A DNA stretch of 64,000 nucleotides from Jiangella mangrovi (GTDB lineage: Bacteria > Actinomycetota > Actinomycetes > Jiangellales > Jiangellaceae): positions 6,076,037-6,140,036 of the forward strand of contig NZ_JACHMM010000001.1 of NCBI RefSeq assembly GCF_014204975.1, in the 5' to 3' direction. How positions within the stretch are numbered: the stretch's first letter is position 1; each line of letters opens with the position of its first letter. Below the pieces are notes generated by a model that made no database searches, was not told where the DNA came from, and saw nothing but the letters and a program-made list of their open reading frames with translations. Made by a program: the position numbers and the translations under genes. This document shows, piece after piece, positions 1 to 64,000 of the stretch.

Positions 1-2731
1 CCTCGCCGCCGTCGTCGGTGTAGCTGGCCGTCACCGTGAGGGAGATGTCCGCCGCGTCGCCGTGCTCCGCGTCGTGCTGGGTGGCGATGACGCCCTCGCA
101 GCCGGTCTGCGGCTGACCGGGGTGGACGTGGGCGTTGCCGCCCTCGTCGTGGTAGAGGCCCTGCTGGACGGTGACGCGCTCGCAGTCGATCGCCGCGCCC
201 GACCCGTCCTCGGCGTCGTCGACGGTGACGCGGTACGGGATCTCGTCACCCCAGTCGAACACCTGCCCGTGCGCCGGCAGCTCGATGGTCACCTCGGGCC
301 GGGTGTTGCCGGCGGTGACGGTCAGGTTCGAGTTGCCGGAACGTCCGGACGGGTCGGTGACGGTCAGCCGCACCGTGTACTCGCCGGGCTCGGTGAAGGT
401 GTGGGTGGGGTTCGCGTCCGTGGAGGTGGCGCCGTCGCCGAAGTCCCACGCGAACGTCAGCTCGTCGCCGTCCGGGTCGATGCTGCCCTCGCTCGAGAAC
501 GTGACCTCCAGCGGGGTCGGGCCGGAGTCCTTGTCGGCGCCGGCCTCGGCGATCGGGGTGCGCGCACCCTCCGTGTAGTTGATCTTGTACAGCCCCGAGT
601 CGGGGTTGACGTTGCCCCCGGCGTAGTTGAAGTCCATGCCCCACTCGATGAGGTACATCGCGCCGTCCGGCCCGAACTCCATGTCGTGCGGGCTGCGGAA
701 GAGCGTGCTCGGCATGAACCGCTCGAAGCTCTCGTAGCCGCCGTTCTCGTCCAGGCGGAGGGCGCCGATCCACTTGCGCGACCACTCCATGACGAAGACG
801 GCGCCGTCGAAGTACTCGGGGAACTGCCCGTCGCCGAGCAGGCCCTCCTCGTAGTTGTAGACGTCGCCGGCATAGGCGGTCCGGCCGCCACCGGTGGGGA
901 TCTCGGGGAACTGCGGCGACGTGCCGTACGGGTACCAGATGAACGCGTCCTTGGCCGGAGGCACCACATCGAGACCGGTGTTGAACGGCGAGTCGTTGGC
1001 CGGGCCGTTCTCGCAGTCGAAGAACTCTCCGGGGGTGCTGGTGGCGAAGTCCCACTCACGGTAGGCCTGGTTGTCGCCGATGCAGTACGGCCAGCCGTAG
1101 TTGCCGGCCTCGCGGATCTGGTTCCACTCGTCGTAGCCGCGCGGGCCCCGGTTGGGGTTGTCGCTGCCGGCGTCGGGCCCGACCTCGCCGGCGTAGACCC
1201 AGCCGGTCTCGTCGTCGATGGCGATGCGGAACGGGTTGCGATGGCCCATCGTGTAGATCTCGGGCCGGGTGAGGTCCGGATCCGAGGTCTCGGGTGGGAA
1301 CAGGTTCCCCTCGGGGATCGAGTAGGTGCCGTCGTCCTCGGGCGTGATCCTGATGATCTTGCCGCGCAGGTCGTTGGTGTTGCCCGAGGTCCGCCGGGCG
1401 TCGTAGGAGCGCTTGGCGTCCTCGCTGACCTGGTTGTCGTAGATGCGCCCGTCGATGGGGGCGAAGCCCTGCGACGCGAAGTGGGCGGTGTCGTCGCCGG
1501 TGGAGATGTAGAGGTTCCCGTCCGGGCCGAAGCGCATGGACCCCGCGGAGTGGCAGCAGACCTCGCGCTGGTGCGGGATCTCGAGCAGCACCGACTCGGA
1601 CGCGAGGTCGAGCTCGTCGCCGTCGACGGTGAACCGGGAGACGTGCTGCACCTCGGGCGAGGGTGCGCTGTAGAAGAGGTAGAGCCACTGGTTGGTCTCG
1701 AAGTCGGGGTCGAGGGCGATGCCCAGCAACCCGTTCTCGTTGCCGCGGTGCACGGGGATCTGCGCGGCGACCTTGACGGCCCCGGTCTCGGGCTCGTAGA
1801 GCTTCACCGCGCCGCCCAGCTCGACGTAGAACACCCGGCCGTCGGGCGCGACGGCGAGCTCCATCGGGTTGGCGGTGTTGTCGTCCAGCGCGATCTTCTC
1901 GAACGACGCCTCGGTGGGGATGCCGTCGCGCGGCTCGCCGCAGTCGCCCTCGGCGGCGCCGGCGGCCCACTCGATGCCGCCCAGGAGGTGCTCGCGCATC
2001 AGCGGCTCGTCGTAGTACTCCGAGCTGTGGCCGAGCGCGGTGTACCAGGTGCGCCCGCCGTCGAAGTTCGCGCACCAGGAGATCGGGTGGTCCTCGCCCA
2101 TGGCGCCGGAACCCGGGTTGTAGGTCGACTCGTCGAGCGTGGCGAGGACGTGGACCTTCTCCCGCGGGTTGGCGGTGAAGTTGTACCACTCGTCCTCGCG
2201 GACCCACTCGGCCGGCAGGCCGGCCGTCGACGGGTGCGTGTCGTCCTCGATCCGGACCGTGGCGTCCTGGAACTGGTCCGCGCCCGACGGGTGGTTCCGG
2301 AAGAACGCGCCGCCCATCAGGTCCGACCACCAGGGCCAGTTGGTCTTGTCCATGTTCGCCGTCGAGTGCAGGCCGGCGAAGCCGCCGCCGTTGTGGATGT
2401 AGCGCTCGAACGCCTGGCGCTGCGCGGCGTCGAGGGTGTTCTCGCCGTCGGTGTAGAAGACGATGGCCTCGAACTCGGCCAGGCCGGCGTCGGTGAAGAC
2501 CGACGCGTCCTGGGTCTCGGTCACGGTGAAGCCGTGCTCCGCGCCGAGCTCTTCGACGGCGTTGAGGGCGGCCGGGATGGAGTCGTGCCGGAAACCGGTC
2601 GTCTTGTGGAAGAACAGGACCTGGTACTCGTCCTCGGGGACGTGCGCGGAGCTGATGGCCAAGCCCGGGAGCAGTGAGGCCAGGAGGGCCGCCAGCAGCG
2701 CGAATGGGATGTAACGATAAAGTCGTCGCAT
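1..2731 (-). CDS. Secreted ThuA / glucose-sorbosone dehydrogenase / PKD multidomain protein (3' end beyond window)
   Basis: About 910 residues are visible; the C-terminus lies beyond base 1. The ATG at 2731 follows a GAGAGG ribosome site. A hydrophobic Sec-type signal occupies residues 1-28. Residues about 33-240 match the ThuA (trehalose-utilisation, glutamine-amidotransferase-like) fold, with GGGFAGLHST and a tract ending in WYTALGHSSEYY. Residues about 270-720 form a glucose/sorbosone dehydrogenase-type beta-propeller (PDGRVFYVELGG, CCHSAGSMRFGPDGNLY, GHRNPFRIA), and about 724-795 is a PKD repeat (WDFGDG). This architecture is common in secreted actinobacterial proteins thought to oxidise or bind carbohydrates with a PQQ-like cofactor, but the substrate is unknown. 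It lies 69 bp downstream of the sugar-isomerase gene on the same strand and may be the last gene of that operon. Domain identification is firm; function is inferred. Confidence 0.85.
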   Translation of the reverse strand, partial: MRRLYRYIPFALLAALLASLLPGLAISSAHVPEDEYQVLFFHKTTGFRHDSIPAALNAVEELGAEHGFTVTETQDASVFTDAGLAEFEAIVFYTDGENTLDAAQRQAFERYIHNGGGFAGLHSTANMDKTNWPWWSDLMGGAFFRNHPSGADQFQDATVRIEDDTHPSTAGLPAEWVREDEWYNFTANPREKVHVLATLDESTYNPGSGAMGEDHPISWCANFDGGRTWYTALGHSSEYYDEPLMREHLLGGIEWAAGAAEGDCGEPRDGIPTEASFEKIALDDNTANPMELAVAPDGRVFYVELGGAVKLYEPETGAVKVAAQIPVHRGNENGLLGIALDPDFETNQWLYLFYSAPSPEVQHVSRFTVDGDELDLASESVLLEIPHQREVCCHSAGSMRFGPDGNLYISTGDDTAHFASQGFAPIDGRIYDNQVSEDAKRSYDARRTSGNTNDLRGKIIRITPEDDGTYSIPEGNLFPPETSDPDLTRPEIYTMGHRNPFRIAIDDETGWVYAGEVGPDAGSDNPNRGPRGYDEWNQIREAGNYGWPYCIGDNQAYREWDFATSTPGEFFDCENGPANDSPFNTGLDVVPPAKDAFIWYPYGTSPQFPEIPTGGGRTAYAGDVYNYEEGLLGDGQFPEYFDGAVFVMEWSRKWIGALRLDENGGYESFERFMPSTLFRSPHDMEFGPDGAMYLIEWGMDFNYAGGNVNPDSGLYKINYTEGARTPIAEAGADKDSGPTPLEVTFSSEGSIDPDGDELTFAWDFGDGATSTDANPTHTFTEPGEYTVRLTVTDPSGRSGNSNLTVTAGNTRPEVTIELPAHGQVFDWGDEIPYRVTVDDAEDGSGAAIDCERVTVQQGLYHDEGGNAHVHPGQPQTGCEGVIATQHDAEHGDAADISLTVTASYTDDGGE

Positions 2732-2800
2732 AGACCTCTCACCGTCGCTTCGTTGCGGATGTGGACCGAAGATCGTCCGAGGGTGAACAGCCCGACGTGC

Positions 2801-3685
2801 TCAGTTCGGTGAGGACACACCCCCTCCCCGCACAACCCCGGTGAGGAAGGCGAGCCCGTCGACGGCGATGGCGTCCTGCGACTTCGCCAGCGGCCGCCAG
2901 ATCGACGCGGCGGTGGCGATGGTCGCGTTGTCGCCGGTGAAGGACTCGATCACGAGCGGTCCCCGATAGCCGGCCGCGTCCAGGGCGGTGACGATGCCGG
3001 GCCAGTTCAGGTGGTCCGCGCCCGGCGCGCCTCGGTCGTTCGCGCAGACCTGCACGTGCGCGATCCGGCCGGCGGCCCTCCGGATGGCCTCCGTGATGCT
3101 GCGTTCCTCGATGTTCATGTGGAACACGTCCAGGCCCAGGCCGCAGCCGGCGACGGGCAGGCCGTCCAGCGCTTCCAGGGCCTGGTCGACGGTGTTGATC
3201 AGGCTGGTCTCGAAGCGGTTGAGCGGCTCGACAGCGACCGTGACGCCGGCGTCCATCGCGTGCCGGACCACCGGATCGAGGCTGTCGCGCAGCTGCCTGT
3301 AGCAACCGCGCCGCTCGGCGTCGGCGATGCGCCAGGTCCTCCCGACCGACGTGTAGATCGGGCCCGCGATCACCGGCGACGACACCGTCGCCGCGATGTC
3401 GACGACGTGGCGGAGGAAGTCGCGCGTCGTCTCGATCGTCTCGCGGTCGGTGCTCACCAGCTCCCGCCCCGGACCCATGCCGACGACGACCGTGGCCGAC
3501 AGGCCGAGCCCGTCGAGCAGGGCTGCCGCCCGGCGGGGATCCCAGTCGCCCACGGTCTCGACCGGGAGCTCGATGACGTCGAAGCCCCACTCCCGGATCC
3601 GCGGTGCCAGCTCGGCCAGCCTCTGGTCGGTCAGCGGCGAGGTCCAGATCCAGGTGTTGGCCCCGAGCGCTCTGCCGTTGGTCAT
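2801..3685 (-). CDS. Sugar phosphate isomerase/epimerase-type TIM barrel
   Basis: A 294-residue xylose-isomerase-like TIM barrel (AP endonuclease family 2), related to D-psicose/tagatose 3-epimerases and IolE/IolI proteins. It begins GANTWIWTSPLTD and carries the expected acidic strand ends: WGFDVIELPVE, VAVEPLNRFETSLINT, GLGLDVFHMNIEE and GPLVIESFTG, whose Glu/Asp/His residues normally hold a divalent metal and the substrate. The ATG at 3685 overlaps the stop of the upstream LivF-type gene by 4 bp, so the two are translationally coupled. With the Gfo/Idh oxidoreductase at the other end of the operon, it suggests catabolism of a sugar, inositol or related polyol. The exact substrate cannot be decided from sequence. 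Confidence 0.85.
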   Translation of the reverse strand: MTNGRALGANTWIWTSPLTDQRLAELAPRIREWGFDVIELPVETVGDWDPRRAAALLDGLGLSATVVVGMGPGRELVSTDRETIETTRDFLRHVVDIAATVSSPVIAGPIYTSVGRTWRIADAERRGCYRQLRDSLDPVVRHAMDAGVTVAVEPLNRFETSLINTVDQALEALDGLPVAGCGLGLDVFHMNIEERSITEAIRRAAGRIAHVQVCANDRGAPGADHLNWPGIVTALDAAGYRGPLVIESFTGDNATIATAASIWRPLAKSQDAIAVDGLAFLTGVVRGGGVSSPN

Positions 3686-4416
3686 GCGTGCTCTCCCATC
3701 GTGACGCCGACGCCGAGATACCGGTGCTGCAGTTCCGGCCGGTCCAGCAGCTCGTCGCCGCTGAACTCCGCCTCGATGCGGCCGGAGACCATGACGAGCT
3801 GGCGGTCCGCCAGCCGCACCGCGGCGCGCAGGTTCTGTTCGACCACGAGCACGGCCACGCCCTCGGCCACCAGGCGGTGGACGACCTCGACCAGCACGTC
3901 GACGATCGTGGGAGCGAGCCCTTCCGAGGGCTCGTCCATCACGATCAGCGGCGCGTTCAGGAGCAGTGCCCGGCCGACGGCGAGCATCTGCTGCTCGCCG
4001 CCGGACAGGTCCGCTCCGCCGTGGTGGCGCCGCTCGGCGAGCCGGGGGAACAGCTCGTAGACGGCGTCGGGCGTCCACCGTCTCCCCCGCGCTCGCCGGG
4101 CGAGCATGGCCAGGTGCTCGTCGACGGTGAGCGAGGGGAAGAGCCGCCGGCCCTGGGGCACGTAGGCGATGCCGGCGATGGCGATCGTCTCGGGAGCCAT
4201 GCCGTCCAGCCGCCGGCCGGCCAGCCGGACCTCGCCGCCCGAGGCGGGCAGGAAGCCGACCAGCGTGTCGCAGAGCGTGGTCTTGCCCATCCCGTTGCGC
4301 CCCACGACCGCGACCGACTCGACCCCCATGCTGAAGCTCAGGCCGTCGAGGACCAGGGACGTTCCGTAGCCGGCCCGCAGGTCGCGGACCTCGAGCAGAG
4401 CGTCGTCCCGTGTCAT
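3682..4416 (-). CDS. LIV-type ABC transporter ATPase, LivF-like
   Basis: A 244-residue ABC ATPase of the branched-chain amino acid (HAAT) family. Walker A is GRNGMGKT at residues 39-46; the signature is LSGGEQQ and Walker B LIVMDEPSEGLAP, the last being typical of LivF rather than LivG. The C-terminal tail is short, as in LivF. It would power import through the LivH/LivM channel encoded upstream. It overlaps both neighbours by 4 bp (LivG-like stop and isomerase start). The family assignment is firm, but the gene context of sugar-type enzymes leaves the substrate open. Confidence 0.9.
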   Translation of the reverse strand: MTRDDALLEVRDLRAGYGTSLVLDGLSFSMGVESVAVVGRNGMGKTTLCDTLVGFLPASGGEVRLAGRRLDGMAPETIAIAGIAYVPQGRRLFPSLTVDEHLAMLARRARGRRWTPDAVYELFPRLAERRHHGGADLSGGEQQMLAVGRALLLNAPLIVMDEPSEGLAPTIVDVLVEVVHRLVAEGVAVLVVEQNLRAAVRLADRQLVMVSGRIEAEFSGDELLDRPELQHRYLGVGVTMGEHA

Positions 4417-5159
4417 GCCGCCTCCGTGCCGAGATAGATGTGGTGGACGTGCGGATCCGCACGGACCTCCTCGGGTGTCCCGGTCATGACCTGCTCACCG
4501 TCCGCCATGACGACGACCCGCTGCGCGATCCGGAACGCCACGTCCATGTCGTGCTCGATGAGCAGCAGGGTCAGCTGGTCGTCGAACGACTCGAGCAGTT
4601 CGACCAGCCGCTCGCGCTCACCCCGGGACAGGCCCGACGCCGGCTCGTCGAGCAGCATCACGTCCGGGTCGGTGGCGATGGCCATCGCCAGCTCGAGCTG
4701 GCGCCGCTGCCCGTGCGCGAGCTCGCCCGCCACGACGTCGATCTGCCCGGCCAGCCAGGCTCGGGCCGCCACGCCGGCCGCCTCGTCGCGCATCGCACGA
4801 TCGGCCGGAGACCGCCAGAGCGCCCGATGCCGGCCGCGATGACCGGCGAGCGCGAGATAGATGTTCTCCCGCACCGTGAGGCCGGCGAAGGCGCGTGCCT
4901 TCTGGTAGGTCCGGGCGAGTCCGAGGCGGGGGCGGTGCCGCGAGGGCCGACGGGTGCAGTCCTGCCCGCGGATGGCCACCGAACCGGTGGTCGGTGCGAT
5001 GTCGCCGGCGATGACGTTGAACAGCGTGGTCTTGCCGGCCCCGTTCGGCCCGATGACGGCCAGCCGCTCGCCCTGCGCGATGTCGAGATCGACACCGCGC
5101 AGGGCGCGCAGGCCTCCGAACGCCACCGTGACCGCACTGACCTGGACGACGGACGCCAT
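4413..5159 (-). CDS. LIV-type ABC transporter ATPase, LivG-like
   Basis: A 248-residue ABC ATPase. Walker A is GPNGAGKT at residues 37-44, Walker B is VMLLDEPASGLSRGE, and the ABC signature is the LivG-like form LAHGQRRQLE instead of canonical LSGGQ. The start MASVVQ at 5159 lies 13 bp after the solute-binding-protein stop; a longer in-frame reading to 5468 would overlap that gene deeply and is not credible. It pairs with the LivF-like ATPase through a 4-bp ATGA overlap. It should hydrolyse ATP on the cytosolic face of the LivH/LivM complex. Confidence 0.9.
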   Translation of the reverse strand: MASVVQVSAVTVAFGGLRALRGVDLDIAQGERLAVIGPNGAGKTTLFNVIAGDIAPTTGSVAIRGQDCTRRPSRHRPRLGLARTYQKARAFAGLTVRENIYLALAGHRGRHRALWRSPADRAMRDEAAGVAARAWLAGQIDVVAGELAHGQRRQLELAMAIATDPDVMLLDEPASGLSRGERERLVELLESFDDQLTLLLIEHDMDVAFRIAQRVVVMADGEQVMTGTPEEVRADPHVHHIYLGTEAA

Positions 5160-5172
5160 AGCAGCCGGCCCC

Positions 5173-6651
5173 CTAGTTCTGCGGGACGCCGTCGACGACG
5201 GGGATGGCGTTGCCCACCCAGGGCAGCTCCCGCTCCTCGCACGCCGGGAAGTCCCGGCCCGGCGACGGAGTGTCCGGGCTGAACGTGCCGCCGAAGGTCT
5301 GGTCGACACCCGGCACGATGGCCACCGTCTCCTGGACGACCTCGCCGGAGTCGTCGAGCGCGAGGCGCGACAGGCCGACGTCGACGATGCCGCTGCGGTT
5401 CTCGTCCAGGCTGATGTCGCCGTAGGGCAGGTCCAGGGTGAGACCCGAGATCGCCGCGTGGAAGGCATCGAGGTCGGAGATGTCGCCGCCCACCGACTCC
5501 AGGGCTTCGACCAGCGCCACGCCGGCCGTGTAGTAGCCGTAGAAGAAGCCGAACTCCGCGGCCACCGACGGCGGTGCGGGCTCGTTGCCGCTCAGGGAAC
5601 CGGGGATGGTCTCCCAGGTCGCGTCCGCGGCGGCCAGGTACTCCTCGATCTCCGGCGTCTCGACGTCGGCTGGCAGCGTGGCGAACCCACCCACGTAGGC
5701 GCCGGCGATGCCGGTGCCGAGCGCCTGCGCCAGGGCGGGGTTGAAGAACAGGTTGCCCGCGTGCTGGTCACCCGTGAGGTCGCCCTTGCCGTTGACGAAC
5801 GCCTCGAGCGCGGCCTGGGTCCCGGTCCCGCCGACGGCCCAGAAGTAGCCGTCGACCTCGTCCGGGTTGGGCAGCTGGGCGATGTAGGACGAGTAGTCCG
5901 TGGTGCCCAGCGGCGGGAAGACACGGTGCGTGACCTCGCCGCCGACGGCGCAGAAGTCCGCCACGAAACCCGCCGCCGAGGTGTGGCCGAAGCTGTAGTC
6001 GTCGGCGATGACGGCGACGGTGTCCCAGCCCTCCTGGTTGTGCAGCAGGTCGCCGAGCCCGGCGCTCCAGATGGCGCCGTCGCCGTAGAAGCGGAAGTAG
6101 TTCGGCGCCTGGACCTGCAGCGTCTGCTCCTGCGACCCGGAGATGCCGGCGAGCACGGTGAGCTCGGGGTTCGCCTTGGCGTACTCGGCGATCGCGATGC
6201 CCTCGTCGCCGGAGAGCGGCCCGATGATCACGTTCGCGCCGAGCTGCTCGACCAGCCGGCGGACCTCCTGGACGATCCTGTCGGCGGTGTCGTCGCCGCA
6301 GCCGACGCCGACGAGCTCGATCGGCGTCCCCGCGACCTCCGCGCCGCTGAACCCCTCCAGCGCGCTGGTCGTGGAGGCGGGGGTGGCACCGGCGAACCGG
6401 GCCAGGGCCAGCGTGGTGCCCGCGACGACGTCCTCGTGGAAGCCGCCGAACGGGCCCTCGCACTGCCCGAGGATTCCCAGCCGGATCCCCTCGCCGTCCG
6501 CGGGCGGAGCGGTCCCGCCGTCGGCCGACGACCCCTGGTCGGCGGGCAGTCCGGCGGAATCGGCGTCGTCCCCGCCGCAGCCGGCGGCCACCAGCGCCAG
6601 GCCCGCCGTCACGGACAGTGCCAGCGATGTTCGTCGCTTCAGTCTGCTCAT
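5173..6651 (-). CDS. LIV-family substrate-binding lipoprotein
   Basis: A 492-residue secreted lipoprotein. The N-terminus MSRLKRRTSLALSVTAG leads to the lipobox LVAAGC, followed by an acidic, Gly/Ser-rich linker. The mature part is a periplasmic-binding-protein type I fold of the amide/branched-chain amino acid class (GILGQCEGPFGGF, NVIIGPLSGDEG, VAVIADDYSFG). At about 490 residues it is longer than typical LivJ/LivK (about 370-400). The ATG at 6651 has a GGAGG site 9 bases upstream and overlaps the LivM stop by 4 bp. It is encoded between the permeases and ATPases. In this setting the ligand may be a sugar-derived, aromatic or amide compound rather than leucine; this is inference. Confidence 0.88.
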   Translation of the reverse strand: MSRLKRRTSLALSVTAGLALVAAGCGGDDADSAGLPADQGSSADGGTAPPADGEGIRLGILGQCEGPFGGFHEDVVAGTTLALARFAGATPASTTSALEGFSGAEVAGTPIELVGVGCGDDTADRIVQEVRRLVEQLGANVIIGPLSGDEGIAIAEYAKANPELTVLAGISGSQEQTLQVQAPNYFRFYGDGAIWSAGLGDLLHNQEGWDTVAVIADDYSFGHTSAAGFVADFCAVGGEVTHRVFPPLGTTDYSSYIAQLPNPDEVDGYFWAVGGTGTQAALEAFVNGKGDLTGDQHAGNLFFNPALAQALGTGIAGAYVGGFATLPADVETPEIEEYLAAADATWETIPGSLSGNEPAPPSVAAEFGFFYGYYTAGVALVEALESVGGDISDLDAFHAAISGLTLDLPYGDISLDENRSGIVDVGLSRLALDDSGEVVQETVAIVPGVDQTFGGTFSPDTPSPGRDFPACEERELPWVGNAIPVVDGVPQN

Positions 6652-7673
6652 GATCGTGTTCCTCCGAGTTCCTTCTGGGTCGTGCGGATGGGTGGCGATC
6701 CGCCGCGCAGCCGCCGGATGATCCCCGTCAGGCCCTCGGGTGAGAGGACCATGATCACCAGGACGATGACGCCGATGACGGTGTTGAACCGCGCCTCGGT
6801 GATGCCGATGCGGTCGACGAGCGGCAGGTCGCGCAGGTAGGTGAAGACCAGGACGTAGACGAACGCGCCGAGCCAGGCGCCCTCGAGTGACGAGATGCCG
6901 CCGATGACGGCGATGATCAGCAGGATCAGCGTGGGCCCGATGGAGATCGACGCGGGATCGATCTGGCCGTTCCACCACACGTTCAGCAGTCCGGCCAGCC
7001 CCGCCACGAGGCCGGCCAGCGTGAACGCCAGCGTCCGGTGCAGCGCCACGTTGAACCCGAGCGACGCCATCCGGACCGGGTCGTCGCGCACACCCTGCAG
7101 GGCCAGCCCGAACGCCGTGTGTCGCAGCGCCCGGAAACCGAGGTAGGCGAGCACCGAGAGCAGCAGCGCGGCGTAGTACAGCCGCACGGGCGGGCCCAGG
7201 AGCTCCGGCCGCTGGATGCTGGTGATGCCGCCGGGCCCCGAGATCTCGACGATCTGCGCGAACACGAAGTAGCCGATGACCCCGTACACCAGGGTCAGCA
7301 TCAGGAAGTAGATGCCCGTGGTCCGGCTGGCGATCGCCCCCAGCACGAAGGCGGCCAGCGTCGTCACCACGATCGCGAACCCGACGGCGGCCCAGGGATG
7401 CCAGCCGAGGTTCAGGCCGCGGGCGCCGCCCTGCAGGGCCGCGTTGCCGAACATGAAGCCGGCGATGCCGAACATCAGCAGTTGCGCCAGCGACGTCATG
7501 CCGCCGTACCTGGCCAAGACCACGATGGTCGCAGCCGCCAGCCCGAGGATCAGCGTCTGGGTCATGACGAAGTTGACGAAGAACGCGGTGGCCAGGCTCG
7601 GCAGCAGCGCCAGGATCAGCACCACGCCGGCGCCGGCGATCGTCTCAGGGGTCGGGCGTTCACGCAGGTTCAT
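6648..7673 (-). CDS. LIV-type ABC transporter permease, LivM-like
   Basis: A 341-residue polytopic membrane protein with about nine to ten hydrophobic segments. Family landmarks include the cytoplasmic-loop stretch LQGVRDDPVRMASLGFNV (the LivM EAA-like coupling region) and VIGGISSLEGAWLGAFVYV near the C-terminus. The ATG at 7673 overlaps the stop of the LivH-like gene by 4 bp. A much longer open frame continues upstream to 8756 but overlaps livH entirely and is rejected. It should form the translocation pore together with the LivH-like subunit. Confidence 0.9.
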   Translation of the reverse strand: MNLRERPTPETIAGAGVVLILALLPSLATAFFVNFVMTQTLILGLAAATIVVLARYGGMTSLAQLLMFGIAGFMFGNAALQGGARGLNLGWHPWAAVGFAIVVTTLAAFVLGAIASRTTGIYFLMLTLVYGVIGYFVFAQIVEISGPGGITSIQRPELLGPPVRLYYAALLLSVLAYLGFRALRHTAFGLALQGVRDDPVRMASLGFNVALHRTLAFTLAGLVAGLAGLLNVWWNGQIDPASISIGPTLILLIIAVIGGISSLEGAWLGAFVYVLVFTYLRDLPLVDRIGITEARFNTVIGVIVLVIMVLSPEGLTGIIRRLRGGSPPIRTTQKELGGTRS

Positions 7674-8743
7674 GCCGGCCTCCCGAACAGCCCGTAGGGA
7701 CGGACGGCCAGCACGACGGCCAGGAGACCGAACGTCAGGATGATCGCGTAGTAGGAGTACTGGCTCGGCAGGTACGCGGGTGAGAAGGCGACGACCGTGC
7801 CGTACAGCAGCGAGCCGGCGGCGGCGCCCTTGAGCGAGCCCAGGCCGCCGATGATCACCACGACGAGGGCGTTGAGCAGCCAACTGCCGTCCGTGCCGGG
7901 AGCGGCGCCGGCGAACGATGCGCCGAGCACTCCGCCGACGCCGGCCAGGAAGGAGCCGACGAAGAAGGTGAGCGCGAACACCCGGCGGATGTTGATGCCG
8001 AGGCCACGCACCATCTGCCGGTCGTCGACGCCCGCCCGGATGACCATGCCCACGCTCGTGCGGTTCAGCCAGAGCCACAGCAGCACGCCGACCAGGACGG
8101 CGATGCCGAGCATGAAGAGCCTGGTGGCCGCATAGCGTTCGCCGAAGATCGAGAAGAAGTGCGTCACGGCGCCCGGCCAGACCATCCGCTGCGCCAGCCC
8201 GCCGAACTCGCGCAGCATCTGGTCGGCCAGCACGACGGTGATGGCGAGCGTCACCAGCGTCTGCCGCATCTCCTGGCCCTCGTTCCACTGCAGGAACACC
8301 TGCTGGATCAGCAGACCGAGGACGGCGGCGACGCCGGCGCCGGCCAGCAGCGGCACCAGCCAGTCGAGCAGGCCGACGTCCGCGGCGTCGATGTTGCGGG
8401 ACCGGCCGACCATGGCCTCCTGCACGCGGATGGCGACGTAGGCGGCGAGCAGGAACAGCGAGCCGTGCGCCATGTTCACCGTGCGCATCAGCCCGAAGAT
8501 GAGGGTGAAGCCGGACGCGGCGACGAAGAGCAGGCCGGCGAAGGTTACCGCGTCCAGCGCCGTCACCAGGAACGTGCCCGGGTCGCCCGCCGCCGCGCCC
8601 GCCGGGGTGCCGTCCGCGAGGAACAGCACCCAGGCGGCGACGGCGAGCACGACGACGGCGGCGACGAGGACGGGCGGGCGGCGCAGGTCCGCCAGCCGGC
8701 CTCTCGGCGAGCCCCGGTCCACCTCGATCAGGGCAGGCGTCAT
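7670..8743 (-). CDS. LIV-type ABC transporter permease, LivH-like
   Basis: A 357-residue membrane protein with a hydrophobic N-terminal anchor and about eight further segments. Landmarks are FGLMRTVNMAHGSLFLLAAY and VIRAGVDDRQMVRGLGINIRR, both characteristic of LivH, and IIGGLGSLKGAAAGSLLYG. GTG (8746) and ATG (8743) are adjacent; the ATG is chosen because GGGAGG ends five bases before it and only two before the GTG. The gene follows the Gfo/Idh gene after 52 bp on the same strand. It is the partner of the LivM-like permease. Confidence 0.9.
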   Translation of the reverse strand: MTPALIEVDRGSPRGRLADLRRPPVLVAAVVVLAVAAWVLFLADGTPAGAAAGDPGTFLVTALDAVTFAGLLFVAASGFTLIFGLMRTVNMAHGSLFLLAAYVAIRVQEAMVGRSRNIDAADVGLLDWLVPLLAGAGVAAVLGLLIQQVFLQWNEGQEMRQTLVTLAITVVLADQMLREFGGLAQRMVWPGAVTHFFSIFGERYAATRLFMLGIAVLVGVLLWLWLNRTSVGMVIRAGVDDRQMVRGLGINIRRVFALTFFVGSFLAGVGGVLGASFAGAAPGTDGSWLLNALVVVIIGGLGSLKGAAAGSLLYGTVVAFSPAYLPSQYSYYAIILTFGLLAVVLAVRPYGLFGRPA

Positions 8744-8795
8744 CACTACCTCCCACAGGTCAGCGCCGTTCGGCGCAGGGTCGTCGGACGACTCG

Positions 8796-9899
8796 TCAGC
8801 TCGTGTAGTCGGGAATCGCGACCCGGCTGCCGCCGTTCATGGCCGACTCGTGGGCGCAGATCCCCACCGACGTCCAGTTCGCGGCGGTGACCTCGTCGAT
8901 CGCGGGCGTCCGGTCCTCGACGATGCTGCGCACGAACTCGTGCGCCAGGTGCGGATGCGAACCGCCGTGCCCGCTGCCCTGGATGAACGAGAGGTGCTCG
9001 TTCTCGGCGTCGTAGACCCCGCGGGTCGTGAACGGCGCGATCTCCGGCGGCAGCCGATGGGCGAAGTCCCGGACCTCGACAGGCTTGGGAATCTCGCCGA
9101 CATGCAGAACATGACCGGAGCCCTGGGTCTGTTCCCATTCGAATGTCGCCAGTTCTCCGAACACGGTGAAGCTCTCGACATATTCACGAGCGGTCTGGAA
9201 CAACGAACGCGCGATCTCGGCGCCGACGGGTGAGTCACGAAGCGTGATGAGTGCGCTCTCGACGGCGAATGGGGAGCCATACTTGGCGGTGAGTTCCGCG
9301 GAGATCCGCCCCGAGCCGAGGCACACGACGCTGTCGGCCAGCGCACCGGCCAACGACAACACCGGGCTCACCGCATGGGTGGCGTAGTACATGGGCGGAA
9401 GGCCCTCCCAGTACCCGGGCCATCCGGCCATCTCCTGGTGGTGCGCTCCCCTGAGGAACTGGATCCGGCCCAGCGTTCCGTTGTCGGCGAGGTCCTTGAC
9501 GTGCAGGAACTCCCGCGAGTAGACGACGGTCTCCATCATCATGTAGTTCTTGCCGGACTCCCTGGCGGCCTCGACGATCGCCCGGCACTCCTCGAGCGTC
9601 GTGGCCATCGGGACGGTGCAGGCGACGTGCTTTCCCGCTCGGAGCGCGGCGATCGACTGGTGCGCGTGATCGGGAATGGGGGTGTTGATGTGCACCGCGT
9701 CGATGTCTGGATCGTCGAGCATCGCGGTGAAATCCGTGTAGCGGCCCACCACTCCGAAACGGTCCGCGATCTCATTGAGCGTGGCCTCGGTCCGTTGACA
9801 TACGGCCACCAGTTCGGCGTCCGGATGGGCTTGATAAATCGGCACGAACTCCGACCCGAAACCGAGCCCGGCGATGGCCACACGTACTCTCTGCGTCAT
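8796..9899 (-). CDS. Gfo/Idh/MocA-family NAD(P)-dependent oxidoreductase
   Basis: A 367-residue oxidoreductase with an N-terminal Rossmann fold (AIAGLGFGSEF, the nucleotide-binding GxGxxx loop, residues about 9-19) and the family EKP-like region replaced by GKHVACTVPMATT. The C-terminal alpha/beta domain contains GAHHQEMAGWPGYW and THAVSPVLSLAG. Members oxidise or reduce sugars, inositols and their derivatives with NAD(P). Thr-Val-Pro in place of the usual Glu-Lys-Pro means the catalytic lysine is missing at its common position, so a non-standard reaction or substrate is possible. The ATG at 9899 has an AGGAGG site 6 bases upstream. It is the first gene of the LIV-transporter operon and faces the XylR-like regulator across 85 bp. 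Confidence 0.85.
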   Translation of the reverse strand: MTQRVRVAIAGLGFGSEFVPIYQAHPDAELVAVCQRTEATLNEIADRFGVVGRYTDFTAMLDDPDIDAVHINTPIPDHAHQSIAALRAGKHVACTVPMATTLEECRAIVEAARESGKNYMMMETVVYSREFLHVKDLADNGTLGRIQFLRGAHHQEMAGWPGYWEGLPPMYYATHAVSPVLSLAGALADSVVCLGSGRISAELTAKYGSPFAVESALITLRDSPVGAEIARSLFQTAREYVESFTVFGELATFEWEQTQGSGHVLHVGEIPKPVEVRDFAHRLPPEIAPFTTRGVYDAENEHLSFIQGSGHGGSHPHLAHEFVRSIVEDRTPAIDEVTAANWTSVGICAHESAMNGGSRVAIPDYTS

Positions 9900-9984
9900 C
9901 GTTGACCTCCTGTGTCGTGAAGGTTACGGAGGACACATCGGGACGAACCATGCGCAATCCAGCAGCAGACCTTAGATTTTTTAC
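9900..9984. promoter_or_regulatory. Divergent promoter region between Gfo/Idh operon and XylR-like regulator
   Basis: The 85-bp spacer separates two divergently transcribed genes. It contains the AGGAGG ribosome site of the minus-strand gene and an AT-rich run (TTAGATTTTTTACATGG) directly before the plus-strand start, unusual in this GC-rich DNA. AraC/XylR regulators normally act on such shared intergenic regions. No clear inverted or direct repeat could be picked out by eye, so the operator is not defined. Confidence 0.5.
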
Positions 9985-11163
9985 ATGGTTGTCATCGAGA
10001 CGCGGCACGTGGCGCTGCTGGTCGAGACCTCGAACGCCTACGCCCGCGGCCTGCTCGTCGGCGTGAAGAAGTACGTCGAGGAGCACCCGCACTGGTCGAT
10101 CTACCTGGCCGAACACAGCCGGCACGAGACCGACTTCTCGTGGCTCGAGGGGTGGCGGGGTGACGGCGTCATGGCCCGGATCGAGAACGAGGAGACCGCC
10201 CGCTTCATCCGCCGGCTCGGCTTGCCGACGGTCGATCTGAGCGCCGCCCGGCTGGTCCCGGAGCTTCCCGGCGTCGAGACCGACGACGGCACCATCGCGC
10301 GCTGGGCGGTCGGCCACTTCGCCGAGCGCGGCCTGCGGAACTTCGCGTTCTGCGGCGACGAGCGGTTCGCCTGGTCGGTGAAGCGCAGCGAGTGGTTCGC
10401 CGGCCATGTCCGCCAGCACGGGGCGACTCCGCACGAGTTCCGGATGAAGCCGTCCAGCATGCGCGCCGCCGACCGCGAGCTCCTGGCCACCTGGCTCACC
10501 GGGCTGCCGAAGCCCGTCGGCGTCCTCGCCTGCTACGACATCGCCGGCCAGGAGGTGCTCGAGGCCTGCAAGATCGCCGGGCTGGCGGTGCCGGACTCCG
10601 TCGCCGTCGTCGGCGTCGACAACGACGAGCTGATCGGCAACCTCACCACGCCGCCGCTGTCGAGCATCGAGCCGAACACCACCGCGACGGGGTACCTGGC
10701 GGCGCATCTGCTCGACCTGATGATGCAGGGCCACTCCCTCGAGCCGGGCCTGCGACTCATCGAACCGATCCGCATCGTCGCCCGGCAGTCGTCGGACATC
10801 CTCGCCGTCGACGATCCGCTGGTCTCCGAGGCGCTGCGGTTCATCCGAGCGAGGTCGGACCAGAACCTCGCCGTCACCGCGGTGCTCCGGCACGTCGGGC
10901 TCTCGCGCCGCGCCCTCGACCTCCGCTTCGCCGAGACCCTCGGCCGGACGGTCCACACCGAGATCATCCGGGTCCGCGTCGCCCATGTCGCCGAGCTGCT
11001 CTCGTCGACGGACTGGACGCTGCAGCAGATCGCCGAGCGCCTGAACTTCAGCCACTCGGAGTACATGAGTGTCGTCTTCAAGAAGCAGACCGGCCAGTCG
11101 CCGGGCCAGTATCGCCGGACGGTCAACGGTTCCGTGGCGCGCCAGGCCTTCTGGCAGGCCTGA
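9985..11163 (+). CDS. XylR-type AraC-family transcriptional regulator with sugar-binding domain
   Basis: A 392-residue regulator. Residues about 1-270 are a LacI/ribose-binding-like sensor domain (HVALLVETSNAYARGLLVGV, FAFCGDERFAW, GVLACYDIAGQEVLEACK, VAVVGVDNDELIGNLTTPPLSSIEPN). Residues about 280-385 form the AraC DNA-binding domain with two helix-turn-helix units (VTAVLRHVGLSRRALDLRF; LQQIAERLNFSHSEYMSVVFKK). This architecture is that of XylR, which binds a pentose and activates xylose genes. Here its divergent neighbour is the Gfo/Idh-LIV transporter operon, its likely target. No strong Shine-Dalgarno precedes the ATG at 9985, and transcription may begin very close to it. Confidence 0.88.
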   Translation: MVVIETRHVALLVETSNAYARGLLVGVKKYVEEHPHWSIYLAEHSRHETDFSWLEGWRGDGVMARIENEETARFIRRLGLPTVDLSAARLVPELPGVETDDGTIARWAVGHFAERGLRNFAFCGDERFAWSVKRSEWFAGHVRQHGATPHEFRMKPSSMRAADRELLATWLTGLPKPVGVLACYDIAGQEVLEACKIAGLAVPDSVAVVGVDNDELIGNLTTPPLSSIEPNTTATGYLAAHLLDLMMQGHSLEPGLRLIEPIRIVARQSSDILAVDDPLVSEALRFIRARSDQNLAVTAVLRHVGLSRRALDLRFAETLGRTVHTEIIRVRVAHVAELLSSTDWTLQQIAERLNFSHSEYMSVVFKKQTGQSPGQYRRTVNGSVARQAFWQA

Positions 11164-11170
11164 GCGACTC

Positions 11171-11187
11171 GTTGCGCTCTACGCAAC
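11171..11187. promoter_or_regulatory. Inverted-repeat operator GTTGCG-N5-CGCAAC (putative IclR site)
   Basis: GTTGCG CTCTA CGCAAC is a perfect palindrome that extends to seven-base arms with the flanking C and G. It lies about 95 bp upstream of the esterase start at 11282, just before a TTGACA hexamer at 11215-11220. A near copy (ATTGCA CTATA CGCAAC) occurs at 13679-13695 in front of the IclR gene, with the right arm identical and a spacer differing in one base. The shared site is seen directly; binding by the IclR protein is inferred. Confidence 0.55.
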
Positions 11188-11281
11188 GCTATTCTCATGA
11201 TTCGCAATCGCCCCTTGACACGGTCTCACGCCCTCCGCCATGGTTCCAACGATGTAATCGACCCAATGGAGGGAGAGTTAC

Positions 11282-12844
11282 ATGCACCTGGCACTTCCCC
11301 GCCGCTCAGCGCTGCTGGCGGCCCTCATGGTCGCCGGGACGCTGGCGGCGACGGCGATCACCCCGCCGGCGACGGCCGCGCCGCCGAAGCCGCTCGGGCC
11401 GGAGGTCGTCCGGACGGATCAGCCGCCGACCGGGAACTCGGTCACCTTCAGGTACGAAGCGCCCGAAGGCGTCGAGTCGGTCCACCTCTACGGCGACTGG
11501 TTCTACTCGCGGCCCGAGAGCGTGACCTGCAACGACTGCGGCGACGGACGGCATCCCTCGGAGTGGCGGCCGGGCGACATCGCCGCGACGCCGTGGCAGA
11601 TCCTGCCGATGGAGCGCGGCGACGACGGCGTCTGGTCGATCACCGTGCCACTGCCGTCCGGCAGCTTCCGCTACGCCTTCACCCACGACTGCACGAACGT
11701 GCTGGCCACCGGCTGCACCCTGCACGACGACCCGGCGAACCCGTGGCAGCTCCCGCCGCCGTACCCGGGCGCGCCGGGCGCGGTGCGCAGCACCGTCTTC
11801 GTGCCGGAGAGCAAGAGGTTCCCGACGTACGACACCGACTACCAGGCTCCGGCGAAGCCGCACCGGGCCGGCACCCTGGAGGCGCGCCGCTACCCCTCGC
11901 CGCTCTCCACCAACCCCGCCGGCGTCCACGACCTCGTCGTCTACCTGCCGCACGGCTACGACCCGGACCGGGCGACGCCGTACCCCACGCTGTACCTGAG
12001 CCACGGCAGCGGCGACCACTCGACCGCGTGGACGATGCAGGGCGTCGCCCACCACATCCTGGAGAACGCGATCCGCGACGGTGCCGCACAACCGATGGTC
12101 ATCGTGTCGACCGACTTCAACGGCCTGCCGGGTGGCAACACGGGCTACGTCAACGAGCTCAGGAACAACGTCATCCCGTTCGTCGAGCAGAACTACAACG
12201 TCTCGGCCAGGGCCGACGACCGGGCGTTCGGCGGCTTCTCGGCCGGCGGCAGCCGCGCCTACACGCTCATGTACGACCACACCTCGCTCTTCGGCTACCA
12301 CGCCGCGTGGAGCGCGGGCGGACCGTCCGCGAGCCAGGCCCAGATCGACCGGATGAAGGACGTCGCCGGCGGGATCATGATCGGCACCGGGCTGCAGGAC
12401 CGCCTGGGCAACATCGCCGAGAACTCGCAGCGCAACGCCGTCGCGCTGCAGGCGGCGGGTGTCGACGTCGACCACTTCAACGTGCCGGGCGTGCACACCT
12501 GGCACGTCTGGCGGCCGCTGCTGAACCACTACCTGCGTGAGCTGGCCTTCCGGGCCACCACGACGGATCTCGAGGTAGCCACCGAGCCGGTCGGGCGCTC
12601 CCACCACGTGCGGCTCACCGCGGTCGCCACGGTCGACCCCGTGACGACCAGCATCACCGCGCCGTCGGGCAAGGTCGACTTCTACGCCGGCGACCGGCAT
12701 CTCGGCTCGGCACCGGTCCGCAACGGCGTCGCCCGGTTCCACAAGCCGGTCGACGGCGACCTGCTGGACGAGCCGGTGGTCGCCCGCTACCGGGGCGACG
12801 ACCTGTTCGACGAGTCGCAGAGCGTGCCGTCCGGCGCCCTCTGA
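11282..12844 (+). CDS. Secreted esterase-D/feruloyl-esterase-like alpha/beta hydrolase with C-terminal Ig-like domain
   Basis: A 520-residue secreted hydrolase. A Sec signal covers residues 1-32, and an N-terminal E-set/CBM48-like beta domain follows (about 35-190, VTFRYEAPEGVESVHLYGDWF). The catalytic domain (about 195-425) carries LPHGYDPDRATPYPTLYLSHG, the nucleophile elbow GFSAGG with Ser320, and the likely catalytic His405 in HTWHVW. A C-terminal beta domain (about 430-520) resembles bacterial Ig-like repeats. The fold is that of CE1/enterochelin-esterase-like enzymes removing feruloyl or acetyl groups from xylan; the true acyl group is not provable here. A GGAGGGAG site precedes the ATG. 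The gene sits between the XylR gene and the convergent IclR gene and has an IclR-type palindrome upstream. Confidence 0.82.
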   Translation: MHLALPRRSALLAALMVAGTLAATAITPPATAAPPKPLGPEVVRTDQPPTGNSVTFRYEAPEGVESVHLYGDWFYSRPESVTCNDCGDGRHPSEWRPGDIAATPWQILPMERGDDGVWSITVPLPSGSFRYAFTHDCTNVLATGCTLHDDPANPWQLPPPYPGAPGAVRSTVFVPESKRFPTYDTDYQAPAKPHRAGTLEARRYPSPLSTNPAGVHDLVVYLPHGYDPDRATPYPTLYLSHGSGDHSTAWTMQGVAHHILENAIRDGAAQPMVIVSTDFNGLPGGNTGYVNELRNNVIPFVEQNYNVSARADDRAFGGFSAGGSRAYTLMYDHTSLFGYHAAWSAGGPSASQAQIDRMKDVAGGIMIGTGLQDRLGNIAENSQRNAVALQAAGVDVDHFNVPGVHTWHVWRPLLNHYLRELAFRATTTDLEVATEPVGRSHHVRLTAVATVDPVTTSITAPSGKVDFYAGDRHLGSAPVRNGVARFHKPVDGDLLDEPVVARYRGDDLFDESQSVPSGAL

Positions 12845-12856
12845 CCCCTGACCCCG

Positions 12857-12887
12857 CCCGGCGGCCGCGACTCAACCGGCCGCCGGG
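12857..12887. terminator. Hairpin between convergent esterase and IclR genes
   Basis: CCCGGCGGCCG and CGGCCGCCGGG form a perfect 11-bp stem with a 9-base loop. The IclR stop codon falls within the loop/right arm, so the hairpin lies at the end of both convergent transcripts. There is no U-tract, as is usual for actinomycete terminators. Confidence 0.55.
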
Positions 12888-13666
12888 CCGGCCGGGGCCG
12901 TCTCGGCCGGCCCGGCGCCGGCGGTGTGGCCGAGCTCGGCGGAGATGGAGCTCGCGGTGTCGAGCAGCAGCGGGAGTCGCGCCTCCAGCTGGGACAGGGT
13001 CGCGATCACCTCGATCGCCGTGATCGAGACCGCCGCGATGACCTGGCCGCGCGAGTCCCTGATCGGCGCGGCCACACACATCACGTACGCGTCGTGCTCA
13101 CCGTCGTCCGCCGCCCACCCGCGCTCGCGCACGTCGATGAGCTCGAGCTCGAGCGACGCCCGGTCGGCGAACGTCGTCGCCGTGTACCGCTCGAACGTGA
13201 CGTGCGAGAGGAGGCGATCGCGCTCCTCGCGCGGCAGGAAGGCCAGGATCACCTTGCCGACGGCGCTCGCGTAGATCGAGACGGCCCGGCCCACCCGCGA
13301 CGGAAGCTTGACGGCGTCGAAGGCGGCGCTGTCGACCTTGTCGATGTAGATGATCTCGTCGCCGGTCAGCTGCGCGAGGTGGACGGTGTGCCCCGTCTCG
13401 CGCTGGAGCCGGCGCAGGTGCGCCGAGGCGAACTGACGAAGATCCATCGAGCCGAGCGCGAGCTCGGACAGTTCGATGAGACCGCTGCCGAACACGTACG
13501 TCCCCGCACCGGTCTTCCGGACGAACCGCGCCGCCTCGAGGGTCTGGAGCATCCGCAGTGCCGTCGACTTGTGGACACCGAGCACCTCCGCGGCCTCCGT
13601 GAGGCTCAGCGGGTGCTCCGCGGATCTCCTGATGAGCTCGATCGCCCGTTGGATCGTCTGAGCCAC
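12872..13666 (-). CDS. IclR-family transcriptional regulator
   Basis: A 264-residue regulator with an N-terminal winged helix-turn-helix (residues about 4-65, LSLTEAAEVLGVHKSTALRMLQTLE) and a C-terminal IclR effector domain (VHLAQLTGDEIIYIDKVDS, GKVILAFLP, YVMCVAAPIRDSRGQVIAAVSI). An Ala/Gly/Pro-rich tail of about 18 residues ends the protein. Two GTG codons compete; 13666 is chosen because GGAGG ends five bases before it, whereas it overlaps the GTG at 13672. IclR proteins commonly repress or activate aromatic and sugar-acid catabolism. The gene faces the transporter/pentonate operon across 136 bp, its probable target, and shares an operator type with the esterase promoter. Confidence 0.9.
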   Translation of the reverse strand: MAQTIQRAIELIRRSAEHPLSLTEAAEVLGVHKSTALRMLQTLEAARFVRKTGAGTYVFGSGLIELSELALGSMDLRQFASAHLRRLQRETGHTVHLAQLTGDEIIYIDKVDSAAFDAVKLPSRVGRAVSIYASAVGKVILAFLPREERDRLLSHVTFERYTATTFADRASLELELIDVRERGWAADDGEHDAYVMCVAAPIRDSRGQVIAAVSITAIEVIATLSQLEARLPLLLDTASSISAELGHTAGAGPAETAPAGPAAG

Positions 13667-13678
13667 GACCACCTCCCG

Positions 13679-13695
13679 ATTGCACTATACGCAAC
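13679..13695. promoter_or_regulatory. Second GTTGC-type operator at the IclR start
   Basis: ATTGCA CTATA CGCAAC has the same layout as the palindrome at 11171. It lies immediately upstream of the IclR ribosome site, a position suited to autoregulation. Additional half-sites follow: TGCAAC at 13711, and GTTGCA at 13731 and 13752, the last two in direct orientation 21 bp (two helical turns) apart. Confidence 0.5.
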
Positions 13696-13722
13696 AGATG
13701 CGTAGCGATGTGCAACCACGAC

Positions 13723-13757
13723 TTGACAGCGTTGCATATGTTCCTACGATCGTTGCA
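13723..13757 (+). promoter_or_regulatory. Putative sigma-70-type promoter of the pentonate transporter operon
   Basis: TTGACA at 13723-13728 and TACGAT at 13745-13750 are spaced by 16 bases, a good actinomycete housekeeping promoter. GTTGCA half-sites at 13731-13736 (in the spacer) and 13752-13757 (at the start of transcription) overlap it, which would suit IclR repression. The ribosome site TAGGAG precedes the ATG at 13803. Confidence 0.5.
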
Positions 13758-13802
13758 GACCTTTAACGTTCAATCAGTGCCACGAATCCCTAGGAGCACC
13801 CG

Positions 13803-15068
13803 ATGAGGAAACCTCGCGTTCGCCGCGCCACGGTCGCCGCGGCCACCGTCGTCGGCCTGGTCGCCGTCGTCTCGGCCGGATGCGGCTCCGACGACTCCGG
13901 CTCCGGCTCGGCCTCGGACGGCGGCGGCGTCACGACGCTCACCTTCGCCGCCTCGACCTTCGGCGACCCGGGCCGCGGGCCACAGCTGGAGGAGTGGCTC
14001 GAGCAGTTCAACGCCAGCCAGGACGAGATCCGGGTCGAGGCCGCGTCGGTGCCCTACCCGACCTTCGGCCAGACGGTGCTCACGCAGATGGGCGGCGGCG
14101 AGGGACCCGACCTCGTCCGCTTCGACATGCCCGAGTTCGAGGCCGCCTCCGACGCAGGCCTGATCGCACCCCTCGACGACCTGATCGACGCCGGCGAGTA
14201 CGAGCTGCTCGAGCAGCCGGACCGGTTCATGGTCCACGACGACGTCCGGCACGGGATCATCTTCGAGGCGTCGAACTACGCGATGTTCTACAACGCCGAC
14301 CTGATCCCGGAGCCGCCGACGACGTACGAGGACTTCTTCGCGATCGCTCAGTCCCTGACGTCCGGCGACACCTTCGGGCTGGCGTTCCGTCAGACGGAGG
14401 CCGAGGAGGCCGGCGTCTGGCAGGACATCTTCAACTACGTCTACGGCTTCGGCGGCGCCTGGTCCGACGGCGAGGACCTCACCATCAACGCGCCGGAGAA
14501 CCTCGAGGGCCTGCAGGCCTACAAGGACCTCTACGACGCGAACGTCATCCCTCGCGGCGCCGACGCGGCGACCTTCCGGCGCATGTTCGCCGAGGGCAAG
14601 GTCGCCATGGAGCTCAACAACGGCGGCTACGCCACCCACCTGCTCGCCGAGAGCCCCGACCTGAACTTCAGCGTCGCCCCCATCCCGTTCCCCGAGCGCA
14701 GCCAGGGCGCCATCCTCGCGCCCATCGTCATCAACGAGGCGAGCGAGGCCAAGGAGGAGGCGGCGACGTTCATCACGTGGGCCCTCGAGCCGGAGAACCA
14801 GACGAGCCTGCAGGAGATCCTCGGCGCGAGCAGCGTCGCGACGGCCACCGAGCGCACGCCCGAGTCGCTGCAGGAGCTGCCGTTCCTCCCGACGTTCGAC
14901 GAGCTCACCGAGTCCAGCCTCCCGCAGGTCGTCCTCGGCTTCGAGGCGCAGACCCCCGACATCCGCAAGATCGTCGTGCAGAACGTGATCGCCGCCCTGC
15001 AGGGTCAGGTCGACCTCCAGACCGCTCTCGACGACGCCCAGGAGCAGGCGACCGAACTGGTCGGCTGA
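13803..15068 (+). CDS. CUT1-type sugar ABC transporter substrate-binding lipoprotein
   Basis: A 421-residue lipoprotein with an Arg-rich N-terminus, a hydrophobic core and the lipobox VVSAGC, then a Ser/Gly/Asp linker. The mature region is a family 1 solute-binding fold (TLTFAASTFGDPGRGPQLEEWLEQFN, GEGPDLVRFDMPEF, FAEGKVAMELNNGGY). It would deliver a mono- or oligosaccharide to the two permeases encoded next. The start ATG has a well-spaced AGGAG. Because the same operon continues into pentonate catabolism, the ligand is probably a pentose, pentonate or a pentose-containing oligosaccharide (inference). Confidence 0.9.
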   Translation: MRKPRVRRATVAAATVVGLVAVVSAGCGSDDSGSGSASDGGGVTTLTFAASTFGDPGRGPQLEEWLEQFNASQDEIRVEAASVPYPTFGQTVLTQMGGGEGPDLVRFDMPEFEAASDAGLIAPLDDLIDAGEYELLEQPDRFMVHDDVRHGIIFEASNYAMFYNADLIPEPPTTYEDFFAIAQSLTSGDTFGLAFRQTEAEEAGVWQDIFNYVYGFGGAWSDGEDLTINAPENLEGLQAYKDLYDANVIPRGADAATFRRMFAEGKVAMELNNGGYATHLLAESPDLNFSVAPIPFPERSQGAILAPIVINEASEAKEEAATFITWALEPENQTSLQEILGASSVATATERTPESLQELPFLPTFDELTESSLPQVVLGFEAQTPDIRKIVVQNVIAALQGQVDLQTALDDAQEQATELVG

Positions 15069-15080
15069 ACCGGCGGCGCT

Positions 15081-15103
15081 GGGGCGGGCTCCCCACCCGC
15101 CCC
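15081..15103 (+). terminator. Intercistronic stem-loop after the substrate-binding gene
   Basis: GGGGCGGG, a 7-base loop and CCCGCCCC form an 8-bp GC-only stem in the 70-bp gap between the binding-protein stop and the permease start. Such hairpins typically stabilise the upstream mRNA or attenuate read-through so that binding protein exceeds permease. Confidence 0.45.
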
Positions 15104-15138
15104 GGTGTCGTCCCCTCGTGACGAAGGACACCCACTCG

Positions 15139-16086
15139 ATGACCGTGCTCGAGCAGACGAGAGCGCCCCGATCCGAGACCTCCCCCCGCCGGCGGCGCAG
15201 CCCGCTGGGCAGCCGTTGGACGCCGTACCTGTTCCTCGCCCCGGCGGCCGTCTTCATCCTCCTGTTCCAGGGGGTCCCGCTGGCTCAGGAGATCTACCTG
15301 AGCTTCACGCGGACGTCGCTGCTCAACCCCACGCGCAGCACGTGGGTCGGGCTGGAGAACTACGCCCACATCTTCGGCGACGACGACTTCCACCGGACGC
15401 TCCTGACCACGCTGATCTACGTGGTCGTCTGCGTCGTGGGCTCGGTCGGGGCCGGCCTGCTGGTGGCGCTCCTGCTCAACCGCGGCTTCCGCGGCCGCGG
15501 CGTCGTGCGCGCGCTCGTGACGGTGCCGTGGGCAGCCCCGGGCATCGCGGTCGCGCTCATCGCGACCTGGATGCTCAACCCCCAGTACGGCATCGTGAAC
15601 CGGTTCCTCGACGCCGTCGGGCTGGGGGTGCCCGGCGGCGCGATCCTCGACAGCCAGACCTACGCCCTCCCGGCGATCCTCGTGACGACCATCTGGCAGC
15701 TCTTCCCGCTCACCTCGGTGGTGCTGCTCTCGGCGCTGCAGGCGGTCCCGAAGGACCTGACCGAGGCCGCGACGATGGACGGCGCCGGCCGGTGGTGGAC
15801 GTTCCGCGCCGTGACCTGGCAGGTCATCAAGCCGACCGTGGGCCTGCTCGCGCTGCTCATGACGATCTGGTCGATCCGGCGGTTCGAGCTCATCTGGCTG
15901 ATGACGAAGGGCGGCCCGGTGGGGTCCACCGAGACGCTCGTCATCGACCTCTACGCCCAGGCCTTCGACTCCAAGCAGCTCGGCACGGCGGCCGCGATCG
16001 GCATGGTCGGCGTCGTCATCTCACTCATCGTCATCGCCGGCAGCAGGTTCGTCGCCCGCGGCGCCGCGAAGGAGGGAATCCGGTGA
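15139..16086 (+). CDS. CUT1 sugar ABC transporter permease (MalF-like)
   Basis: A 315-residue inner-membrane permease with six hydrophobic segments after an Arg-rich cytosolic N-terminus. The coupling motif is EAATMDGAGRWWTFRAVTW followed by IKPT (the EAA loop that docks on the ATPase). The ATG at 15139 is chosen because GAAGGA lies upstream; a GTG at 15118 in the same frame would add seven residues and has no ribosome site. It overlaps the second permease by 4 bp. No cognate ATPase is encoded in the operon, so a shared MsiK-type ATPase elsewhere in the genome is expected. Confidence 0.88.
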   Translation: MTVLEQTRAPRSETSPRRRRSPLGSRWTPYLFLAPAAVFILLFQGVPLAQEIYLSFTRTSLLNPTRSTWVGLENYAHIFGDDDFHRTLLTTLIYVVVCVVGSVGAGLLVALLLNRGFRGRGVVRALVTVPWAAPGIAVALIATWMLNPQYGIVNRFLDAVGLGVPGGAILDSQTYALPAILVTTIWQLFPLTSVVLLSALQAVPKDLTEAATMDGAGRWWTFRAVTWQVIKPTVGLLALLMTIWSIRRFELIWLMTKGGPVGSTETLVIDLYAQAFDSKQLGTAAAIGMVGVVISLIVIAGSRFVARGAAKEGIR

Positions 16087-16913
16087 GCCGGTTCCGCATG
16101 GGTCTCACCCTGCGCATCGTCGCCGTACTTGGAGTCCTGGGCATCGCGGTCTTCCCGCTGTACTGGATGTTCGTCACGGCCCTGTCGAGCGACGCCGACC
16201 TGTTCGCCGGGGAGGCGCGGCTGCTGCCCGACTTCTCGCAGTTCGGGGTCTTCGCCGACGCGCTCGCCGAGGGCGAGGTGGTGGGCTGGCTGCGCAACAG
16301 CCTCGTGATCGCCGCCGGGACGACCCTGCTCTCGATCGGCCTGGGCATCCCGCTCGGCTACGCGCTCTCGCGGTTCTCGTTCCGGGGCAAGGTCGTCATG
16401 ACGGTCGTGCTGCTGCTGACGCAGATGCTCCCCGAGGCGCTCATGGTGGTGCCGCTGTTCGCGCTGTTCAACCGGTTCGACCTGCTCGACTCGCTGATCG
16501 GGCTGGTCCTGGCCAACTCGGCGTTCGTGCTGCCGATCGTGGCGCTCATCCTCAAGGGCGCGATCGACGCCATCCCTCGCGAGCTCGAGGAGGCCGGACG
16601 GGTCGACGGCGCGCGGCCGCTCACCATGCTAGTGCGCATCAACGTCCCGCTGATCGCGCCGTCGATCGCGGCCGCCGCGGTCATCTCGTTCTTCCACGCC
16701 TGGAACGAGTTCGTGTTCGCGGTGACGTTCATCTACGCGCCGGAGATGCAGCCGGCCTCGGTGGGCATCGCGGGCTTCATCGGCGAGGTCGGCACCCCGG
16801 TCCAGACCGTCATGGCGGTGGCGTTCCTGTTCACGCTCCCTGCCGTCGCCTTCTACCTGTTCGCGCAGAAGTACGTCGTGGCCGGCATGACCGCCGGCGC
16901 CGTGAAGGGCTGA
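16083..16913 (+). CDS. CUT1 sugar ABC transporter permease (MalG-like)
   Basis: A 276-residue permease beginning at a GTG that overlaps the upstream TGA (GTGA). Six membrane segments are visible, with the EAA loop EEAGRVDGARPLTMLVRINV and the typical MalG C-terminal KYVVAGMTAGAVKG. It forms the heterodimeric channel with the preceding permease. Five bases separate it from the dehydratase gene, which places transport and catabolism in one transcript. Confidence 0.9.
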   Translation: MSRFRMGLTLRIVAVLGVLGIAVFPLYWMFVTALSSDADLFAGEARLLPDFSQFGVFADALAEGEVVGWLRNSLVIAAGTTLLSIGLGIPLGYALSRFSFRGKVVMTVVLLLTQMLPEALMVVPLFALFNRFDLLDSLIGLVLANSAFVLPIVALILKGAIDAIPRELEEAGRVDGARPLTMLVRINVPLIAPSIAAAAVISFFHAWNEFVFAVTFIYAPEMQPASVGIAGFIGEVGTPVQTVMAVAFLFTLPAVAFYLFAQKYVVAGMTAGAVKG

Positions 16914-16918
16914 TTCCG

Positions 16919-18100
16919 ATGAAGATCACCTCGGTCGACACGCTCGTCGTCGACTTCTACCGCACCAATCTCGTCATCGTGCGGGTCTCGACCGACGAGG
17001 GCATCGTCGGCCTGGGCGAGGCGACGCTCGAGGGCAAGGAGCGGGCGGTGCAGGGCGCCGTCGCGGAGCTCGCCGAGGCGGTGGTGGGCCTCGACCCGAC
17101 CCGCATCTCCGGCACCGTCCACGAGCTGGCCCGCGACTGGTACTGGCGCGGCGGCCCGGTCATCATGACGGCGCTGAGCTCGCTGGAGATGGCGTTGTGG
17201 GACATCTCCGCCCGCGATCTCGGGGTGCCGGTCTCGCGGCTGTTCGGCGGCCCCACGCGCGACCGGGTCCGCGCCTACGCGAACGGCTGGTTCTCCGGCG
17301 CGGTGACGCCCGAGGACTATGCGGCCGCCGCGCGCCGGACCGTCGAGACCGGCTTCCGCGGGCTCAAGTGGGACCCGTTCGAGAACTACGACCTCACCAT
17401 CTCCACGGCGCAGCTGGACCGCGTCCTCGCGCAGGTCGACGCCGTGCGCTCCGCCGTCGGGCGCCACGTCGAGCTGTTCGTCGAGGGCCACGGCCGCTTC
17501 GACGTCCGGCACGCGGTCCAGATCGCGCGCGAGCTCGCCCCGTTCGAGCCGGTGTGGTTCGAGGAGCCCTGCCCGCCGGACAACCTCGACGCGCTCGCCG
17601 ACATCCGCCGCGCCTCCCCCGTCCCCATCGCCGCCGGAGAGCGCTGGTTCGGCCGGCAGGGCTTCGCTCCCGCGCTGGCCCGCCAGGCGGTGGACTTCGT
17701 GCAGCCCGACGTGACCCATGCCGGCGGCCTCGCCGAGCTGGCCTTCATCTCGACGCTGGCGGCGACGAGCTATGTCGGCTTCGCGCCGCACAATCCCAGC
17801 GGGCCGCTGAGCACCGCGGCGACGCTGCAGCTGGGCGCGGTGCTGCCCAACTTCCGCTACCTGGAGATCATGGCGACCGACGTGCCCTGGCGCCCGCGCA
17901 TCACCAGCGAGCGGCTCACGCTGACGGAGGAGGGCGACGTCATGGTCCCGGCCGGCGTCGGTCTCGGCATCGAGCTCGACCTCGAGGAGATGGCGCGGCA
18001 CCCGTTCACCCCGCGCCCCATGCGGCTGTTCGACGACGCCGTCTACGACATCCGCCCGCCGGACGAGCGGTCCTTCTTCAATCTGGGAGCGAGCGAATGA
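16919..18100 (+). CDS. Sugar-acid (pentonate/galactonate-type) dehydratase, enolase superfamily
   Basis: A 393-residue mandelate racemase/muconate lactonising-type enzyme. The barrel shows the galactonate-dehydratase pattern: Glu189-Gly-His191, Glu215 in FEEPCPPDN, Glu241 in AAGERW as metal ligands, and His291 in APHNPSGP as a likely general acid/base. Family members remove water from D-galactonate, L-arabinonate, D-xylonate or similar acids to give 2-keto-3-deoxy acids. The FAH-family dehydratase and semialdehyde dehydrogenase that follow, both coupled by 4-bp overlaps, point to a five-carbon acid such as L-arabinonate or D-xylonate. The specific acid is inferred from context only. Confidence 0.85.
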   Translation: MKITSVDTLVVDFYRTNLVIVRVSTDEGIVGLGEATLEGKERAVQGAVAELAEAVVGLDPTRISGTVHELARDWYWRGGPVIMTALSSLEMALWDISARDLGVPVSRLFGGPTRDRVRAYANGWFSGAVTPEDYAAAARRTVETGFRGLKWDPFENYDLTISTAQLDRVLAQVDAVRSAVGRHVELFVEGHGRFDVRHAVQIARELAPFEPVWFEEPCPPDNLDALADIRRASPVPIAAGERWFGRQGFAPALARQAVDFVQPDVTHAGGLAELAFISTLAATSYVGFAPHNPSGPLSTAATLQLGAVLPNFRYLEIMATDVPWRPRITSERLTLTEEGDVMVPAGVGLGIELDLEEMARHPFTPRPMRLFDDAVYDIRPPDERSFFNLGASE

Positions 18101-19275
18101 CGCCGTGGTTCGGAACGGCCGCCGAGGCGCTGCCGGACGACGCCGCCGGCAGCGTCCTGGTCGGCCGGATCTGGGATCCCGCCGCCGCCGGACCCTCCCC
18201 CGTCGTCGTGCGCGACGGCGACGTCGTCGACATCAGCGAGCACGTCGCCACCGTGCGTGACCTCTGCGAGCTGCCCGATCCCGCGACGGCCGCCGCCGGA
18301 CTGGCCGGGCGGCGGGTCGGGACCGTCGACGAGCTGCTCGCGAACACCGGCGCCGCCGAGCGCGACCCCGCCCGGCCCTGGTTGCTGGCCCCCGTCGATC
18401 TCCAGGCCCTGAAGGCCGCGGGAGTGACGTTCGCGGTCTCGATGATCGAACGGGTCATCGAGGAGCGGGCCCGCGGGGACCTGACGCTCGCGGCGGACAT
18501 TCGCGGCCGCATGCTCGCCGGCGTGGGCGCGGACTTCCACGACCTGTCGCCCGGCTCCGAGGAGGCGGGACGGCTCAAGGACCTGCTCGTCGCCGAGGGC
18601 GCCTGGAGCCAGTACCTCGAGGTGGGCATCGGTCCCGATGCGGAGATCTTCACCAAGGGCCAGGTCCTGTCCGCCGTCGGCACGGCCGTGCCCGTCGGGG
18701 TGCTCGCCGCGTCGACCTGGAACAACCCCGAGCCGGAGGTGGCGCTGGTCGTGCAGTCCAGCGGCCGGATCATCGGAGCGACCCTCGGCAACGACGTGAA
18801 CCTGCGCGACGTCGAGGGCAGGTCCGCGCTGCTGCTGCCGATGGCCAAGGACAACAACGCCTCCTGCGCGCTGGGGCCGTTCATCCGGCTCTTCGACGAC
18901 CGCTTCGGGCTGGACGACGTGCGCGGGCTGGCGGTCGGACTGCACATCTCCGGCGACGACGGGTTCCGCCTCGACGCGGTCTCGGAGATGTCGCGGATCT
19001 CGCGCGATCCGGAGGCACTCGTGCGCCAGCTGATCGGCCCGCACCACCACTATCCCGACGGCGCCGTCCTGATGCTCGGCACCATGTTCGCGCCGATCCA
19101 GGACCGGGACCGGCCCGGCGAGGGGTTCACGCACAAGCTCGACGACGTCGTCAGGATCGGCTCGCCGGCGCTGGGCACCCTCGTCAACCGGGTCCGGCAC
19201 GCCGAGGACTGCGCGCCGTGGGACTTCGGGATCCGCGCGCTCATGGGCAATCTCGTGCAGAGAGGACTCTTGTGA
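18097..19275 (+). CDS. FAH-family 2-keto-3-deoxy-pentonate dehydratase (AraD1-like)
   Basis: A 392-residue protein with a C-terminal fumarylacetoacetate hydrolase domain: metal-binding TWNNPEPEVALVVQSSG, GNDVNLRDVEGRSALLLPMAKDNN, and GLDDVRGLAVGLHISGDDG. The N-terminal ~170 residues include the helical MIERVIEERARGDL segment seen in 2-keto-3-deoxy-D-arabinonate dehydratases of archaea and bacteria. The expected reaction is 2-keto-3-deoxypentonate to 2-oxoglutarate semialdehyde plus water. The ATG overlaps the upstream stop (ATGA) and the stop overlaps the next GTG. Context strongly supports the pathway role; the enzyme could also accept other keto-deoxy acids. Confidence 0.8.
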   Translation: MTPWFGTAAEALPDDAAGSVLVGRIWDPAAAGPSPVVVRDGDVVDISEHVATVRDLCELPDPATAAAGLAGRRVGTVDELLANTGAAERDPARPWLLAPVDLQALKAAGVTFAVSMIERVIEERARGDLTLAADIRGRMLAGVGADFHDLSPGSEEAGRLKDLLVAEGAWSQYLEVGIGPDAEIFTKGQVLSAVGTAVPVGVLAASTWNNPEPEVALVVQSSGRIIGATLGNDVNLRDVEGRSALLLPMAKDNNASCALGPFIRLFDDRFGLDDVRGLAVGLHISGDDGFRLDAVSEMSRISRDPEALVRQLIGPHHHYPDGAVLMLGTMFAPIQDRDRPGEGFTHKLDDVVRIGSPALGTLVNRVRHAEDCAPWDFGIRALMGNLVQRGLL

Positions 19276-20798
19276 ACGCCGTCAGCACCGTCGATCCGAG
19301 GGACGGCCGGAGTCGCGAGACCGGGCTGCACGAGACGACCGGCAGCGAGCTGGACGCCCTGCTGGCCGCCGCGGCTGCGGCGGCGGACCCGCTCACCGCC
19401 GCAGGACGTCGCGGCCGGGCCCGGCTGCTCGACGCCGTGGCGGCCGCGCTGGAGTCGCGCCGCGACGACCTCGTGGCGGCGGCGTCGTCCGAGACCGGGC
19501 TGGGCCGCGACCGCCTCGCCTCCGAGCTCACCAGGTCGGCGCTGCAGTTCCGGATGTTCGCCGACGTCGTGCGCGACGGCGGGTACCTCGAAGCCGCCAT
19601 CGACCATGCGGCCGACACTCCGCTGGGCCCGGCGCCGGACGTGCGCCGGATGCTCGTGCCCCTGGGTCCGGTCGCCGTCTTCGGCGCCAGCAACTTCCCG
19701 TTCGCCTTCTCGGTCGCCGGCGGCGACACGGCCGCCGCGCTGGCCGCCGGCTGCCCCGTCGTGGTGAAGGCGCACCCGTCGCACCCGCTGACCTCGCAGG
19801 TCTCGGCCGACGTGATCGCCGCGGCCGTACGTGGCGCCGGCGGACCCGACGGGGCCCTGGGCATTGTCCACGGGCAGGACGCCGGGCTGGCACTGGTGCG
19901 CCATCCCGCCGTACGAGCGGCCGCGTTGACGGGGTCCGTCGGGGCGGCCCGCGCCATCCAGGCCGCCATCGACGAGCGCGACGACCCGATCCCGCTTTAC
20001 GGCGAGCTCAGCAGCGTGAACCCGATCGTCATCCTGCCCGCCGCGGCGGCCGAGCGGGGCGAACAGATCGCCGCCGGGCTCTTCGCCTCGTTCACCGGCT
20101 CCGCCGGCCAGCTCTGCACCAAGCCGGGACTGGCCTTCGTCCCCTCCGATCCCGCCGGCGACCAACTCGTCGAGGCCTTGCGCGCCCGGGTCGCCACGGC
20201 CGGTGGCGCGGTGCTGCTGAACGAGCGGATCCGCGACGCGTTCACCGCCCGCGAGGCCGCCCTCGAGCAGGCGGGCGCCCGAGTTCTCGCCAGGCCGGAC
20301 GTCCGGTCGCCGGAGGGTTTCGGCGTGGCACCGGTGCTGCTGGAGACCGACGTCACCCAGCTGTCCGCGCAGATCGCCGAGGAGTGCTTCGGCCCGCTCG
20401 TCATCGCCGTCCGCTACGACGATCCCGCCGGCCTCGACGCGGCGCTCGCCACCGTTCCCCCGTCACTCACCGGGTCGATCCACGCCGGTGAGCAGGACGA
20501 CCACGACACCGTCCGCCACCTCAGCACCCTGTTCGCGGCCCGCACCGGCCGCATCGTCTTCGACGGCTTCCCCACCGGCGTCCGGGTCTCGTGGGCGCAG
20601 CACCACGGCGGTCCCTGGCCCGCCACCAACACCGTGCACACGTCCGTGGGCGCCACCTCGATACGCCGCTTCCTGCGCCCGCTGGCCTGGCAGGACGCGG
20701 CCGGCTGGATCCTGCCCCAGGAGCTCAGGGACGGCTACACCGAGATCTCCAGGCGGGTCGACGGCCGGGTCGAACCGGGGCGTCCCGGCACCTCGTAG
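19272..20798 (+). CDS. 2-oxoglutarate semialdehyde (2,5-dioxopentanoate) dehydrogenase
   Basis: A 508-residue aldehyde dehydrogenase of the ketoglutarate-semialdehyde subfamily. Landmarks are FGASNFPFAFSVAGGD, VKAHPSHPLTS, the general base Glu245 in GELSSVNPIV and the nucleophile Cys282 in SAGQLCTKPG; the C-terminus has FDGFPTGVRVSWAQHHGGP, typical of KGSADH. It oxidises 2,5-dioxopentanoate to 2-oxoglutarate with NAD(P), the last step of Weimberg-type pentose oxidation. The GTG at 19272 overlaps the upstream stop by 4 bp and has an AGAGGA site; a longer in-frame start at 19218 overlaps that gene and is not preferred. It ends the operon, with a convergent LacI gene 19 bp away. Confidence 0.88.
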   Translation: MNAVSTVDPRDGRSRETGLHETTGSELDALLAAAAAAADPLTAAGRRGRARLLDAVAAALESRRDDLVAAASSETGLGRDRLASELTRSALQFRMFADVVRDGGYLEAAIDHAADTPLGPAPDVRRMLVPLGPVAVFGASNFPFAFSVAGGDTAAALAAGCPVVVKAHPSHPLTSQVSADVIAAAVRGAGGPDGALGIVHGQDAGLALVRHPAVRAAALTGSVGAARAIQAAIDERDDPIPLYGELSSVNPIVILPAAAAERGEQIAAGLFASFTGSAGQLCTKPGLAFVPSDPAGDQLVEALRARVATAGGAVLLNERIRDAFTAREAALEQAGARVLARPDVRSPEGFGVAPVLLETDVTQLSAQIAEECFGPLVIAVRYDDPAGLDAALATVPPSLTGSIHAGEQDDHDTVRHLSTLFAARTGRIVFDGFPTGVRVSWAQHHGGPWPATNTVHTSVGATSIRRFLRPLAWQDAAGWILPQELRDGYTEISRRVDGRVEPGRPGTS

Positions 20799-20817
20799 CG
20801 CGCGGGTGCGCCGGAGC

Positions 20818-21870
20818 TCAGCGGGTCGACTCGCGCAGGATCAACTGCGCGTTCACGATGGTCGTCGCCGGGTCCGGCGCATCCGTCCCGCCGTCGCCCG
20901 CGGCGGCGATGCGGTGCTCCAGCAGCTCGAGGACCCGATCGGCCATGGCGTCGTTGCCCGGCTCGACGGACGACAGCCGCGGCACGAGGAACTCCGTCTC
21001 CTCGCCGTTGTCGAAGCCGATCACCTGCACCTCGCCGGGCACGTCGACCCGCAGGTCGGCCAGGGCCCGCAGCACACCCATCGCGGCAGCGTCGGTCAGC
21101 GCGAAGACCCCGTCGTACGCGACGCCGGACTCGTGCAGCCGCTTCAGGCCGCGGGCCCCGGACGCGGGATCGAAGGACTCGACCTCGATCACCAGCCGCT
21201 CGTCGACCTCGATGCCGAGCTCGGCGTGCGCCTGTCGATAGCCGCGGGTCCGCAGCGACGGCATGTCGTCGACGTGGTCGTCGTGCCGGCCGCCGATGAC
21301 GGCGACGCGGCGCGACCCGGTCGTGAGCAACTGCCGGGTGGCCTGGCGGGCGCCGCCGACGTTGTCCATCATGACGTGGTCGAACGTCGCCGGGACCGGC
21401 CGCTCTCCGATGAACACGACCGGGGTCTCGAACCGCAGCTGGTCCAGGTCGGCGGCGTCGACCCGCAACGGGCTGATGACGACACCGTCGTACATGCGCA
21501 GCCGGCCGAACGAGATGGCCTCGAGCTCGCGCTCGGCGTCGCCCCCGGTGCGCTCGACCACGAGGTGCAGCCCGCGCTTCTCGACCCCCTTGGCGAGCCG
21601 GCCGGCCAGTTGGGCGTAGTACGGCCGGTCGATGTCCGGGACGATCAGGCCGACGGCGCCCGTGCGGCCGGCTCGCAGGTGGCGTGCGGCGAGGTTCACC
21701 TGGTAGCCGAGCCTCGTGATGGTCGCGAGCACCCGCAGCCGGGTCTCCGCGCTCACGCCGGGCCGGCCGTTGATGACGTTGGACACCGTCATGGCCGACA
21801 CGCCGGCCTCACGGGCCACATCGATCATTCGCACCACGGGCCCATCATCCCGTGCTGTCGCGCCGATCAC
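20818..21870 (-). CDS. LacI-family transcriptional regulator of the arabinoside operon
   Basis: A 350-residue LacI/GalR repressor. The helix-turn-helix (MIDVAREAGVSAMTVSNVIN) begins at residue 15, so the true start may be GTG 21837 or ATG 21828 rather than GTG 21870; none has a clear ribosome site. The effector domain follows (AVGLIVPDIDRPYYAQLAGRL, VQVIGFDNGEETEFLVPRLSSVEP). It is 15 bp downstream of the GH51 gene on the same strand and likely the last gene of the transporter/GH51 operon. It is related to but distinct from the LacI at 26980. Confidence 0.88.
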   Translation of the reverse strand: MIGATARDDGPVVRMIDVAREAGVSAMTVSNVINGRPGVSAETRLRVLATITRLGYQVNLAARHLRAGRTGAVGLIVPDIDRPYYAQLAGRLAKGVEKRGLHLVVERTGGDAERELEAISFGRLRMYDGVVISPLRVDAADLDQLRFETPVVFIGERPVPATFDHVMMDNVGGARQATRQLLTTGSRRVAVIGGRHDDHVDDMPSLRTRGYRQAHAELGIEVDERLVIEVESFDPASGARGLKRLHESGVAYDGVFALTDAAAMGVLRALADLRVDVPGEVQVIGFDNGEETEFLVPRLSSVEPGNDAMADRVLELLEHRIAAAGDGGTDAPDPATTIVNAQLILRESTR

Positions 21871-21885
21871 GAACCATGGGGGCCG

Positions 21886-23394
21886 TCATCCGAGCGTCAG
21901 GGCCGTCCACGAGACCGGCGGGAGGGTGATCGTCACCGTGCCGTCGGTCAGCGCCGCGGTCGGGTTGGCCGCCGGCCGCACGCGGTCCTGCTGCTCGAGC
22001 GTGTTGGCCGCGTGCGGGTCCTTGTCGCTCAGCGTCCAGGCGTCCCGGACGCCGACCCCGCCGAGCATGCGCACGTCGATCTCGATCTCGGCCGGCGACT
22101 CCTCGTCGCGGTTGACGAGGAAGACGGCGGTGGCGCCGCTGCCGCCGTCGTGCGTCGCCACCGCGTCGACGACGGTGGCCTCGCCGTGCTGCGCCGAGAC
22201 GTAGGCCGGGCTGTCCAGCTTCACCTCGAGCGCCTCTCCCCGGGCCAGCCGCGAGGTGAGCGCGAACGGGTAGAACGTGGTCTGCCGCCAGGCCGGCCCG
22301 CCGGGCTCGGTCATGATCGGCGCGATGACGTTCACCAGCTGGGCGAGACTCGCGGACGTGACCCGGTCGGCGTGCCTGAGCAGCGAGATGAGCAGGTTGC
22401 CGAAGACCACCGCGTCCATGGCCGAGTACGTGTTCTCGAGCAGCCGCGGCGCGATCGGCCAGTCGTCGAGGCCGGTGTGCCGCTCGCCCTGGTACCGCGA
22501 CTGGTACCAGACGTTCCACTCGTCGAACGAGATGTACATGGTCTTCGTGCTGCGCCGCTCCGCCTTCACGTGGTCGGCCGTCGCCGCGACCGAGTCGATG
22601 AACCGGTCCATGTTCACCGCGGAGGCGAGGAAGCTGGCGTAGTCGCCGTCCTTCGGCTCGTAGTAGGCGTGGCACGAGATGTAGTCGACCTCGTCGTAGG
22701 TCGCCTCGAGCACCGTCCGCTCCCAGCTGCCGAACGTCGCCATCTGCGCGCTGGAGCTGCCGCAGACGACGAGCTCGAGGTCGGGATCGAGCTGGCGCAT
22801 CGCGCGGGCGGCCTTGCCGGCGACGCTCGCGTACTCGTCGGCCGTGCCGTGACCCAGCTGCCAGGCGCCGTCCATCTCGTTGCCCAGGCACCACATCCGG
22901 ATGTCGTGCGGGGCCGGCACGCCGTTGGCGATGCGCAGGTCCGAGAGCCGGGTGCCCGCAGGGACGTTGGCGTACTCGAGGACGTCCAGGGCCTCCTGGA
23001 CGCCGCGCGTCCCGAGGTTCACGGCGTACATGAGCTCGCTGCCGACCTTGCGCAGCCACCCGGCGAACTCGTCCAGGCCGACCTCGTTGGTCTCGGTCGA
23101 GTGCCAGGCCAGGTCCAGCCGCCGGGGTCGCTGGTCGCGGGGCCCGATCCCGTCCTCCCACCGGTAGCCCGAGACGAAGTTGCCGCCGGGATAGCGGATG
23201 GTGGACACGCCGAGTTCGCGGACCAGCGCGATGACGTCCTCGCGGTACCCCTGGTCGTCCGCCGTCGGGTGTCCGGGCTCGTAGATCCCGTCGTAGACGC
23301 AGCGGCCCAGGTGCTCGACGAACGAGCCGAACAGGCGGCGGTTGACCGGCCCCACGGTGAAGTAGGGGTCGATGGTCAGATGAGCGCGGTTCAT
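21886..23394 (-). CDS. GH51 alpha-L-arabinofuranosidase, cytosolic
   Basis: A 502-residue protein with no signal peptide. The clan-A barrel has the acid/base Glu173 in CLGNEMDGAW and the nucleophile Glu292 in ISFDEWNVW, both standard for GH51, plus RLFGSFVEHLGRCVYDGIYEP and IRYPGGNFVSGY at the N-terminus and a C-terminal beta-sandwich ending LPPVSWTALTLG. It hydrolyses terminal non-reducing alpha-L-arabinofuranosyl residues from imported arabino- or arabinoxylo-oligosaccharides. AAGAGGATC precedes the ATG. The operon (binding protein, two permeases, GH51, LacI) is a typical arabinoside uptake unit, comparable to araNPQ-abfA. Confidence in the family is very high. Confidence 0.95.
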   Translation of the reverse strand: MNRAHLTIDPYFTVGPVNRRLFGSFVEHLGRCVYDGIYEPGHPTADDQGYREDVIALVRELGVSTIRYPGGNFVSGYRWEDGIGPRDQRPRRLDLAWHSTETNEVGLDEFAGWLRKVGSELMYAVNLGTRGVQEALDVLEYANVPAGTRLSDLRIANGVPAPHDIRMWCLGNEMDGAWQLGHGTADEYASVAGKAARAMRQLDPDLELVVCGSSSAQMATFGSWERTVLEATYDEVDYISCHAYYEPKDGDYASFLASAVNMDRFIDSVAATADHVKAERRSTKTMYISFDEWNVWYQSRYQGERHTGLDDWPIAPRLLENTYSAMDAVVFGNLLISLLRHADRVTSASLAQLVNVIAPIMTEPGGPAWRQTTFYPFALTSRLARGEALEVKLDSPAYVSAQHGEATVVDAVATHDGGSGATAVFLVNRDEESPAEIEIDVRMLGGVGVRDAWTLSDKDPHAANTLEQQDRVRPAANPTAALTDGTVTITLPPVSWTALTLG

Positions 23395-23440
23395 GATCCT
23401 CTTGGTGGTCGATGGGGCGGGGGCGCAGATGCGAGCCGGC

Positions 23441-24325
23441 CTATTTCAGGCTGCCGATGGCCAGGCCTCCCCGCCAATGGCGCTGCAGGGTGAGGAAGGC
23501 GATGATGAGGGGGATCACGGACACGAGCGAGCCCATGATGATGATGCTCCACAGCGAGGTGCCGCCGGCGTTGTTCGCCGAGGCGACCCCCTGCCACTGT
23601 CCGATGCCGACGATCACCGGGTACAGGTCGTTGTCGGAAAGCATCGCCAGCGGCAGGAAGTAGTTGTTCCAGGTCGCCACGATCGACAGCAGCAGGACCG
23701 TGACGATCGCCGGCCGCATCAGCGGCAGCGCGACCTGCAGGAACGAACGCGCCTCGCCGGCGCCGTCGACACGGGCGGCGTCGAGCAGCTCGTCGGGCAC
23801 CGCGTCGCGCGCGTAGACGTGCATCAGGTAGACGCCGAACGGGTTGAGCAGCGACGGCAGGATCACCGCCCAGATCGTGTTCGTCAGCCCCAGGCCGGAG
23901 AACATGATGAACGTCGGGATCACCAGGGCCGTGGACGGCACCATCACGGCGCCCAGCAGGACGGCGAAGCTGAACCGCCGGCCGGCGAAGCGGTACTTCG
24001 CGAAGCCGTAGCCGGCCAGCACCGCCAGCGCGGTGGCGCCGAGGCCGCCGACGAACGCGTAGAGCACGGAGTTGAGCAGCCAGCGCGCGTAGATGCCGCC
24101 GCTGTAGGTGAACAGCTCCCGGAGGTTGCCGACGAAGTCGATGTCGTCGGCGAACCACAGGGCGTTGCCGCCGCCGAAGAGCCCGGCGGCGTCCTTCGAG
24201 CTGTTGACGATGACCCACCAGAAGGGCACGAGGAAGTACACGAGCAGGAACCCGAGCAGGACCTGCAGCGGCAGGTAGCGCTGTGGGCGTCGGCGACGTG
24301 CGGCGACGTCGATGCTGGCGGTCAT
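23441..24325 (-). CDS. CUT1 sugar ABC transporter permease (AraQ/MalG-like)
   Basis: A 294-residue permease with six predicted membrane spans. The EAA loop is DAARVDGAGEARSFLQVALP and the C-terminus QRHWRGGLAIGSLK is typical. The start MTASID at 24325 overlaps the upstream permease stop by 4 bp (ATGA); longer in-frame readings would overlap that gene. It pairs with the permease at 24322-25269 to import arabino-oligosaccharides, judging from the downstream GH51 gene. No ATPase gene is present in the operon. Confidence 0.9.
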   Translation of the reverse strand: MTASIDVAARRRRPQRYLPLQVLLGFLLVYFLVPFWWVIVNSSKDAAGLFGGGNALWFADDIDFVGNLRELFTYSGGIYARWLLNSVLYAFVGGLGATALAVLAGYGFAKYRFAGRRFSFAVLLGAVMVPSTALVIPTFIMFSGLGLTNTIWAVILPSLLNPFGVYLMHVYARDAVPDELLDAARVDGAGEARSFLQVALPLMRPAIVTVLLLSIVATWNNYFLPLAMLSDNDLYPVIVGIGQWQGVASANNAGGTSLWSIIIMGSLVSVIPLIIAFLTLQRHWRGGLAIGSLK

Positions 24326-25269
24326 GAGAGGAAGCTCCCCCGCTTGCGGGTGGCGAACAGGAAGATGTAGACGCAGACGAAGACCACGCCCCCGAGCGCG
24401 AACGAGATCGCCGACCCGTAGTTGAAGTTCGCCAGCCCGAACGCCTGCTGGTACGCGTACATGTTGGGGGTGAAGTCCGGTCCGATGGTGCCGGCGGCGA
24501 GGTCGCGCAGGATCTGTGGCTCGTTGAAGAACTGCAGGGTTCCGATCAGCGCGAAAACGAGGATCAGGACCAGCGCGGGCGTGATCAGCGGGACCTTGAT
24601 CCGCAAGACGATCTGCCAGCTGCTCGCGCCGTCGATCCGGGCGGCCTCGTACAGGGTCGGGTCGATCCCCTGCAGGGCGGCGTACAGGATGATCATGTAG
24701 TAGCCGGCCCATTGCCACGTGACGATGTTGAGCAGGCCGTAGAAGACCAGGTCGTTGCTGAGGAAGTCCGGAGCCGAGGCGCCGAACAACCCGAAGATGT
24801 CCCCCAGCGGCCCGAAGTTCTTGCTGTACAGGAATCCCCACATGAGTGCGCCGATGACAGCGGGGATCGCATACGGCAGGAAGATCATCAGCCGCGAGAA
24901 GCGCGCGAAGGACGACGTGACCATGTCGAGGATGAGCGCCATCGCGAGCGAGATGAGCATCTGCACGGGGATCAGCACGAGCGAGAAGCGGACCACGAAC
25001 CAGGCGCCGTCGAGGAAGCTCGGGTCGGTGAAGGCCTTCGCGTAGTTGCCGAGGAAGACGAAGCTCGTGCCGCCGATCATCGCCTTCCGGAACAGGCTGA
25101 GGTAGAGGGCGTACGCGAGCGGCGCGACGAGGAAGGCGAGGAAGACGAGACCGAACGGCCCGACGAAGATCCAGCCGATCAGCTGCTCGCGGAGGGGCAC
25201 CTTCCGCGCTCCGCGTCTGGTCTTCTTCTCGATGTACGGCGGTGGTGTCTCGGTGATCTGCAGGGTCAT
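24322..25269 (-). CDS. CUT1 sugar ABC transporter permease (AraP/MalF-like)
   Basis: A 315-residue permease with a basic cytosolic N-terminus (KKTRRGARKVPLREQ) and six membrane spans. The EAA loop is EAARIDGASSWQIVLRIKVP. It is separated from the binding-protein gene by 85 bp that include a GC-rich hairpin, and it overlaps the next permease by 4 bp. The assignment rests on family motifs and operon position. Confidence 0.9.
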   Translation of the reverse strand: MTLQITETPPPYIEKKTRRGARKVPLREQLIGWIFVGPFGLVFLAFLVAPLAYALYLSLFRKAMIGGTSFVFLGNYAKAFTDPSFLDGAWFVVRFSLVLIPVQMLISLAMALILDMVTSSFARFSRLMIFLPYAIPAVIGALMWGFLYSKNFGPLGDIFGLFGASAPDFLSNDLVFYGLLNIVTWQWAGYYMIILYAALQGIDPTLYEAARIDGASSWQIVLRIKVPLITPALVLILVFALIGTLQFFNEPQILRDLAAGTIGPDFTPNMYAYQQAFGLANFNYGSAISFALGGVVFVCVYIFLFATRKRGSFLS

Positions 25270-25307
25270 GCTCGTGCTCCGGAGGTCAGTGGGCGGCGGG
25301 TTGGACG

Positions 25308-25346
25308 GGCGGGGCCGGCGCGCCCTGCGGACGCACCGGCCCCGCC
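25308..25346 (-). terminator. Intercistronic stem-loop after arabinoside binding-protein gene
   Basis: GGCGGGGCCGG and CCGGCCCCGCC make a perfect 11-bp stem with a 17-base loop, placed between the binding-protein stop (25355) and the first permease (25269). It probably acts as an attenuator or mRNA-stabilising hairpin giving more binding protein than permease. Confidence 0.5.
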
Positions 25347-25354
25347 ACCGTCGG

Positions 25355-26731
25355 TCACTGGACGGTGAAGCCCTGTTCCTCGGCGTAGCCCACGACGTCG
25401 TCGTGCAGCGCGTCCGCGGCCTCGGACCCGGCGATCGAGCCCTGGTTGACGGCCGCGAGCTGCTCGGTCATGGCGTCGTAGTAGTACTGCTGTAGCGGGC
25501 TGTAGGTGAAGCCGCCGTACGCGTTCGCCGCCGGGACGTAGACCTCCTTGTTCGCCTGCTGGCCGCCGAAGAACTCCACCGCGAGGTCGGCGAAGGCCGG
25601 GTCCTCCAGGGCGTTGAGGTTCAGCGGGAAGATGACCTGGTTGGTCCAGCCGTCGGTGAGCGAGGCCTCGTCGGCGTAGATGCCGAAGGCCACCTTCGCG
25701 GCCAGTTCCGGGTCGGTCGCCTGGCTGGTCACCGAGAAGGCCGACCCGCCCCAGTTCACCTGCACCGGGTTGGCGGGGTCCCACTGGGGCAGCGGCGCGA
25801 CCGCGAACTGCCCGGAGTCCGCGCCCTCGCCCACGCCGGCGCCGGTGAGGTAGCCCGGAGCCCAGGCGGCGGAGATGTAGGTCGCGTAGTCGCCGTTGAT
25901 GACGCCGGAGATGTACTCGGGCGTGAACTGGTCCTGCGTGCCGACCAGCCCCTTCTCGACCAGGCCGCCCCAATAGTCGAGCACGTCCTTCGACGCCTGG
26001 TCGTTCAGCTCGATCCCGATGTTCTCGGGGTCGGCGGTGTCATAGGAGAACGGGTCGGCGCCCTTCTGGATCTGCAGGGCCATCATGACCGCAGGCACGT
26101 TGGCCCCGAGGTCGCCGAAGAGCGGCCCGCCGGCGTCGCGCACCGTCTGCGCGGCCTGCTCATACTCAGCCCAGGTCGTGGGGGGCGTGATGCCGTACTG
26201 GTCGAAGATGTCCTTGCGGTAGATCATGCCCATGGGGCCACCGTCGACCGGGACGCCGTAGACCGCGTCGCCGACCGAGACGTCCTTCCAGGCGCCCTCG
26301 CTGTAGTTGTCGCGGACGTCCTCGTAGCCGTAGTCGCTGATGTCGACCAGCGCCTCCTGGATCTGGAACGTCGGGATGCGGTCGGCCTCGATCATGATGA
26401 CGTCGGGTGCCCCGGTGCCCGCGGCGATCGCCGTCTGGAACTTCTCGTACTCGTCGCCGCCCTGCCCGACGTTGGTCCAGCAGACCTGCACCTCGTCGTT
26501 CTGCTCGTTGAAGTTGTCGACGACCAGCTCCATGTTCGGGTACCACGCCCACAGCGTCACGGCCGGCAGGTCCGTCTTGGGGATGGTGTTCGTGCAGCTG
26601 CTGGCGTCGGACCCGCCACCACCACTACCGCCGTCGCTGCTGCTGGTGTCGTCATCGCCGGACGAGCAGGCGGCGAGCGTGCCCGCGAGGACGAGCGCCG
26701 TCGCCGCGGCGAGGAATGGCTTCCGCTTCAT
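25355..26731 (-). CDS. CUT1 sugar ABC transporter substrate-binding lipoprotein (arabinoside type)
   Basis: A 458-residue lipoprotein. MKRKPFLAAATALVLAG runs into the lipobox LAACSS and a long Ser/Gly/Asp linker. The mature fold is a family 1 sugar-binding protein (AVTLWAWYPNMELVVDNFNEQN, GTGAPDVIMIEADRIPTFQ, YGVPVDGGPMGMIYRKDIFDQYG). It is first in an operon with two permeases, GH51 and LacI, so arabino-oligosaccharides are the likely ligand. A LacI-type operator and a TTGACA/CATAGT promoter lie upstream. Confidence 0.9.
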   Translation of the reverse strand: MKRKPFLAAATALVLAGTLAACSSGDDDTSSSDGGSGGGGSDASSCTNTIPKTDLPAVTLWAWYPNMELVVDNFNEQNDEVQVCWTNVGQGGDEYEKFQTAIAAGTGAPDVIMIEADRIPTFQIQEALVDISDYGYEDVRDNYSEGAWKDVSVGDAVYGVPVDGGPMGMIYRKDIFDQYGITPPTTWAEYEQAAQTVRDAGGPLFGDLGANVPAVMMALQIQKGADPFSYDTADPENIGIELNDQASKDVLDYWGGLVEKGLVGTQDQFTPEYISGVINGDYATYISAAWAPGYLTGAGVGEGADSGQFAVAPLPQWDPANPVQVNWGGSAFSVTSQATDPELAAKVAFGIYADEASLTDGWTNQVIFPLNLNALEDPAFADLAVEFFGGQQANKEVYVPAANAYGGFTYSPLQQYYYDAMTEQLAAVNQGSIAGSEAADALHDDVVGYAEEQGFTVQ

Positions 26732-26821
26732 TGCGTGGGTTCCCTTCGGGATGCGTGGGACGTGATGTCGGCGCGTCGCCGTTTCGACCCGGACCGTCGA
26801 CGCGGTCAACGGGTAAGCTTT

Positions 26822-26833
26822 TATAACGTTGTA
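26822..26833. promoter_or_regulatory. LacI-type operator TATAACGTTGTA upstream of arabinoside operon
   Basis: TATAACGTTGTA has the central CG dyad of LacI/GalR sites. It lies about 11-23 bases downstream of the predicted transcription start of the minus-strand operon, suited to roadblock repression. Related copies occur at 30273 and 31953/31969 in front of two esterase genes. Recognition by the product of 26980-28002, of 20818-21870, or both is inferred. Confidence 0.6.
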
Positions 26834-26851
26834 TGTTTAGCGATAAAGGTG

Positions 26852-26880
26852 ACTATGGCAATCCGCTCGGCCGGTGTCAA
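26852..26880 (-). promoter_or_regulatory. Promoter of the arabinoside transporter operon
   Basis: On the minus strand TTGACA (26880-26875) and CATAGT (26857-26852) are separated by exactly 17 bases, a strong housekeeping-type promoter for this GC content. It drives the gene beginning at 26731, leaving a leader of about 115 bases that contains the operator. Confidence 0.55.
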
Positions 26881-26898
26881 GAGTGGTCGCAGGCCTCG

Positions 26899-26916
26899 GT
26901 TCGGTAACGACCGAAC
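26899..26916. promoter_or_regulatory. Perfect palindrome GTTCGGT-AACG-ACCGAAC in the LacI promoter
   Basis: Two seven-base arms with a 4-base spacer form a perfect inverted repeat. It covers the expected -35 position of a plus-strand promoter whose -10 is TAGAAT at 26932-26937, upstream of the LacI gene at 26980. It differs from the ACGTTGTA operators, so it may be a second regulator's site. Confidence 0.45.
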
Positions 26917-26979
26917 GCCAGGCGGCCCCTCTAGAATGCGTGATTGCGCAGATGAGGCCGCGAAGACGAGGAGGCATGC

Positions 26980-28002
26980 GTGAGCCCGACGATGCACGAC
27001 GTGGCGCGCGTCGCCGGCGTCTCGATCAAGACCGTGTCGAACGTGATCAACGACTTCCCGCACGTCCGGCAGACGACCCGGCTGCGCGTCATGGCGGCCA
27101 TCGAGGAGCTCGGCTACCGCCCCAACCTGTCGGCACGGGGCCTGCGTTCCGGTCGCACGGGCGTCATCGGTCTCGCCGTGCCCGAGTTGCGGCAGAACTA
27201 CTTCGCGGAGCTGGCCGACGCCGTCATCCGCGCGGCCGAGAAGCACGACCTCGGCGTCCTGGTCGAGCAGACCAGCGGCGACCGCAACCGCGAGATCGCC
27301 GCCGTCACGGGCGCCGGCCGTCTGCGGCTGACCGACGGGCTGCTGTTCAGCCCCGAGCGCCTGGGACAGGACGATCGCCATCTGCTCAGCAACTCCTTCC
27401 CCTTCGTGATGCTCGGCGAGCGCATGTTCGGCGGCCCGACCGATCACGTGACGATGCACAACGTGAGCTCCGCCCAGGCCGCCGTCGAGCACCTGCTCGC
27501 CATCGGGCGCCGGCGCATCGCACTCATCGGCGCCCACCCCGACCAGCGTGAACAGGTGCGTTCGGCCGACCTGCGCGTCAAGGGGTACAAGGCGGCCCTC
27601 GAGGCGGCGGGTCTGCCGCTCGACCCGCAGCTCGTCCGGGTCGTGGCGCCGTGGCACCGCGAGAACGGCGCCGAGGCGATGCGCGACCTCATCGCGTCCG
27701 ACATCGAGTTCGACGGACTCTTCGCACTGAACGACACCCTGGCGCTCGGCGCGCTGCGCGCACTCGGCGACGCCGGCCGGCGAGTCCCGGACGACGTCGC
27801 CGTCATCGGGTTCGACGACATCGACGAGGCCCGGTTCTCCATCCCCTCGCTGTCCAGCGTCGACCCGGGCCGCGACGAGATCGCCGAGACCGCCGTCCAG
27901 CTGCTCGTCGAGCGCATCAACGAGAAGGGCGACGAGGAGCTCCCGCCCCGTCTCATCAAGCCGGAGTTCCGGATCGTCGCGCGCGAGTCCACCGCCACTT
28001 GA
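26980..28002 (+). CDS. LacI-family transcriptional regulator
   Basis: A 340-residue LacI/GalR repressor. The helix-turn-helix is MHDVARVAGVSIKTVSNVIN at residues 5-24 with hinge helix LSARGLRSGRTGVIGL; the effector domain contains LAVPELRQNYFAELADAVI and DVAVIGFDDIDEARFSIPSLSSVDP. GTG 26980 is preceded by GAGGAGG at six bases. It is divergent from the arabinoside operon and convergent with the tandem esterase gene, and both of those have ACGTTGTA operators, so it is the prime candidate repressor of this block. Confidence 0.92.
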   Translation: MSPTMHDVARVAGVSIKTVSNVINDFPHVRQTTRLRVMAAIEELGYRPNLSARGLRSGRTGVIGLAVPELRQNYFAELADAVIRAAEKHDLGVLVEQTSGDRNREIAAVTGAGRLRLTDGLLFSPERLGQDDRHLLSNSFPFVMLGERMFGGPTDHVTMHNVSSAQAAVEHLLAIGRRRIALIGAHPDQREQVRSADLRVKGYKAALEAAGLPLDPQLVRVVAPWHRENGAEAMRDLIASDIEFDGLFALNDTLALGALRALGDAGRRVPDDVAVIGFDDIDEARFSIPSLSSVDPGRDEIAETAVQLLVERINEKGDEELPPRLIKPEFRIVARESTAT

Positions 28003-28009
28003 CGCGGTC

Positions 28010-28051
28010 CCGTCGCCGGCGCCGGTCTGCGGACGCCGGCGCCGGCGACGG
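28010..28051. terminator. Bidirectional hairpin terminator between LacI and tandem esterase
   Basis: A perfect 16-bp stem (left arm 28010-28025 beginning CCGTCGCCGG, right arm 28036-28051 ending CGGCGACGG) with a 10-base loop sits in the 63-bp gap between two convergent genes. The length and position make a bidirectional terminator very likely even without a U-tract. Confidence 0.75.
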
Positions 28052-28065
28052 ACGACTGCCCGCCC

Positions 28066-30258
28066 CTACTTGAACAACAGGGGCGCGAAGTCGATGAGGT
28101 TCCTCTGCCACGCGTCCCAGCCGTGCGGACCCGGTGTCGGCCCGTCGAACACGTAGTCGATGCCGAGCTGGTCCATGACCGGCAGCGAGCTCATGAAGGA
28201 CGGATACACGAAGTCCGTGGGGTCGCCGACGTAGATCTTCAGCAGGGTCGTCCCGTCGTTGATCGCGTCGGCGTCGACGCCGGTCGCACTGCCGAACCCG
28301 GCCGAGAAGGCTCCGACGTAGGCGAACTCACCCGGGTGCGTCTTGAGCACCGTGTAGGTCTGCCCGCCGCCCATCGAGAGGCCGGCGAGGGCCTGCTTCG
28401 ACGGCTCGTCGGAGATGTTGTACGCGGCGCGCGCCGCGGGTGCGAGGTTCTCGAGCAGCTCCCTGGTGAAGTTCGAGGAGTTGCCGTTGCCCATCACGAC
28501 GACCATCGGCTCGAGGTTGCCGTCGAGGTAGTGGTGGTCGAGGATCTGCTTGGCCCGCCCCATCTCGATCCAGTCCGTGTAGTTCTGGCCGCCGCCGTGC
28601 TGGAGGTAGAACACGGGGTACGGCTCGGCCCGGTCGGGGTCGTAGCCGGGCGGGGTCCAGACGTAGGCCTTCCGCTCGGCCCCGGCGACGGCGCTCTGGT
28701 AGGTGAGCGTCTCGACGGCGCCGCCCTGCCCTTCGGGCACGTCGGCGACCATGCGGGCCGACTCCCCCGGGATGAAGAACGTGCTCCACGTGGGCTCGGT
28801 GGTGACGCGGGTCGGGTTCGAGGCGTCCTTCGTGGAGACGCGGTCGACGATGAACCGGTAGTAGTGGAAGCCGGGCTTCAGCGGCCCGACGGTGGCACGC
28901 CAGCGGTCGCCGGAGCGGGTCATCTCGACGCGGACCCAGCTGCCGCCCGGCGCCCAGTTGCCCCATACGGTGACGTTCTGCGCGTCCTTGAACGCCGTGG
29001 TGGTCTCGAAGGTGACGAAGCCGTCCTCGGTGATCCACGGCGTCGGGGTGGTGCCGGCGGGCGGCAGGCGGAACTCGGACTCGAGCGGGAGGTGCCCCGG
29101 GCTGGGGCCGTCGTCCTCCACGTCGCGGAAGAGCCGTGGCATGAAGTCGACCAGGTTCTCCTGCCAGGCGTTCCAGTTGTGCCCGCGGTCGGGGTTGACG
29201 CCGTCGAACTGGTACTCGACGCCGGCCTGGTCGAGCTGCTGCATGAGGCGGAAGTCGAGGTTGTACGCCAGGTCGGTGACGTTGCCCGTGTAGATGCGCA
29301 GGAGCTCGGTGCCCTCGTTGATCTCGGCGGCGTCGACACCGGAGGCGTTGCCGAAGTAGAAGCCGGCGAACGAGCCGACGTAGGCGAACTCACCCGGACG
29401 CTCGAACACGGTGCTCAGCGTCTGGAAACCACCCAGGGAGAGCCCGGCGAGTGCTTGCTGCGAGGGGCTGTGCGAGATGTTGTAGTCGTGGCGGGCCTCC
29501 CGCATGATGTTGCGCAGCAGCTCCTTCTGGAAGTCCGGCACGTTCCCGTCGCCCATCACGACGACCATGGGCTCCATCTCGCCCCGGAGCGTGAGGTTGT
29601 CGAAGATCTGCTTCGCGCGACCCACCTCGACCCAGTCGCGGTAGCCCTGGGCGCTGCCGTGCTGCAGGTACAGCACCGGGTACGGCTGACGCCGGTCGGC
29701 GTCGTAGCCCGGCGGCGTCCACACGAGGGCCGACCGCTCCCCGCGGGTGACGGTGCTGCGGTAGGTCATCGTCTCGATGGCACCGCCCTGGCCCTCGGGC
29801 ACGTCGGCCAGCAGGCTCGCGGACTCGCCGGGGACGAAGAACGTGCTCCACTCGGGCTCGGACGCCACGCTCGTGGGGTTCGTCGGGTCCTTGACGACCT
29901 TCGTGTCGTCGGCGGTGAACTGGTAGTAGTACAGGCCGGGCTCGAGCGGGCCCATGACCGACGTCCAGTTGCTGCCCCGGCGCGTGAGGCCCCACTGGGC
30001 CCAGTTGGCCGACGGGCCGAAGTTGCCCTCCGCGACGACCTGCGACACGGCGCCGAACGTCTCCTCGACCTCCGCGGCCGAGATCGTGAACGTGACGAAG
30101 CCGTCGTCGTCCACGGTGACCCACGGCGTGGCGGCGGCAACGGTCTGTGGTGCGGCGACCAGGGTCGCGGTCGCCATGGTGGCGCCGATGGCGAACGCGG
30201 CGAGCCGCGCGCGTAACCCCCTGCGGCGCGTGGGACTCCGGTGAGATGTCATCACCAT
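28066..30258 (-). CDS. Secreted tandem-duplicated CE1-type esterase (two E-set plus two hydrolase modules)
   Basis: A 730-residue secreted protein with signal peptide to about residue 43. It contains two full copies of one module: E-set/CBM48-like domain (about 45-160 and 405-515) then an alpha/beta hydrolase (about 160-380 and 515-730). Both catalytic centres look intact: Ser274 in AGLSLGG with His360 in RGHNWNAW, and Ser628 in AGLSMGG with His712 in GPHGWDAW. The hydrolase modules resemble CE1 feruloyl/acetyl-xylan esterases. Neighbouring GH51 and transporter genes suggest removal of ferulate or acetate from arabinan or arabinoxylan side chains. An ACGTTGTA operator ends 15 bp upstream of the ATG; GGAGAGG provides the ribosome site. 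A double-active-centre esterase of this layout is unusual. Confidence 0.85.
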   Translation of the reverse strand: MVMTSHRSPTRRRGLRARLAAFAIGATMATATLVAAPQTVAAATPWVTVDDDGFVTFTISAAEVEETFGAVSQVVAEGNFGPSANWAQWGLTRRGSNWTSVMGPLEPGLYYYQFTADDTKVVKDPTNPTSVASEPEWSTFFVPGESASLLADVPEGQGGAIETMTYRSTVTRGERSALVWTPPGYDADRRQPYPVLYLQHGSAQGYRDWVEVGRAKQIFDNLTLRGEMEPMVVVMGDGNVPDFQKELLRNIMREARHDYNISHSPSQQALAGLSLGGFQTLSTVFERPGEFAYVGSFAGFYFGNASGVDAAEINEGTELLRIYTGNVTDLAYNLDFRLMQQLDQAGVEYQFDGVNPDRGHNWNAWQENLVDFMPRLFRDVEDDGPSPGHLPLESEFRLPPAGTTPTPWITEDGFVTFETTTAFKDAQNVTVWGNWAPGGSWVRVEMTRSGDRWRATVGPLKPGFHYYRFIVDRVSTKDASNPTRVTTEPTWSTFFIPGESARMVADVPEGQGGAVETLTYQSAVAGAERKAYVWTPPGYDPDRAEPYPVFYLQHGGGQNYTDWIEMGRAKQILDHHYLDGNLEPMVVVMGNGNSSNFTRELLENLAPAARAAYNISDEPSKQALAGLSMGGGQTYTVLKTHPGEFAYVGAFSAGFGSATGVDADAINDGTTLLKIYVGDPTDFVYPSFMSSLPVMDQLGIDYVFDGPTPGPHGWDAWQRNLIDFAPLLFK

Positions 30259-30272
30259 TGATTCCTCTCCCT

Positions 30273-30286
30273 GTATAACGTTGTAC
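30273..30286. promoter_or_regulatory. LacI-type operator GTATAACGTTGTAC
   Basis: A 14-bp near-perfect palindrome (one mismatch pair) directly upstream of the ribosome site of the tandem esterase gene. It matches the sites at 26822 and 31953/31969 in the core ACGTTGTA. Repressor bound here would block initiation or elongation into 28066-30258. Confidence 0.6.
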
Positions 30287-30294
30287 TGACGGCT

Positions 30295-30336
30295 CCGGCC
30301 CGCCCGCTCGGTCTGCCGTTGCTGTGGGCGGGCCGG
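30295..30336 (-). terminator. Stem-loop between the two esterase genes
   Basis: CCGGCCCGCCC and GGGCGGGCCGG form an 11-bp stem with a 20-base loop just after the stop of the esterase at 30347-31888 and before the operator of the next gene. It likely terminates or attenuates the upstream transcript, implying the tandem esterase also has its own promoter. Confidence 0.5.
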
Positions 30337-30346
30337 CGTGAGGGGA

Positions 30347-31888
30347 CTACTGCCGGTATTCCAGGTTGGCGATGATCTTCGCGGCCGTCTCGACGAGCTC
30401 CGCCGCCTGCTCCGCGGTCAGCTTCGCGTCGCTCTCGAGCTCGCCGACCTGGTCGACGAACGCGTTCAGCAGGTAGAGCGAGCCGTTCTCGTCGCGCGTG
30501 AGGAGCTCGTACGCCCGGTCGAGCTTCACCGTGAGGGCGTTGCGATTGCCCCGGTTCAGGCTCGTGCTCGCCACGCCGTCCTTCAGCACGTCGATCTCGT
30601 CGGCGAGGAACGCCTGCGGCTGCCACAGGTAGTCCCGGACGAACGTCGTGAACAGCTGGTTCCAGGCGTTGAAGTCGTGCGCGCCGGCGACGACGACGTT
30701 CTCGACGACCGCGTTGTCCAGTGCGGCGACCTGCGCGGCGTTGGGCAGACCGAAGTCCCACGCCCCGCCGCCGAAGAGGATGTAGGGCGCCGCGAGATCC
30801 GGCGTCGCGTTGTCGACGCGCGCACCGCCGCTCCAGGGGCCGTAGTAGCCGAACAGCGTGGGGTCCTGGTTGATGAGGTTCATCGTGACGATCCCGCCCG
30901 CCGACAGACCCGCGAAGGCCCGGTCCCGCGGCTGCGTCGAGACGTTGTAGGTGCTCTCGACGAACGGGAGGACGACGTCGCGAAGGTTGGGGTAGCCCGC
31001 TGCGGCGCTGCCCAGGTAGTTGGTGGCCGTGGTGACGACGATCGCGGGTTCGGTGACGCCGTCGTCGAGCAGGTTGTCCATGATGACCGGGACGTCGCCC
31101 ATGTTCATCCAGTCGGACTGATCCTGACCGCCGCCGTGCTGCATGTAGATCGTCTTGTACGGCTCGGCGCGGTCCGGGTCGTAGCCCGGCGGCAGGTACA
31201 CACCCATGGTCCGCGTGGCGGCGCCGACCTGGATCGGCACGTAGCTCCACGTGCCCTTCGCCGAGTCGGGCCGGGGGTTCTCGATCTCGCGCGCCGCGAG
31301 CGGGGCGTAGTCCTGCTTCTCCGCGTCGTACGGCACGTACACCTTGTTGAAGGCGCGCCGGGCGGTGCCGGTGAGGCCGTCGGGAGCGAAGATCGGCGAG
31401 TTCGCCGGGTCGGGCACCCACAGGCTCGTGTCGTCGTCGACGTAGAACCAGTACTGGTTGGCGCCGGCGGCCAGCGGCACGTCCGTGACCCAGTAGCCGT
31501 TGCCGGCGTTCGTCATCTCGACGTCGTAGGCGCCGCCGCCGCGCATGAGACCGGGCCGGAACTGCGACGGCTGGTAGACGGTCGGGTCGCCGGGATTCTC
31601 CCAGTCCCGCAGCAGGATGTCGGCGACGAACCGGACGCTGGTCGCGTCCGGGTCGTAGAGCACGAAGTGCCCGGTGTAGCCGGTCGGCGAGTCGGGGTCC
31701 TCGACGACGGTCGGCCCCGGCGTCAGGTCCACCTCGTCGGCCCGCGCCGCCACGGACGACATGCCCAGCACCATCGCCCCAGCGAGCGCCAGGGCCGCGA
31801 CCACGTTCAGGAGCCGGGCGCGACGGCCTCCGCCACCCCTCTCGCCCCACGCCTCTCCAGCCTGTCCGATCAGGTGCACGACCCTCAT
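30347..31888 (-). CDS. Secreted CE1-like esterase with C-terminal helical domain
   Basis: A 513-residue protein with a long Arg-rich n-region and hydrophobic signal (about residues 26-50). An E-set domain (about 55-175) precedes the hydrolase: LPPGYDPDRAEPYKTIYMQHG, nucleophile Ser329 in AGLSAGG, and His404 in GAHDFNAW. The last ~75 residues (about 438-513) are helical and resemble the FIMAH-type appendage found on secreted actinobacterial glycanases. ATG 31888 is chosen over GTG 31891 by spacing from GAGGAGG. Two tandem LacI-type operators lie upstream. Acyl specificity (feruloyl or acetyl) is unproven. Confidence 0.82.
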   Translation of the reverse strand: MRVVHLIGQAGEAWGERGGGGRRARLLNVVAALALAGAMVLGMSSVAARADEVDLTPGPTVVEDPDSPTGYTGHFVLYDPDATSVRFVADILLRDWENPGDPTVYQPSQFRPGLMRGGGAYDVEMTNAGNGYWVTDVPLAAGANQYWFYVDDDTSLWVPDPANSPIFAPDGLTGTARRAFNKVYVPYDAEKQDYAPLAAREIENPRPDSAKGTWSYVPIQVGAATRTMGVYLPPGYDPDRAEPYKTIYMQHGGGQDQSDWMNMGDVPVIMDNLLDDGVTEPAIVVTTATNYLGSAAAGYPNLRDVVLPFVESTYNVSTQPRDRAFAGLSAGGIVTMNLINQDPTLFGYYGPWSGGARVDNATPDLAAPYILFGGGAWDFGLPNAAQVAALDNAVVENVVVAGAHDFNAWNQLFTTFVRDYLWQPQAFLADEIDVLKDGVASTSLNRGNRNALTVKLDRAYELLTRDENGSLYLLNAFVDQVGELESDAKLTAEQAAELVETAAKIIANLEYRQ

Positions 31889-31952
31889 CACGTTCCTCCT
31901 CGAAGGCAGCGGGGCGCCGGACCACCGTCTGGCGACGCAAGGCTATCGATCG

Positions 31953-31980
31953 TTTACGACGTTGTAAATACGACGTTGTA
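31953..31980. promoter_or_regulatory. Tandem LacI-type operators upstream of the CE1-like esterase
   Basis: TTTACGACGTTGTAAA (31953-31968) and TACGACGTTGTA (31969-31980) lie side by side with dyad centres 14 bp apart. Together with 26822 and 30273 they define a consensus TA(T/C)(A/G)ACGTTGTA. They sit 65-92 bp upstream of the esterase start at 31888 and could also affect the plus-strand gene at 32076. Confidence 0.6.
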
Positions 31981-32075
31981 AACGGACTTCACCCGCCCGG
32001 CGGCAGGCCGGGATCGAGCGAACGCCGGGCCTTTCGGCTCTCGCCCCCGGAACCGGACGGGGACACGATTCGGAT

Positions 32076-32804
32076 GTGCTGGAGTCGCGCTTCCATCGCA
32101 AGCACCAGGGGCCGGCCGCCGGGTCCACGTGGTGGGCGCCCGGGGCTCGCGGCTGGTGGATCGCCGTGCTGTTCGCCATCGGGTCGGTGCTGTTCGCGGT
32201 CGGCTCCGTGCCCGCGTTCGGCAGCGCCGTCGGGGCCCGGTGGGACACCGCCACCTACTTCATCGGCTCCCTGTTCTTCACCTCGGCCTCGTTCCTGTCC
32301 TATCGGGAGGCCGTCGACGCCGGCCCGGAGACGCTCAACCCGGCACACCGGCGCTTCTTCGTCTACCAGCGCCGGCGGATCGACTGGTGGGCCACCGCCG
32401 TTCAGCTGGCCGGCACGCTGTACTTCAACGTCAGCACGGGAGTCGCCATGGTGGACAACCTGTCCGCCGAGGCCGCGCACCAGCACGTCTGGCGGCCCGA
32501 CGCCGTCGGCTCCGTCTGCTTCCTGGTCTCCAGCCTCCTGGCCTGGTACGAGGCCTGCCACGGCTGGGTCGCCTGGCGTCCGCGGTCGTGGTCCTGGTGG
32601 ATCACCCTGACCAACCTGATCGGGTCGATCGCGTTCGGCGTCTCCGCCGTGGCGGGCTACATCGACCCGCTCACCGGCCAGGTGCACGACCTCGCCCGAG
32701 CCAACACCCAGACCTTCATCGGCGCGGTGTGTTTCCTCATCGGCGCCGTGCTGCTGCTCCCCGAACGCACCAACGAGAGCACCGAACAGGCGAGCGCGTC
32801 CTAG
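32076..32804 (+). CDS. Six-helix integral membrane protein, YrhK-like internal repeat
   Basis: A 242-residue membrane protein with hydrophobic segments near residues 26-48, 58-76, 104-125, 143-160, 174-196 and 214-230. The pattern W-x-T...N/Q-x-x-G-S/T-x-x-F followed by (V/I)GS-x-x-F recurs, suggesting duplication of a three-helix YrhK-like unit. It starts at a GTG; an overlapping ATG two bases upstream opens a different frame. Function is unknown. It overlaps the convergent gene at 32801 by 4 bp, and its codon usage matches its high-GC surroundings. Confidence 0.75.
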   Translation: MLESRFHRKHQGPAAGSTWWAPGARGWWIAVLFAIGSVLFAVGSVPAFGSAVGARWDTATYFIGSLFFTSASFLSYREAVDAGPETLNPAHRRFFVYQRRRIDWWATAVQLAGTLYFNVSTGVAMVDNLSAEAAHQHVWRPDAVGSVCFLVSSLLAWYEACHGWVAWRPRSWSWWITLTNLIGSIAFGVSAVAGYIDPLTGQVHDLARANTQTFIGAVCFLIGAVLLLPERTNESTEQASAS

Positions 32805-33241
32805 GTGGCTTGCTCCAAGGCCATCTTGATTGACCGGGCCACATCCGAAGGATCGCGTGAGTCTGGACGAATGTAGGTGCCGGAAGGCTCGAAGCCACCC
32901 GCTGATCCAAGGTTCGCGAACGGACTGACCACCAACTCCCCCGATGCTCGCTCGACGCTGACAGCCTTGGCTCCCGCCATGAACTGTCTTTGAGAGCGCA
33001 CGCGGGCGAGCCTGTGGAGACGCTTCAGCCTGGCGGAGATCTCCTGGCTGGAAGCGGCGACGGTCCTCCCACTCGACTCCAGCGCTGCCATCACGAACTC
33101 GCCAAGCTCAGAGTCGTTGACCGTCTCGTCCAGCGCCCCCATGTGATCGTTGATGACCCCCACACCACTCGGCGTCGGAGAGTAGCCGGAGATGACGAAG
33201 CAACCGCCACGATGGACGACGACGACGCTGGCGGCGCTCAA
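32801..33241 (-). CDS. Small protein of lower GC, possible contact-dependent-inhibition immunity protein
   Basis: A 146-residue soluble protein: VISGYSPTPSGVGVINDHMGALDETVNDSELG occurs as separate stretches near residues 16-47, followed by SSGRTV and an Arg-rich helix, and it ends ARSIKMALEQAT. The GYSPTPSGVGV / SELGEFVMAALESSGRT layout recalls small proteins annotated in actinomycetes as CDI-system (CdiI-like) immunity proteins; this is a memory-based match only. No ATG or GTG start is available before residue 34; TTG 33241 is the first candidate and lacks a ribosome site. The DNA is visibly less GC-rich than its neighbours, consistent with transfer. No toxin gene is adjacent. Confidence 0.5.
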   Translation of the reverse strand: MSAASVVVVHRGGCFVISGYSPTPSGVGVINDHMGALDETVNDSELGEFVMAALESSGRTVAASSQEISARLKRLHRLARVRSQRQFMAGAKAVSVERASGELVVSPFANLGSAGGFEPSGTYIRPDSRDPSDVARSIKMALEQAT

Positions 33242-33360
33242 GGCAGGATCACGGTATCCAAGGTACGAGACTCGATCGCTCGTCGTGAGGTTCTGGACAC
33301 GTGGTCGCGTCGCGATGCCGGTAGCCCGTCGGCTGCGGGAGTTGCGTCTAGTCTTGAGCT

Positions 33361-34443
33361 GTGAGTTCGACCGTCACTGTCCGCGATGTCGCCGATCGGG
33401 CGGAGGTGTCCATCGGCACGGTGTCGCGGGTGCTGAACGGCCACGCGAACGTGGCTCCGGAGTTCCGCGACCGGGTGCTGCGGGCCGCCGCCGATCTCGG
33501 CTACCGCCCGTCGGTCCGGTCGAGCCGGTCGCGGCCGGGGGCGGGCGGCGAGCGGCAGGCCACGCCCCGCATGGGGTTCCTGCTCACGCTGCCGCACCTG
33601 CCGCCGCAGAAGGACCTGCTGGCCCCGTTCTGGGCCGAGATCCTGCACGGCGCGGAGCGCGAGGCCACCGCCCACGGCGGCAGTGTGTCGTACCGGTCGG
33701 TGACCGAGGTGCCGGCCAGCGCGGCGGAGTTCCGCCGCCAGCTGCGGCAGATGGATCTCGAGGCGGTCATGCTGGTCGGCGTGACGCCGGCGGACATGGT
33801 GACTGCCGCGCGCGACGCCGGCCTCGCGGTCGTGCTGGTCGACCACCGGTTGCCGACGCTGGACGTCGACGAGGTGGTGTCGGACTACCTGCAGGCGGGC
33901 CTGCTGGCGACGGAGCATCTCATCGAGGCCGGGCATCGTCGCATCGCGTTCATCGGCGGGCCGCTCGTGCCCGGTTCGCCGGTGCGCAACGCGATCCCGA
34001 CCATCGAGGATCGCGCCATCGGGTACCGGACGGCGTGCGCTTACGCCGGCATCCCCTCCGGCCCCGACCTCGCGGTGAGCTGCGACCTGACGCCGCAGGG
34101 CGGGTACGACGCGGCGCGGGCGCTGCTCGACCGCGGCACGGAGTTCTCCGCGATCTTCTGCGCCGGCGACCGGCTCGCCTCCGGGGTGTTGCGGGCGCTC
34201 CACGAGGTGGGCCTGGACGTGCCGGGCGACGTGTCCGTCGTCAGCGTGGGCGACGAGTACGGCAGCGAGCAGACACTGCCGCCGTTGACGACGGTCCGCG
34301 TGCGCAAGGAGCTGATGGGCGCCGTGGCCGTGCGCCGGCTGCTCGAGATCAGCAGCGACCGCCCCCGCCCCAACCCGGTGACGATCATGGCGCCCGTCGA
34401 GCTCGTCTCGCGCGGCTCGGTCGGCCCTGTTCGGCTGCGCTAG
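33361..34443 (+). CDS. LacI-family transcriptional regulator (paralogue A)
   Basis: A 360-residue LacI/GalR protein: helix-turn-helix [20 protein letters not shown] near residues 7-26, then an Arg/Gly-rich linker longer than usual and the effector domain ([65 protein letters not shown]). It is clearly paralogous to the regulator at 41103-42209 throughout. It starts at a GTG, converges on the mannonate dehydratase gene (4-bp overlap of ends) and probably co-regulates the 33-54 kb block. Confidence 0.9.
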
Positions 34444-35645
34444 TAGTTGCCCACGGAACCGTCGACGCGGCGGCTGATCGGCAGGTAGGACCGCTCGTAG
34501 GGGAGGCGCTCGGCCGCCTGCTCGTCGATGTCGACGCCGAGGCCGGGCCGGTCGCCCGGGTCGAGCCGGCCGTCACGCACGGTCCAGCCCACGTCGAACA
34601 CGTCGCGGGCCGGCACGGGGTGGTCCTGGTACTCCTGGATCGCGGCGTTGTGGACCGCGACGCCGAAGTGCGCGGCTGCCGCCGTCGACACCGGCGAGAG
34701 GTCGGCGGCGCCGTGGCAGCCGGTGCGGACGTGGTACGGCTCGGCCAGCGCGGCGAGCTTGCGCAGGTGGGTGAGCCCGCCCGCGTGCGGCACGGAGGCG
34801 CGCACGTAGTCGATCAGCTGCTCGCGGATCAACAGCTCGCAGTCGTACACGCTGTTGAACACCTCGCCGACGGCCAGCGGCGTGGTGGTGTGCTGACGGA
34901 TGAGCCGGAAGCTCTCCTGGAGCTCCGCCGGGACGGGGTCCTCCAGCCAGAACAGCCGGTGGTCCTCGAGCCGCCGGCCGAGCCAGCCGGCCTCGATGGG
35001 CGTGAGCCGGTGGTGGGCGTCGTGCAGCAGGTGGACGTCGAAGCCGACCTTCGAGCGGACCGCGTCGAACAGCTCGGGCACGAACCGCAGGTACTTCTCC
35101 GTCGACCAGTCCTCCTCGACCTCCGGCAGGGTCGGGTCGTCGGTCGACGGCCGCGGCAGGCCGACGCCGTACATGCGGCCGATGCCCGGCACCGCGCACT
35201 GCACGCGCACGGCACCGAACCCCTGCGAGACCAGCCGCTCGACGTCCTCGACCGCCTCGCCGACGGAGTGGCCGTGCGCGTGGGTGTAGACCGTGATGCC
35301 GGGCCGGCTGCGCCCGCCGAGGAGGTTCCACACCGGCGTGCCCAGCGCCTTGCCCTTGAGGTCCCACAGCGCGACGTCCACCGCCGCGATGGCGGTCATC
35401 GTCACCGGGCCGCGCCGCCAGTACGCGCCGCGGTAGAGGGTCTGCCAGATGTCCTCGATGTTCGCCGGGTCCAGCCCGATCAGCATCGGCACGACGTGCT
35501 CGCGCAGGTACGCCGCGACGGCGAGCTCGCGGCCGTTCAGGGTCGCGTCGCCCAGGCCGTACAGACCCTCGTCGGTCTCGAGCTTGAGCGTGACGTAGTT
35601 GCGTCCCGGCGAGCTGACGATCACCCGCCCGGCGACGATCCTCAC
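34440..35645 (-). CDS. manD: D-mannonate dehydratase, enolase superfamily (ManD type)
   Basis: A 401-residue enzyme that follows ManD closely: [78 protein letters not shown], and the C-terminal [20 protein letters not shown]. Residues corresponding to known ManD catalytic and metal sites are present: Arg147, Tyr159, Asp209, His211, Glu235 and Glu261. It dehydrates D-mannonate to 2-keto-3-deoxy-D-gluconate in glucuronate catabolism; some homologues act on D-gluconate or are weakly active, so the substrate should be read with care. The GTG at 35645 overlaps the stop of the FAD oxidoreductase gene (GTGA). Confidence 0.9.
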
Positions 35646-37159
35646 AACACGCTCCCGTACTCGGTCAGGTGGGCGGCCAGCTCGGCGTAGTCGTAGTCCT
35701 GCACCGGCCGGTCGTGCGCGATGGACAGTGCGGCCAGCTCGCCGCAGGCCTCGCCGAGCATGCCGAACGCCGGCTCCAGCCGCGTGGTGGCGTACCCGAT
35801 GTGGCTGGACGACAGGCACACCGGCACCGCGATGTTGGTGACGCCGCCCGCGGCCGGGAACAGGATCTCGGCGGGGATCTGGTACTGGTCCACCTTGTTG
35901 TCCGGGTCGATCCAGATCTTCGTGATCGGGCCCTCGCAGACCAGGACGTCGCCGTCGACGTAGAGCTGGACGCCGTGGCAGTCGCGCGGGTAGAGCCACC
36001 GGCACACCGACGTCGCCTTGGTGTCGTGGGGGACGTTCTGGTCGTGCTCGGTGAGCACGTAGGCGCCGATCATCCGCCGTCCCTCGCGGACATACAGCGC
36101 GTGCGGCCAGCCGGCGCCGTACGGGCTGTCGGCGAACTCGTCGGCGGGCAGCCCCCAGCTCGCGGCGTCGGCGCGCAGGTGCGGCGGGACGGCGGGGTCG
36201 TTGGCCAGCCAGTGGTAGAGGCCCTGCTGCCAGCGCACGTGCCGATCGACGACGTCGTCGCGGATCCGCCAGGTCGCGTCCGGGTACTCCCACGACTCGT
36301 TGGGCAGATCGCAGGAGAGCGTCTTCAGCCCGTTGTTGGTCTGGATCTTGCCGTTCGGCAACACCGCCTGGTTCTGCACGACGTCGAAGAACGTGGCCGG
36401 CTTCTCCAGTTCGATGACCTGGCGGACGATCTCGTACATCCCCGGGTCGTAGCCCTCCGGCTTCGGGAACGGCAGCCGGGTGGCCGGGTCCTGGGTCACG
36501 ATGCAGCGGAAGTTGTACGACTGGACCTTGTCGTCGCCGTCGCCGGGCTTGCTCAGCGGACGCCCCCGCAGCGGGTAGCGACCGTCCGCGTGGACGCCGG
36601 CGACGGTGAACGCGCGGTCCGGGATGAAGCCGGCGGTGGGCTCGCCGTACGTCGCCGACGACTCGCGGCCCACCGTGTACGGCACGCCGGCGAACGCCAT
36701 GAGGTCGCCCTGATACGAGGCGTCGATGAAGAACCTGCCCCGGATCCACTCGCCGCCCGCGCGGACACCGAGGATGGTGGTGCCGGCCACGTCGACGTCG
36801 CCCCGCTCGAGACGCACGTGACGCTCGATGCGCGCGCAAGAGGCCTCCGCCAGACGGTCCGAGACCCGCTGGGCGACCTTCGCCTCGAAGTCGTAGACCG
36901 GCTCGGCCGAGCCGTACTCCGCGCCGATGCCGCCGAAGAACAGCTCGTCGGTCAGCCCGCGCAGCGCCGACGGCTCGAGCGGCACGTCGGACATGACCAG
37001 GCCGCCGGCGATGTGGCCGCCGAGGTAGCCGGTCGGCTCCAGCAGGCAGACCCGCAGGCCGCGACGGTGCGCGCGGGCGGCCGCCATGAGGCCGGCGAGC
37101 GTGCCGCCGTAGACGACGACGTCGAAGGAGTCGTGCGGGGCGGGATCGGGGGTCGTCAT
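35642..37159 (-). CDS. FAD-dependent oxidoreductase of the glycan-cluster type
   Basis: A 505-residue flavoprotein with the dinucleotide-binding loop [21 protein letters not shown] (Gly19-Gly-x-x-x-Gly variant) and [16 protein letters not shown], matching the FAD-dependent oxidoreductase family PF12831. [24 protein letters not shown] and [34 protein letters not shown] are family landmarks. Such proteins are common beside glycoside hydrolases in polysaccharide-utilisation loci, often with unassigned substrates. No signal peptide is apparent. It is coupled to manD by a 4-bp overlap and lies 30 bp after the solute-binding-protein gene, so it likely acts on the imported sugar or uronide. Confidence 0.85.
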
Positions 37160-37189
37160 GATCGCTCGGTTCTCCTGATCTGTCGGGGG

Positions 37190-38869
37190 TCAGGCGTTCT
37201 CGGCGCGTTCGAGGGACTCCTCGAACTCGCGCCGGACGGTGTCGCCGCCGGCATCGCGCCACTCGTCGCGCCAGGTCTCGAGGTCGGACAGCGGGCGGCG
37301 CCCGGTGAGGATGCCGACGCGGTAGTCGATGTTGATCTGGTCGAGCAGGGCGAGCGTGCGGAGCTCGGTCTCGGAGTACAGGCCGTACGTGGCGCTCGGC
37401 TCGGAGTACGGGGCCGCTGCTTTCAGCGCGTCCTGGGCCATCGTGGCGTCCGACTCCGCGCCCGGGTAGTACAGCAGGACCTCCTTGGACTGCACGAGGT
37501 AGTGCGAGTTGAGCTCGACCGCGATGTTGGGGTCGTCGCTGGGCACAGGCGCGTTCTCGGCGCCGAACGTGAAGTGCCGGCCCTCGATGCCGTAGTTCAT
37601 GAAGACGTACTCCTCGCTGCCGAACCCGGCGGCGAAGTAGTCGATGACGCCGAGCAGCTCCTCGAGCCGGGCCTGGTCCTTGCCGGCCTCGGCGGGGATG
37701 GCCGCGACGCCGAACCAGCCGGCGTGCTGGTACATCAGCGGGTCGCCGCCGTCGTGGCCGGGCGGGACCAGGGGCCGCAGGTCGCCGCCCGGGTCGCCCG
37801 CGGCGACCGCACCGCGCAGGCCGGTGGTGCCGAACGACGGGATGAAGCTGGCGATGTTGAAACCGGTCTGCCCGGAGGTGAGGAAGTCGCGGGCCCGCTG
37901 GGCCGCGTCGCCCGGCGCGTTGGCCTCCGGGTGGAAGACGCCGTCCTGGTAGAGCGTGACGAGGTACTCCATGGCCGCTTCGAACTCGTCGGTCTCGATG
38001 TAGTACGTCAGGGTGCCGTCGCCGTTGTTGCGCCAGCGGTTGGGCACCCGGAACATCTGGTTGACGAAGTCGGCCTCGGTGCCCGCCACCCGGGCCAGCG
38101 CGAACGTCTCGCCGGGCCGGATCCGGGTGAACTCGGTCAGCAGCTCACGGAACTCCGCGGCGTCGGCCGGCGGCTCGGAGAAGCCGGCCTGCTCGGCCCA
38201 GTCGTGCCGGTAGAGCCCGATGCACGCCGTGAGCAGCGGCAGCGCCCGCGGGACGCCGTAGATCGTGTTCTCCACCGCGCAGTTGCGCCAGGCGTACGTG
38301 GGCAGCTGGGCGAGGTTCGGGTACTTCTCGATCCCGTCGCCGCCCAGCACGTCGGTCAGGTCGGTGAACGCGCCCTGCGTCACCGAGCGCCAGACCCCGG
38401 CGGCGCCGGTGTCGACCTGGCCGTTCGGGATCCAGGTGATGTCGGGCAGGTCGCCGCTGGCCAGCATGGTGGAGAGCTTCTCGCCGTAGCCCGACGTCGG
38501 CACGAACGTCGGCTCGAGCTCGACGTTCAGCCGCCGGTTGAGCTCGACCGCCCACGGGTTGTCCTGCTGCGCGGGCGGCGGCGTGGTGAAGAGCGTGTGC
38601 ACGCTGGTGACCGTGCCGCCGCTGCCCGGCGGGCTGCTCACCGACGCGAACGGCTGGGGGTAGGTGGAGTAGGCCGGCAGCACGGCGGGATCGGTGCTGA
38701 GGCTGGCGCCCGGGAACTCGCGCGGCTGGAGGTAGGTCGGGAGCTCCAGCGCGTCGCGCTCGGCGCGCGGGTTCGATCCGCCGCCGCAGCTGCCCAGGGC
38801 GGCCGTGGCCGCGAGGCCCAGCCCGAGGCCGAGGAACCGGCGTCGTGGCATGGAGGTGGGGTAGGACAT
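37190..38869 (-). CDS. CUT1-family extracellular solute-binding lipoprotein (LipO/YtcQ-like)
   Basis: A 559-residue lipoprotein. The N-terminus has a twin-arginine-like [16 protein letters not shown] and the lipobox ALGSCG, so Tat export with lipidation is plausible. The mature protein is a large family 1 binding protein ([68 protein letters not shown]), the 550-residue type paired with YtcP/LplB permeases that import oligosaccharides such as rhamnogalacturonan or alginate-derived uronides. The chosen ATG at 38869 has AGAGAGG upstream. Confidence 0.9.
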
Positions 38870-38907
38870 GGTCGAGGCCTCTCTTCTCGTGCGCGTCAGT
38901 GACGTCG

Positions 38908-39840
38908 TCAGCCCTTGATGGCACCGGTGAGCACGCCGGTGGTGAAGAACCGCTGCAGGAACGGGTAGACCACGAGGATCGGGATGGTGGCCAGGACGAC
39001 CACCGCCATCTGCAGGTTCTTCGCGACGAGCTGGATCTGCTCGTTGACGGCCTGGTCGCCGAAGGGCGACCCGCCGAGCACGTACTGCCGGAGGACCAGT
39101 TGGACCGGCCACTTCTCGGTGTCGTTGAGGTAGATCATCGCGTGGAAGAAGTCGTTCCAGTACGCCACGCCGTAGAAGAGCGCGATCACCGCGACCGCCG
39201 CCTTCGACAGCGGCATGACGATGCGCCAGAGGATCTGCCACTCGCTGGCGCCGTCGACTCGGGCGGAGTCCAGCAGCTCCTGCGGGAGGTTCATGAAGAA
39301 GTTGCGGATGACCACGAGGTTGAACGCGCTGACCGCGACGGGGATGATCAGCGCCGCGTACGTGTCCAGCAGGCCGAGCGACTTCACCAGCAGGTAGTTG
39401 GGGATGATCCCGGCGCTGAACAGCATGGTGAACAGCACCAGGTAGAGGATGATCCGGGCGCCGGGCACGTCGCGGGTACGGGTGAGCCCGTAGGCCAGCG
39501 TGACCGTGAGCACCACGCTCAGCAGCGTCCCGACGGCCGTGACGCCGACGCTGACGAGCAGCGCCCGAGCCACCAGCCCGTTGGACAGGATGATCCGGTA
39601 CGCCTCGAGCGTCGGGTCGATCGGGAACAGCAGCACGTCGCCGGCGCGGACGGCGTCGGGCGAGGACAGGCTGACGGAGATGACGTAGACGAACGGGTAG
39701 ATCATGATGACCGCGACCACCACGAGCACGATCGCCTTGATGACGCTCGTCGGGACGGTCGGCCGTTCCATCCACACCGGACGGGTCTCGGCCGGACGGG
39801 TCTCGGCCGGACGGGTCTCGGCCGATCGAGTCTCGGTCAT
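38908..39840 (-). CDS. CUT1 oligosaccharide ABC permease, YtcP/LplC-like
   Basis: A 310-residue permease with six membrane spans and EAA loop DSARVDGASEWQILWRIVMP; the C-terminus FFTTGVLTGAIKG is typical of the YtcP family. The cytosolic N-terminus carries three exact AETRP repeats encoded by a 15-bp tandem repeat. The ATG at 39840 overlaps the upstream permease stop by one base (TGATG). It precedes the large binding-protein gene. Confidence 0.9.
   Translation of the reverse strand: MTETRSAETRPAETRPAETRPVWMERPTVPTSVIKAIVLVVVAVIMIYPFVYVISVSLSSPDAVRAGDVLLFPIDPTLEAYRIILSNGLVARALLVSVGVTAVGTLLSVVLTVTLAYGLTRTRDVPGARIILYLVLFTMLFSAGIIPNYLLVKSLGLLDTYAALIIPVAVSAFNLVVIRNFFMNLPQELLDSARVDGASEWQILWRIVMPLSKAAVAVIALFYGVAYWNDFFHAMIYLNDTEKWPVQLVLRQYVLGGSPFGDQAVNEQIQLVAKNLQMAVVVLATIPILVVYPFLQRFFTTGVLTGAIKG
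39781..39840. repeat. 15-bp in-frame tandem repeat in permease N-terminus
   Basis: ACGGGTCTCGGCCGG occurs exactly at 39781-39795 and 39796-39810, with one mismatch at 39811-39825 and a degenerate copy at 39826-39840. It encodes repeated AETRP at the start of the permease. The 15-bp period keeps frame, so copy number can vary without disrupting the gene. Confidence 0.85.
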
Positions 39841-40826
39841 CAGAGGATCCCCTCTCCGCCCATGCGCTTGGCGAACCTGTTGGCGGCGACGACGAGCAGC
39901 GTGCCCACGACGCCCTTGACCAGGCCGGCCGCCGTGGCCAAGCCCCAGTCGCCGGCCACGACGCCGCGGTAGTACGTGAAGGTGTCCAGCACCAGCGCGG
40001 CGTCCGAGCCGACCATGGTCTGCTGCAGCAGGAGCTGCTCGAACCCGACGGTGAGCACGGTGCCCAGCCGGAGGATGAGCAGCAGCACGATGACCGTGCT
40101 CATGCCCGGCAGGGTGACGTGCCACATGCGCCGCCAGGGCCCGGCGCCGTCCACCGCCGCCGACTCGTACAGCTGCGTGGAGATCATGGTGATGGCGGCG
40201 AAGAAGATGATGGTCCCCCAGCCGATCTCCTTCCAGATCACCTGCGACGTGACCAGCATCGGGAACGTGTCCGGGTTGGACATCAGGTCGATCGGACCGG
40301 CGCCGAAGCGCTGCAGCACCTCGCTGACCACGCCGCCCCCGCCCAGCACCTCCTGCCAGATCGACACGACGATGACCCAGCCGATGAAGTGCGGCAGGTA
40401 CACGACCGACTGGATGATCCGCTTGACCCGGGTCGAGATCAGGCTGTTGAGCAGCAGCGCCAGCGCGATGGGCGCGGGGAACGCGACCACGATCTGCAGC
40501 AGGCTCAGCACCAGCGTGTTCTTCAGCGCGGTGCCCAGCTCGGGGTCGGTGAACATCGCCGCGAAGTTCGCCAGCCCCACCCACGGACTGCCGCCGAACC
40601 CGAGGAAGGGCGAGTAGTCCTGGAACGCGATGACGTTGCCGAGCAGCGGCACGTACTTCAGGACGACGAAGAACAGCAGGCCCGGCGCGATGAACAGGTA
40701 CATCCACCGTTCCCGCCAGAGGCGCCGGCGCAGGCTCGCCCTGGGGCGCGCGGGCTCGCCGCGTCGACCGGAGCCGCGCCCGGGCGGCGCGTCGCGGTCG
40801 GTTCTTCGGGTGGCGGTCAGCGCCAT
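39840..40826 (-). CDS. CUT1 oligosaccharide ABC permease, LplB-like
   Basis: A 328-residue permease with an Arg/Gly-rich N-terminus and six membrane spans; LplB landmarks are YVPLLGNVIAFQDYSPFLG, PHFIGWVIVVSIWQEVLG and the EAA loop ESAAVDGAGPWRRMWHVTLP. ATG 40826 has GGAAGGAC upstream; an in-frame TTG at 40868 would add 14 residues but lacks a site. It is the first gene of the minus-strand operon (permease, permease, binding protein, FAD oxidoreductase, manD), with a TTCATGAAC operator in its promoter. Confidence 0.9.
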   Translation of the reverse strand: MALTATRRTDRDAPPGRGSGRRGEPARPRASLRRRLWRERWMYLFIAPGLLFFVVLKYVPLLGNVIAFQDYSPFLGFGGSPWVGLANFAAMFTDPELGTALKNTLVLSLLQIVVAFPAPIALALLLNSLISTRVKRIIQSVVYLPHFIGWVIVVSIWQEVLGGGGVVSEVLQRFGAGPIDLMSNPDTFPMLVTSQVIWKEIGWGTIIFFAAITMISTQLYESAAVDGAGPWRRMWHVTLPGMSTVIVLLLILRLGTVLTVGFEQLLLQQTMVGSDAALVLDTFTYYRGVVAGDWGLATAAGLVKGVVGTLLVVAANRFAKRMGGEGIL

Positions 40827-40881
40827 GGGGCGTCCTTCCGAGGCCGCCTGTTCCTTGAACAGACTCAAGTGGATGAGCGTG

Positions 40882-40929
40882 TTTCATGAACGTTGCGTGG
40901 AAGTCTACCGACTGTTTCGCTCGCGTCAA
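40882..40929 (-). promoter_or_regulatory. Promoter and TTTCATGAAC operator of the manD/transporter operon
   Basis: On the minus strand TTGACG (40929-40924) and TAGACT (40907-40902) are 16 bases apart. TTTCATGAAC (40882-40891) follows within a few bases of the expected start of transcription. A further inverted repeat, CTGTTC-CTT-GAACAG, lies in the leader at 40848-40862. The arrangement predicts LacI repression released by an imported sugar. Confidence 0.55.
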
Positions 40930-41036
40930 GAGCGCGCGAAAGATCGCCTATGACCTCGTCGAACATGCGTCAGAGCGCGCCCGTCGCGGCGCGATGCGTC
41001 ACCATCGACAAGGCCTGTCCACGATGACGCGGCGAG

Positions 41037-41065
41037 TTGATGTTCATGAACGTTTGTGCCACGAT
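41037..41065 (+). promoter_or_regulatory. Promoter with GTTCATGAAC operator in front of LacI paralogue B
   Basis: TTGATG (41037-41042) and CACGAT (41060-41065) are spaced 17 bases; the perfect palindrome GTTCATGAAC (41042-41051) fills the spacer start. This placement favours the downstream GTG (41103) as the translation start over an ATG at 41037, which lies in the promoter itself. Autoregulation is likely. Confidence 0.55.
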
Positions 41066-41102
41066 GGCGGCGTTCTCCACCGAGCGACACCAGGAGGCGC
41101 CA

Positions 41103-42209
41103 GTGCCGGAGAACGTGACCATCCGCGACGTCGCCCGACGGGCCGGTGTCTCGAACGGCACCGTCTCGCGGGTGCTGAACCACCACGCCAACGTGGCCCC
41201 GGACCTCCGCGAGCGCGTGCTGGAGGCGGCCGAGGCGCTCGGCTACCGGGCGACGCGGCCCCCTCGGGGCAACGGCCGGTCCCCCGCCACCCAGGCCCAG
41301 GCCCGGCCCGGGAGGACAGCGAGCGCGAGCACCCGGCTGGGGTTCCTGCTGACGCTGCCGCACCTGCCCGATCGCCTGGAGCCGATGTCGCCGTTCTGGG
41401 CCAGCATCCTGCACGGCGCCGAGGCCGAGGCGACGCGCCACGGCGCCCAGGTGACCTACCTGTCGCTCCCCCACGGCCCGGCCGCCTACCGCCGTCACCT
41501 CGGCGCCGTCGGCCTGGACGGGGTGCTGCTCGTCGGCGTCGCGTCGGCGGACCTGGTGACGGCCGCGCAGGACGCGGGTCACGCGGCCGTCCTGGTCGAC
41601 AACCAGCTGGCCGGCGTGCCCGTCGACGCGGTGATCTTCGACTACGTCGCCGCCGGACGCGAGGCCACCGACCAGCTCGTCCGGGCCGGGCACCGTGCCA
41701 TCGGGTTCGTCGGCGGCCCACTGCGCCCGGACTCGCCGGTCCGGTGCGCCATCCCGACCATCGAGCTGCAGGCCATCGGGTACCGGACCGCGCTCGCCTA
41801 CGCCGGCCTGCCGTTCGACCCCGGCACCTGCGAGAGCTGCGATCTCACCCCCGAGGGCGGCTACGCGGCCGGGCTGCGTCTGCTCGCCCGGCGGCCGGAC
41901 CTCACCGCGGTGTTCTGCGCCGGCGACCGGGTGGCCACCGGCGTCATGCGGGCGGCCCGCGAGGCCGGCCGGACGATCCCGGCCGGCCTCTCCGTCACGG
42001 CGGTCGACGACGAGCACGAGGGCCAGACGGTGCCCCCGCTCACCACCGTCCGCTTGGACAAGGAGCACCTGGGTGCCGCGGCCGTGCGCCGCCTGGTCGA
42101 CCGGCTGGCCGCACCGTCGTCCACTGCGACGACGGTGATGCTGCCGGTCGACCTGGTGGCGCGCGGATCGGTTCATCGCCGGCACCCGGGGGACGTCACG
42201 ACAGCGTGA
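41103..42209 (+). CDS. LacI-family transcriptional regulator (paralogue B)
   Basis: A 368-residue LacI/GalR protein with helix-turn-helix [20 protein letters not shown] at residues about 6-25 and effector-domain stretches nearly collinear with paralogue A ([56 protein letters not shown]). GTG 41103 has GGAGG five to six bases upstream. It lies between the transporter/manD operon (divergent) and the glycosidase genes (convergent, ends overlapping by 14 bp). It probably binds the TTCATGAAC sites of this block. Confidence 0.92.
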   Translation: MPENVTIRDVARRAGVSNGTVSRVLNHHANVAPDLRERVLEAAEALGYRATRPPRGNGRSPATQAQARPGRTASASTRLGFLLTLPHLPDRLEPMSPFWASILHGAEAEATRHGAQVTYLSLPHGPAAYRRHLGAVGLDGVLLVGVASADLVTAAQDAGHAAVLVDNQLAGVPVDAVIFDYVAAGREATDQLVRAGHRAIGFVGGPLRPDSPVRCAIPTIELQAIGYRTALAYAGLPFDPGTCESCDLTPEGGYAAGLRLLARRPDLTAVFCAGDRVATGVMRAAREAGRTIPAGLSVTAVDDEHEGQTVPPLTTVRLDKEHLGAAAVRRLVDRLAAPSSTATTVMLPVDLVARGSVHRRHPGDVTTA

Positions 42210-43707
42210 TCGCGACGAGCGACCGCGGCGGGACCTGCACCCGCAGGGCGCTCTGCCCGCTCAGCACGACGTCGGCCGGCGTGGACTGGCCGGTGTCACC
42301 CGAGTAGATCTGCTGGTCGACGACCCGGGTCGGCGGCCGGGACAGTCCGCGGACCACCGGGCGCAGTGTGACGTCCCGGTCGGTGAGGTTGGAGACCACC
42401 ACGACCACCTCGGAGCCGACCCGGAACGCCGCCGTGATGACGTCGCGGTCGCTGGTGCTGCCGCGGACCACCGACGTGGCGTGCCCCATGCGCTCCTGCA
42501 TGGTCCGGAACGCGTGGTACGACGGCCGCACCTGCCCGTCGCGGCGGACGATGCCCCAGTTCACCGGCTGCCACGACTGGTCGGTCAGCTCCCACTGGAG
42601 CACCGAGGAGGCACCGTCGGCGAACAGCTTCAGGCCCTCGGTCACCAGCCAGAGCGCGTACTCGGGGTGGTTGAGCCCGCAGACGCCGTTGCGCCGGCCG
42701 GCTCCCGCGGAGCCGTCGTCGCAGTCGTACGGCGCGCTGTTGAACATCGCCCGGTCGCGGTTGGTGTACTCGGTGACGTTGATGCGCAGATCGATGCCGA
42801 GCCGGTCGAGCGCCGCCTGGAACTCGTCGCTCATACCGACCGGGGTCTCGATGCACAGCCGCTCGTCGCACCGGTCGGTGTAGGACGTGTCGTAGTCGTG
42901 CACCGAGAGCGCGGCCAGGTCGTCGATCGCCCCGGTCTCCACCAGGGCGTCGAGGTACGGGACGGCGTTGCGCTGCGACCCGGTGCCGGGGCCCTGGATG
43001 CCGACGTCGGTGAGTCCGTGCGCGTCCAGGGCGTCACGCGTGAGCGTCACCTGCCGGGCGTACTGCTCGGGGGTGAACAGCGTGTTCCAGTACCCGTCCG
43101 GCTCGTTGCCGATCTCGACGAGGTCGGCCGGCAGCCCGATCTCGCGCGCGAACAGCACCTCCGCCGTCACGTAGTTGGCGTACTCGTCGAGGTGGTCGTC
43201 CTCGGCGAAGACGCACCGGGTCGCGTTCTCCGGGCAGTCCGTGGTCCGGACCGTGATCCAGGGCGCCGGCATCGTCCACACGACCATCTGCTGACCGATG
43301 CCGAGCTCGTTCATCACGCCGGTGAGCCGGTCCGCGTTGGCCGGCACCGTCGGCGCCATGAACTCGCGGAACAGCCCGAGGATCGCCTCGACGGAGTGAC
43401 CGGCGGCGTCGAGCCGGTCCGCCGGCACCACCGGCCGCCCGCTGGCCACCCGCACCCAGCGCATCTCCAGCTCGTCGAGCACGCGGTCGCGGCCGTCGGC
43501 GTTCTCGTTGTTCATCCAGACGTTGGACCCGAGGCCGTCGAAGGCATGGGCGTCGTCGAAGTCGTACGTGGTGGCGACCGTGGCCGCCGGCGGGAGCGCC
43601 TCGGCCGGCTCGTCGTCGGCCAGAGCCGGCGGGGCGAGCAGCACGGCCGGGAGGGCGACCGCCAGCAGCGCCAGCGGCCGGCGGGCGGATCTGCGCCGTT
43701 GCGTCAT
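42196..43707 (-). CDS. Secreted clan-A-like glycoside hydrolase (paralogue 1)
   Basis: A 503-residue secreted protein; signal peptide to about residue 30 (ends PPALA). The barrel shows WTMPAPWI, acid/base candidate Glu202 in EIGNEPDGYW and nucleophile candidate Glu313 in NVTEYTNRD, with a C-terminal beta domain (VVVVVSNLTDRDVTLRPV). Two cysteine pairs (DCPENATRC, CDERLC) suggest disulfides. The GNEPDG and TEY motifs resemble GH5/GH30/GH39-type clan A enzymes, but no family could be assigned by eye. It is 13 bp downstream of its paralogue at 43721 with the same orientation. Confidence 0.78.
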   Translation of the reverse strand: MTQRRRSARRPLALLAVALPAVLLAPPALADDEPAEALPPAATVATTYDFDDAHAFDGLGSNVWMNNENADGRDRVLDELEMRWVRVASGRPVVPADRLDAAGHSVEAILGLFREFMAPTVPANADRLTGVMNELGIGQQMVVWTMPAPWITVRTTDCPENATRCVFAEDDHLDEYANYVTAEVLFAREIGLPADLVEIGNEPDGYWNTLFTPEQYARQVTLTRDALDAHGLTDVGIQGPGTGSQRNAVPYLDALVETGAIDDLAALSVHDYDTSYTDRCDERLCIETPVGMSDEFQAALDRLGIDLRINVTEYTNRDRAMFNSAPYDCDDGSAGAGRRNGVCGLNHPEYALWLVTEGLKLFADGASSVLQWELTDQSWQPVNWGIVRRDGQVRPSYHAFRTMQERMGHATSVVRGSTSDRDVITAAFRVGSEVVVVVSNLTDRDVTLRPVVRGLSRPPTRVVDQQIYSGDTGQSTPADVVLSGQSALRVQVPPRSLVAITLS

Positions 43708-43720
43708 ATCGCGTGCCTCT

Positions 43721-45151
43721 CTAGGTGGATGGGCCGAACCGGACGGCCACCAGGGACTGCCCGGGGACGGTGATCGTGTGGGTGGCGGGGTCGGTGACGC
43801 TCTCCTCCGCCGTGTTCCCGGTGCTGACGCGGTAGACCAGCTGCCGCTCGATGGCCGATGTGTCCTGGCTCAGGCCGGCGAACGACGGCGTCAGCGTGAC
43901 GGCGGACGTCGTCAGGTTGGACACCACCACGACCACGTCGGATCCGACGTCGAACGCGGCGGTCACGGTCTGCTGACTGCTGGGGCTCCCGGTGACGGCG
44001 GTCATGTCGCCGCTGAGCTGGAGCAGGAACGGCTTGAACGCGCGGTAGGCCGGCCGGAAGCCGCCGCTGACGTTGATCAGTCCCCAGTTCGTCGTGCCCC
44101 AGGGGCCGTCCTGCAGCTCCCACTGGATCGCGGCGGTGGCGCCGTCGGCGGCCAGTTTCAGGCCCTCGGTGGCCAGCCACAGCCCGTACACCGGCGTGTT
44201 GAGGGCGCACACGCCGTTGACGCGGCCAGCCCCCGCGCCGTCGGAGCAGTCGTACGGCGCCGCGTTCCACTTCGTGCGGTCGCGGTTGGTGTACTCGGTG
44301 ACGTGGATCGGCAGCGTGAGGCCGAGCTCGTCCCAGGCGGCCTGGAACTCGTCGCTCAGCCCGATGGGCGGCTCGAGGCACGGGCGCTCGTCGCAGTCGT
44401 CGGTGTAAGAGGTGTCGTAGTCGTGCACCGAGATGGCGTCGAGGCTGCCGACGGCCCTCTCGGCCACCAGGGCCTCCAGGTACGCGACGGCGTTGCGCTG
44501 CGTGCCGGTGCCCGGTCCCTCGATGCCGACGGACTGCAGGCCGTGCGCGTCGAGCGCGGCCCGCGTCTGCTCCACCAGGTCCGCGTAGTCCTCCGGCTCC
44601 CAGTACGTGTTCCAGTTGCCGTCGGGCTCGTTGGTCAGCTCGACGTACGTGGCGTTCATGCCGTACTGGCGGGCGTAGAGCACCTCGGCCACGATGAGGT
44701 TGACGTAGTCGGCGAGGTGCGCGGTGTTCGCCTCCCAGCAGGTGGCGCAGCCGTTCTGCAGCGTCATCCACGGCTTCGGCATGCTCCAGACGATCTGGTG
44801 CAGCGTCGTGCCGCTGATGTCCTGGACCAGCCCGTCGATCGCCGACGCGGGCAGCTGGTGGTAGGTCTCGAACAGGTCCAGCAGCTCGGCGACGGTGTGG
44901 CCGGTGCCGCTCAGCTCGCTGTCCGGGATGGGCGGACGGGGTCCGGCGGCACGCACATGGCGGTACCTGAGCTCGTCGATGGCCTGTTCGCGCTGGACGG
45001 TGTTCTGGTTGCTGATCCAGACGTGCGCGCCGTAGCCGTCGAAGTCGTGCGCCTGGGAGAAGTCGTAGACGGTCGTGGCGTCGTCGGTGGCGTGGCTCTG
45101 CCCGCCCAGGGGGACGAGCAGCAACGCCGCCAGTAGGGCATGCAGCCGCAT
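43721..45151 (-). CDS. Secreted clan-A-like glycoside hydrolase (paralogue 2)
   Basis: A 476-residue secreted protein with a short signal (MRLHALLAALLLVPLGG...). It parallels the gene at 42196 throughout: WSMPKPWM, acid/base candidate Glu175 in ELTNEPDGNW, nucleophile candidate Glu286 in HVTEYTNRD, HDYDTSYTDDCDERPC and the C-terminal VVVVVSNLTTSAVTLTP. AGGAGG lies 9 bases before the ATG at 45151; longer in-frame readings overlap the next gene. The pair probably attack the same polymer at different sites. Family and substrate are not assigned. Confidence 0.78.
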   Translation of the reverse strand: MRLHALLAALLLVPLGGQSHATDDATTVYDFSQAHDFDGYGAHVWISNQNTVQREQAIDELRYRHVRAAGPRPPIPDSELSGTGHTVAELLDLFETYHQLPASAIDGLVQDISGTTLHQIVWSMPKPWMTLQNGCATCWEANTAHLADYVNLIVAEVLYARQYGMNATYVELTNEPDGNWNTYWEPEDYADLVEQTRAALDAHGLQSVGIEGPGTGTQRNAVAYLEALVAERAVGSLDAISVHDYDTSYTDDCDERPCLEPPIGLSDEFQAAWDELGLTLPIHVTEYTNRDRTKWNAAPYDCSDGAGAGRVNGVCALNTPVYGLWLATEGLKLAADGATAAIQWELQDGPWGTTNWGLINVSGGFRPAYRAFKPFLLQLSGDMTAVTGSPSSQQTVTAAFDVGSDVVVVVSNLTTSAVTLTPSFAGLSQDTSAIERQLVYRVSTGNTAEESVTDPATHTITVPGQSLVAVRFGPST

Positions 45152-45192
45152 CGATCTCACCTCCTCGTGAGTCGGCCGGGGGTGTGCTCGGG

Positions 45193-46587
45193 TCAGCTCC
45201 TTCCGTCGATGCCGGTCAGAACCGTCAGTCCGGCTGAGGGGAGCTCGACGGTCACCGGGCCGGACGGCGCGGTCCTCGTCGCCGCCGGGACCGGGAAGCC
45301 GTCGGCGCCGGCCGGGCGGTCGTCGGCGAAGTACCGGTACTCGGCCAGCGGCGACGTCGTGCCGAGGCCGTCGACGGTCAGCTCGACCCGTCGCGGCTCG
45401 TCGGCGGTGTTCACGACGGCCACCGAGAGCCGCTCGCCCGTCGGGTCGGTCGCGGCGGCCACGCGCAGGCCGGGCGCCCCGGTGGCCGGGACGGCGACGC
45501 TGCGGGCACCGTGCGGGAACGCCGTGCTCAGCGCTGCCCAGGCGTAGCCCCACGGCCGCAGGTCGCGGTCGGACAGCGGGTAGCCGTGGCGGCCGCCGAC
45601 GATGTTCCAGCACCCCCAGCCCTTCAGGTCCAGGGCGCCGTACCCGCCGCCGACGAACATCGCGTCGTCCAGGTTCCAGGCGATGACGCCGGCCAGGCCC
45701 GCACGCAGCGCCTGGACGACGTAGTCGGCCATCCGGACGCCGTAGCGGAACGTCGTGCGGGCGGGCTGACTGTCGTCCGGGCCGGGCCGGGCGATGCCGG
45801 CCTCGCCGATGAAGAACCGCTTGGCCGCGGAGTCGTGGTCGCTGATGTACGCGCGCAGCTCCGCCATCTGAGCCTCGAACGCGCCGCCGTCGAGGTCGCA
45901 CGCGGTGGCGTACCGGTGGATCTCGTACTCGCCGATCACGGAGGACAGCGAGTCGACGGTCGTGGCGACCCAGTGGTCGGCGCCGGTGGTGTCGGGGCCG
46001 ACGATCGAGATCCGGCCGGACAGGCCGCGCCGGTCCAGCTCGGCGGCGAGCGTCGACACGGCCCGCTCCCAGGTCGGCCGGTCGCCGCAGTGCGACCAGT
46101 CGCCGTTCGGCTCGTTGATCAACGTGTAGTACCGGACGTTGCCGTAGCCGCGCACGTCCAGGAGCTGGTGGAGGAAGTCGCCGACGAGCCGCGCCCAGCG
46201 CGGGTCCGTGGCGGTGATGCCGTAATGGTGCAGCGGGTCGCCCGGCGGGCGGTCGCCCACCGCGGACGGGTCGTCCCACTCCCCCGTCACCACGTCGATG
46301 TCGTGCGCCCGGGCGAAGTCGAGCAGCCGGTAGAGCCGGGTCAGCTGCGGGCTGGACCAGTCGTACACCGGCTCGCCGCGCTCGTCGAACCCCTTCGCGT
46401 ACCACCAGGCGCGCAGCATGACGCGGAGCAGCCCGGGCCGCAGCCGCTCGAGCCGCGTCAGCATGGTGTGCCAGTCGTCGTCGCCGAGGTCGAACCACTC
46501 GTAGGGCCCGGCCTGCATGCCGAGGCCCAGCAGGCGCGGCTCCAGCGTCGCGCCGGCGTCGACGGTGACGCGGCAGGTGACCGTCAT
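45193..46587 (-). CDS. Cytosolic clan-A glycoside hydrolase
   Basis: A 464-residue protein without a signal peptide. Acid/base candidate Glu159 is in TLINEPNGDW and nucleophile candidate Glu262 in FFIGEAGIARPG; LLRVMLRAWWYAKGFDE and GVIAWNLDDAMF are further barrel landmarks, and a C-terminal beta domain follows. It would act on oligosaccharides imported by the adjacent transporter. Its ATG (46587) overlaps the stop of the epimerase gene by 4 bp. It resembles cellulase/GH39-like barrels, but the family is not certain. Confidence 0.78.
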   Translation of the reverse strand: MTVTCRVTVDAGATLEPRLLGLGMQAGPYEWFDLGDDDWHTMLTRLERLRPGLLRVMLRAWWYAKGFDERGEPVYDWSSPQLTRLYRLLDFARAHDIDVVTGEWDDPSAVGDRPPGDPLHHYGITATDPRWARLVGDFLHQLLDVRGYGNVRYYTLINEPNGDWSHCGDRPTWERAVSTLAAELDRRGLSGRISIVGPDTTGADHWVATTVDSLSSVIGEYEIHRYATACDLDGGAFEAQMAELRAYISDHDSAAKRFFIGEAGIARPGPDDSQPARTTFRYGVRMADYVVQALRAGLAGVIAWNLDDAMFVGGGYGALDLKGWGCWNIVGGRHGYPLSDRDLRPWGYAWAALSTAFPHGARSVAVPATGAPGLRVAAATDPTGERLSVAVVNTADEPRRVELTVDGLGTTSPLAEYRYFADDRPAGADGFPVPAATRTAPSGPVTVELPSAGLTVLTGIDGRS

Positions 46588-47441
46588 CGGCGTTCCGCGC
46601 GCCAGCTGTACGTCGGCTCGAAGCCCAGGAGCCGGGCGGCCTTGCGCGTCGACCAGGCGGCGGCGGTGCCGTCGATCTCCTCGCGGACGCGCGTCGCGGG
46701 GTGGAACCGGCGCAGCAGCTCGGCCGTCGGCAGGTCGGAGATGGTGTCGGCCGCGGTGACGTTGAAGACCTCGAAGCCGAACGGGTCGGCCTCCAGCGCG
46801 AGGGCGGCGGCGAGGGCGACGTCGCGCGGGTGGACGTAGCTCCACAGGTCGCGCACGGCGCCCTCGTGGTCCGGGTCGGCCGCCACCTCGGCGATGCGCG
46901 ACCAGCGGACGTCGTCGCCAGGGGCCCACGGGAACCGCAGGGCCGCCACCGTCATGCCGTGCCGCCGCGTGAACATCGCGCCGACCTGCTCGAGCACCAG
47001 CTTCGACAGCCCGTACGGGTCGGCCGGCAGCGGCGGGTGGTCCTCGTCGATGGGCACGTAGCGCGGCGAGAACCGGGTCGGCGACCACGCCATGCCCAGC
47101 GCCGACGCACTCGAGGCCAGCACGGCGCGGTCGCCGCCGGCGTCGGCCAAAGCCTGGAGGACGACGAACGCGCCGGCGGCGTTGCTGGTGAAGACCTCCT
47201 CCGGCGTGGCGACCATCGGCTCGACGTAGCCGGCGAGGTGCACGATGCCCGTGCAGCCGGCGACCGCACGGCCCACCTCGTCGATGGACGTCACGTCGGC
47301 CCGGACCGTCTTCGCCACCCCGTCGAGGGCCTCGACCTCGGGGGCCAGGTCGAGGGCGACGACGTCGTGGCCGCGTCCGGACAGCTCGGAGACGACCGCC
47401 CGCCCGATCGTCCCGGCCGCACCCGTGACGAGGATCTTCAT
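46584..47441 (-). CDS. NAD-dependent epimerase/dehydratase, extended SDR (uronate dehydrogenase-like)
   Basis: A 285-residue extended short-chain dehydrogenase. The coenzyme loop is GAAGTIG (residues 7-13), with Asp31 after the second strand suggesting NAD preference. Ser110/111 and the YxxxK pair Tyr143/Lys147 complete the active site. Relatives include UDP-sugar epimerases and uronate dehydrogenases that make aldarates; the latter would fit a uronide pathway next to manD. ATG 47441 (MKILVTG) is preferred over ATG 47465 because the latter lies inside the TTCATGAAC operator; GAAGGGC precedes 47441. Confidence 0.82.
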   Translation of the reverse strand: MKILVTGAAGTIGRAVVSELSGRGHDVVALDLAPEVEALDGVAKTVRADVTSIDEVGRAVAGCTGIVHLAGYVEPMVATPEEVFTSNAAGAFVVLQALADAGGDRAVLASSASALGMAWSPTRFSPRYVPIDEDHPPLPADPYGLSKLVLEQVGAMFTRRHGMTVAALRFPWAPGDDVRWSRIAEVAADPDHEGAVRDLWSYVHPRDVALAAALALEADPFGFEVFNVTAADTISDLPTAELLRRFHPATRVREEIDGTAAAWSTRKAARLLGFEPTYSWRAERR

Positions 47442-47459
47442 CAGCACGCCCTTCTCGAT

Positions 47460-47507
47460 GTTCATGAACGTCAGGATGATTGTTCACAAGCGGTCGGCGG
47501 ACGTCAA
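47460..47507 (-). promoter_or_regulatory. Promoter and GTTCATGAAC operator of the epimerase/glycosidase operon
   Basis: TTGACG (47507-47502) and AACAAT (47484-47479) are 17 bases apart on the minus strand. The perfect palindrome GTTCATGAAC at 47460-47469 lies about 10-18 bases downstream of the likely start. It would control the four minus-strand genes from 47441 to 42196. Confidence 0.5.
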
Positions 47508-47522
47508 GAGGCGTGGCCACTA

Positions 47523-47582
47523 TTGACGGCACTGACTATTTCATGAACACTAACGGCGTCCGGACGGCGTCATTTCATGAGC
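47523..47582 (+). promoter_or_regulatory. Plus-strand promoter region with two TTTCATGA operators
   Basis: TTGACG at 47523-47528 is a good -35; the -10 is weak. TTTCATGAAC (47539-47548) and TTTCATGAGC (47573-47582) are 34 bp apart, about three helical turns. They precede the ribosome site GGAGGG of the esterase at 47607, making this five-gene operon part of the same regulon. Confidence 0.5.
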
Positions 47583-47606
47583 AGCGAACTCGGATGGAGG
47601 GTCGGC

Positions 47607-48971
47607 ATGAGGCTCAGCAGGAGACGGTTCCTCGGTGCGACGGTGATTCCCGCGGCCGCCGCGCTGACGGGCGTGGGGGCGGGAGTGGGGGCGAGCGTGG
47701 GAGCGGCCCGGACGGCCGCCGCGAACGGCGCGACCCCCTTCGACGTCCTGCTCTTCGGCGGTCAGTCCAACGCCGGGCCGGCGCCCGCGGGCGGCATCTC
47801 ACCGCCGCTGCTGGGCGCGGAGTTCCCGGCCTCGGCGCTCACGTTCGCCGGCACGAAGGGCTACGCGCCCGGACGCACGCTGCTCGACGGCGCCGCGCTC
47901 ACCGCCCTGGCGCCCCAGGACGACCGCCCGTGGGGCGCTCAGCTGGCCGCCACCGCCATGTCCTTCGCCCTCGAGAACGGGCACCTCGCCGACGGCACGG
48001 CCTCGCCCGGCTACTTCGCCTTCTCCGCCGGCGAGGGCGGTGTGCCGCTGGAGTACCTGACCCGCGGCGCCGAGGCGAGCGGCCACTTCAGCTTCGTCAA
48101 CACCCTCGCCGCCGCGAGCCGGGTCCAGCCGGTGCTGGGCACGGCCGGCGGGTCCGGCGTCTGCCACGCCTACGTCTTCATCCACGGCGAGAACGGGCCG
48201 ACGGCGGTGTCGCCGCCCGACCTCGCCACCAAGCGCACGGTGTACCGGACGATGCTCGCCGCCTACGCCGACGACGTCACGGCCGAGCTCCAGTCGCGGC
48301 TGGGGCAGACGTTCCCGCCGGAGTTCGTACTGCTGCAGACCAACGCCCCGGACCACCAGGTGCTGCCCACGTACGACCCGTACCTGGCAGGCGGCGTGCT
48401 GGCCCAGCTCGATCTGGCCCGCGAGCGGCTGGGCCAGGGCGTGACGATGGCCGGCCCGGCGTACCACACGCGGCTGGCCGACAGCGTCCACACCGACAAC
48501 CTGGGCCGGCTGATCGTCGGCGAGCTGCTCGCCGAGGTCTACCGCACGATCCGCGCCGGTGCGACGTTCCAGCCGCTGTGGCCCACGTCGGCGACCCTGC
48601 GCGGCCGGATCGTACTGATCAGGTTCGAGGTGCCCGGCGGCCGGCTGCTCCTCGACACCGACTGGGTGGCGCCGGTCCCCCACTACGGCTTCACCTACAG
48701 CGACGACGCGTCGTCGGCCACCATCGAGTCGGTCGAACTGGCCTCGTCGAACACCGTGTGCATCAAGCTCTCCGCGCAGCCGACGGGCACCCGCCCGGTC
48801 ATCCGGTACGCCCTGGGCAACGAGCAGCCGCTGACCCAGGACCACTGGTCGTCGGCCCGCGGCCAGCTCTACAGCGACAGCGGCCGGCCGTCGCACTACG
48901 CCGCGGCCGGCTTCCCGATCCCGCCGACGGTCCGGCACTACGCCGTCAGGTTCGACGCGCCGCTGTCGTGA
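47607..48971 (+). CDS. Tat-exported SGNH/sialate-O-acetylesterase-like hydrolase
   Basis: A 454-residue protein with a twin-arginine signal (LSRRRFLGATVIPAAAAL). The SGNH layout is visible: block I FGGQSN with Ser54 as nucleophile, FIHGEN around Asn196, and the terminal Asp292-Ser-Val-His295 (DxxH). A C-terminal beta domain (about 325-454) follows. GQSN-type enzymes deacetylate carbohydrates such as sialic acid or xylan. ATG 47607 has GGAGGG six bases upstream; an earlier in-frame ATG at 47577 overlaps an operator. Its stop overlaps the next GTG, coupling it to the CoA-transferase module. Confidence 0.78.
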   Translation: MRLSRRRFLGATVIPAAAALTGVGAGVGASVGAARTAAANGATPFDVLLFGGQSNAGPAPAGGISPPLLGAEFPASALTFAGTKGYAPGRTLLDGAALTALAPQDDRPWGAQLAATAMSFALENGHLADGTASPGYFAFSAGEGGVPLEYLTRGAEASGHFSFVNTLAAASRVQPVLGTAGGSGVCHAYVFIHGENGPTAVSPPDLATKRTVYRTMLAAYADDVTAELQSRLGQTFPPEFVLLQTNAPDHQVLPTYDPYLAGGVLAQLDLARERLGQGVTMAGPAYHTRLADSVHTDNLGRLIVGELLAEVYRTIRAGATFQPLWPTSATLRGRIVLIRFEVPGGRLLLDTDWVAPVPHYGFTYSDDASSATIESVELASSNTVCIKLSAQPTGTRPVIRYALGNEQPLTQDHWSSARGQLYSDSGRPSHYAAAGFPIPPTVRHYAVRFDAPLS

Positions 48972-50068
48972 CGACCACCCTGCGGGTCCTGTGCTGGGAC
49001 CATCCCCGCTGCACCGGGCCCATGACCGCGGCCGCGGCCGCCTACCGGTCGGTGCGCCCGGACGTCGCGCTGGAGTGCGGCGTCCGGCCGCTGGCGGCGT
49101 TCAACGACCAGCCGCCGTGGGCGGTCCCGGACGGTTACGACCTGCTCCTCGTCGACCATCCGATGACCGGCGCGGCGGCGGAACGCGGCGCCCTGGTCCC
49201 GCTGGACGCCGTCCTGCCGCCGCAGCGGCTGGACCGGATCGCCGCGGAGTCGATCGGGCACGACGCCTACGCCTGGGCCGGTCACCAGTGGGCACTGAGC
49301 GTCGATGTCGCCTGCCAGGTGGCCGTGGTCCGGCCCGACCGGCTCGACGCCGTGCCCCGGACCTGGGACGACGTGCTCGGGCTCGCCCTGCGGGCGCCCG
49401 GCGCGGTCGCGCTGCCGCTGGCCCCCGCGGACGCCCTGTGCACGCTGATCTCGCTGTCGGCCAACGCGGCGCTCGCCGCCAGCGACGAGCCGCACTGGCT
49501 GCGACCCGAGGCGGTCGAGTTCCTCGTCGCGCTCGCGCGCGTGGTCACCCCGGCGTCCTTCGAGCTGACCCCGCCACAGGTGCTCGAGCTGATGGCCGGG
49601 GACGGTGTCGTGGCCTACGCGCCGTTCGTGTTCGGCTACGCCGTCGCGGCCCGCCCGCCGCTGGCGTTCGCCGACATCCCCGGTGTCGACGGCCGCCCGT
49701 ACGGCGCGATCCTCGGCGGCGCCGGGCTTGCCGTCCTGCCCGGCCGTCCGCACGTCGCGGAGGCGGCGGAGTTCGCCGCCTGGTGCCTGGACGCCGAGGT
49801 CCAGCGCGACGTCCTGTTGCCGGCCGGCGGCCAGCCGGCGCACCGGGCGGTCTCGAGACACCCCGCGTCGGGTGACTTCTTCCGCGACACCCGGCAGAGC
49901 CTGGCGCACGCGTTCGTGCGCCCGCGCGACGCCTGGTGGCCGGAGTTCCACCGCGAGGCGGGCCTGTCGCTGGCGGAGTCGCTACGGTCCGGCGAGCGTC
50001 CCGCGTCGATCCACCGCCGGCTCGCCACCCTGGCCGGCCGGCACCGCGAAGGGGTGATGTCACAGTGA
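48968..50068 (+). CDS. Solute-binding-protein-like protein lacking an export signal
   Basis: A 366-residue protein with the class II binding-protein look of CUT1 binding proteins (TLRVLCWDHPRCTGPMTAAAAAYRS split by DGYDLLLVDHP, WALSVDVACQVAVVRPDRLDAVPRTWDDVL, GAGLAVLPGRPHVAEAAEFAAWCL). No Sec or Tat signal, lipobox or membrane segment is present; the protein starts directly at the first strand. GTG 48968 overlaps the upstream stop (GTGA), so an unseen signal upstream is excluded. It is followed, again with overlap, by two CoA-transferase genes and an SDR. A cytosolic ligand carrier, sensor or acyl-acceptor scaffold are possibilities; none is demonstrated. Confidence 0.75.
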   Translation: MTTTLRVLCWDHPRCTGPMTAAAAAYRSVRPDVALECGVRPLAAFNDQPPWAVPDGYDLLLVDHPMTGAAAERGALVPLDAVLPPQRLDRIAAESIGHDAYAWAGHQWALSVDVACQVAVVRPDRLDAVPRTWDDVLGLALRAPGAVALPLAPADALCTLISLSANAALAASDEPHWLRPEAVEFLVALARVVTPASFELTPPQVLELMAGDGVVAYAPFVFGYAVAARPPLAFADIPGVDGRPYGAILGGAGLAVLPGRPHVAEAAEFAAWCLDAEVQRDVLLPAGGQPAHRAVSRHPASGDFFRDTRQSLAHAFVRPRDAWWPEFHREAGLSLAESLRSGERPASIHRRLATLAGRHREGVMSQ

Positions 50069-51825
50069 GCGCGGTCTGGGCCGACGACGTCGCGTCGCTC
50101 GTCGCGGACGTCCCGGCGGGCGCCCGCGTCGGCGTCAGCGGCTTCCACTTCACCCGCGCGCCCGTGGCCGCGCTGCTGGCGCTGGCCGACGCCGGCGTCC
50201 GCGACCTGCACTACGTCGCCTGGGGCGGCGGGCTGCCCCTCGAGATCCTGCTCGGCCGGGGCGCCGTCACCCACGCGACGCTCTGCTTCTCCAGTCTCGA
50301 CGTGCTCGGGCCGGCGCCGCGGTTCCGCCGCGCCGTCGAGTCCGGCGCCCTCGCCCTGAACGAGCAGACGGCGCTCGGCCTGATCAGCGGGCTGCGGGCC
50401 GCGGGCGAGAACCTGCCGTTCGAGGTGTTCCAGGAACCGGCGGGCTCGTCGCTGGCCGACGGCTTCAGCGCCCCGGCACCCGATCCGTACGGGTCCGGCG
50501 GCGCGCCGCTGCGGGCGGTCCGGCCGGTGCCGCTCGACGTGCTCCTGCTGCACGCACAGCGCGCCGACGACGACGGCAACGTGGAGCTCGCCGGCGCGCG
50601 CGGCCTGGACCTGCCCGCGATCTTCGCCGCACGCCGGGTCCTGGTCACCGTCGAGGAACGCGTCCCCCGGGGGTCCCTGGGCGCCGCCCGGTCGTTCGTC
50701 CTGCCGCGGACGTTCGTCAGCCGCCTGGCCGTGGCGCAGTTCGGCGCGTACCCGACCTCGTGCCTGCCCTACTACCCGGCCGACTACCGCGCCCTGCGCA
50801 CCGTCGTCGATGCCGATCCCGCGGCTCCGGTGCCTGAGGAGGCGCTGCGCCCGTCGCCCGCCGTCCGGCCCGCACTGGCCCGGCGGGCAGCGGTGCCGGC
50901 GAGGTCGGTCGGCGCCGGGCTCCGCGCGCTGGCGACCGTCGCCGCCGACGCGCCGTACACCATCGACGAGCTCATGGTGGCGGTCCTGGCGCGGACGATC
51001 GGACCCACGGGCGTCTGCTCGTTCGGGTCCGCCAGTCCGCTGCCCACCGCCGCGTACTTCCTGGCCAAACACCTCTGGGCGCCGGACCTGCTGCTCATGT
51101 CGCACAACGGCGGCCTCGTGGACGTGCCCGTGCGCCCGCTCGCGCTGGCGGCGTCCGAGCAGCTCGACCACGAGCTGGCCGCCGCGCACACCGGCGGCGA
51201 CGAGACGTACCACTGGTACTACCAGCGCGGCCTCGTGACGCACGAGGTCGTGGGGTCGGCCCAGGTCGACGGCCGCGGCGCCACCAACAACCTGTGGGTC
51301 GCGAAGAGCGACGGCACGCCGGTGCGACTGCCCGGGCAGGGCGGCATGGCCGACGTCGCCAACCTGCACGCGAACTTCATGATCTACCTGCCGCGGCAGA
51401 GCACCCGCAACACCCCCGCCCGGGTCGAGACGGTGAGCGCGCGGCGGGCCTGGCACGACCCGGACCAGCGGCGGCGGTTCGGCTTGCAGCCCGGGCGCAC
51501 CCTCGTCGTCACCGACCTCGCGGTCTTCGAGGACGACCCGGCGGACGGGACGCTGCGGCTGCGCAGCCTGCATCCCGGCGTCTCGCTCGACGACCTGCGC
51601 GCACGGACCGGCTTCGACGTCGTCGTCCCGCCCGGCGCCGGCACCACCGAGCCGCCCACGCCCGACGAGCTGCACGCCCTGCGGACCGTCGTCGACCCGC
51701 TCGGCGTCCGGCGCCTCGACCTCGTCGGCGCGGCCGACCGGCAGCGGCTCGTCGACCGGATCCTCGACCTCGAAGAGACCGTCCTCGACCCACCGACCAT
51801 CCGGAGCGCCGATGCCGTCCACTGA
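50065..51825 (+). CDS. Fused alpha-beta class I CoA-transferase-like protein (IpdAB/GctAB family)
   Basis: A 586-residue protein joining both subunits of a glutaconate CoA-transferase/IpdAB-like enzyme: alpha-like half about 1-290 (GVSGFHFTRAPVAALLALADAG, VAWGGGLPLEILLGRG) and beta-like half about 305-586 (YTIDELMVAVLARTI, GSASPLPTAAYFLAKHLWAPDL, RLPGQGGMADVANL). At the position where class I transferases have the catalytic Glu in SENG, this protein has SHNG with His347. Glu100 (LNEQT) in the alpha half could correspond to the alpha-subunit Glu used by the IpdAB ring-opening hydrolase. A C-C bond hydrolase or altered transferase is therefore possible. GTG 50065 overlaps the preceding stop. 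Confidence 0.8.
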   Translation: MSAVWADDVASLVADVPAGARVGVSGFHFTRAPVAALLALADAGVRDLHYVAWGGGLPLEILLGRGAVTHATLCFSSLDVLGPAPRFRRAVESGALALNEQTALGLISGLRAAGENLPFEVFQEPAGSSLADGFSAPAPDPYGSGGAPLRAVRPVPLDVLLLHAQRADDDGNVELAGARGLDLPAIFAARRVLVTVEERVPRGSLGAARSFVLPRTFVSRLAVAQFGAYPTSCLPYYPADYRALRTVVDADPAAPVPEEALRPSPAVRPALARRAAVPARSVGAGLRALATVAADAPYTIDELMVAVLARTIGPTGVCSFGSASPLPTAAYFLAKHLWAPDLLLMSHNGGLVDVPVRPLALAASEQLDHELAAAHTGGDETYHWYYQRGLVTHEVVGSAQVDGRGATNNLWVAKSDGTPVRLPGQGGMADVANLHANFMIYLPRQSTRNTPARVETVSARRAWHDPDQRRRFGLQPGRTLVVTDLAVFEDDPADGTLRLRSLHPGVSLDDLRARTGFDVVVPPGAGTTEPPTPDELHALRTVVDPLGVRRLDLVGAADRQRLVDRILDLEETVLDPPTIRSADAVH

Positions 51826-52978
51826 GCCCACCGGCCCGCTGTCCCACGTGCGGGTGCTCGACTTCACCCAGCTGCTGCAGGGCCCGCTGGCCACCCAGAT
51901 CCTCGGCGACCTCGGCGCCGACGTCGTCAAGGTCGAGAAGCCGGACGGCGAGTGGATGCGCTCCTGGGGCATCCTGGCCAGCACCACCGGCGGCGAGATG
52001 GACAGCTTCCTCGCCTTCAACCGCAACAAGCGCAGCGTCGCCGCCGACCTCAAGGACCCGGCCGTGCGGGACCGGCTGCTCGAGCTGGGCCGCGACGTCG
52101 ACGTCGTCGTCGAGAACTTCCGGCCCGGCGTCATGGACCGGCTCGGACTCGGCTACGACGACTTCGCCGCAGTGAACCCGGGCGTCGTCTACGCCAGCTC
52201 CAGCGGGTACGGGCAGACCGGCCCCTACCGGGAGCGGCCGGGTCAGGACCTGCTCGTCCAGGCGCTGGCCGGTGCCCTGCACCTGACCGGCCGCCGCGAC
52301 GACCCGCCGACGCCCAGCGGCATCGGGATCAGCGACGAGTACACCGGCCTGCATCTGGTGGTGGCGATCCTGGCCGCGCTCAGCCACCGCCAGGCCACCG
52401 GCGTGGGCCAGCGGGTCGCCGTCGACCTGTTCTCCTGCACGATCGCGGCCCAGCAGCAGGAGCTCACCGTCTGGCTGAACCACGGCGACGCCATGCCGCG
52501 TGCGGCGGAGAACGTCGGCCACGTCGGCGCCACCGCGCCCTTCGGCACGTACCCGACCCTGGACGGCCACCTCGCGCTGGCGATGATGCCCTGCCCGCGG
52601 CTGGGGGCGATCCTCGGCGTGGGCTGGCTCGACGAGTTCGACACCAACGACACGATGTTCGCCGGCCGCGACGTCGTCCATCGCCGGCTGTCGGCACACT
52701 TCGCCACCGACACCACGGCGGCGTGGCTGAAGCTGCTCGACGAGCACGACGTCTGGTGCGCCCCGGTGCAGGACTACGCGGCGCTGGAGGACGATCCGCA
52801 GGTGCGCCACGCGGGCCTGCTCTGGGAGGTGCCCATCGGGGCCGGCGGCGCGACGTTCCGCACCGTCGGGTCCCCGTTCACGTTCTCGCGCACGGCGCCG
52901 TCCCTGCGTCGCGGCGTGCCGCGCGCCGGCCAGCACACCGACGAGATCCTGGCCGCCGCCGACGAGGAGGTCCGATGA
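51812..52978 (+). CDS. CaiB/BaiF (class III) CoA-transferase
   Basis: A 388-residue family III CoA-transferase. LDFTQLLQGPLATQILGDLGADVVKVE and VVENFRPGVMDRLGLGYDD are family signatures, and the catalytic aspartate is Asp146 in RPGQDLLVQ. The enzyme moves CoA between carboxylic acids through an aspartyl-CoA thioester. Its ATG overlaps the end of the fused CoA-transferase gene by 14 bp and its stop overlaps the SDR start by 4 bp. The acid substrate is unknown; the context suggests a carboxylate released or formed from a glycan. Confidence 0.9.
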   Translation: MPSTEPTGPLSHVRVLDFTQLLQGPLATQILGDLGADVVKVEKPDGEWMRSWGILASTTGGEMDSFLAFNRNKRSVAADLKDPAVRDRLLELGRDVDVVVENFRPGVMDRLGLGYDDFAAVNPGVVYASSSGYGQTGPYRERPGQDLLVQALAGALHLTGRRDDPPTPSGIGISDEYTGLHLVVAILAALSHRQATGVGQRVAVDLFSCTIAAQQQELTVWLNHGDAMPRAAENVGHVGATAPFGTYPTLDGHLALAMMPCPRLGAILGVGWLDEFDTNDTMFAGRDVVHRRLSAHFATDTTAAWLKLLDEHDVWCAPVQDYAALEDDPQVRHAGLLWEVPIGAGGATFRTVGSPFTFSRTAPSLRRGVPRAGQHTDEILAAADEEVR

Positions 52979-53760
52979 CACCGCAGCGGTTCTCGGGCAA
53001 GGTGGCGGTGGTCACCGGCGCCGGTGCCGGTATCGGCCGCGCCGTCGCCGTCCGGCTGGCGGCCGAGGGTGCCGCCGTCGCTGTCCTCGACCTCGCGGCG
53101 GCGGCCGCCGCGGACACCGTCGCGGCGATCACCGACGCGGGCGGGCAGGCGCTCGCCGTCGCGGCCGACGTCGCCTCGCCGGACGACGTGCATGCCGGCG
53201 TCCGGAGCACGGTCGCGGCGTTCGGCGGCATCGACGTGCTGGTCAACAACGCCGGGGTGGTCAGGTACGGCACGGTGCCGGAGCTCTCGGTCGAGGACTG
53301 GCACCTGACCCTCGCCACGAACCTGACGGGGACGTTCCTCACCTGCAAGTACGCCATCCCCGAGATGCGCGCGCGGGGCGGCGGCGCCATCGTCAACACG
53401 GCGTCGGCGCAGGCGTTCGCCAGCCAGCCGCTGGTGGCCGCGTACGCGGCGTCCAAGGGCGCCGTCGTCGCGATGACCCGCTCCCTCGCCGTCGACCACG
53501 CCGCCGACGGCATCCGGGTCACCTGCGTGTGCCCGGGCTCGGTCGAGACACCCATGCTGCGCTACGGCGCCGAGCTCCTGGGCGACGGGGACGCCGTCGC
53601 CACCATGCGCGATTGGGGCCGCCAGCACCCCATCGGCCGGCTCATCCAGCCCTCCGACGTCGCCGCCCTGGTCGCGTTCCTCGCCAGCGACGACGCCGTC
53701 ACCATCACCGGTGCGCCCTACCTGGTCGACGGCGGGCTCCTCGCCCGGCTCGGCGTCTAG
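52975..53760 (+). CDS. Short-chain dehydrogenase/reductase
   Basis: A 261-residue classical SDR. The cofactor loop is TGAGAGIG (residues 14-21), the NNAG motif is at 91-94, and the catalytic Ser144, Tyr157 and Lys161 are present, with CPGSVETPM after the active site and GAPYLVDGG near the end. Asp39 after strand 2 suggests NAD rather than NADP. It closes the coupled operon that starts with the esterase at 47607. It probably oxidises a hydroxyl on the CoA ester or on the sugar acid; the substrate is not known. Confidence 0.9.
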   Translation: MTPQRFSGKVAVVTGAGAGIGRAVAVRLAAEGAAVAVLDLAAAAAADTVAAITDAGGQALAVAADVASPDDVHAGVRSTVAAFGGIDVLVNNAGVVRYGTVPELSVEDWHLTLATNLTGTFLTCKYAIPEMRARGGGAIVNTASAQAFASQPLVAAYAASKGAVVAMTRSLAVDHAADGIRVTCVCPGSVETPMLRYGAELLGDGDAVATMRDWGRQHPIGRLIQPSDVAALVAFLASDDAVTITGAPYLVDGGLLARLGV

Positions 53761-53769
53761 GGACGTCTG

Positions 53770-53799
53770 GGCGGCCCGGTGGTCCGGCACCGGGCCGCC
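53770..53799. terminator. Hairpin between convergent SDR and sialidase genes
   Basis: GGCGGCCCGGTG and CACCGGGCCGCC form a perfect 12-bp stem with a 6-base loop (GTCCGG), ten bases after the SDR stop and before the sialidase stop on the other strand. It is a good bidirectional terminator separating the two gene blocks. Confidence 0.75.
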
Positions 53800-53812
53800 T
53801 CATCGACGGCTG

Positions 53813-55741
53813 TCAGCGCGTGATGCGGTCCAGCGGGAGGTAGAGCACGGGCTCGGCGTCCGCCGGAGCGTCACCGGCGGCCAGCGCCGCGATCTCGTCG
53901 GCGCCGAGAGCCCGATCGAACATCCAGACATCATCGACGGCGCCGTCCAGCGGGTTGTTGATGCCGTCGACCCGCGAACCGATGCGGATGCCGGTGAGCG
54001 CGCCTGCCGACACCGAGCCCGCGACCGGTGCGGACGTCCCGAGCGGCTCGCCGTCGACGTAGATCGTCACGGCGTCGTCGCCGCGGGTGAGGGCGACGTG
54101 GTGCCAGGCGCCGTCGGCGTAGTCGCCCGCGGCCGTCACGAACCTGGTCTCGGCGCCGGTGTTGACGTGCCCGCGGATGCGGCTCTGGTCCGGCTCCAGC
54201 CGGATCCACCACTTCGGGTCGACGTCCCGGTTGGAGTGCGCCCAGACGATCGTCTGGACCGCGGTGCTGTCGGTGCGGAACCAGGCCGCCGCCGTGAAGG
54301 GGCCGTCGCCGAACTCGAGGGCGGGCTCGGCCGGGATCTCGACGTAGTCGCCCGCCAGGTCCAGACCGGAGCCGACGACGCCGCCGACGCGCCGGGGCGT
54401 TCCGCTGATGACCGCGTCGAACCCGCGGCCGGACGCGTCGGGCGTGGTCCTGGGCGGCGGGGACGGGGCGTCCAGCGTGGGCACGATCACCCGGGCGAAG
54501 CTGATCCGCTGGTGATAGGTCAGCGTCGCGCCCTCGCCCAGCCGGTCGCCGTTCTCGTAGATCACGCCGAGCCGGCGCGCGTTCCCGTGGTCGTCGACCT
54601 GGACCAGGTCGGAGTATCCGGACGGGCCGTCGTAGACGACCGGGCCGCGGACCCAGCTGCCGGCCTCGTCGAAGCTGGACCACAGCGTCAGGTTCTCGCG
54701 CGCCGTCGGATGCCCCGGGGCGGCGAACACGAGCCGCTCGCGCCGGTCGGCGTCGCGCGACAGGCCGAGGATCGAGCCCTGGACGACCGGTGCCACGATG
54801 TCCGTGACCTCCTGGTACGGCGTGTCGAACGACGCACCGCCGTCGCTGCTGAGGGTGCCGGCCCGGGCGCCGACGCTGGTCCCGTTCTGGTCGCGCGCGT
54901 TGAAGTACAGCGTGCCGTCGCTCAGTTCCACGACGGTGTTCTCGTTCGGGTTCACCACACCCTCCGGCGTCGTGTCGACGCCGCCGAGGTGCCAGGTGGT
55001 GCCGCCGTCGTCGCTGTACAGCGAGTGCGCGCCGAACAACCGGTCGTCGGTGCACGCGATGTCCGAGCCGGGCGGCGGGGCGGCCGAGTGGTTGCCGGGC
55101 ACGACCAGCCGGCCGGCGTGCTCGCCCTGGGTGATCTGGATCCCGTGGCCGGGCCCACCGACGAAGTGCCGCCAGTCGGCCGGCTTCACGTCAGCGGTGA
55201 TCTCCACCGGATCGGACCAGGTGGCTCCGTGGTCGTCGCTGTGGAGGACGAACGACCGCCGGGTCTGCTCGGCGTCGGCGCGGCCGCAGCGGATGTCGTC
55301 GCCGGAGACGTCGCCGCCGGTGCGGGTGACGTTCAGGACGATGCGCCCGGTGCGCTCGTCGACGATCGGGACCGGGTTGCCGAACTTGTCCGGCCCGGCG
55401 TCGGCGACCACCTGCAACGGCCCCCAGGTCCGGCCGCCGTCGGCCGAGCGCTTGAGGACCAGGTCGATGTTGCCGTCGTCACCCGGGCTGTCGACCCGGC
55501 CCTCGGCGAAGGCCAGCAGGGTGCCGTCCTGTGCCTGGGCGACGGCCGGGATGCGGAAGGTGTGGTAGCCGTCCTGGCCCCGGCTGAAGACCGTGCTCTG
55601 CTCGATCGCCCGTCCGGGTGGGGCGTCGGCCGCCGATGGGGACCAGCCCGCGCCGGCCGGTCCGGGCACGGCCGCCAGGGCGAGCCCGGCCAGGCCGGTC
55701 ACGGCGAGCAGGCGGGTGGTGCGACGTGTCGTGGTCGACAT
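53813..55741 (-). CDS. Secreted GH33 exo-alpha-sialidase with C-terminal LamG-like domain
   Basis: A 642-residue secreted protein with signal peptide to about residue 31. The six-bladed sialidase propeller (about 45-425) has the FRIP motif (TFRIPAV with Arg63) and at least four Asp-boxes (SADGGRTWG, SDDHGATWS, SDDGGTTWH, SSDGGASF), plus FAEGR and ENGDR. Residues about 440-640 form a concanavalin/LamG-like jelly roll (FTAAAWFRTD, WHHVALTRGDDAVTIYVDG). It releases terminal sialic acids from glycoconjugates. It is the last gene of an operon with sulfatase, sialic acid lyase and a transporter, which supports true sialidase activity. Confidence 0.92.
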   Translation of the reverse strand: MSTTTRRTTRLLAVTGLAGLALAAVPGPAGAGWSPSAADAPPGRAIEQSTVFSRGQDGYHTFRIPAVAQAQDGTLLAFAEGRVDSPGDDGNIDLVLKRSADGGRTWGPLQVVADAGPDKFGNPVPIVDERTGRIVLNVTRTGGDVSGDDIRCGRADAEQTRRSFVLHSDDHGATWSDPVEITADVKPADWRHFVGGPGHGIQITQGEHAGRLVVPGNHSAAPPPGSDIACTDDRLFGAHSLYSDDGGTTWHLGGVDTTPEGVVNPNENTVVELSDGTLYFNARDQNGTSVGARAGTLSSDGGASFDTPYQEVTDIVAPVVQGSILGLSRDADRRERLVFAAPGHPTARENLTLWSSFDEAGSWVRGPVVYDGPSGYSDLVQVDDHGNARRLGVIYENGDRLGEGATLTYHQRISFARVIVPTLDAPSPPPRTTPDASGRGFDAVISGTPRRVGGVVGSGLDLAGDYVEIPAEPALEFGDGPFTAAAWFRTDSTAVQTIVWAHSNRDVDPKWWIRLEPDQSRIRGHVNTGAETRFVTAAGDYADGAWHHVALTRGDDAVTIYVDGEPLGTSAPVAGSVSAGALTGIRIGSRVDGINNPLDGAVDDVWMFDRALGADEIAALAAGDAPADAEPVLYLPLDRITR

Positions 55742-55771
55742 CGTGCTCCTTCCTCTCGAGGGGGCAGTGCG

Positions 55772-57229
55772 TCAGAGTTGGTGCCGAAGACGTTCAGCGA
55801 CGGCGGCGGCGAACAGCTCCTGCCGGGCCGCGCGGTCGGTGGTGGTGACGGCGCCGCGCTGCGGGGCGGCGGGGTCGACATAGGTGGGTGGTGTCGCGTC
55901 GTACAGAGCCCATCGCGCCGCTGCCTCGCGCATCCGCCGCAGCTGGTCGCCGTGTGCCGGATCGCCGACGAGGTTCGTCAGCTCGTACGGGTCGGCGGCC
56001 AGGTCGAAGAGGGCCTCGCCCGCGGCGTCGGACCACAGCAGCTTGTGGCTGCCGGTGCGGACCATCCCGGCGACGCCGTGCCGGCGGTCCTCGGCGAGGA
56101 CGTGGTCGTGCCCGGCGGCCGGATCGCCCAGGTCCTGGCCCGGCAACGGCGTCGTCGGCGCCACGCCGCACGCGGCGAGGACCGTCGGGGCGACGTCGAC
56201 CAGCGAGGCGAGCGCGTCCGAGACCTCACCCCGTCGCCGCTGCCCCGGGAACTTGGCCAGCAGCGGAACCTTCACCACGGGGTCGTACATCGGCCCGTCC
56301 TTGAGCAGGAGGTGGTGGAAGCCGAGGTACTCGCCGTGGTCGGCGGTGAAGACGATCAGCGTGTCGTCGTACAGCCCGCGCCGCCGCAGCAGGTCGAGCA
56401 TGCGCCCGACCTCGTGGTCCAGGTGCGTGATGGTGGCGTAGTAGTGCGCCATCACCTGCCGCAGCCGCGGCAGGTCCAGCGGCTCGTAGTCGAAGTACTC
56501 CCGCCGGTGCCGCTGGTCGGCCGCCGGGATCGTGTCGGTCCAGCCGGGCAGCGGGGTCAGCGCCGCCGGGTCGTACAGGTCGTCCCACCCGGCCGGCGGG
56601 TCGAACGGGTGGTGCGGCTTGACGAACGAGACGTGCAGCAGGTGGTCGCCGGTCTCGGTCCAGCCCGTCAGCACCTGCCGCGCCCGCTCGCCGATCCAGC
56701 TGGTGGAGTGCCACTCCTCCGGCAGGTTCGACCGGCCGGTGCCGTACGTGTCCCAGTAGGACGGTGGCGCGGTGGCGCGGAACTCGTGCTCCTGGTCAGT
56801 CAGGTCGGTCACCGGCGCCAGCCCGGCCGCCGCCAGCTCCCGGTGGTAGTCGTCGTCGTACCGGCCGGGGCCGTCCTGCTCGGCCAGCTCCAAGCGGTCG
56901 TAGCCGACGTCGAGGTAGGTGGGCGTGAAGTGCATCTTGCCGACCGCGGCCGTGTCGTACCCGGCCCGGCGCAGCGCGCGCGGGAAGGTGTCGATGCCGG
57001 GGGCGAGTGTGCAGCGGTTCGACCAGCCGGCGTGCTGGCGGACGTGCAGGCCGGTCAGCAGCGAGTACCGAGACGGGGTGCAGACGGGGAACGAGCAGTA
57101 CGCGTTGCGGTAGCGCACGCCGTCGCCGGCCAGCCGATCCAGGTGCGGGGTCCGCACGTCCGGGTTCCCGGCCGCGCCGAGGCAGTCCGCCCGGAACTGG
57201 TCGGCCTGGATGATCAGGACGTTCGTCAC
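55772..57229 (-). CDS. Type I formylglycine-dependent sulfatase, cytosolic
   Basis: A 485-residue alkaline-phosphatase-superfamily sulfatase. The formylglycine consensus is CTPSR with Cys50; Asp10-Gln11 and TADHGEYLG supply metal ligands, and FVKPHHPFDPP and KVPLLAKFPG are family blocks. There is no signal peptide, so it would act in the cytosol and need a formylglycine-generating enzyme encoded elsewhere. GTG 57229 is two bases after the lyase stop. Its place between sialidase and sialate lyase suggests desulfation of sulfated sialic acid or of glycan fragments imported with it; this is inference, and other sulfate esters are possible. Confidence 0.88.
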   Translation of the reverse strand: MTNVLIIQADQFRADCLGAAGNPDVRTPHLDRLAGDGVRYRNAYCSFPVCTPSRYSLLTGLHVRQHAGWSNRCTLAPGIDTFPRALRRAGYDTAAVGKMHFTPTYLDVGYDRLELAEQDGPGRYDDDYHRELAAAGLAPVTDLTDQEHEFRATAPPSYWDTYGTGRSNLPEEWHSTSWIGERARQVLTGWTETGDHLLHVSFVKPHHPFDPPAGWDDLYDPAALTPLPGWTDTIPAADQRHRREYFDYEPLDLPRLRQVMAHYYATITHLDHEVGRMLDLLRRRGLYDDTLIVFTADHGEYLGFHHLLLKDGPMYDPVVKVPLLAKFPGQRRRGEVSDALASLVDVAPTVLAACGVAPTTPLPGQDLGDPAAGHDHVLAEDRRHGVAGMVRTGSHKLLWSDAAGEALFDLAADPYELTNLVGDPAHGDQLRRMREAAARWALYDATPPTYVDPAAPQRGAVTTTDRAARQELFAAAVAERLRHQL

Positions 57230-57231
57230 GG

Positions 57232-58164
57232 TCAGTGGCCCGTGTCGAGGAAGCCGAGCTCCGTCACCTCGGCGCGCAGCAACGCCAGCTGCTCCGGCCC
57301 GGGTGACACCAGGGGCGGCCGGCAGCCACCGCAGTCGACCCCGCTGAGCGCGCCGAGCGCCTTGAAGCCGGCCAGCTCGCCGCCGTACCGCGCGGCCGTG
57401 TCGATGACCTGCTGCGCCAGCTGCTGGCCCGCCCGGGCCTCGGCCAGCTCGCCGCGGACCGCGTGGTCGAGCAGGCGCCGGAACAGCGGACCGGCGAAGT
57501 TGTACACCGACCCGATCGCGGCCCGGGCGCCCGACTGCCAGGCGGCGAGCACCAGCTTGGCGACCCCGACGAAGACCTCGTGCTGCCCGCCGGCGAGATG
57601 CAGGCAGCGCTGCAGGTCGACCATGTCGTTGTGGGCGAACTTCACGCCGGCGAACGTCGGGATCTTGTCCCGCGCGACCAGCAGCACGTCGCTGGCCCGC
57701 AGGTTCACCCCCGTCATCGAGGGGATGTGGTAGTAGGTGAACGGCAGCCCCGGCGCGGCGTCGGCGATGGCCGCGCAGGCGTCGACCAGCGCGGCCACTG
57801 TCTCCGGACGGTGGAAGTAGGGCGCGACGGCGGAGATCGCCTTGGCGCCCGCGGACTCGGCGTGCGCGGCCAGCCGGCGGGCCTCGACGAGGCTGGAGTG
57901 TCCGACGTGGACGATGACGTCGAGCCTCCCGTCGGCGACCTCGCACCACCGCTCAGCCAACGCCATGCGTTCCTCGGTCGACAGCGACGCCCCCTCACCG
58001 GCGGTGCCGCCGATGTACGCCGCCGCCGAGCCCCAGGCGACCAGGTCGTCGGCCTGCTTCTGCACGGTGTCGAGGGCAAGCCCACCGGTCTCGGTGAACG
58101 GGGTGAACACGGCGGTGAGCAGCGCCATGTCGGGGCCGTCGGTGGAGTAGCGCAACCCGGTCAT
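57232..58164 (-). CDS. nanA: N-acetylneuraminate lyase (NanA family, DapA superfamily)
   Basis: A 310-residue TIM barrel of the dihydrodipicolinate synthase/N-acetylneuraminate lyase group. The Schiff-base lysine is Lys175 in AGVKFAHND and the catalytic tyrosine Tyr145 in FTYYHIPSMTGV; the carboxylate-binding loop is GGTAGEG (52-58). The YYHIP...GVKF pattern is closer to the Bacteroides/vertebrate-type sialate lyases than to DapA. It splits N-acetylneuraminate into pyruvate and N-acetylmannosamine. Context with GH33 sialidase and a transporter supports the call; activity on another 2-keto-3-deoxy acid remains possible. No nanE or nanK is in the window. Confidence 0.87.
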   Translation of the reverse strand: MTGLRYSTDGPDMALLTAVFTPFTETGGLALDTVQKQADDLVAWGSAAAYIGGTAGEGASLSTEERMALAERWCEVADGRLDVIVHVGHSSLVEARRLAAHAESAGAKAISAVAPYFHRPETVAALVDACAAIADAAPGLPFTYYHIPSMTGVNLRASDVLLVARDKIPTFAGVKFAHNDMVDLQRCLHLAGGQHEVFVGVAKLVLAAWQSGARAAIGSVYNFAGPLFRRLLDHAVRGELAEARAGQQLAQQVIDTAARYGGELAGFKALGALSGVDCGGCRPPLVSPGPEQLALLRAEVTELGFLDTGH

Positions 58165-58181
58165 GCGGTTCCTTTCTCGGT

Positions 58182-58199
58182 GCCCGCCTGCGGGCGGGC
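58182..58199 (-). terminator. Stem-loop between binding-protein and lyase genes
   Basis: GCCCGCC-TGCG-GGCGGGC is a 7-bp stem with a tetraloop, followed by a second small repeat (CCTGCGGGCAGG) at 58206-58217. It lies just downstream of the binding-protein stop on the minus strand, like the hairpins after the two other binding-protein genes. Confidence 0.45.
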
Positions 58200-58218
58200 G
58201 CTGCTGCCTGCGGGCAGG

Positions 58219-59772
58219 TCAGCCCTTGGTGTCGGTGAGGTCGACGAAGTCGCGGGCGTCCGTGACCAGGCCGGTGATGCGCTTGTCCAGCGCGAACAGT
58301 GACGGCACGGTGGAGATGCCGATCGCCCACGCCTCGTCGATGAGGGTGCTGTTCAGCGCCGCGTAGGCGGCCTGCTGGTCCTCGGGTGTCATGGCGGTCC
58401 CGGCCGCGCCGACCGCTTCGACGTACGCGGGCGGCACGGCGGCGCCGAACGTGGTGTTCGCCTCGGTGGTCAGCATCTGCCGGCCGCGGGCGATCAGCGA
58501 CGGGCTCTGCAGGTTGTTCGGCTGGTACGCGACGGTGCACTGCAGCTCGCTGGCGAACAGCGCCTCCAGGTACGCCGCCTCCTCCTGCGGCGCGATCTCC
58601 AGGTCGAACCCGATCTTCTTCAGGTCCGCCTGGATGATCTCGAGCGTCTGGACGGCGGGCGTCCCCGAGGCCACGCCGGCGACGGCGCTGGTGCCGCCGC
58701 CCGACTGCTCCAGCAGTGCCGCGGCCGCGTCCAGGTCGAAACCGTTCGAGTCGAGGTACGCCGGGTCGAACGCGGGCGAGGACGGCATGAACGCCGTGTA
58801 CACCGGGTCGCCGATGCCGAAGTTGACCTGCTCGAGGATGCGGTTCCGGTCGATCGCCCGCGCGAGCGCCTGCCGCAGGAGCTTGTTGTCGAACGGCGGG
58901 ATGATCGCGTTCATGAAGAACAGCGACATCCGGCCGTTGCCCTCCACCATGGTGAACCGGTCGCGCAGCCGGTCGGCATGGCGGAACCCGATGTACGCGG
59001 CGCCGTCGACCGAACCCGACTCGAGCCCGGCGACCAGCGCGTCCTCGTCGGTGAAGAACCGGTACTCCACTTCGTCCAGGAACGGCTTGCCGTCGTCGTA
59101 GAAGTCGGGGTTCTTCTCCAGGACCAGGCGCTGGTCGCGCCGGAAGTCCGCGAGCCGGAACGGGCCCGACCCGGCCGGCTCGCGCTCCAGTGCCGCGGGA
59201 GTGTTGCTGGCGGCCAGCACCAGCGGGAACGCGAACATCCAGTCGAGCACGAGCGACTCGGGCGTCGGCTGGTGGAAGTCCAGCCGCACGGTCCGCTCGT
59301 CGACCGCGGTCGCGGCGGCGATGAACGCGGTCGGCTGGGCGAGGGTGAACCCGGCGTCCGGGTCCTGCGCCCGGGTGACCCCGGTGACGACGTCGTCGGC
59401 GGTCACCGGCTCCCCGGAGTGGTAGGTCGCCTCGCGCAGGGTGATGGTGACCGACGTGCCGTCGGACGCGAGCTCCCACCTCTCCGCCCCGGCCGGAATG
59501 GGCTCGTAGGTGCCGTCCGGTGGATAGTCGAGCAGGTACGTGTAGAAGGAGTGGATGTGGATGTCGGTGTTCGTGAGGTAGGGATCGAACTGCATGATCT
59601 TCGTCGTGCCGAGCGTGATCCTGCCGGTCGTGCCGCCACCGGAGCTCTCGCTGCTGCCGGAGCCGCAGGCGCCGAGCAGCGGCGCGCCGGCGACCGCGCC
59701 GGCCGCGAGGAACCCGGCCCGCAGCAGCGTCCGGCGGGCGATCAGGCGGGACTGAATCGGCGAAGTGGGCAT
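58219..59772 (-). CDS. Peptide/opine-family ABC substrate-binding lipoprotein, probable sialic acid binder
   Basis: A 517-residue family 5 solute-binding protein. The N-terminus is Tat-like (ARRTLLRAGFLAAGAVAG) with lipobox LLGACG. Family blocks include TVTITLREATYHSGEPVTADDVV split over residues about 105-130, AGSGPFRLADF, LRQALARAIDRNRI and EIIQADLKKIGFDLEI. It is encoded with DppB/C/DF-type components and nanA, sulfatase and sialidase. SatABCD of Haemophilus ducreyi and the corynebacterial Sia system are sialic acid importers of this same transporter family, which makes sialic acid the best guess for the ligand. Confidence 0.85.
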   Translation of the reverse strand: MPTSPIQSRLIARRTLLRAGFLAAGAVAGAPLLGACGSGSSESSGGGTTGRITLGTTKIMQFDPYLTNTDIHIHSFYTYLLDYPPDGTYEPIPAGAERWELASDGTSVTITLREATYHSGEPVTADDVVTGVTRAQDPDAGFTLAQPTAFIAAATAVDERTVRLDFHQPTPESLVLDWMFAFPLVLAASNTPAALEREPAGSGPFRLADFRRDQRLVLEKNPDFYDDGKPFLDEVEYRFFTDEDALVAGLESGSVDGAAYIGFRHADRLRDRFTMVEGNGRMSLFFMNAIIPPFDNKLLRQALARAIDRNRILEQVNFGIGDPVYTAFMPSSPAFDPAYLDSNGFDLDAAAALLEQSGGGTSAVAGVASGTPAVQTLEIIQADLKKIGFDLEIAPQEEAAYLEALFASELQCTVAYQPNNLQSPSLIARGRQMLTTEANTTFGAAVPPAYVEAVGAAGTAMTPEDQQAAYAALNSTLIDEAWAIGISTVPSLFALDKRITGLVTDARDFVDLTDTKG

Positions 59773-59806
59773 GGCGATGCCTCCCGAGGTCGAGACGGAG
59801 TGGATC

Positions 59807-60754
59807 TCAGGTCAGCCGGATACGTGGATCGAGGACGGCGTAGAGCGTGTCCACGAAGAGGTTGAGCAGCAGGAACGTGGCCACCACGAACAGCACGCCG
59901 CCCTGGACGAGGGCATAGTCGCGTTCGCCGATCGCGGTGTAGAGCAGCCGGCCCAGTCCGGGGTAGTTGAAGACGGCTTCGATGACGACGGTGCCTCCGA
60001 GGAAGCTGCCGAGCTGGAGTCCGACGATGGTGACGGTGGGCAACGACGCGTTGCGCAGCGCGTGGCGGCGGATCACGTCGCGTTCCGGCACGCCCTTGGC
60101 GCGGGCGGTCCGGATGTAGTCCTTGCCCATGACCTCGCCCAGCGACGTGGCGAGGAAGCGGGCGGTGACGCTGGAGGTGTGCACGGCGACCGCGAGCGCC
60201 GGCAGGATCGTGGCCGTCGACGCGCCGCCCGGGTCCTGCCAGACCGGGATGAAGTCGCTCGACGCGGGCAGCCACTGTAGCTGCACGGCCAGCACGATGA
60301 TCAACAGCAGGCCGAGCCAGAACGTCGGCACCGCGAGGCCCGCGGTGAGGTAGCCCTGGAGTAGCCGGCCGGCCACCGAGTGCGGCCGCAGTGCCACGAC
60401 GATGCCGACCGGCACGGCGATGAGCAGCGTCAGCGCCATCGCGAACGCGGCCAGTTGCACCGTCGCGGGGATCCGGTCGAACAGCTCCCGGACCACCGGT
60501 TGTCCCGAGTAGTACGAGGCGCCGAGATCGCCGGAGACGGCGTGGCCGATCCACGACAAGTACTGCTCCACGACGGACCCGCCCAGGCCGAGCCGCTCGC
60601 GGGTCGCGCTCAGCTCCGCCTCGCTCGCGTCCGGACCGAGGAGCACCGACGCGGGGTCGCCTGGCAGCGCGAACGTGAACGCCCACACGGCGATCGAGCC
60701 GAGCAGCAGCACCACGGCGAACTGCAGCAGCCGGCGGATCAGGTGCCCGTACAT
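59807..60754 (-). CDS. Peptide-family ABC transporter permease, DppB-like (probable sialic acid importer)
   Basis: A 315-residue permease with an N-terminal anchor (LLQFAVVLLLGSIAVWAFTF) and five further spans. The family loop is TARAKGVPERDVIRRHALRNA, and the C-terminus FVDTLYAVLDPRIRL is typical of DppB. It abuts the DppC-type gene (stop 60755, start 60754) and precedes the binding-protein gene by 34 bp. It forms the channel with the DppC-like subunit. Confidence 0.9.
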   Translation of the reverse strand: MYGHLIRRLLQFAVVLLLGSIAVWAFTFALPGDPASVLLGPDASEAELSATRERLGLGGSVVEQYLSWIGHAVSGDLGASYYSGQPVVRELFDRIPATVQLAAFAMALTLLIAVPVGIVVALRPHSVAGRLLQGYLTAGLAVPTFWLGLLLIIVLAVQLQWLPASSDFIPVWQDPGGASTATILPALAVAVHTSSVTARFLATSLGEVMGKDYIRTARAKGVPERDVIRRHALRNASLPTVTIVGLQLGSFLGGTVVIEAVFNYPGLGRLLYTAIGERDYALVQGGVLFVVATFLLLNLFVDTLYAVLDPRIRLT

Positions 60755-61663
60755 CTAGACCGCACCTCCGGTCGTGATGCGCACCGCCGAGTAAGGGCTC
60801 GCGCCGCTCACCGCGAGCTGCAGGCCGCGCCCGATGCGGTCGAGACAGAAGACGGTCGCGACCAGGCAGAGCCCGGGGAACAACCCGTAGCTCGGGCTCT
60901 GGTAGAGGTAGGAGCGGGCTTCCTGGAGCATGCCGCCCCACGACGGCGCCGGTGGGGGCGTGCCCAGGCCGAGGAAGGCCAGGCCCGCCTCGACCACGAC
61001 CGCCATCGACGCGGTGACGACGAGCTGGATGACGATCGGGCCGAGCACGTTCGGCAGCACCGTCCGCAGCATCGTGTCCGGTGTGCTCGCCCCCATCCCC
61101 CGCGCGGCCAGTACGAAGTCGCGGTCCCGGATGCCGAGCGTGGCCACCCGGGTGAGCCGGGCGAACTCCGGCACCGCGCCGATCCCGATCGCGAGGATCA
61201 GGTTGAACCGGCCCGGACCCAACACGACGATCATGACCAGCGCCAGGAGGATCCCCGGCACCGCGAGCAGCAGGTCGACCAGGCGCATCGCGACCGCGTC
61301 GACCCACCGTCCGAGGTAGCCGGCGAGCAGCCCCAGCGGCACTCCGATGCCCGCGCCGACCGCCGCGGCGCCGGCGGCGGCGATGAGCGAGGCTCGGGCG
61401 CCGTAGATCAGGCGGGACAGGATGTCCCGGCCGAGCTGGTCGGTGCCGAGCAGGTGCGCGCCGGACGGGCCGAGCAGCGACTCGCCGTCCTGCGCGGCCG
61501 GGTCGAACGGCGCGATCAGCGGCGCGGCCATCGCGACCACGACCAGCAGGAGCATTCCCGTGGCCCCGACAACGGCCGACCGGGACCGGGCGAACCGGCG
61601 CAGCGACGCCAGGCGTCGGCGCGAGACCAGCGCGGAGCCGGACGGGTTCGGGGTGGTGCTCAT
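60755..61663 (-). CDS. Peptide-family ABC transporter permease, DppC-like
   Basis: A 302-residue permease with the DppC N-terminal anchor (RSRSAVVGATGMLLLVVVAM), HLLGTDQLGRDILSRLIYGAR and the coupling loop LAARGMGASTPDTMLRTVLPN. The ATG at 61663 overlaps the ATPase stop by 4 bp; a longer reading to 61771 overlaps that gene further and is rejected. Partner of the DppB-like permease. Confidence 0.9.
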   Translation of the reverse strand: MSTTPNPSGSALVSRRRLASLRRFARSRSAVVGATGMLLLVVVAMAAPLIAPFDPAAQDGESLLGPSGAHLLGTDQLGRDILSRLIYGARASLIAAAGAAAVGAGIGVPLGLLAGYLGRWVDAVAMRLVDLLLAVPGILLALVMIVVLGPGRFNLILAIGIGAVPEFARLTRVATLGIRDRDFVLAARGMGASTPDTMLRTVLPNVLGPIVIQLVVTASMAVVVEAGLAFLGLGTPPPAPSWGGMLQEARSYLYQSPSYGLFPGLCLVATVFCLDRIGRGLQLAVSGASPYSAVRITTGGAV

Positions 61664-63780
61664 CCGGCCACCTCCGGCGTCAGCTCCGCGAAGTGACAGG
61701 CCGTGTGGCCGCCGTCGACGAGCCGCAACGGCGGTTCCTTCTCCGCGCAGACGGCTGCGGCGATCGGGCACCGGGTCCGGAACCGGCAGCCCGAGGGCGG
61801 ATCCACCGGGCTGGGGACGTCGCCGCCCAGCGGTACCCGCTGCCGGTCAGCGCGGCCGACGGGATCGGGTACCGGCACCGAGGCCAGCAGGGCGCGGGTG
61901 TACGGGTGACGCGGGTCGTCGTATACCCGCCGCACCGATCCGGACTCGACGATCCGGCCGAGATACATCACCGCGACCTCGTCCGCGACCTGACGGATCA
62001 CCGCCAGGTCGTGGCTGACGAACAGGTACGCCATGGCGGACTCGCGCTGCAGGTCGGCCAGCAGGTTCAGCACCTGCGCCTGGACCGAGACGTCCAGCGC
62101 CGACACCGGCTCGTCGAGGATCAGCAGCCCCGGCCGCGACGCCAGCGCACGGGCGATCGCGACCCGCTGGCGCTGGCCGCCGGAGAACTGCGCCGGCAGA
62201 CGGTCGGCGTGCTCGGTGCGCAGGCCCACCCGGGTGAACAGCTCGGCCACCTGGCGCCGGCGCTGGTCCTGGGGCACACCCTGCAGGCGAAGCGGCTCGG
62301 CGACGTTGTCGCCGACGCTCAGTCGCGGGTTCAGCGACGCGTACGGGTCCTGGAACACCATCTGCGCGCGGCGCCGGATGCGCCGGAGCCGGGAGCGGCC
62401 GGCCATGCCGACGTCGTCGCCGTCGACCAGGACCCGCCCGCCGGTCGGCTCGACCAGACGCAGGACGAGTCGCGCCAGGGTGGTCTTGCCGCAGCCGGAC
62501 TCGCCGACGAGCCCCAGTGTCCTCCCGGCCGGGACCCGCAGCGAGACCCCGTCGACCGCGTGCACCCACGCCGACGGACGAGCGAACACGCCGGACCGCA
62601 CCGGGAACCGGGCCACGGCGTCCTGGACGTCGAGCACCGGCGCGGCCGGTTCGCCGGTGGGGTCCGACGCGTCCGGCGACCCGGCCGGCACGCCGACCGG
62701 CTGGGCGGCGAGCAGGCTCGCCGCCTCGTCCGGAAAGTGGCAGGCGCTGGTGCCGTCGTCGTCCGCCAGCGCCTCGGGCCGCACCTCGGTGCACACCGAA
62801 CGTCCGCGCGAGACCGGGCACCGCGGCGCGAAGGCGCACCCCGGCGGCAGCTCGCTCGGGTCCGGTGGCTGCCCCGGGATCGGGAGCAGGCGCTCGGACG
62901 CCGTGTCGAGCCGGGGCAGGGCGCCGAGCAGGGCCGCCGTATAGGGGTGTCGCGGCCGGGTGAAGATCCGGGTGACGTCGCCGGACTCGACGATGCGGCC
63001 GCCGTAGGTCACGCCGACCCGGTCGGCGGTCTCCGCCACCACGCCCAGGTCGTGGGTGATCAGCACCACGCCGGCACCGGTCTCCTGCCGCGCCACCCGC
63101 AGCAGGTCCAGGATCTGCGCCTGCACGCTGACGTCCAGCGCGGTGGTGGGCTCGTCCGCGATCAGCACCTTCGGGCGGTTGGCGATCGCCATCGCGATCA
63201 TCACGCGCTGGCACATGCCACCGGAGAACTGGTGCGGGTACTGGTCGTAGCGCGCCGCCGGATGAGGGACGCCCACCATACCGAGCAGGTCGACGACCCG
63301 GGCGCGCGCCCCGGCTGCGGTCAGGGCGCGGTCGTGCACCCGCAGCGTCTCGGCGATCTGATGACCGACCCGCTGGACCGGGTTCAGCGCCGAGATGGCG
63401 TCCTGGAAGATCATGGCGACGTCCCGGCCGAGCCGGCGTCGCAGCTCCGGCTCGGGCAGGGCGAGCAGGTCGACGCCGCCGAGCAGGGCCCGGCCGGACA
63501 CCCGGCGCAGGTTCGGTGTGCGCAGCAGACCCAGCGCGGCGAGTACCGACACGCTCTTGCCCGATCCGGTCTCCCCCACCACGCCGAGCGTCTCGCCCTC
63601 GAACACGTCGTAGCTCATGCCGTCGACCGCGCGGACCAGACCCGCCGGAGTCGCGAACTCGACGACCAGATCGCGCAGGCTCAGCACCGGCTGCCCGGCA
63701 CCGCCGCCGGCCGCGACCGGCGTGCCGTCACGGGGGGCGATCCCGTCCCGGGTCACGCCATCGAGGGCTCCACCAGACAC
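61660..63780 (-). CDS. Fused DppD-DppF ABC ATPase of the probable sialic acid importer
   Basis: A 706-residue protein with two complete ATPase units: Walker A GETGSGKS (about 69-76) and GESGCGKT (about 426-433), signatures FSGGMCQR and FSGGQRQR, Walker [13 protein letters not shown] and [12 protein letters not shown]. Each half ends in the oligopeptide-transporter Cys motif ([18 protein letters not shown]). A longer frame reaches 63882 but runs through the promoter; GTG 63780, with GAGGAGG six bases upstream, is the better start. It is first in the seven-gene minus-strand operon. Single-chain DppDF fusions are known in actinobacteria. Confidence 0.92.
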
Positions 63781-63820
63781 CGACGACCTCCTCGTCGCTC
63801 CACCGCGGACCGCAGTTTCT

Positions 63821-63836
63821 GCAAGATGTCCTACAG
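63821..63836. promoter_or_regulatory. GntR-type operator copy 1 (GCAAGATGTCCTACAG)
   Basis: GCAAGATGTCCTACAG recurs at 63879-63894 with a single mismatch. This copy overlaps the expected transcription start of the minus-strand operon. Binding by the GntR protein encoded at 63926 is inferred from adjacency. Confidence 0.6.
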
Positions 63837-63844
63837 TTTTCGCC

Positions 63845-63873
63845 ACCGTAGAGTCGACGCTTGATCGTGTCAA
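63845..63873 (-). promoter_or_regulatory. Promoter of the sialic acid operon
   Basis: On the minus strand TTGACA (63873-63868) and TACGGT (63850-63845) have a 17-base spacer. It lies between the two GntR-type repeats, giving a start near 63838, which rules out translation from 63882 and supports GTG 63780. Confidence 0.6.
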
Positions 63874-63878
63874 GGCTC

Positions 63879-63894
63879 GCAAGATATCCTACAG
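63879..63894. promoter_or_regulatory. GntR-type operator copy 2 (GCAAGATATCCTACAG)
   Basis: This second copy differs from the one at 63821 by one base and lies in the same orientation 58 bp away, just upstream of the minus-strand -35 and 32 bp before the GntR start. Two sites flanking the promoter would permit looping or joint control of both directions. Confidence 0.6.
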
Positions 63895-63925
63895 GTCAGC
63901 ACCGAAAGGGAGGGCGAGCCAGAAC

Positions 63926-64000
63926 GTGGCCACTCAGCGGAACGACGTGGAGCCAGACTTCCGGCGACTGGACGACAGGGCTCCGCTGCACCAGATCGTG
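63926..64000 (+). CDS. GntR-family regulator, N-terminal fragment (continues beyond window)
   Basis: Only the first 25 residues are in the window; they read VATQRNDVEPDFRRLDDR then APLHQIV. The ending matches the first helix (PLHxxI/V) that opens GntR winged-helix domains. GTG 63926 follows GGGAGGG by about a dozen bases, which is long, so the start is tentative. Its divergence from the sialic acid operon and the paired operators fit a NanR-like role. Confidence 0.5.
   Translation, partial: MATQRNDVEPDFRRLDDRAPLHQIV

Follow-up and report, generated by a model that had tools for sequence, protein, structure and literature searches.

A signal-less CUT1-type binding-protein fold linked to CoA enzymes: a candidate enzyme derived from a solute-binding protein in Jiangella mangrovi and other bacteria

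SBP*, a CUT1-type binding-protein fold encoded in a 64,000-nt stretch of the Jiangella mangrovi genome (the window), very probably works inside the cell in catabolism rather than as a transport receptor, because no export signal was seen, its gene is linked to CaiB, the third slot of its loci is exclusive, seven Bacteroidota genomes gave no MalG-type match and some of the genes around it have a sugar context. SBP* may well be an SBP-derived enzyme acting on a CoA route for sugar acids, and we put this catalytic reading forward tentatively. The observations behind it are the fold, the missing signal, the gene linkage, the conserved residues, the CaiB Asp, the exclusive third slot and seven Bacteroidota genomes without a MalG-type permease match; from these we infer the substrate class, the order of the steps and catalysis by SBP*.

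The operon in the window

The five plus-strand genes of the operon (Table 1) were read from the DNA, and the consecutive overlaps of 4 or 14 bp given in the first-pass annotation were confirmed. According to the Pfam search on the window, SBP* matched SBP_bac_8 (7.6e-11) and SBP_bac_1, CoaT1f matched CoA_trans, and CaiB matched CoA_transf_3 (PF02515) over its full length at 9.9e-101. The first gene gave zero Pfam or NCBIfam matches at E 0.1; its putative SGNH label is based on a GGQSN-like motif, and its N-terminus carries a twin-arginine-like RRRFLG. Because no homologue of this gene was present in the other SBP* loci (searched at E 1e-3), it was placed outside the conserved module, and its earlier assignment to the gene set was dropped.

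Table 1. Features of the SBP* operon (positions are those of the window)
Feature	Position	Strand	Remarks
Putative secreted SGNH-type esterase	47607..48971	+	Alternative ATG 47577; overlaps SBP* by 4 bp
SBP*, signal-less CUT1-type binding-protein fold	48968..50068	+	366 aa, GTG start; Pfam, model, Foldseek, VIA-align
W10-D-H-P-R-C15 of SBP*	48995..49012	+	Family motif, end of strand 1; alignment
D63-H64-P65 of SBP*	49154..49162	+	End of strand 3; D 62/62, H 61/62, P 62/62
R318-P319 of SBP*	49919..49924	+	62/62 each
CoaT1f, fused class I CoA-transferase fold, AibAB-like, probably no transferase	50065..51825	+	GTG start; 4-bp overlap with SBP*
His347 codon of CoaT1f	51103..51105	+	At the position of AibB Cys56 and the glutaconate CoA-transferase Glu
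CaiB, class III CoA-transferase	51812..52978	+	Group found in SBP* loci; 14-bp overlap with CoaT1f
Asp175 codon of CaiB	52334..52336	+	Conserved catalytic Asp position
SDR oxidoreductase	52975..53760	+	4-bp overlap with CaiB; Pfam adh_short

Fold, start site and transport context of SBP*

The predicted model of SBP* (pLDDT 96.1) and structure comparison gave a complete two-lobed type II binding-protein fold in which the chain opens with strand 1 (residues 3-10); MalE3, TMBP and LpqY were the structural matches (Foldseek, VIA-align). No export signal peptide or lipobox was seen. The proposal that a CUT1 fold starts at its first strand without an export signal was thus borne out by the model and by the relatives. 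The related argument that a missed signal is unlikely stood on the closed frames of the relatives but not on the window alone, where 505 codons without a stop precede W10, so that only the relatives allow a longer start to be excluded. Among the 59 SBP* genes testable for upstream start codons, 37 offer no start further than 20 aa ahead of W10, and in 22 the open frame before W10 was no longer than 24 codons; a start-site artefact was rejected on the basis of these closed upstream frames. An obvious secretion signal was likewise looked for among the 120 SBP* homologues listed, and none was present. When N-terminal hydropathy was compared, two SBP* values (1.77 and 2.05) lay above the lowest remaining secreted control (1.59; 15 controls, two of which have low hydropathy and look like mis-called starts), so hydropathy alone separates the two sets incompletely. 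The SBP* with the value of 2.05, P0052, has its called start inside the protein.

It is very improbable that SBP* is simply an ABC receptor of the usual kind that has lost its signal or had it missed in annotation. Its fold and homology are CUT1-like, some sugar-site residues included, and in 33 of 62 cases an ABC permease or ATPase gene is found no more than six genes away from SBP*. However, most testable genes leave no room for a signal, a permease gene is the immediate same-strand neighbour in only 1 of the 62, several transporter sets in SBP* loci have a secreted SBP of their own, and a MalG-type permease match (E 1e-8) was absent from all seven SBP* Bacteroidota genomes tested. The same search returned 112 matches in G000 and 10 in G202. 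The window genome is rich in permeases, and there the search for a cognate permease consisted of gene order only. Of the marks of a CUT1 receptor, the fold was found, and an export signal and a cognate permease were not. The transport reading was rejected on signal room, hydropathy and secreted SBPs, neighbours and the missing MalG-type matches, and we regard it as largely refuted. Compared with the CUT1 sugar-binding proteins LpqY, TMBP, MalE3 and SmoF, SBP* differs in that no signal, lipobox or dedicated permease was seen, and it has extra family-specific residues and coupling to CoA enzymes.

The alignment revealed a set of conserved residues in a family with a minimum identity of 25% and a median of 35%. 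In the strand-1 motif, W (58/58), H (55/58) and R (58/58) were counted over members with letters there, figures that are inflated for loci picked with an LCWDHPR-containing pattern and that come from non-independent samples, as do all counts over the SBP* loci; in the secreted SBPs, W was found in 2 of 15 and R in 10 of 15. W10, L42, F45, H64, P65 and Q289 show hardly any or no variation in SBP*, which is not the case in the 15 secreted SBPs. H64-P65 is family-specific, whereas D63 is common to some trehalose/maltose binders (1eu8, LpqY), and the RP of R318-P319 also occurs in the solved sugar binders 1eu8, LpqY and MalE3. D63 and R318 were therefore withdrawn as family-specific residues, and sugar binding may be all that some of the conserved site does. 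H12 counts as family-specific as well, and D113 is another residue shared with some receptors. At position 296 the window SBP* carries Ser, and 61 of 62 members have Trp.

Linkage of SBP* to CaiB and the third slot

The SBP* family, with the N-terminal motif WDHPR, was found in Actinomycetota, Alphaproteobacteria, Bacteroidota and Chloroflexota. In a six-frame search, CaiB was found within the flanking DNA of 55 of 63 SBP* genes (L055 was left out as a copy of L031), and it lies on the same strand within 3 kb of 53 and within 150 bp of 32. The gene-called count, which gave CaiB for 52 of 62, had missed genes; the recount also recovered L085, and in L038 and L039 a genome search found CaiB immediately 5' of SBP*. 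The coupling to acyl-CoA enzymes that the first-pass annotation had claimed is therefore real across phyla, and the arrangement is not unique to the J. mangrovi genome. SDR genes are frequent around SBP*.

Asp occupies the Asp175 position in all 55 CaiBs of SBP* loci and in 22 of 22 other CaiBs, and PMC9196870 assigns a catalytic role to the conserved Asp of class III CoA-transferases. The window CaiB resembles known members of this class (CaiB/BaiF, formyl-CoA transferase, succinate-glutarate CoA-transferase) in its full-length PF02515 match and its catalytic Asp position, but the CaiBs of SBP* loci form a group of their own, apart from 18 of the 22 other CaiBs in a tree that, like the SBP* tree, was rooted at the midpoint. 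The other four fell inside the group, and two of these four have no link to SBP*. For the window CaiB and the two CaiBs of L082, every NCBIfam equivalog listed scored below cut-off.

The third slot is filled by MaoC in 25 of the 63 SBP* genes, by enoyl-CoA hydratase (ECH) in 21, by CoaT1f in 6 and by none of these in 11; two types never occurred together (0/63), and the type was swapped at least five times on the SBP* tree. Both halves of CoaT1f have AibA/AibB as their best solved relative. The CoA_trans fold is present, and the catalytic Glu of the beta half is missing: His347, found in all four aligned members, aligns with AibB Cys56. PMC7756340 describes the AibB Cys as taking the place of the class I catalytic Glu. 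As judged from this residue, CoaT1f is probably no transferase. In its homology and its lost Glu it is of the type of the AibAB/IpdAB CoA-thioester lyases/hydrolases, a sequence-level assignment. The class I Glu is replaced in the AibA/AibB 3-methylglutaconyl-CoA decarboxylase and in IpdAB (6co6/6con) as in CoaT1f, but the halves of CoaT1f are fused in one chain and its key position holds His, not Cys. The two CoA-transferases originally proposed are thus reduced to one that keeps its catalytic Asp, CaiB, and a class I-type protein with His347 in place of Glu.

The main rival to catalysis sees SBP* as a partner protein without activity of its own that captures the acid acceptor for CaiB or shapes the CaiB acceptor site, a reading that recasts the earlier carrier idea as a specificity subunit; we consider this possible but rather doubtful. 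CaiB and SBP* overlap by exactly 4 bp in 24 of 62 cases of the gene-called set, spread over several phyla, the CaiBs found with SBP* group separately in the tree, and L006, L081, L082 and L084 each have two CaiBs and two signal-less SBPs. A bare CaiB-SBP* pair was found in Sinorhizobium (L007), with no hydratase found nearby. On pSymB of Sinorhizobium meliloti 1021 (NC_003078.1), which carries a CaiB-SBP* pair, SBP* occupies 732456-733565. Against such a partner, SBP* lies 4-5 genes from CaiB and adjoins MaoC in six small-genome Actinomycetes loci, and L050 and L076, with full flanks, have SBP* without CaiB. Moreover, we know of no precedent for carriers of soluble acids to CoA-transferases. 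Fusion of CaiB to SBP* was considered and rejected: the CaiB+SBP* query gave 14 proteins of 419-495 aa, and among the 7 of 14 read no full-length fusion was found. P0253, the sole CaiB-domain protein among the candidates listed, has apparent frameshifts at several places, and P0241 and P0246, also with apparent frameshifts, run on by eye into MaoC-like sequence.

Substrate context and role of SBP*

Dehydrogenase, lactonase, FAH and enolase-type genes are present in many SBP* loci and are shared with the non-phosphorylative L-fucose/L-rhamnose pathways, which to our knowledge involve no CoA ester and no SBP. FucP and L-fucose dehydrogenase were above cut-off in L082, which also has a fuconolactonase-like gene; RhaT was found in L085, and GH95 in L038 and its cluster mates. 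These genes speak against the alternative that CaiB, the hydratase and SBP* act on an acid not derived from a 6-deoxyhexose, with the sugar genes as mere neighbours. This alternative is rather unlikely, and it is compatible with the other rivals; it draws on the varying gene content of the loci, the Sinorhizobium bare pair, a Nitratireductor locus beside uronate genes, and the window operon and its surroundings, which yielded no recognisable gene for fucose or rhamnose. In G785, a fucose isomerase was not found and only two enolase-type matches (about 107-109 bits) were present, and other SBP* Bacteroidota have stronger enolase matches or an isomerase match. With these matches, and with a search that covered fucose isomerases and enolase-type proteins, the SBP* module is not claimed as the sole fuconate route.

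We propose that a CUT1-type solute-binding protein lost export and ABC transport and became the cytosolic SBP*, which would take part in the breakdown of sugar-derived acids, probably those of 6-deoxyhexoses, through a module of CoA-thioester reactions. CaiB would put CoA on the acid, and MaoC, enoyl-CoA hydratase or the AibAB-like CoaT1f would act as hydratase or lyase on the thioester. The conserved cleft of SBP* would bind the acid or its CoA ester and would most likely catalyse a step, either elimination or isomerisation. An event of this kind may be compared with cyclohexadienyl dehydratase, an SBP fold turned catalyst; according to PMC7683729, it is an enzyme evolved from an SBP. Its descent is from amino-acid-binding proteins, whereas SBP* matches only SBP_bac_8/SBP_bac_1 in Pfam (E 0.1).

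Enzyme, carrier and sensor are indistinguishable from sequence alone. The conserved polar site and the missing output domain fit a carrier or sensor no better than an enzyme or a subunit of one, and the 4-bp CaiB coupling and the double CaiB/SBP loci suit a subunit as well as an enzyme. A role for SBP* as a sensor of some pathway intermediate in the cytosol is improbable. The two-lobed ligand-binding fold is kept, and LacI, GntR and IclR regulators are frequent in the loci, but in the model the chain is the binding fold alone, with no DNA-binding, signalling or membrane domain, and in the gene-called set the same-strand neighbours are mostly enzymes, with one LacI. Counted against the catalytic reading are that its site residues are candidates only, the two loci without CaiB, the lack of a full-length fusion and the Ser296 of the window protein.

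No publication describing SBP* or its pathway was found in the open-licence literature and listings, in agreement with the original statement that no established pathway has this gene set. It is possible, though doubtful, that an ABC sugar receptor gave rise to SBP* as a new enzyme family. Together with CaiB and any one of the three hydratase/lyase types, which would stand in for one another, this family would make up a CoA-thioester route for 6-deoxyhexonates (L-fuconate, L-rhamnonate) that has so far escaped description; the route would occur in at least four phyla and be retained in streamlined Actinomycetes, where SBP* is present in genomes of 1.5-1.9 Mb. If SBP* proteins are cytosolic enzymes or enzyme subunits, named entries such as 'extracellular solute-binding protein' and 'multiple sugar transport system substrate-binding protein' would be mis-described. 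Under the same condition, a CoA-dependent branch of deoxysugar breakdown would have gone unnoticed, and SBP* would be a clear example from nature of catabolism taking over a transport receptor, one whose conserved site is open to residue-by-residue testing.

Five-gene operon of the window and the start of SBP*

The five plus-strand genes joined by 4-bp or 14-bp overlaps, as proposed in the first-pass annotation, were borne out by reading of the DNA, the successive overlaps being 4, 4, 14 and 4 bp. The second gene encodes SBP*, a CUT1-type solute-binding-protein (SBP) family member with the N-terminal motif WDHPR; the first was without homologue in the other SBP* loci.

Coordinates and content of the operon genes and of further features in the window and at other loci
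Feature	Location	Strand	Content
Gene 1	47607-48971	+	Read from DNA; Pfam and NCBIfam silent (zero matches at E 0.1)
Gene 2, SBP*	48968-50068	+	Pfam SBP_bac_8, SBP_bac_1
Gene 3, CoaT1f	50065-51825	+	Pfam CoA_trans
Gene 4, CaiB	51812-52978	+	Pfam CoA_transf_3
Gene 5	52975-53760	+	Pfam adh_short
Three consecutive proteins	window:42196-46587	-	No Pfam match at E 1e-3; glycosidase-like by eye; first two share one cluster
Genes after operon, opposite strand	window:53813-58164	-	BNR-repeat + laminin-G protein, sulfatase, DHDPS-family protein
L059, second SBP* of the window's genome	G000:C1:6771247-6772308	-	In CaiB-SBP*-MaoC operon near CUT1 permeases; SBP* branch separate from window SBP*
Run in the same genome	L115:8999-14846		SBP*-group CaiB with ECH (enoyl-CoA hydratase), MaoC, SDR and a 510-aa protein, CoA-transferase-like by eye; SBP* absent; CUT1-type transporter adjoins
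Tandem SBP* genes (Bosea; Rhizobiales relative)	L044:10001-12321, L045:10001-12321		Two differing SBP* genes after CaiB + ECH
SBP2, example	L082:5828-7084	-	Second signal-less SBP family

As a family, SBP* lacks export signals, and the missing signal claimed for the window protein was thereby confirmed. A protein search gave 370 homologues; among the 120 listed and retrieved, later-starting fragments aside, the N-terminus coincides with the start of the first strand and shows an LCWDHPRC-like motif, and in the AlphaFold2 model (mean pLDDT 96.1) strand 1 comprises residues 3-10. The gene-called set held 62 members from 60 of 61 loci, drawn from genomes, plasmids and named contigs, and start codons were assessed in the 59 genes with an upstream in-frame stop and a readable motif. 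In 37/59, W10 was preceded by at most 20 aa counted from the earliest possible ATG, GTG or TTG, and in 22/59 the open frame ahead of W10 spanned at most 24 codons. The other 22/59, the window gene included, permit a start farther upstream; since many lie in DNA of high GC content, where long open frames arise by chance, the assay is uninformative for these. As a control, 15 secreted SBPs encoded in these loci were examined: 13 had a hydrophobic N-terminus, and the other two look mis-called. One SBP* known as protein only (P0245) carries ~90 additional N-terminal residues, part-MaoC-like by eye and unlike a signal peptide.

SBP* is very probably not a transporter part. By Foldseek and VIA-align it groups with MalE3, TMBP, LpqY and SmoF, sharing the common fold at 13-21% identity. 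The annotated lack of permeases extended to the family: a permease-type gene immediately adjoined SBP* on the same strand in 1/62 cases, and a MalG-type profile gave no match at E 1e-8 in 7/7 SBP*-carrying Bacteroidota genomes. ABC permease or ATPase genes were located within six genes of SBP* in 33/62 cases; transporter genes near SBP* often come with their own SBP. The same profile matched 10 times in genome G202 and 112 times, some partial, in the window's genome, which from these matches encodes CUT1-like importers in very large number.

SBP* was detected by profile search, seeds included, in 20/393 genomes of the window's class, 6/289 of the class of Bosea, 7/295 of the class of Allomuricauda and 2/201 of the phylum of a Thermomicrobiales MAG. 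A single family with genomes of 1.5-1.9 Mb accounts for six of the 20. Genome G124 shares its genus with the window's genome. A plasmid search returned 145 records, 90 from Sinorhizobium; in S. meliloti R14, CaiB is followed by SBP* with a 4-bp overlap.

Linkage of SBP* to CoA genes

The coupling to CoA enzymes suggested for the window also held beyond its genome. In a six-frame search (61 loci, 63 SBP* genes), CaiB, a class III CoA-transferase, was present in the locus DNA of 55/63 SBP* genes. Same-strand copies at a distance of up to 3 kb accounted for 53 of these, and copies up to 150 bp away for 32. The remaining eight were without CaiB in this search; for six of them a contig end is at most 2.7 kb away, and L050 and L076 have full flanks, yet no CaiB. 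An overlap of exactly 4 bp between CaiB and SBP* was observed in 24/62 of the gene-called set. The CaiB tree had 77 members: 55 from SBP* loci and 22 others, drawn from five genomes. The 55 clustered with each other and with four of the others. Two of these four are second CaiBs ~10 kb away from those SBP* loci (L109, L091), and two have no SBP* in the surrounding DNA (L107 in the window's genome; L099 near a contig end). The catalytic Asp, whose role is described in PMC9196870, was kept in 77/77.

A third slot within 5 kb of the 63 SBP* genes was occupied by MaoC (25), ECH (21) or CoaT1f (6); 11 genes had none and 0 had two. On the SBP* tree (51 single-label genes), the distribution of these labels takes a minimum of 5 changes, compared with 20.8 on average when the labels are shuffled, so the slot was refilled several times and inherited in between.

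The fused class I CoA-transferase of the annotation, CoaT1f, retains the fold of that family; the transferase role was not upheld. Its best solved relatives were AibA/AibB (6.5e-29 and 7.8e-21), followed by glutaconate CoA-transferase and 6coj/6con, presumably IpdAB. According to PMC7756340, AibB has Cys56 where glutaconate CoA-transferases have a conserved catalytic Glu, and activity survives replacement of this Cys. In CoaT1f, His347 occupies this position, which varies among solved variants (Cys, Asn, Ser, Ala, Val). Given this alignment, CoaT1f is probably a CoA-thioester lyase or hydrolase rather than a transferase, which fits its replacing MaoC or ECH.

Another signal-less family, SBP2 ('RIAIRKFDPFES'), was found in seven SBP* loci (L006, L060, L062, L081, L082, L084, L086), which contain CaiB, two copies in L006, L081, L082 and L084 (4/7), and mostly also Gfo and MaoC. 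A search gave 2022 homologues; among the 120 listed, 0 had a hydrophobic N-terminus and nearly all organism-named entries were Flavobacterium.

Conserved site, likely substrates and proposed role

Residues W10, H12, L42, F45, D63, H64, P65, Y101, G253, Q289, W296 and R318 were invariant or nearly so in SBP* and not in a mixed set, the 15 secreted SBPs, at a pairwise identity within SBP* of 25% minimum and 35% median; residue 296 is Ser in the window protein and Trp in 61/62. Some named loci were selected by a pattern containing LCWDHPR; members from the profile-based genome searches have the same conserved residues. D63 and R318 were rejected as SBP*-specific, both being present in solved trehalose/maltose binders (e.g., 1eu8, LpqY), and this shared pair may mark a sugar-like ligand. 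In the model, strands 1, 2 and 3 end in W10-R14, stretch 40-47 and D63-P65; such strand ends face the ligand cleft in the SBP fold, and these residues are predicted to do so here.

From gene neighbours, 6-deoxyhexose acids are the likely substrates of the module. In Flavobacterium (L082), a run SBP*-CaiB-CaiB-SBP2-Gfo-MaoC-FucP diverges from ADH, L-fucose dehydrogenase and a fuconolactonase-like gene; FucP and L-fucose dehydrogenase exceed the cut-off, and the lactonase is a best match under it. RhaT occurs in L085, a GH95 enzyme in L038, and lactonases, enolase-type dehydratases, FAH hydrolases and RraA in further SBP* loci; uronate genes flank the Nitratireductor copy. In the L082 genome (G785), fucose isomerase was not found and enolase matches were weak only; other SBP* genomes differ. 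No fucose or rhamnose genes were recognised within or beside the window operon.

No description of an SBP without a signal and coupled to CaiB came to light in a search limited to open-licence papers, PMC7756340, PMC9196870, PMC7683729 and PMC5395668 among them, which is weak evidence of absence. A catalytic role of SBP* is the reading we infer and rank first, because cytosolic stand-alone proteins of the SBP fold are usually enzymes and because the site varies less in SBP* than among the 15 secreted SBPs, a loose comparison in that the secreted set differs in ligand. A further reason is the precedent of an SBP turned dehydratase (PMC7683729). The rival reading, SBP* as a partner of CaiB, follows close behind. 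In the proposed scheme, sugar would be converted to lactone and then to acid, and CaiB would transfer CoA to the acid from a donor thioester; SDR and Gfo enzymes would provide oxidation or reduction steps, and the third-slot hydratase or lyase, together with SBP*, would act on the acid or its thioester.
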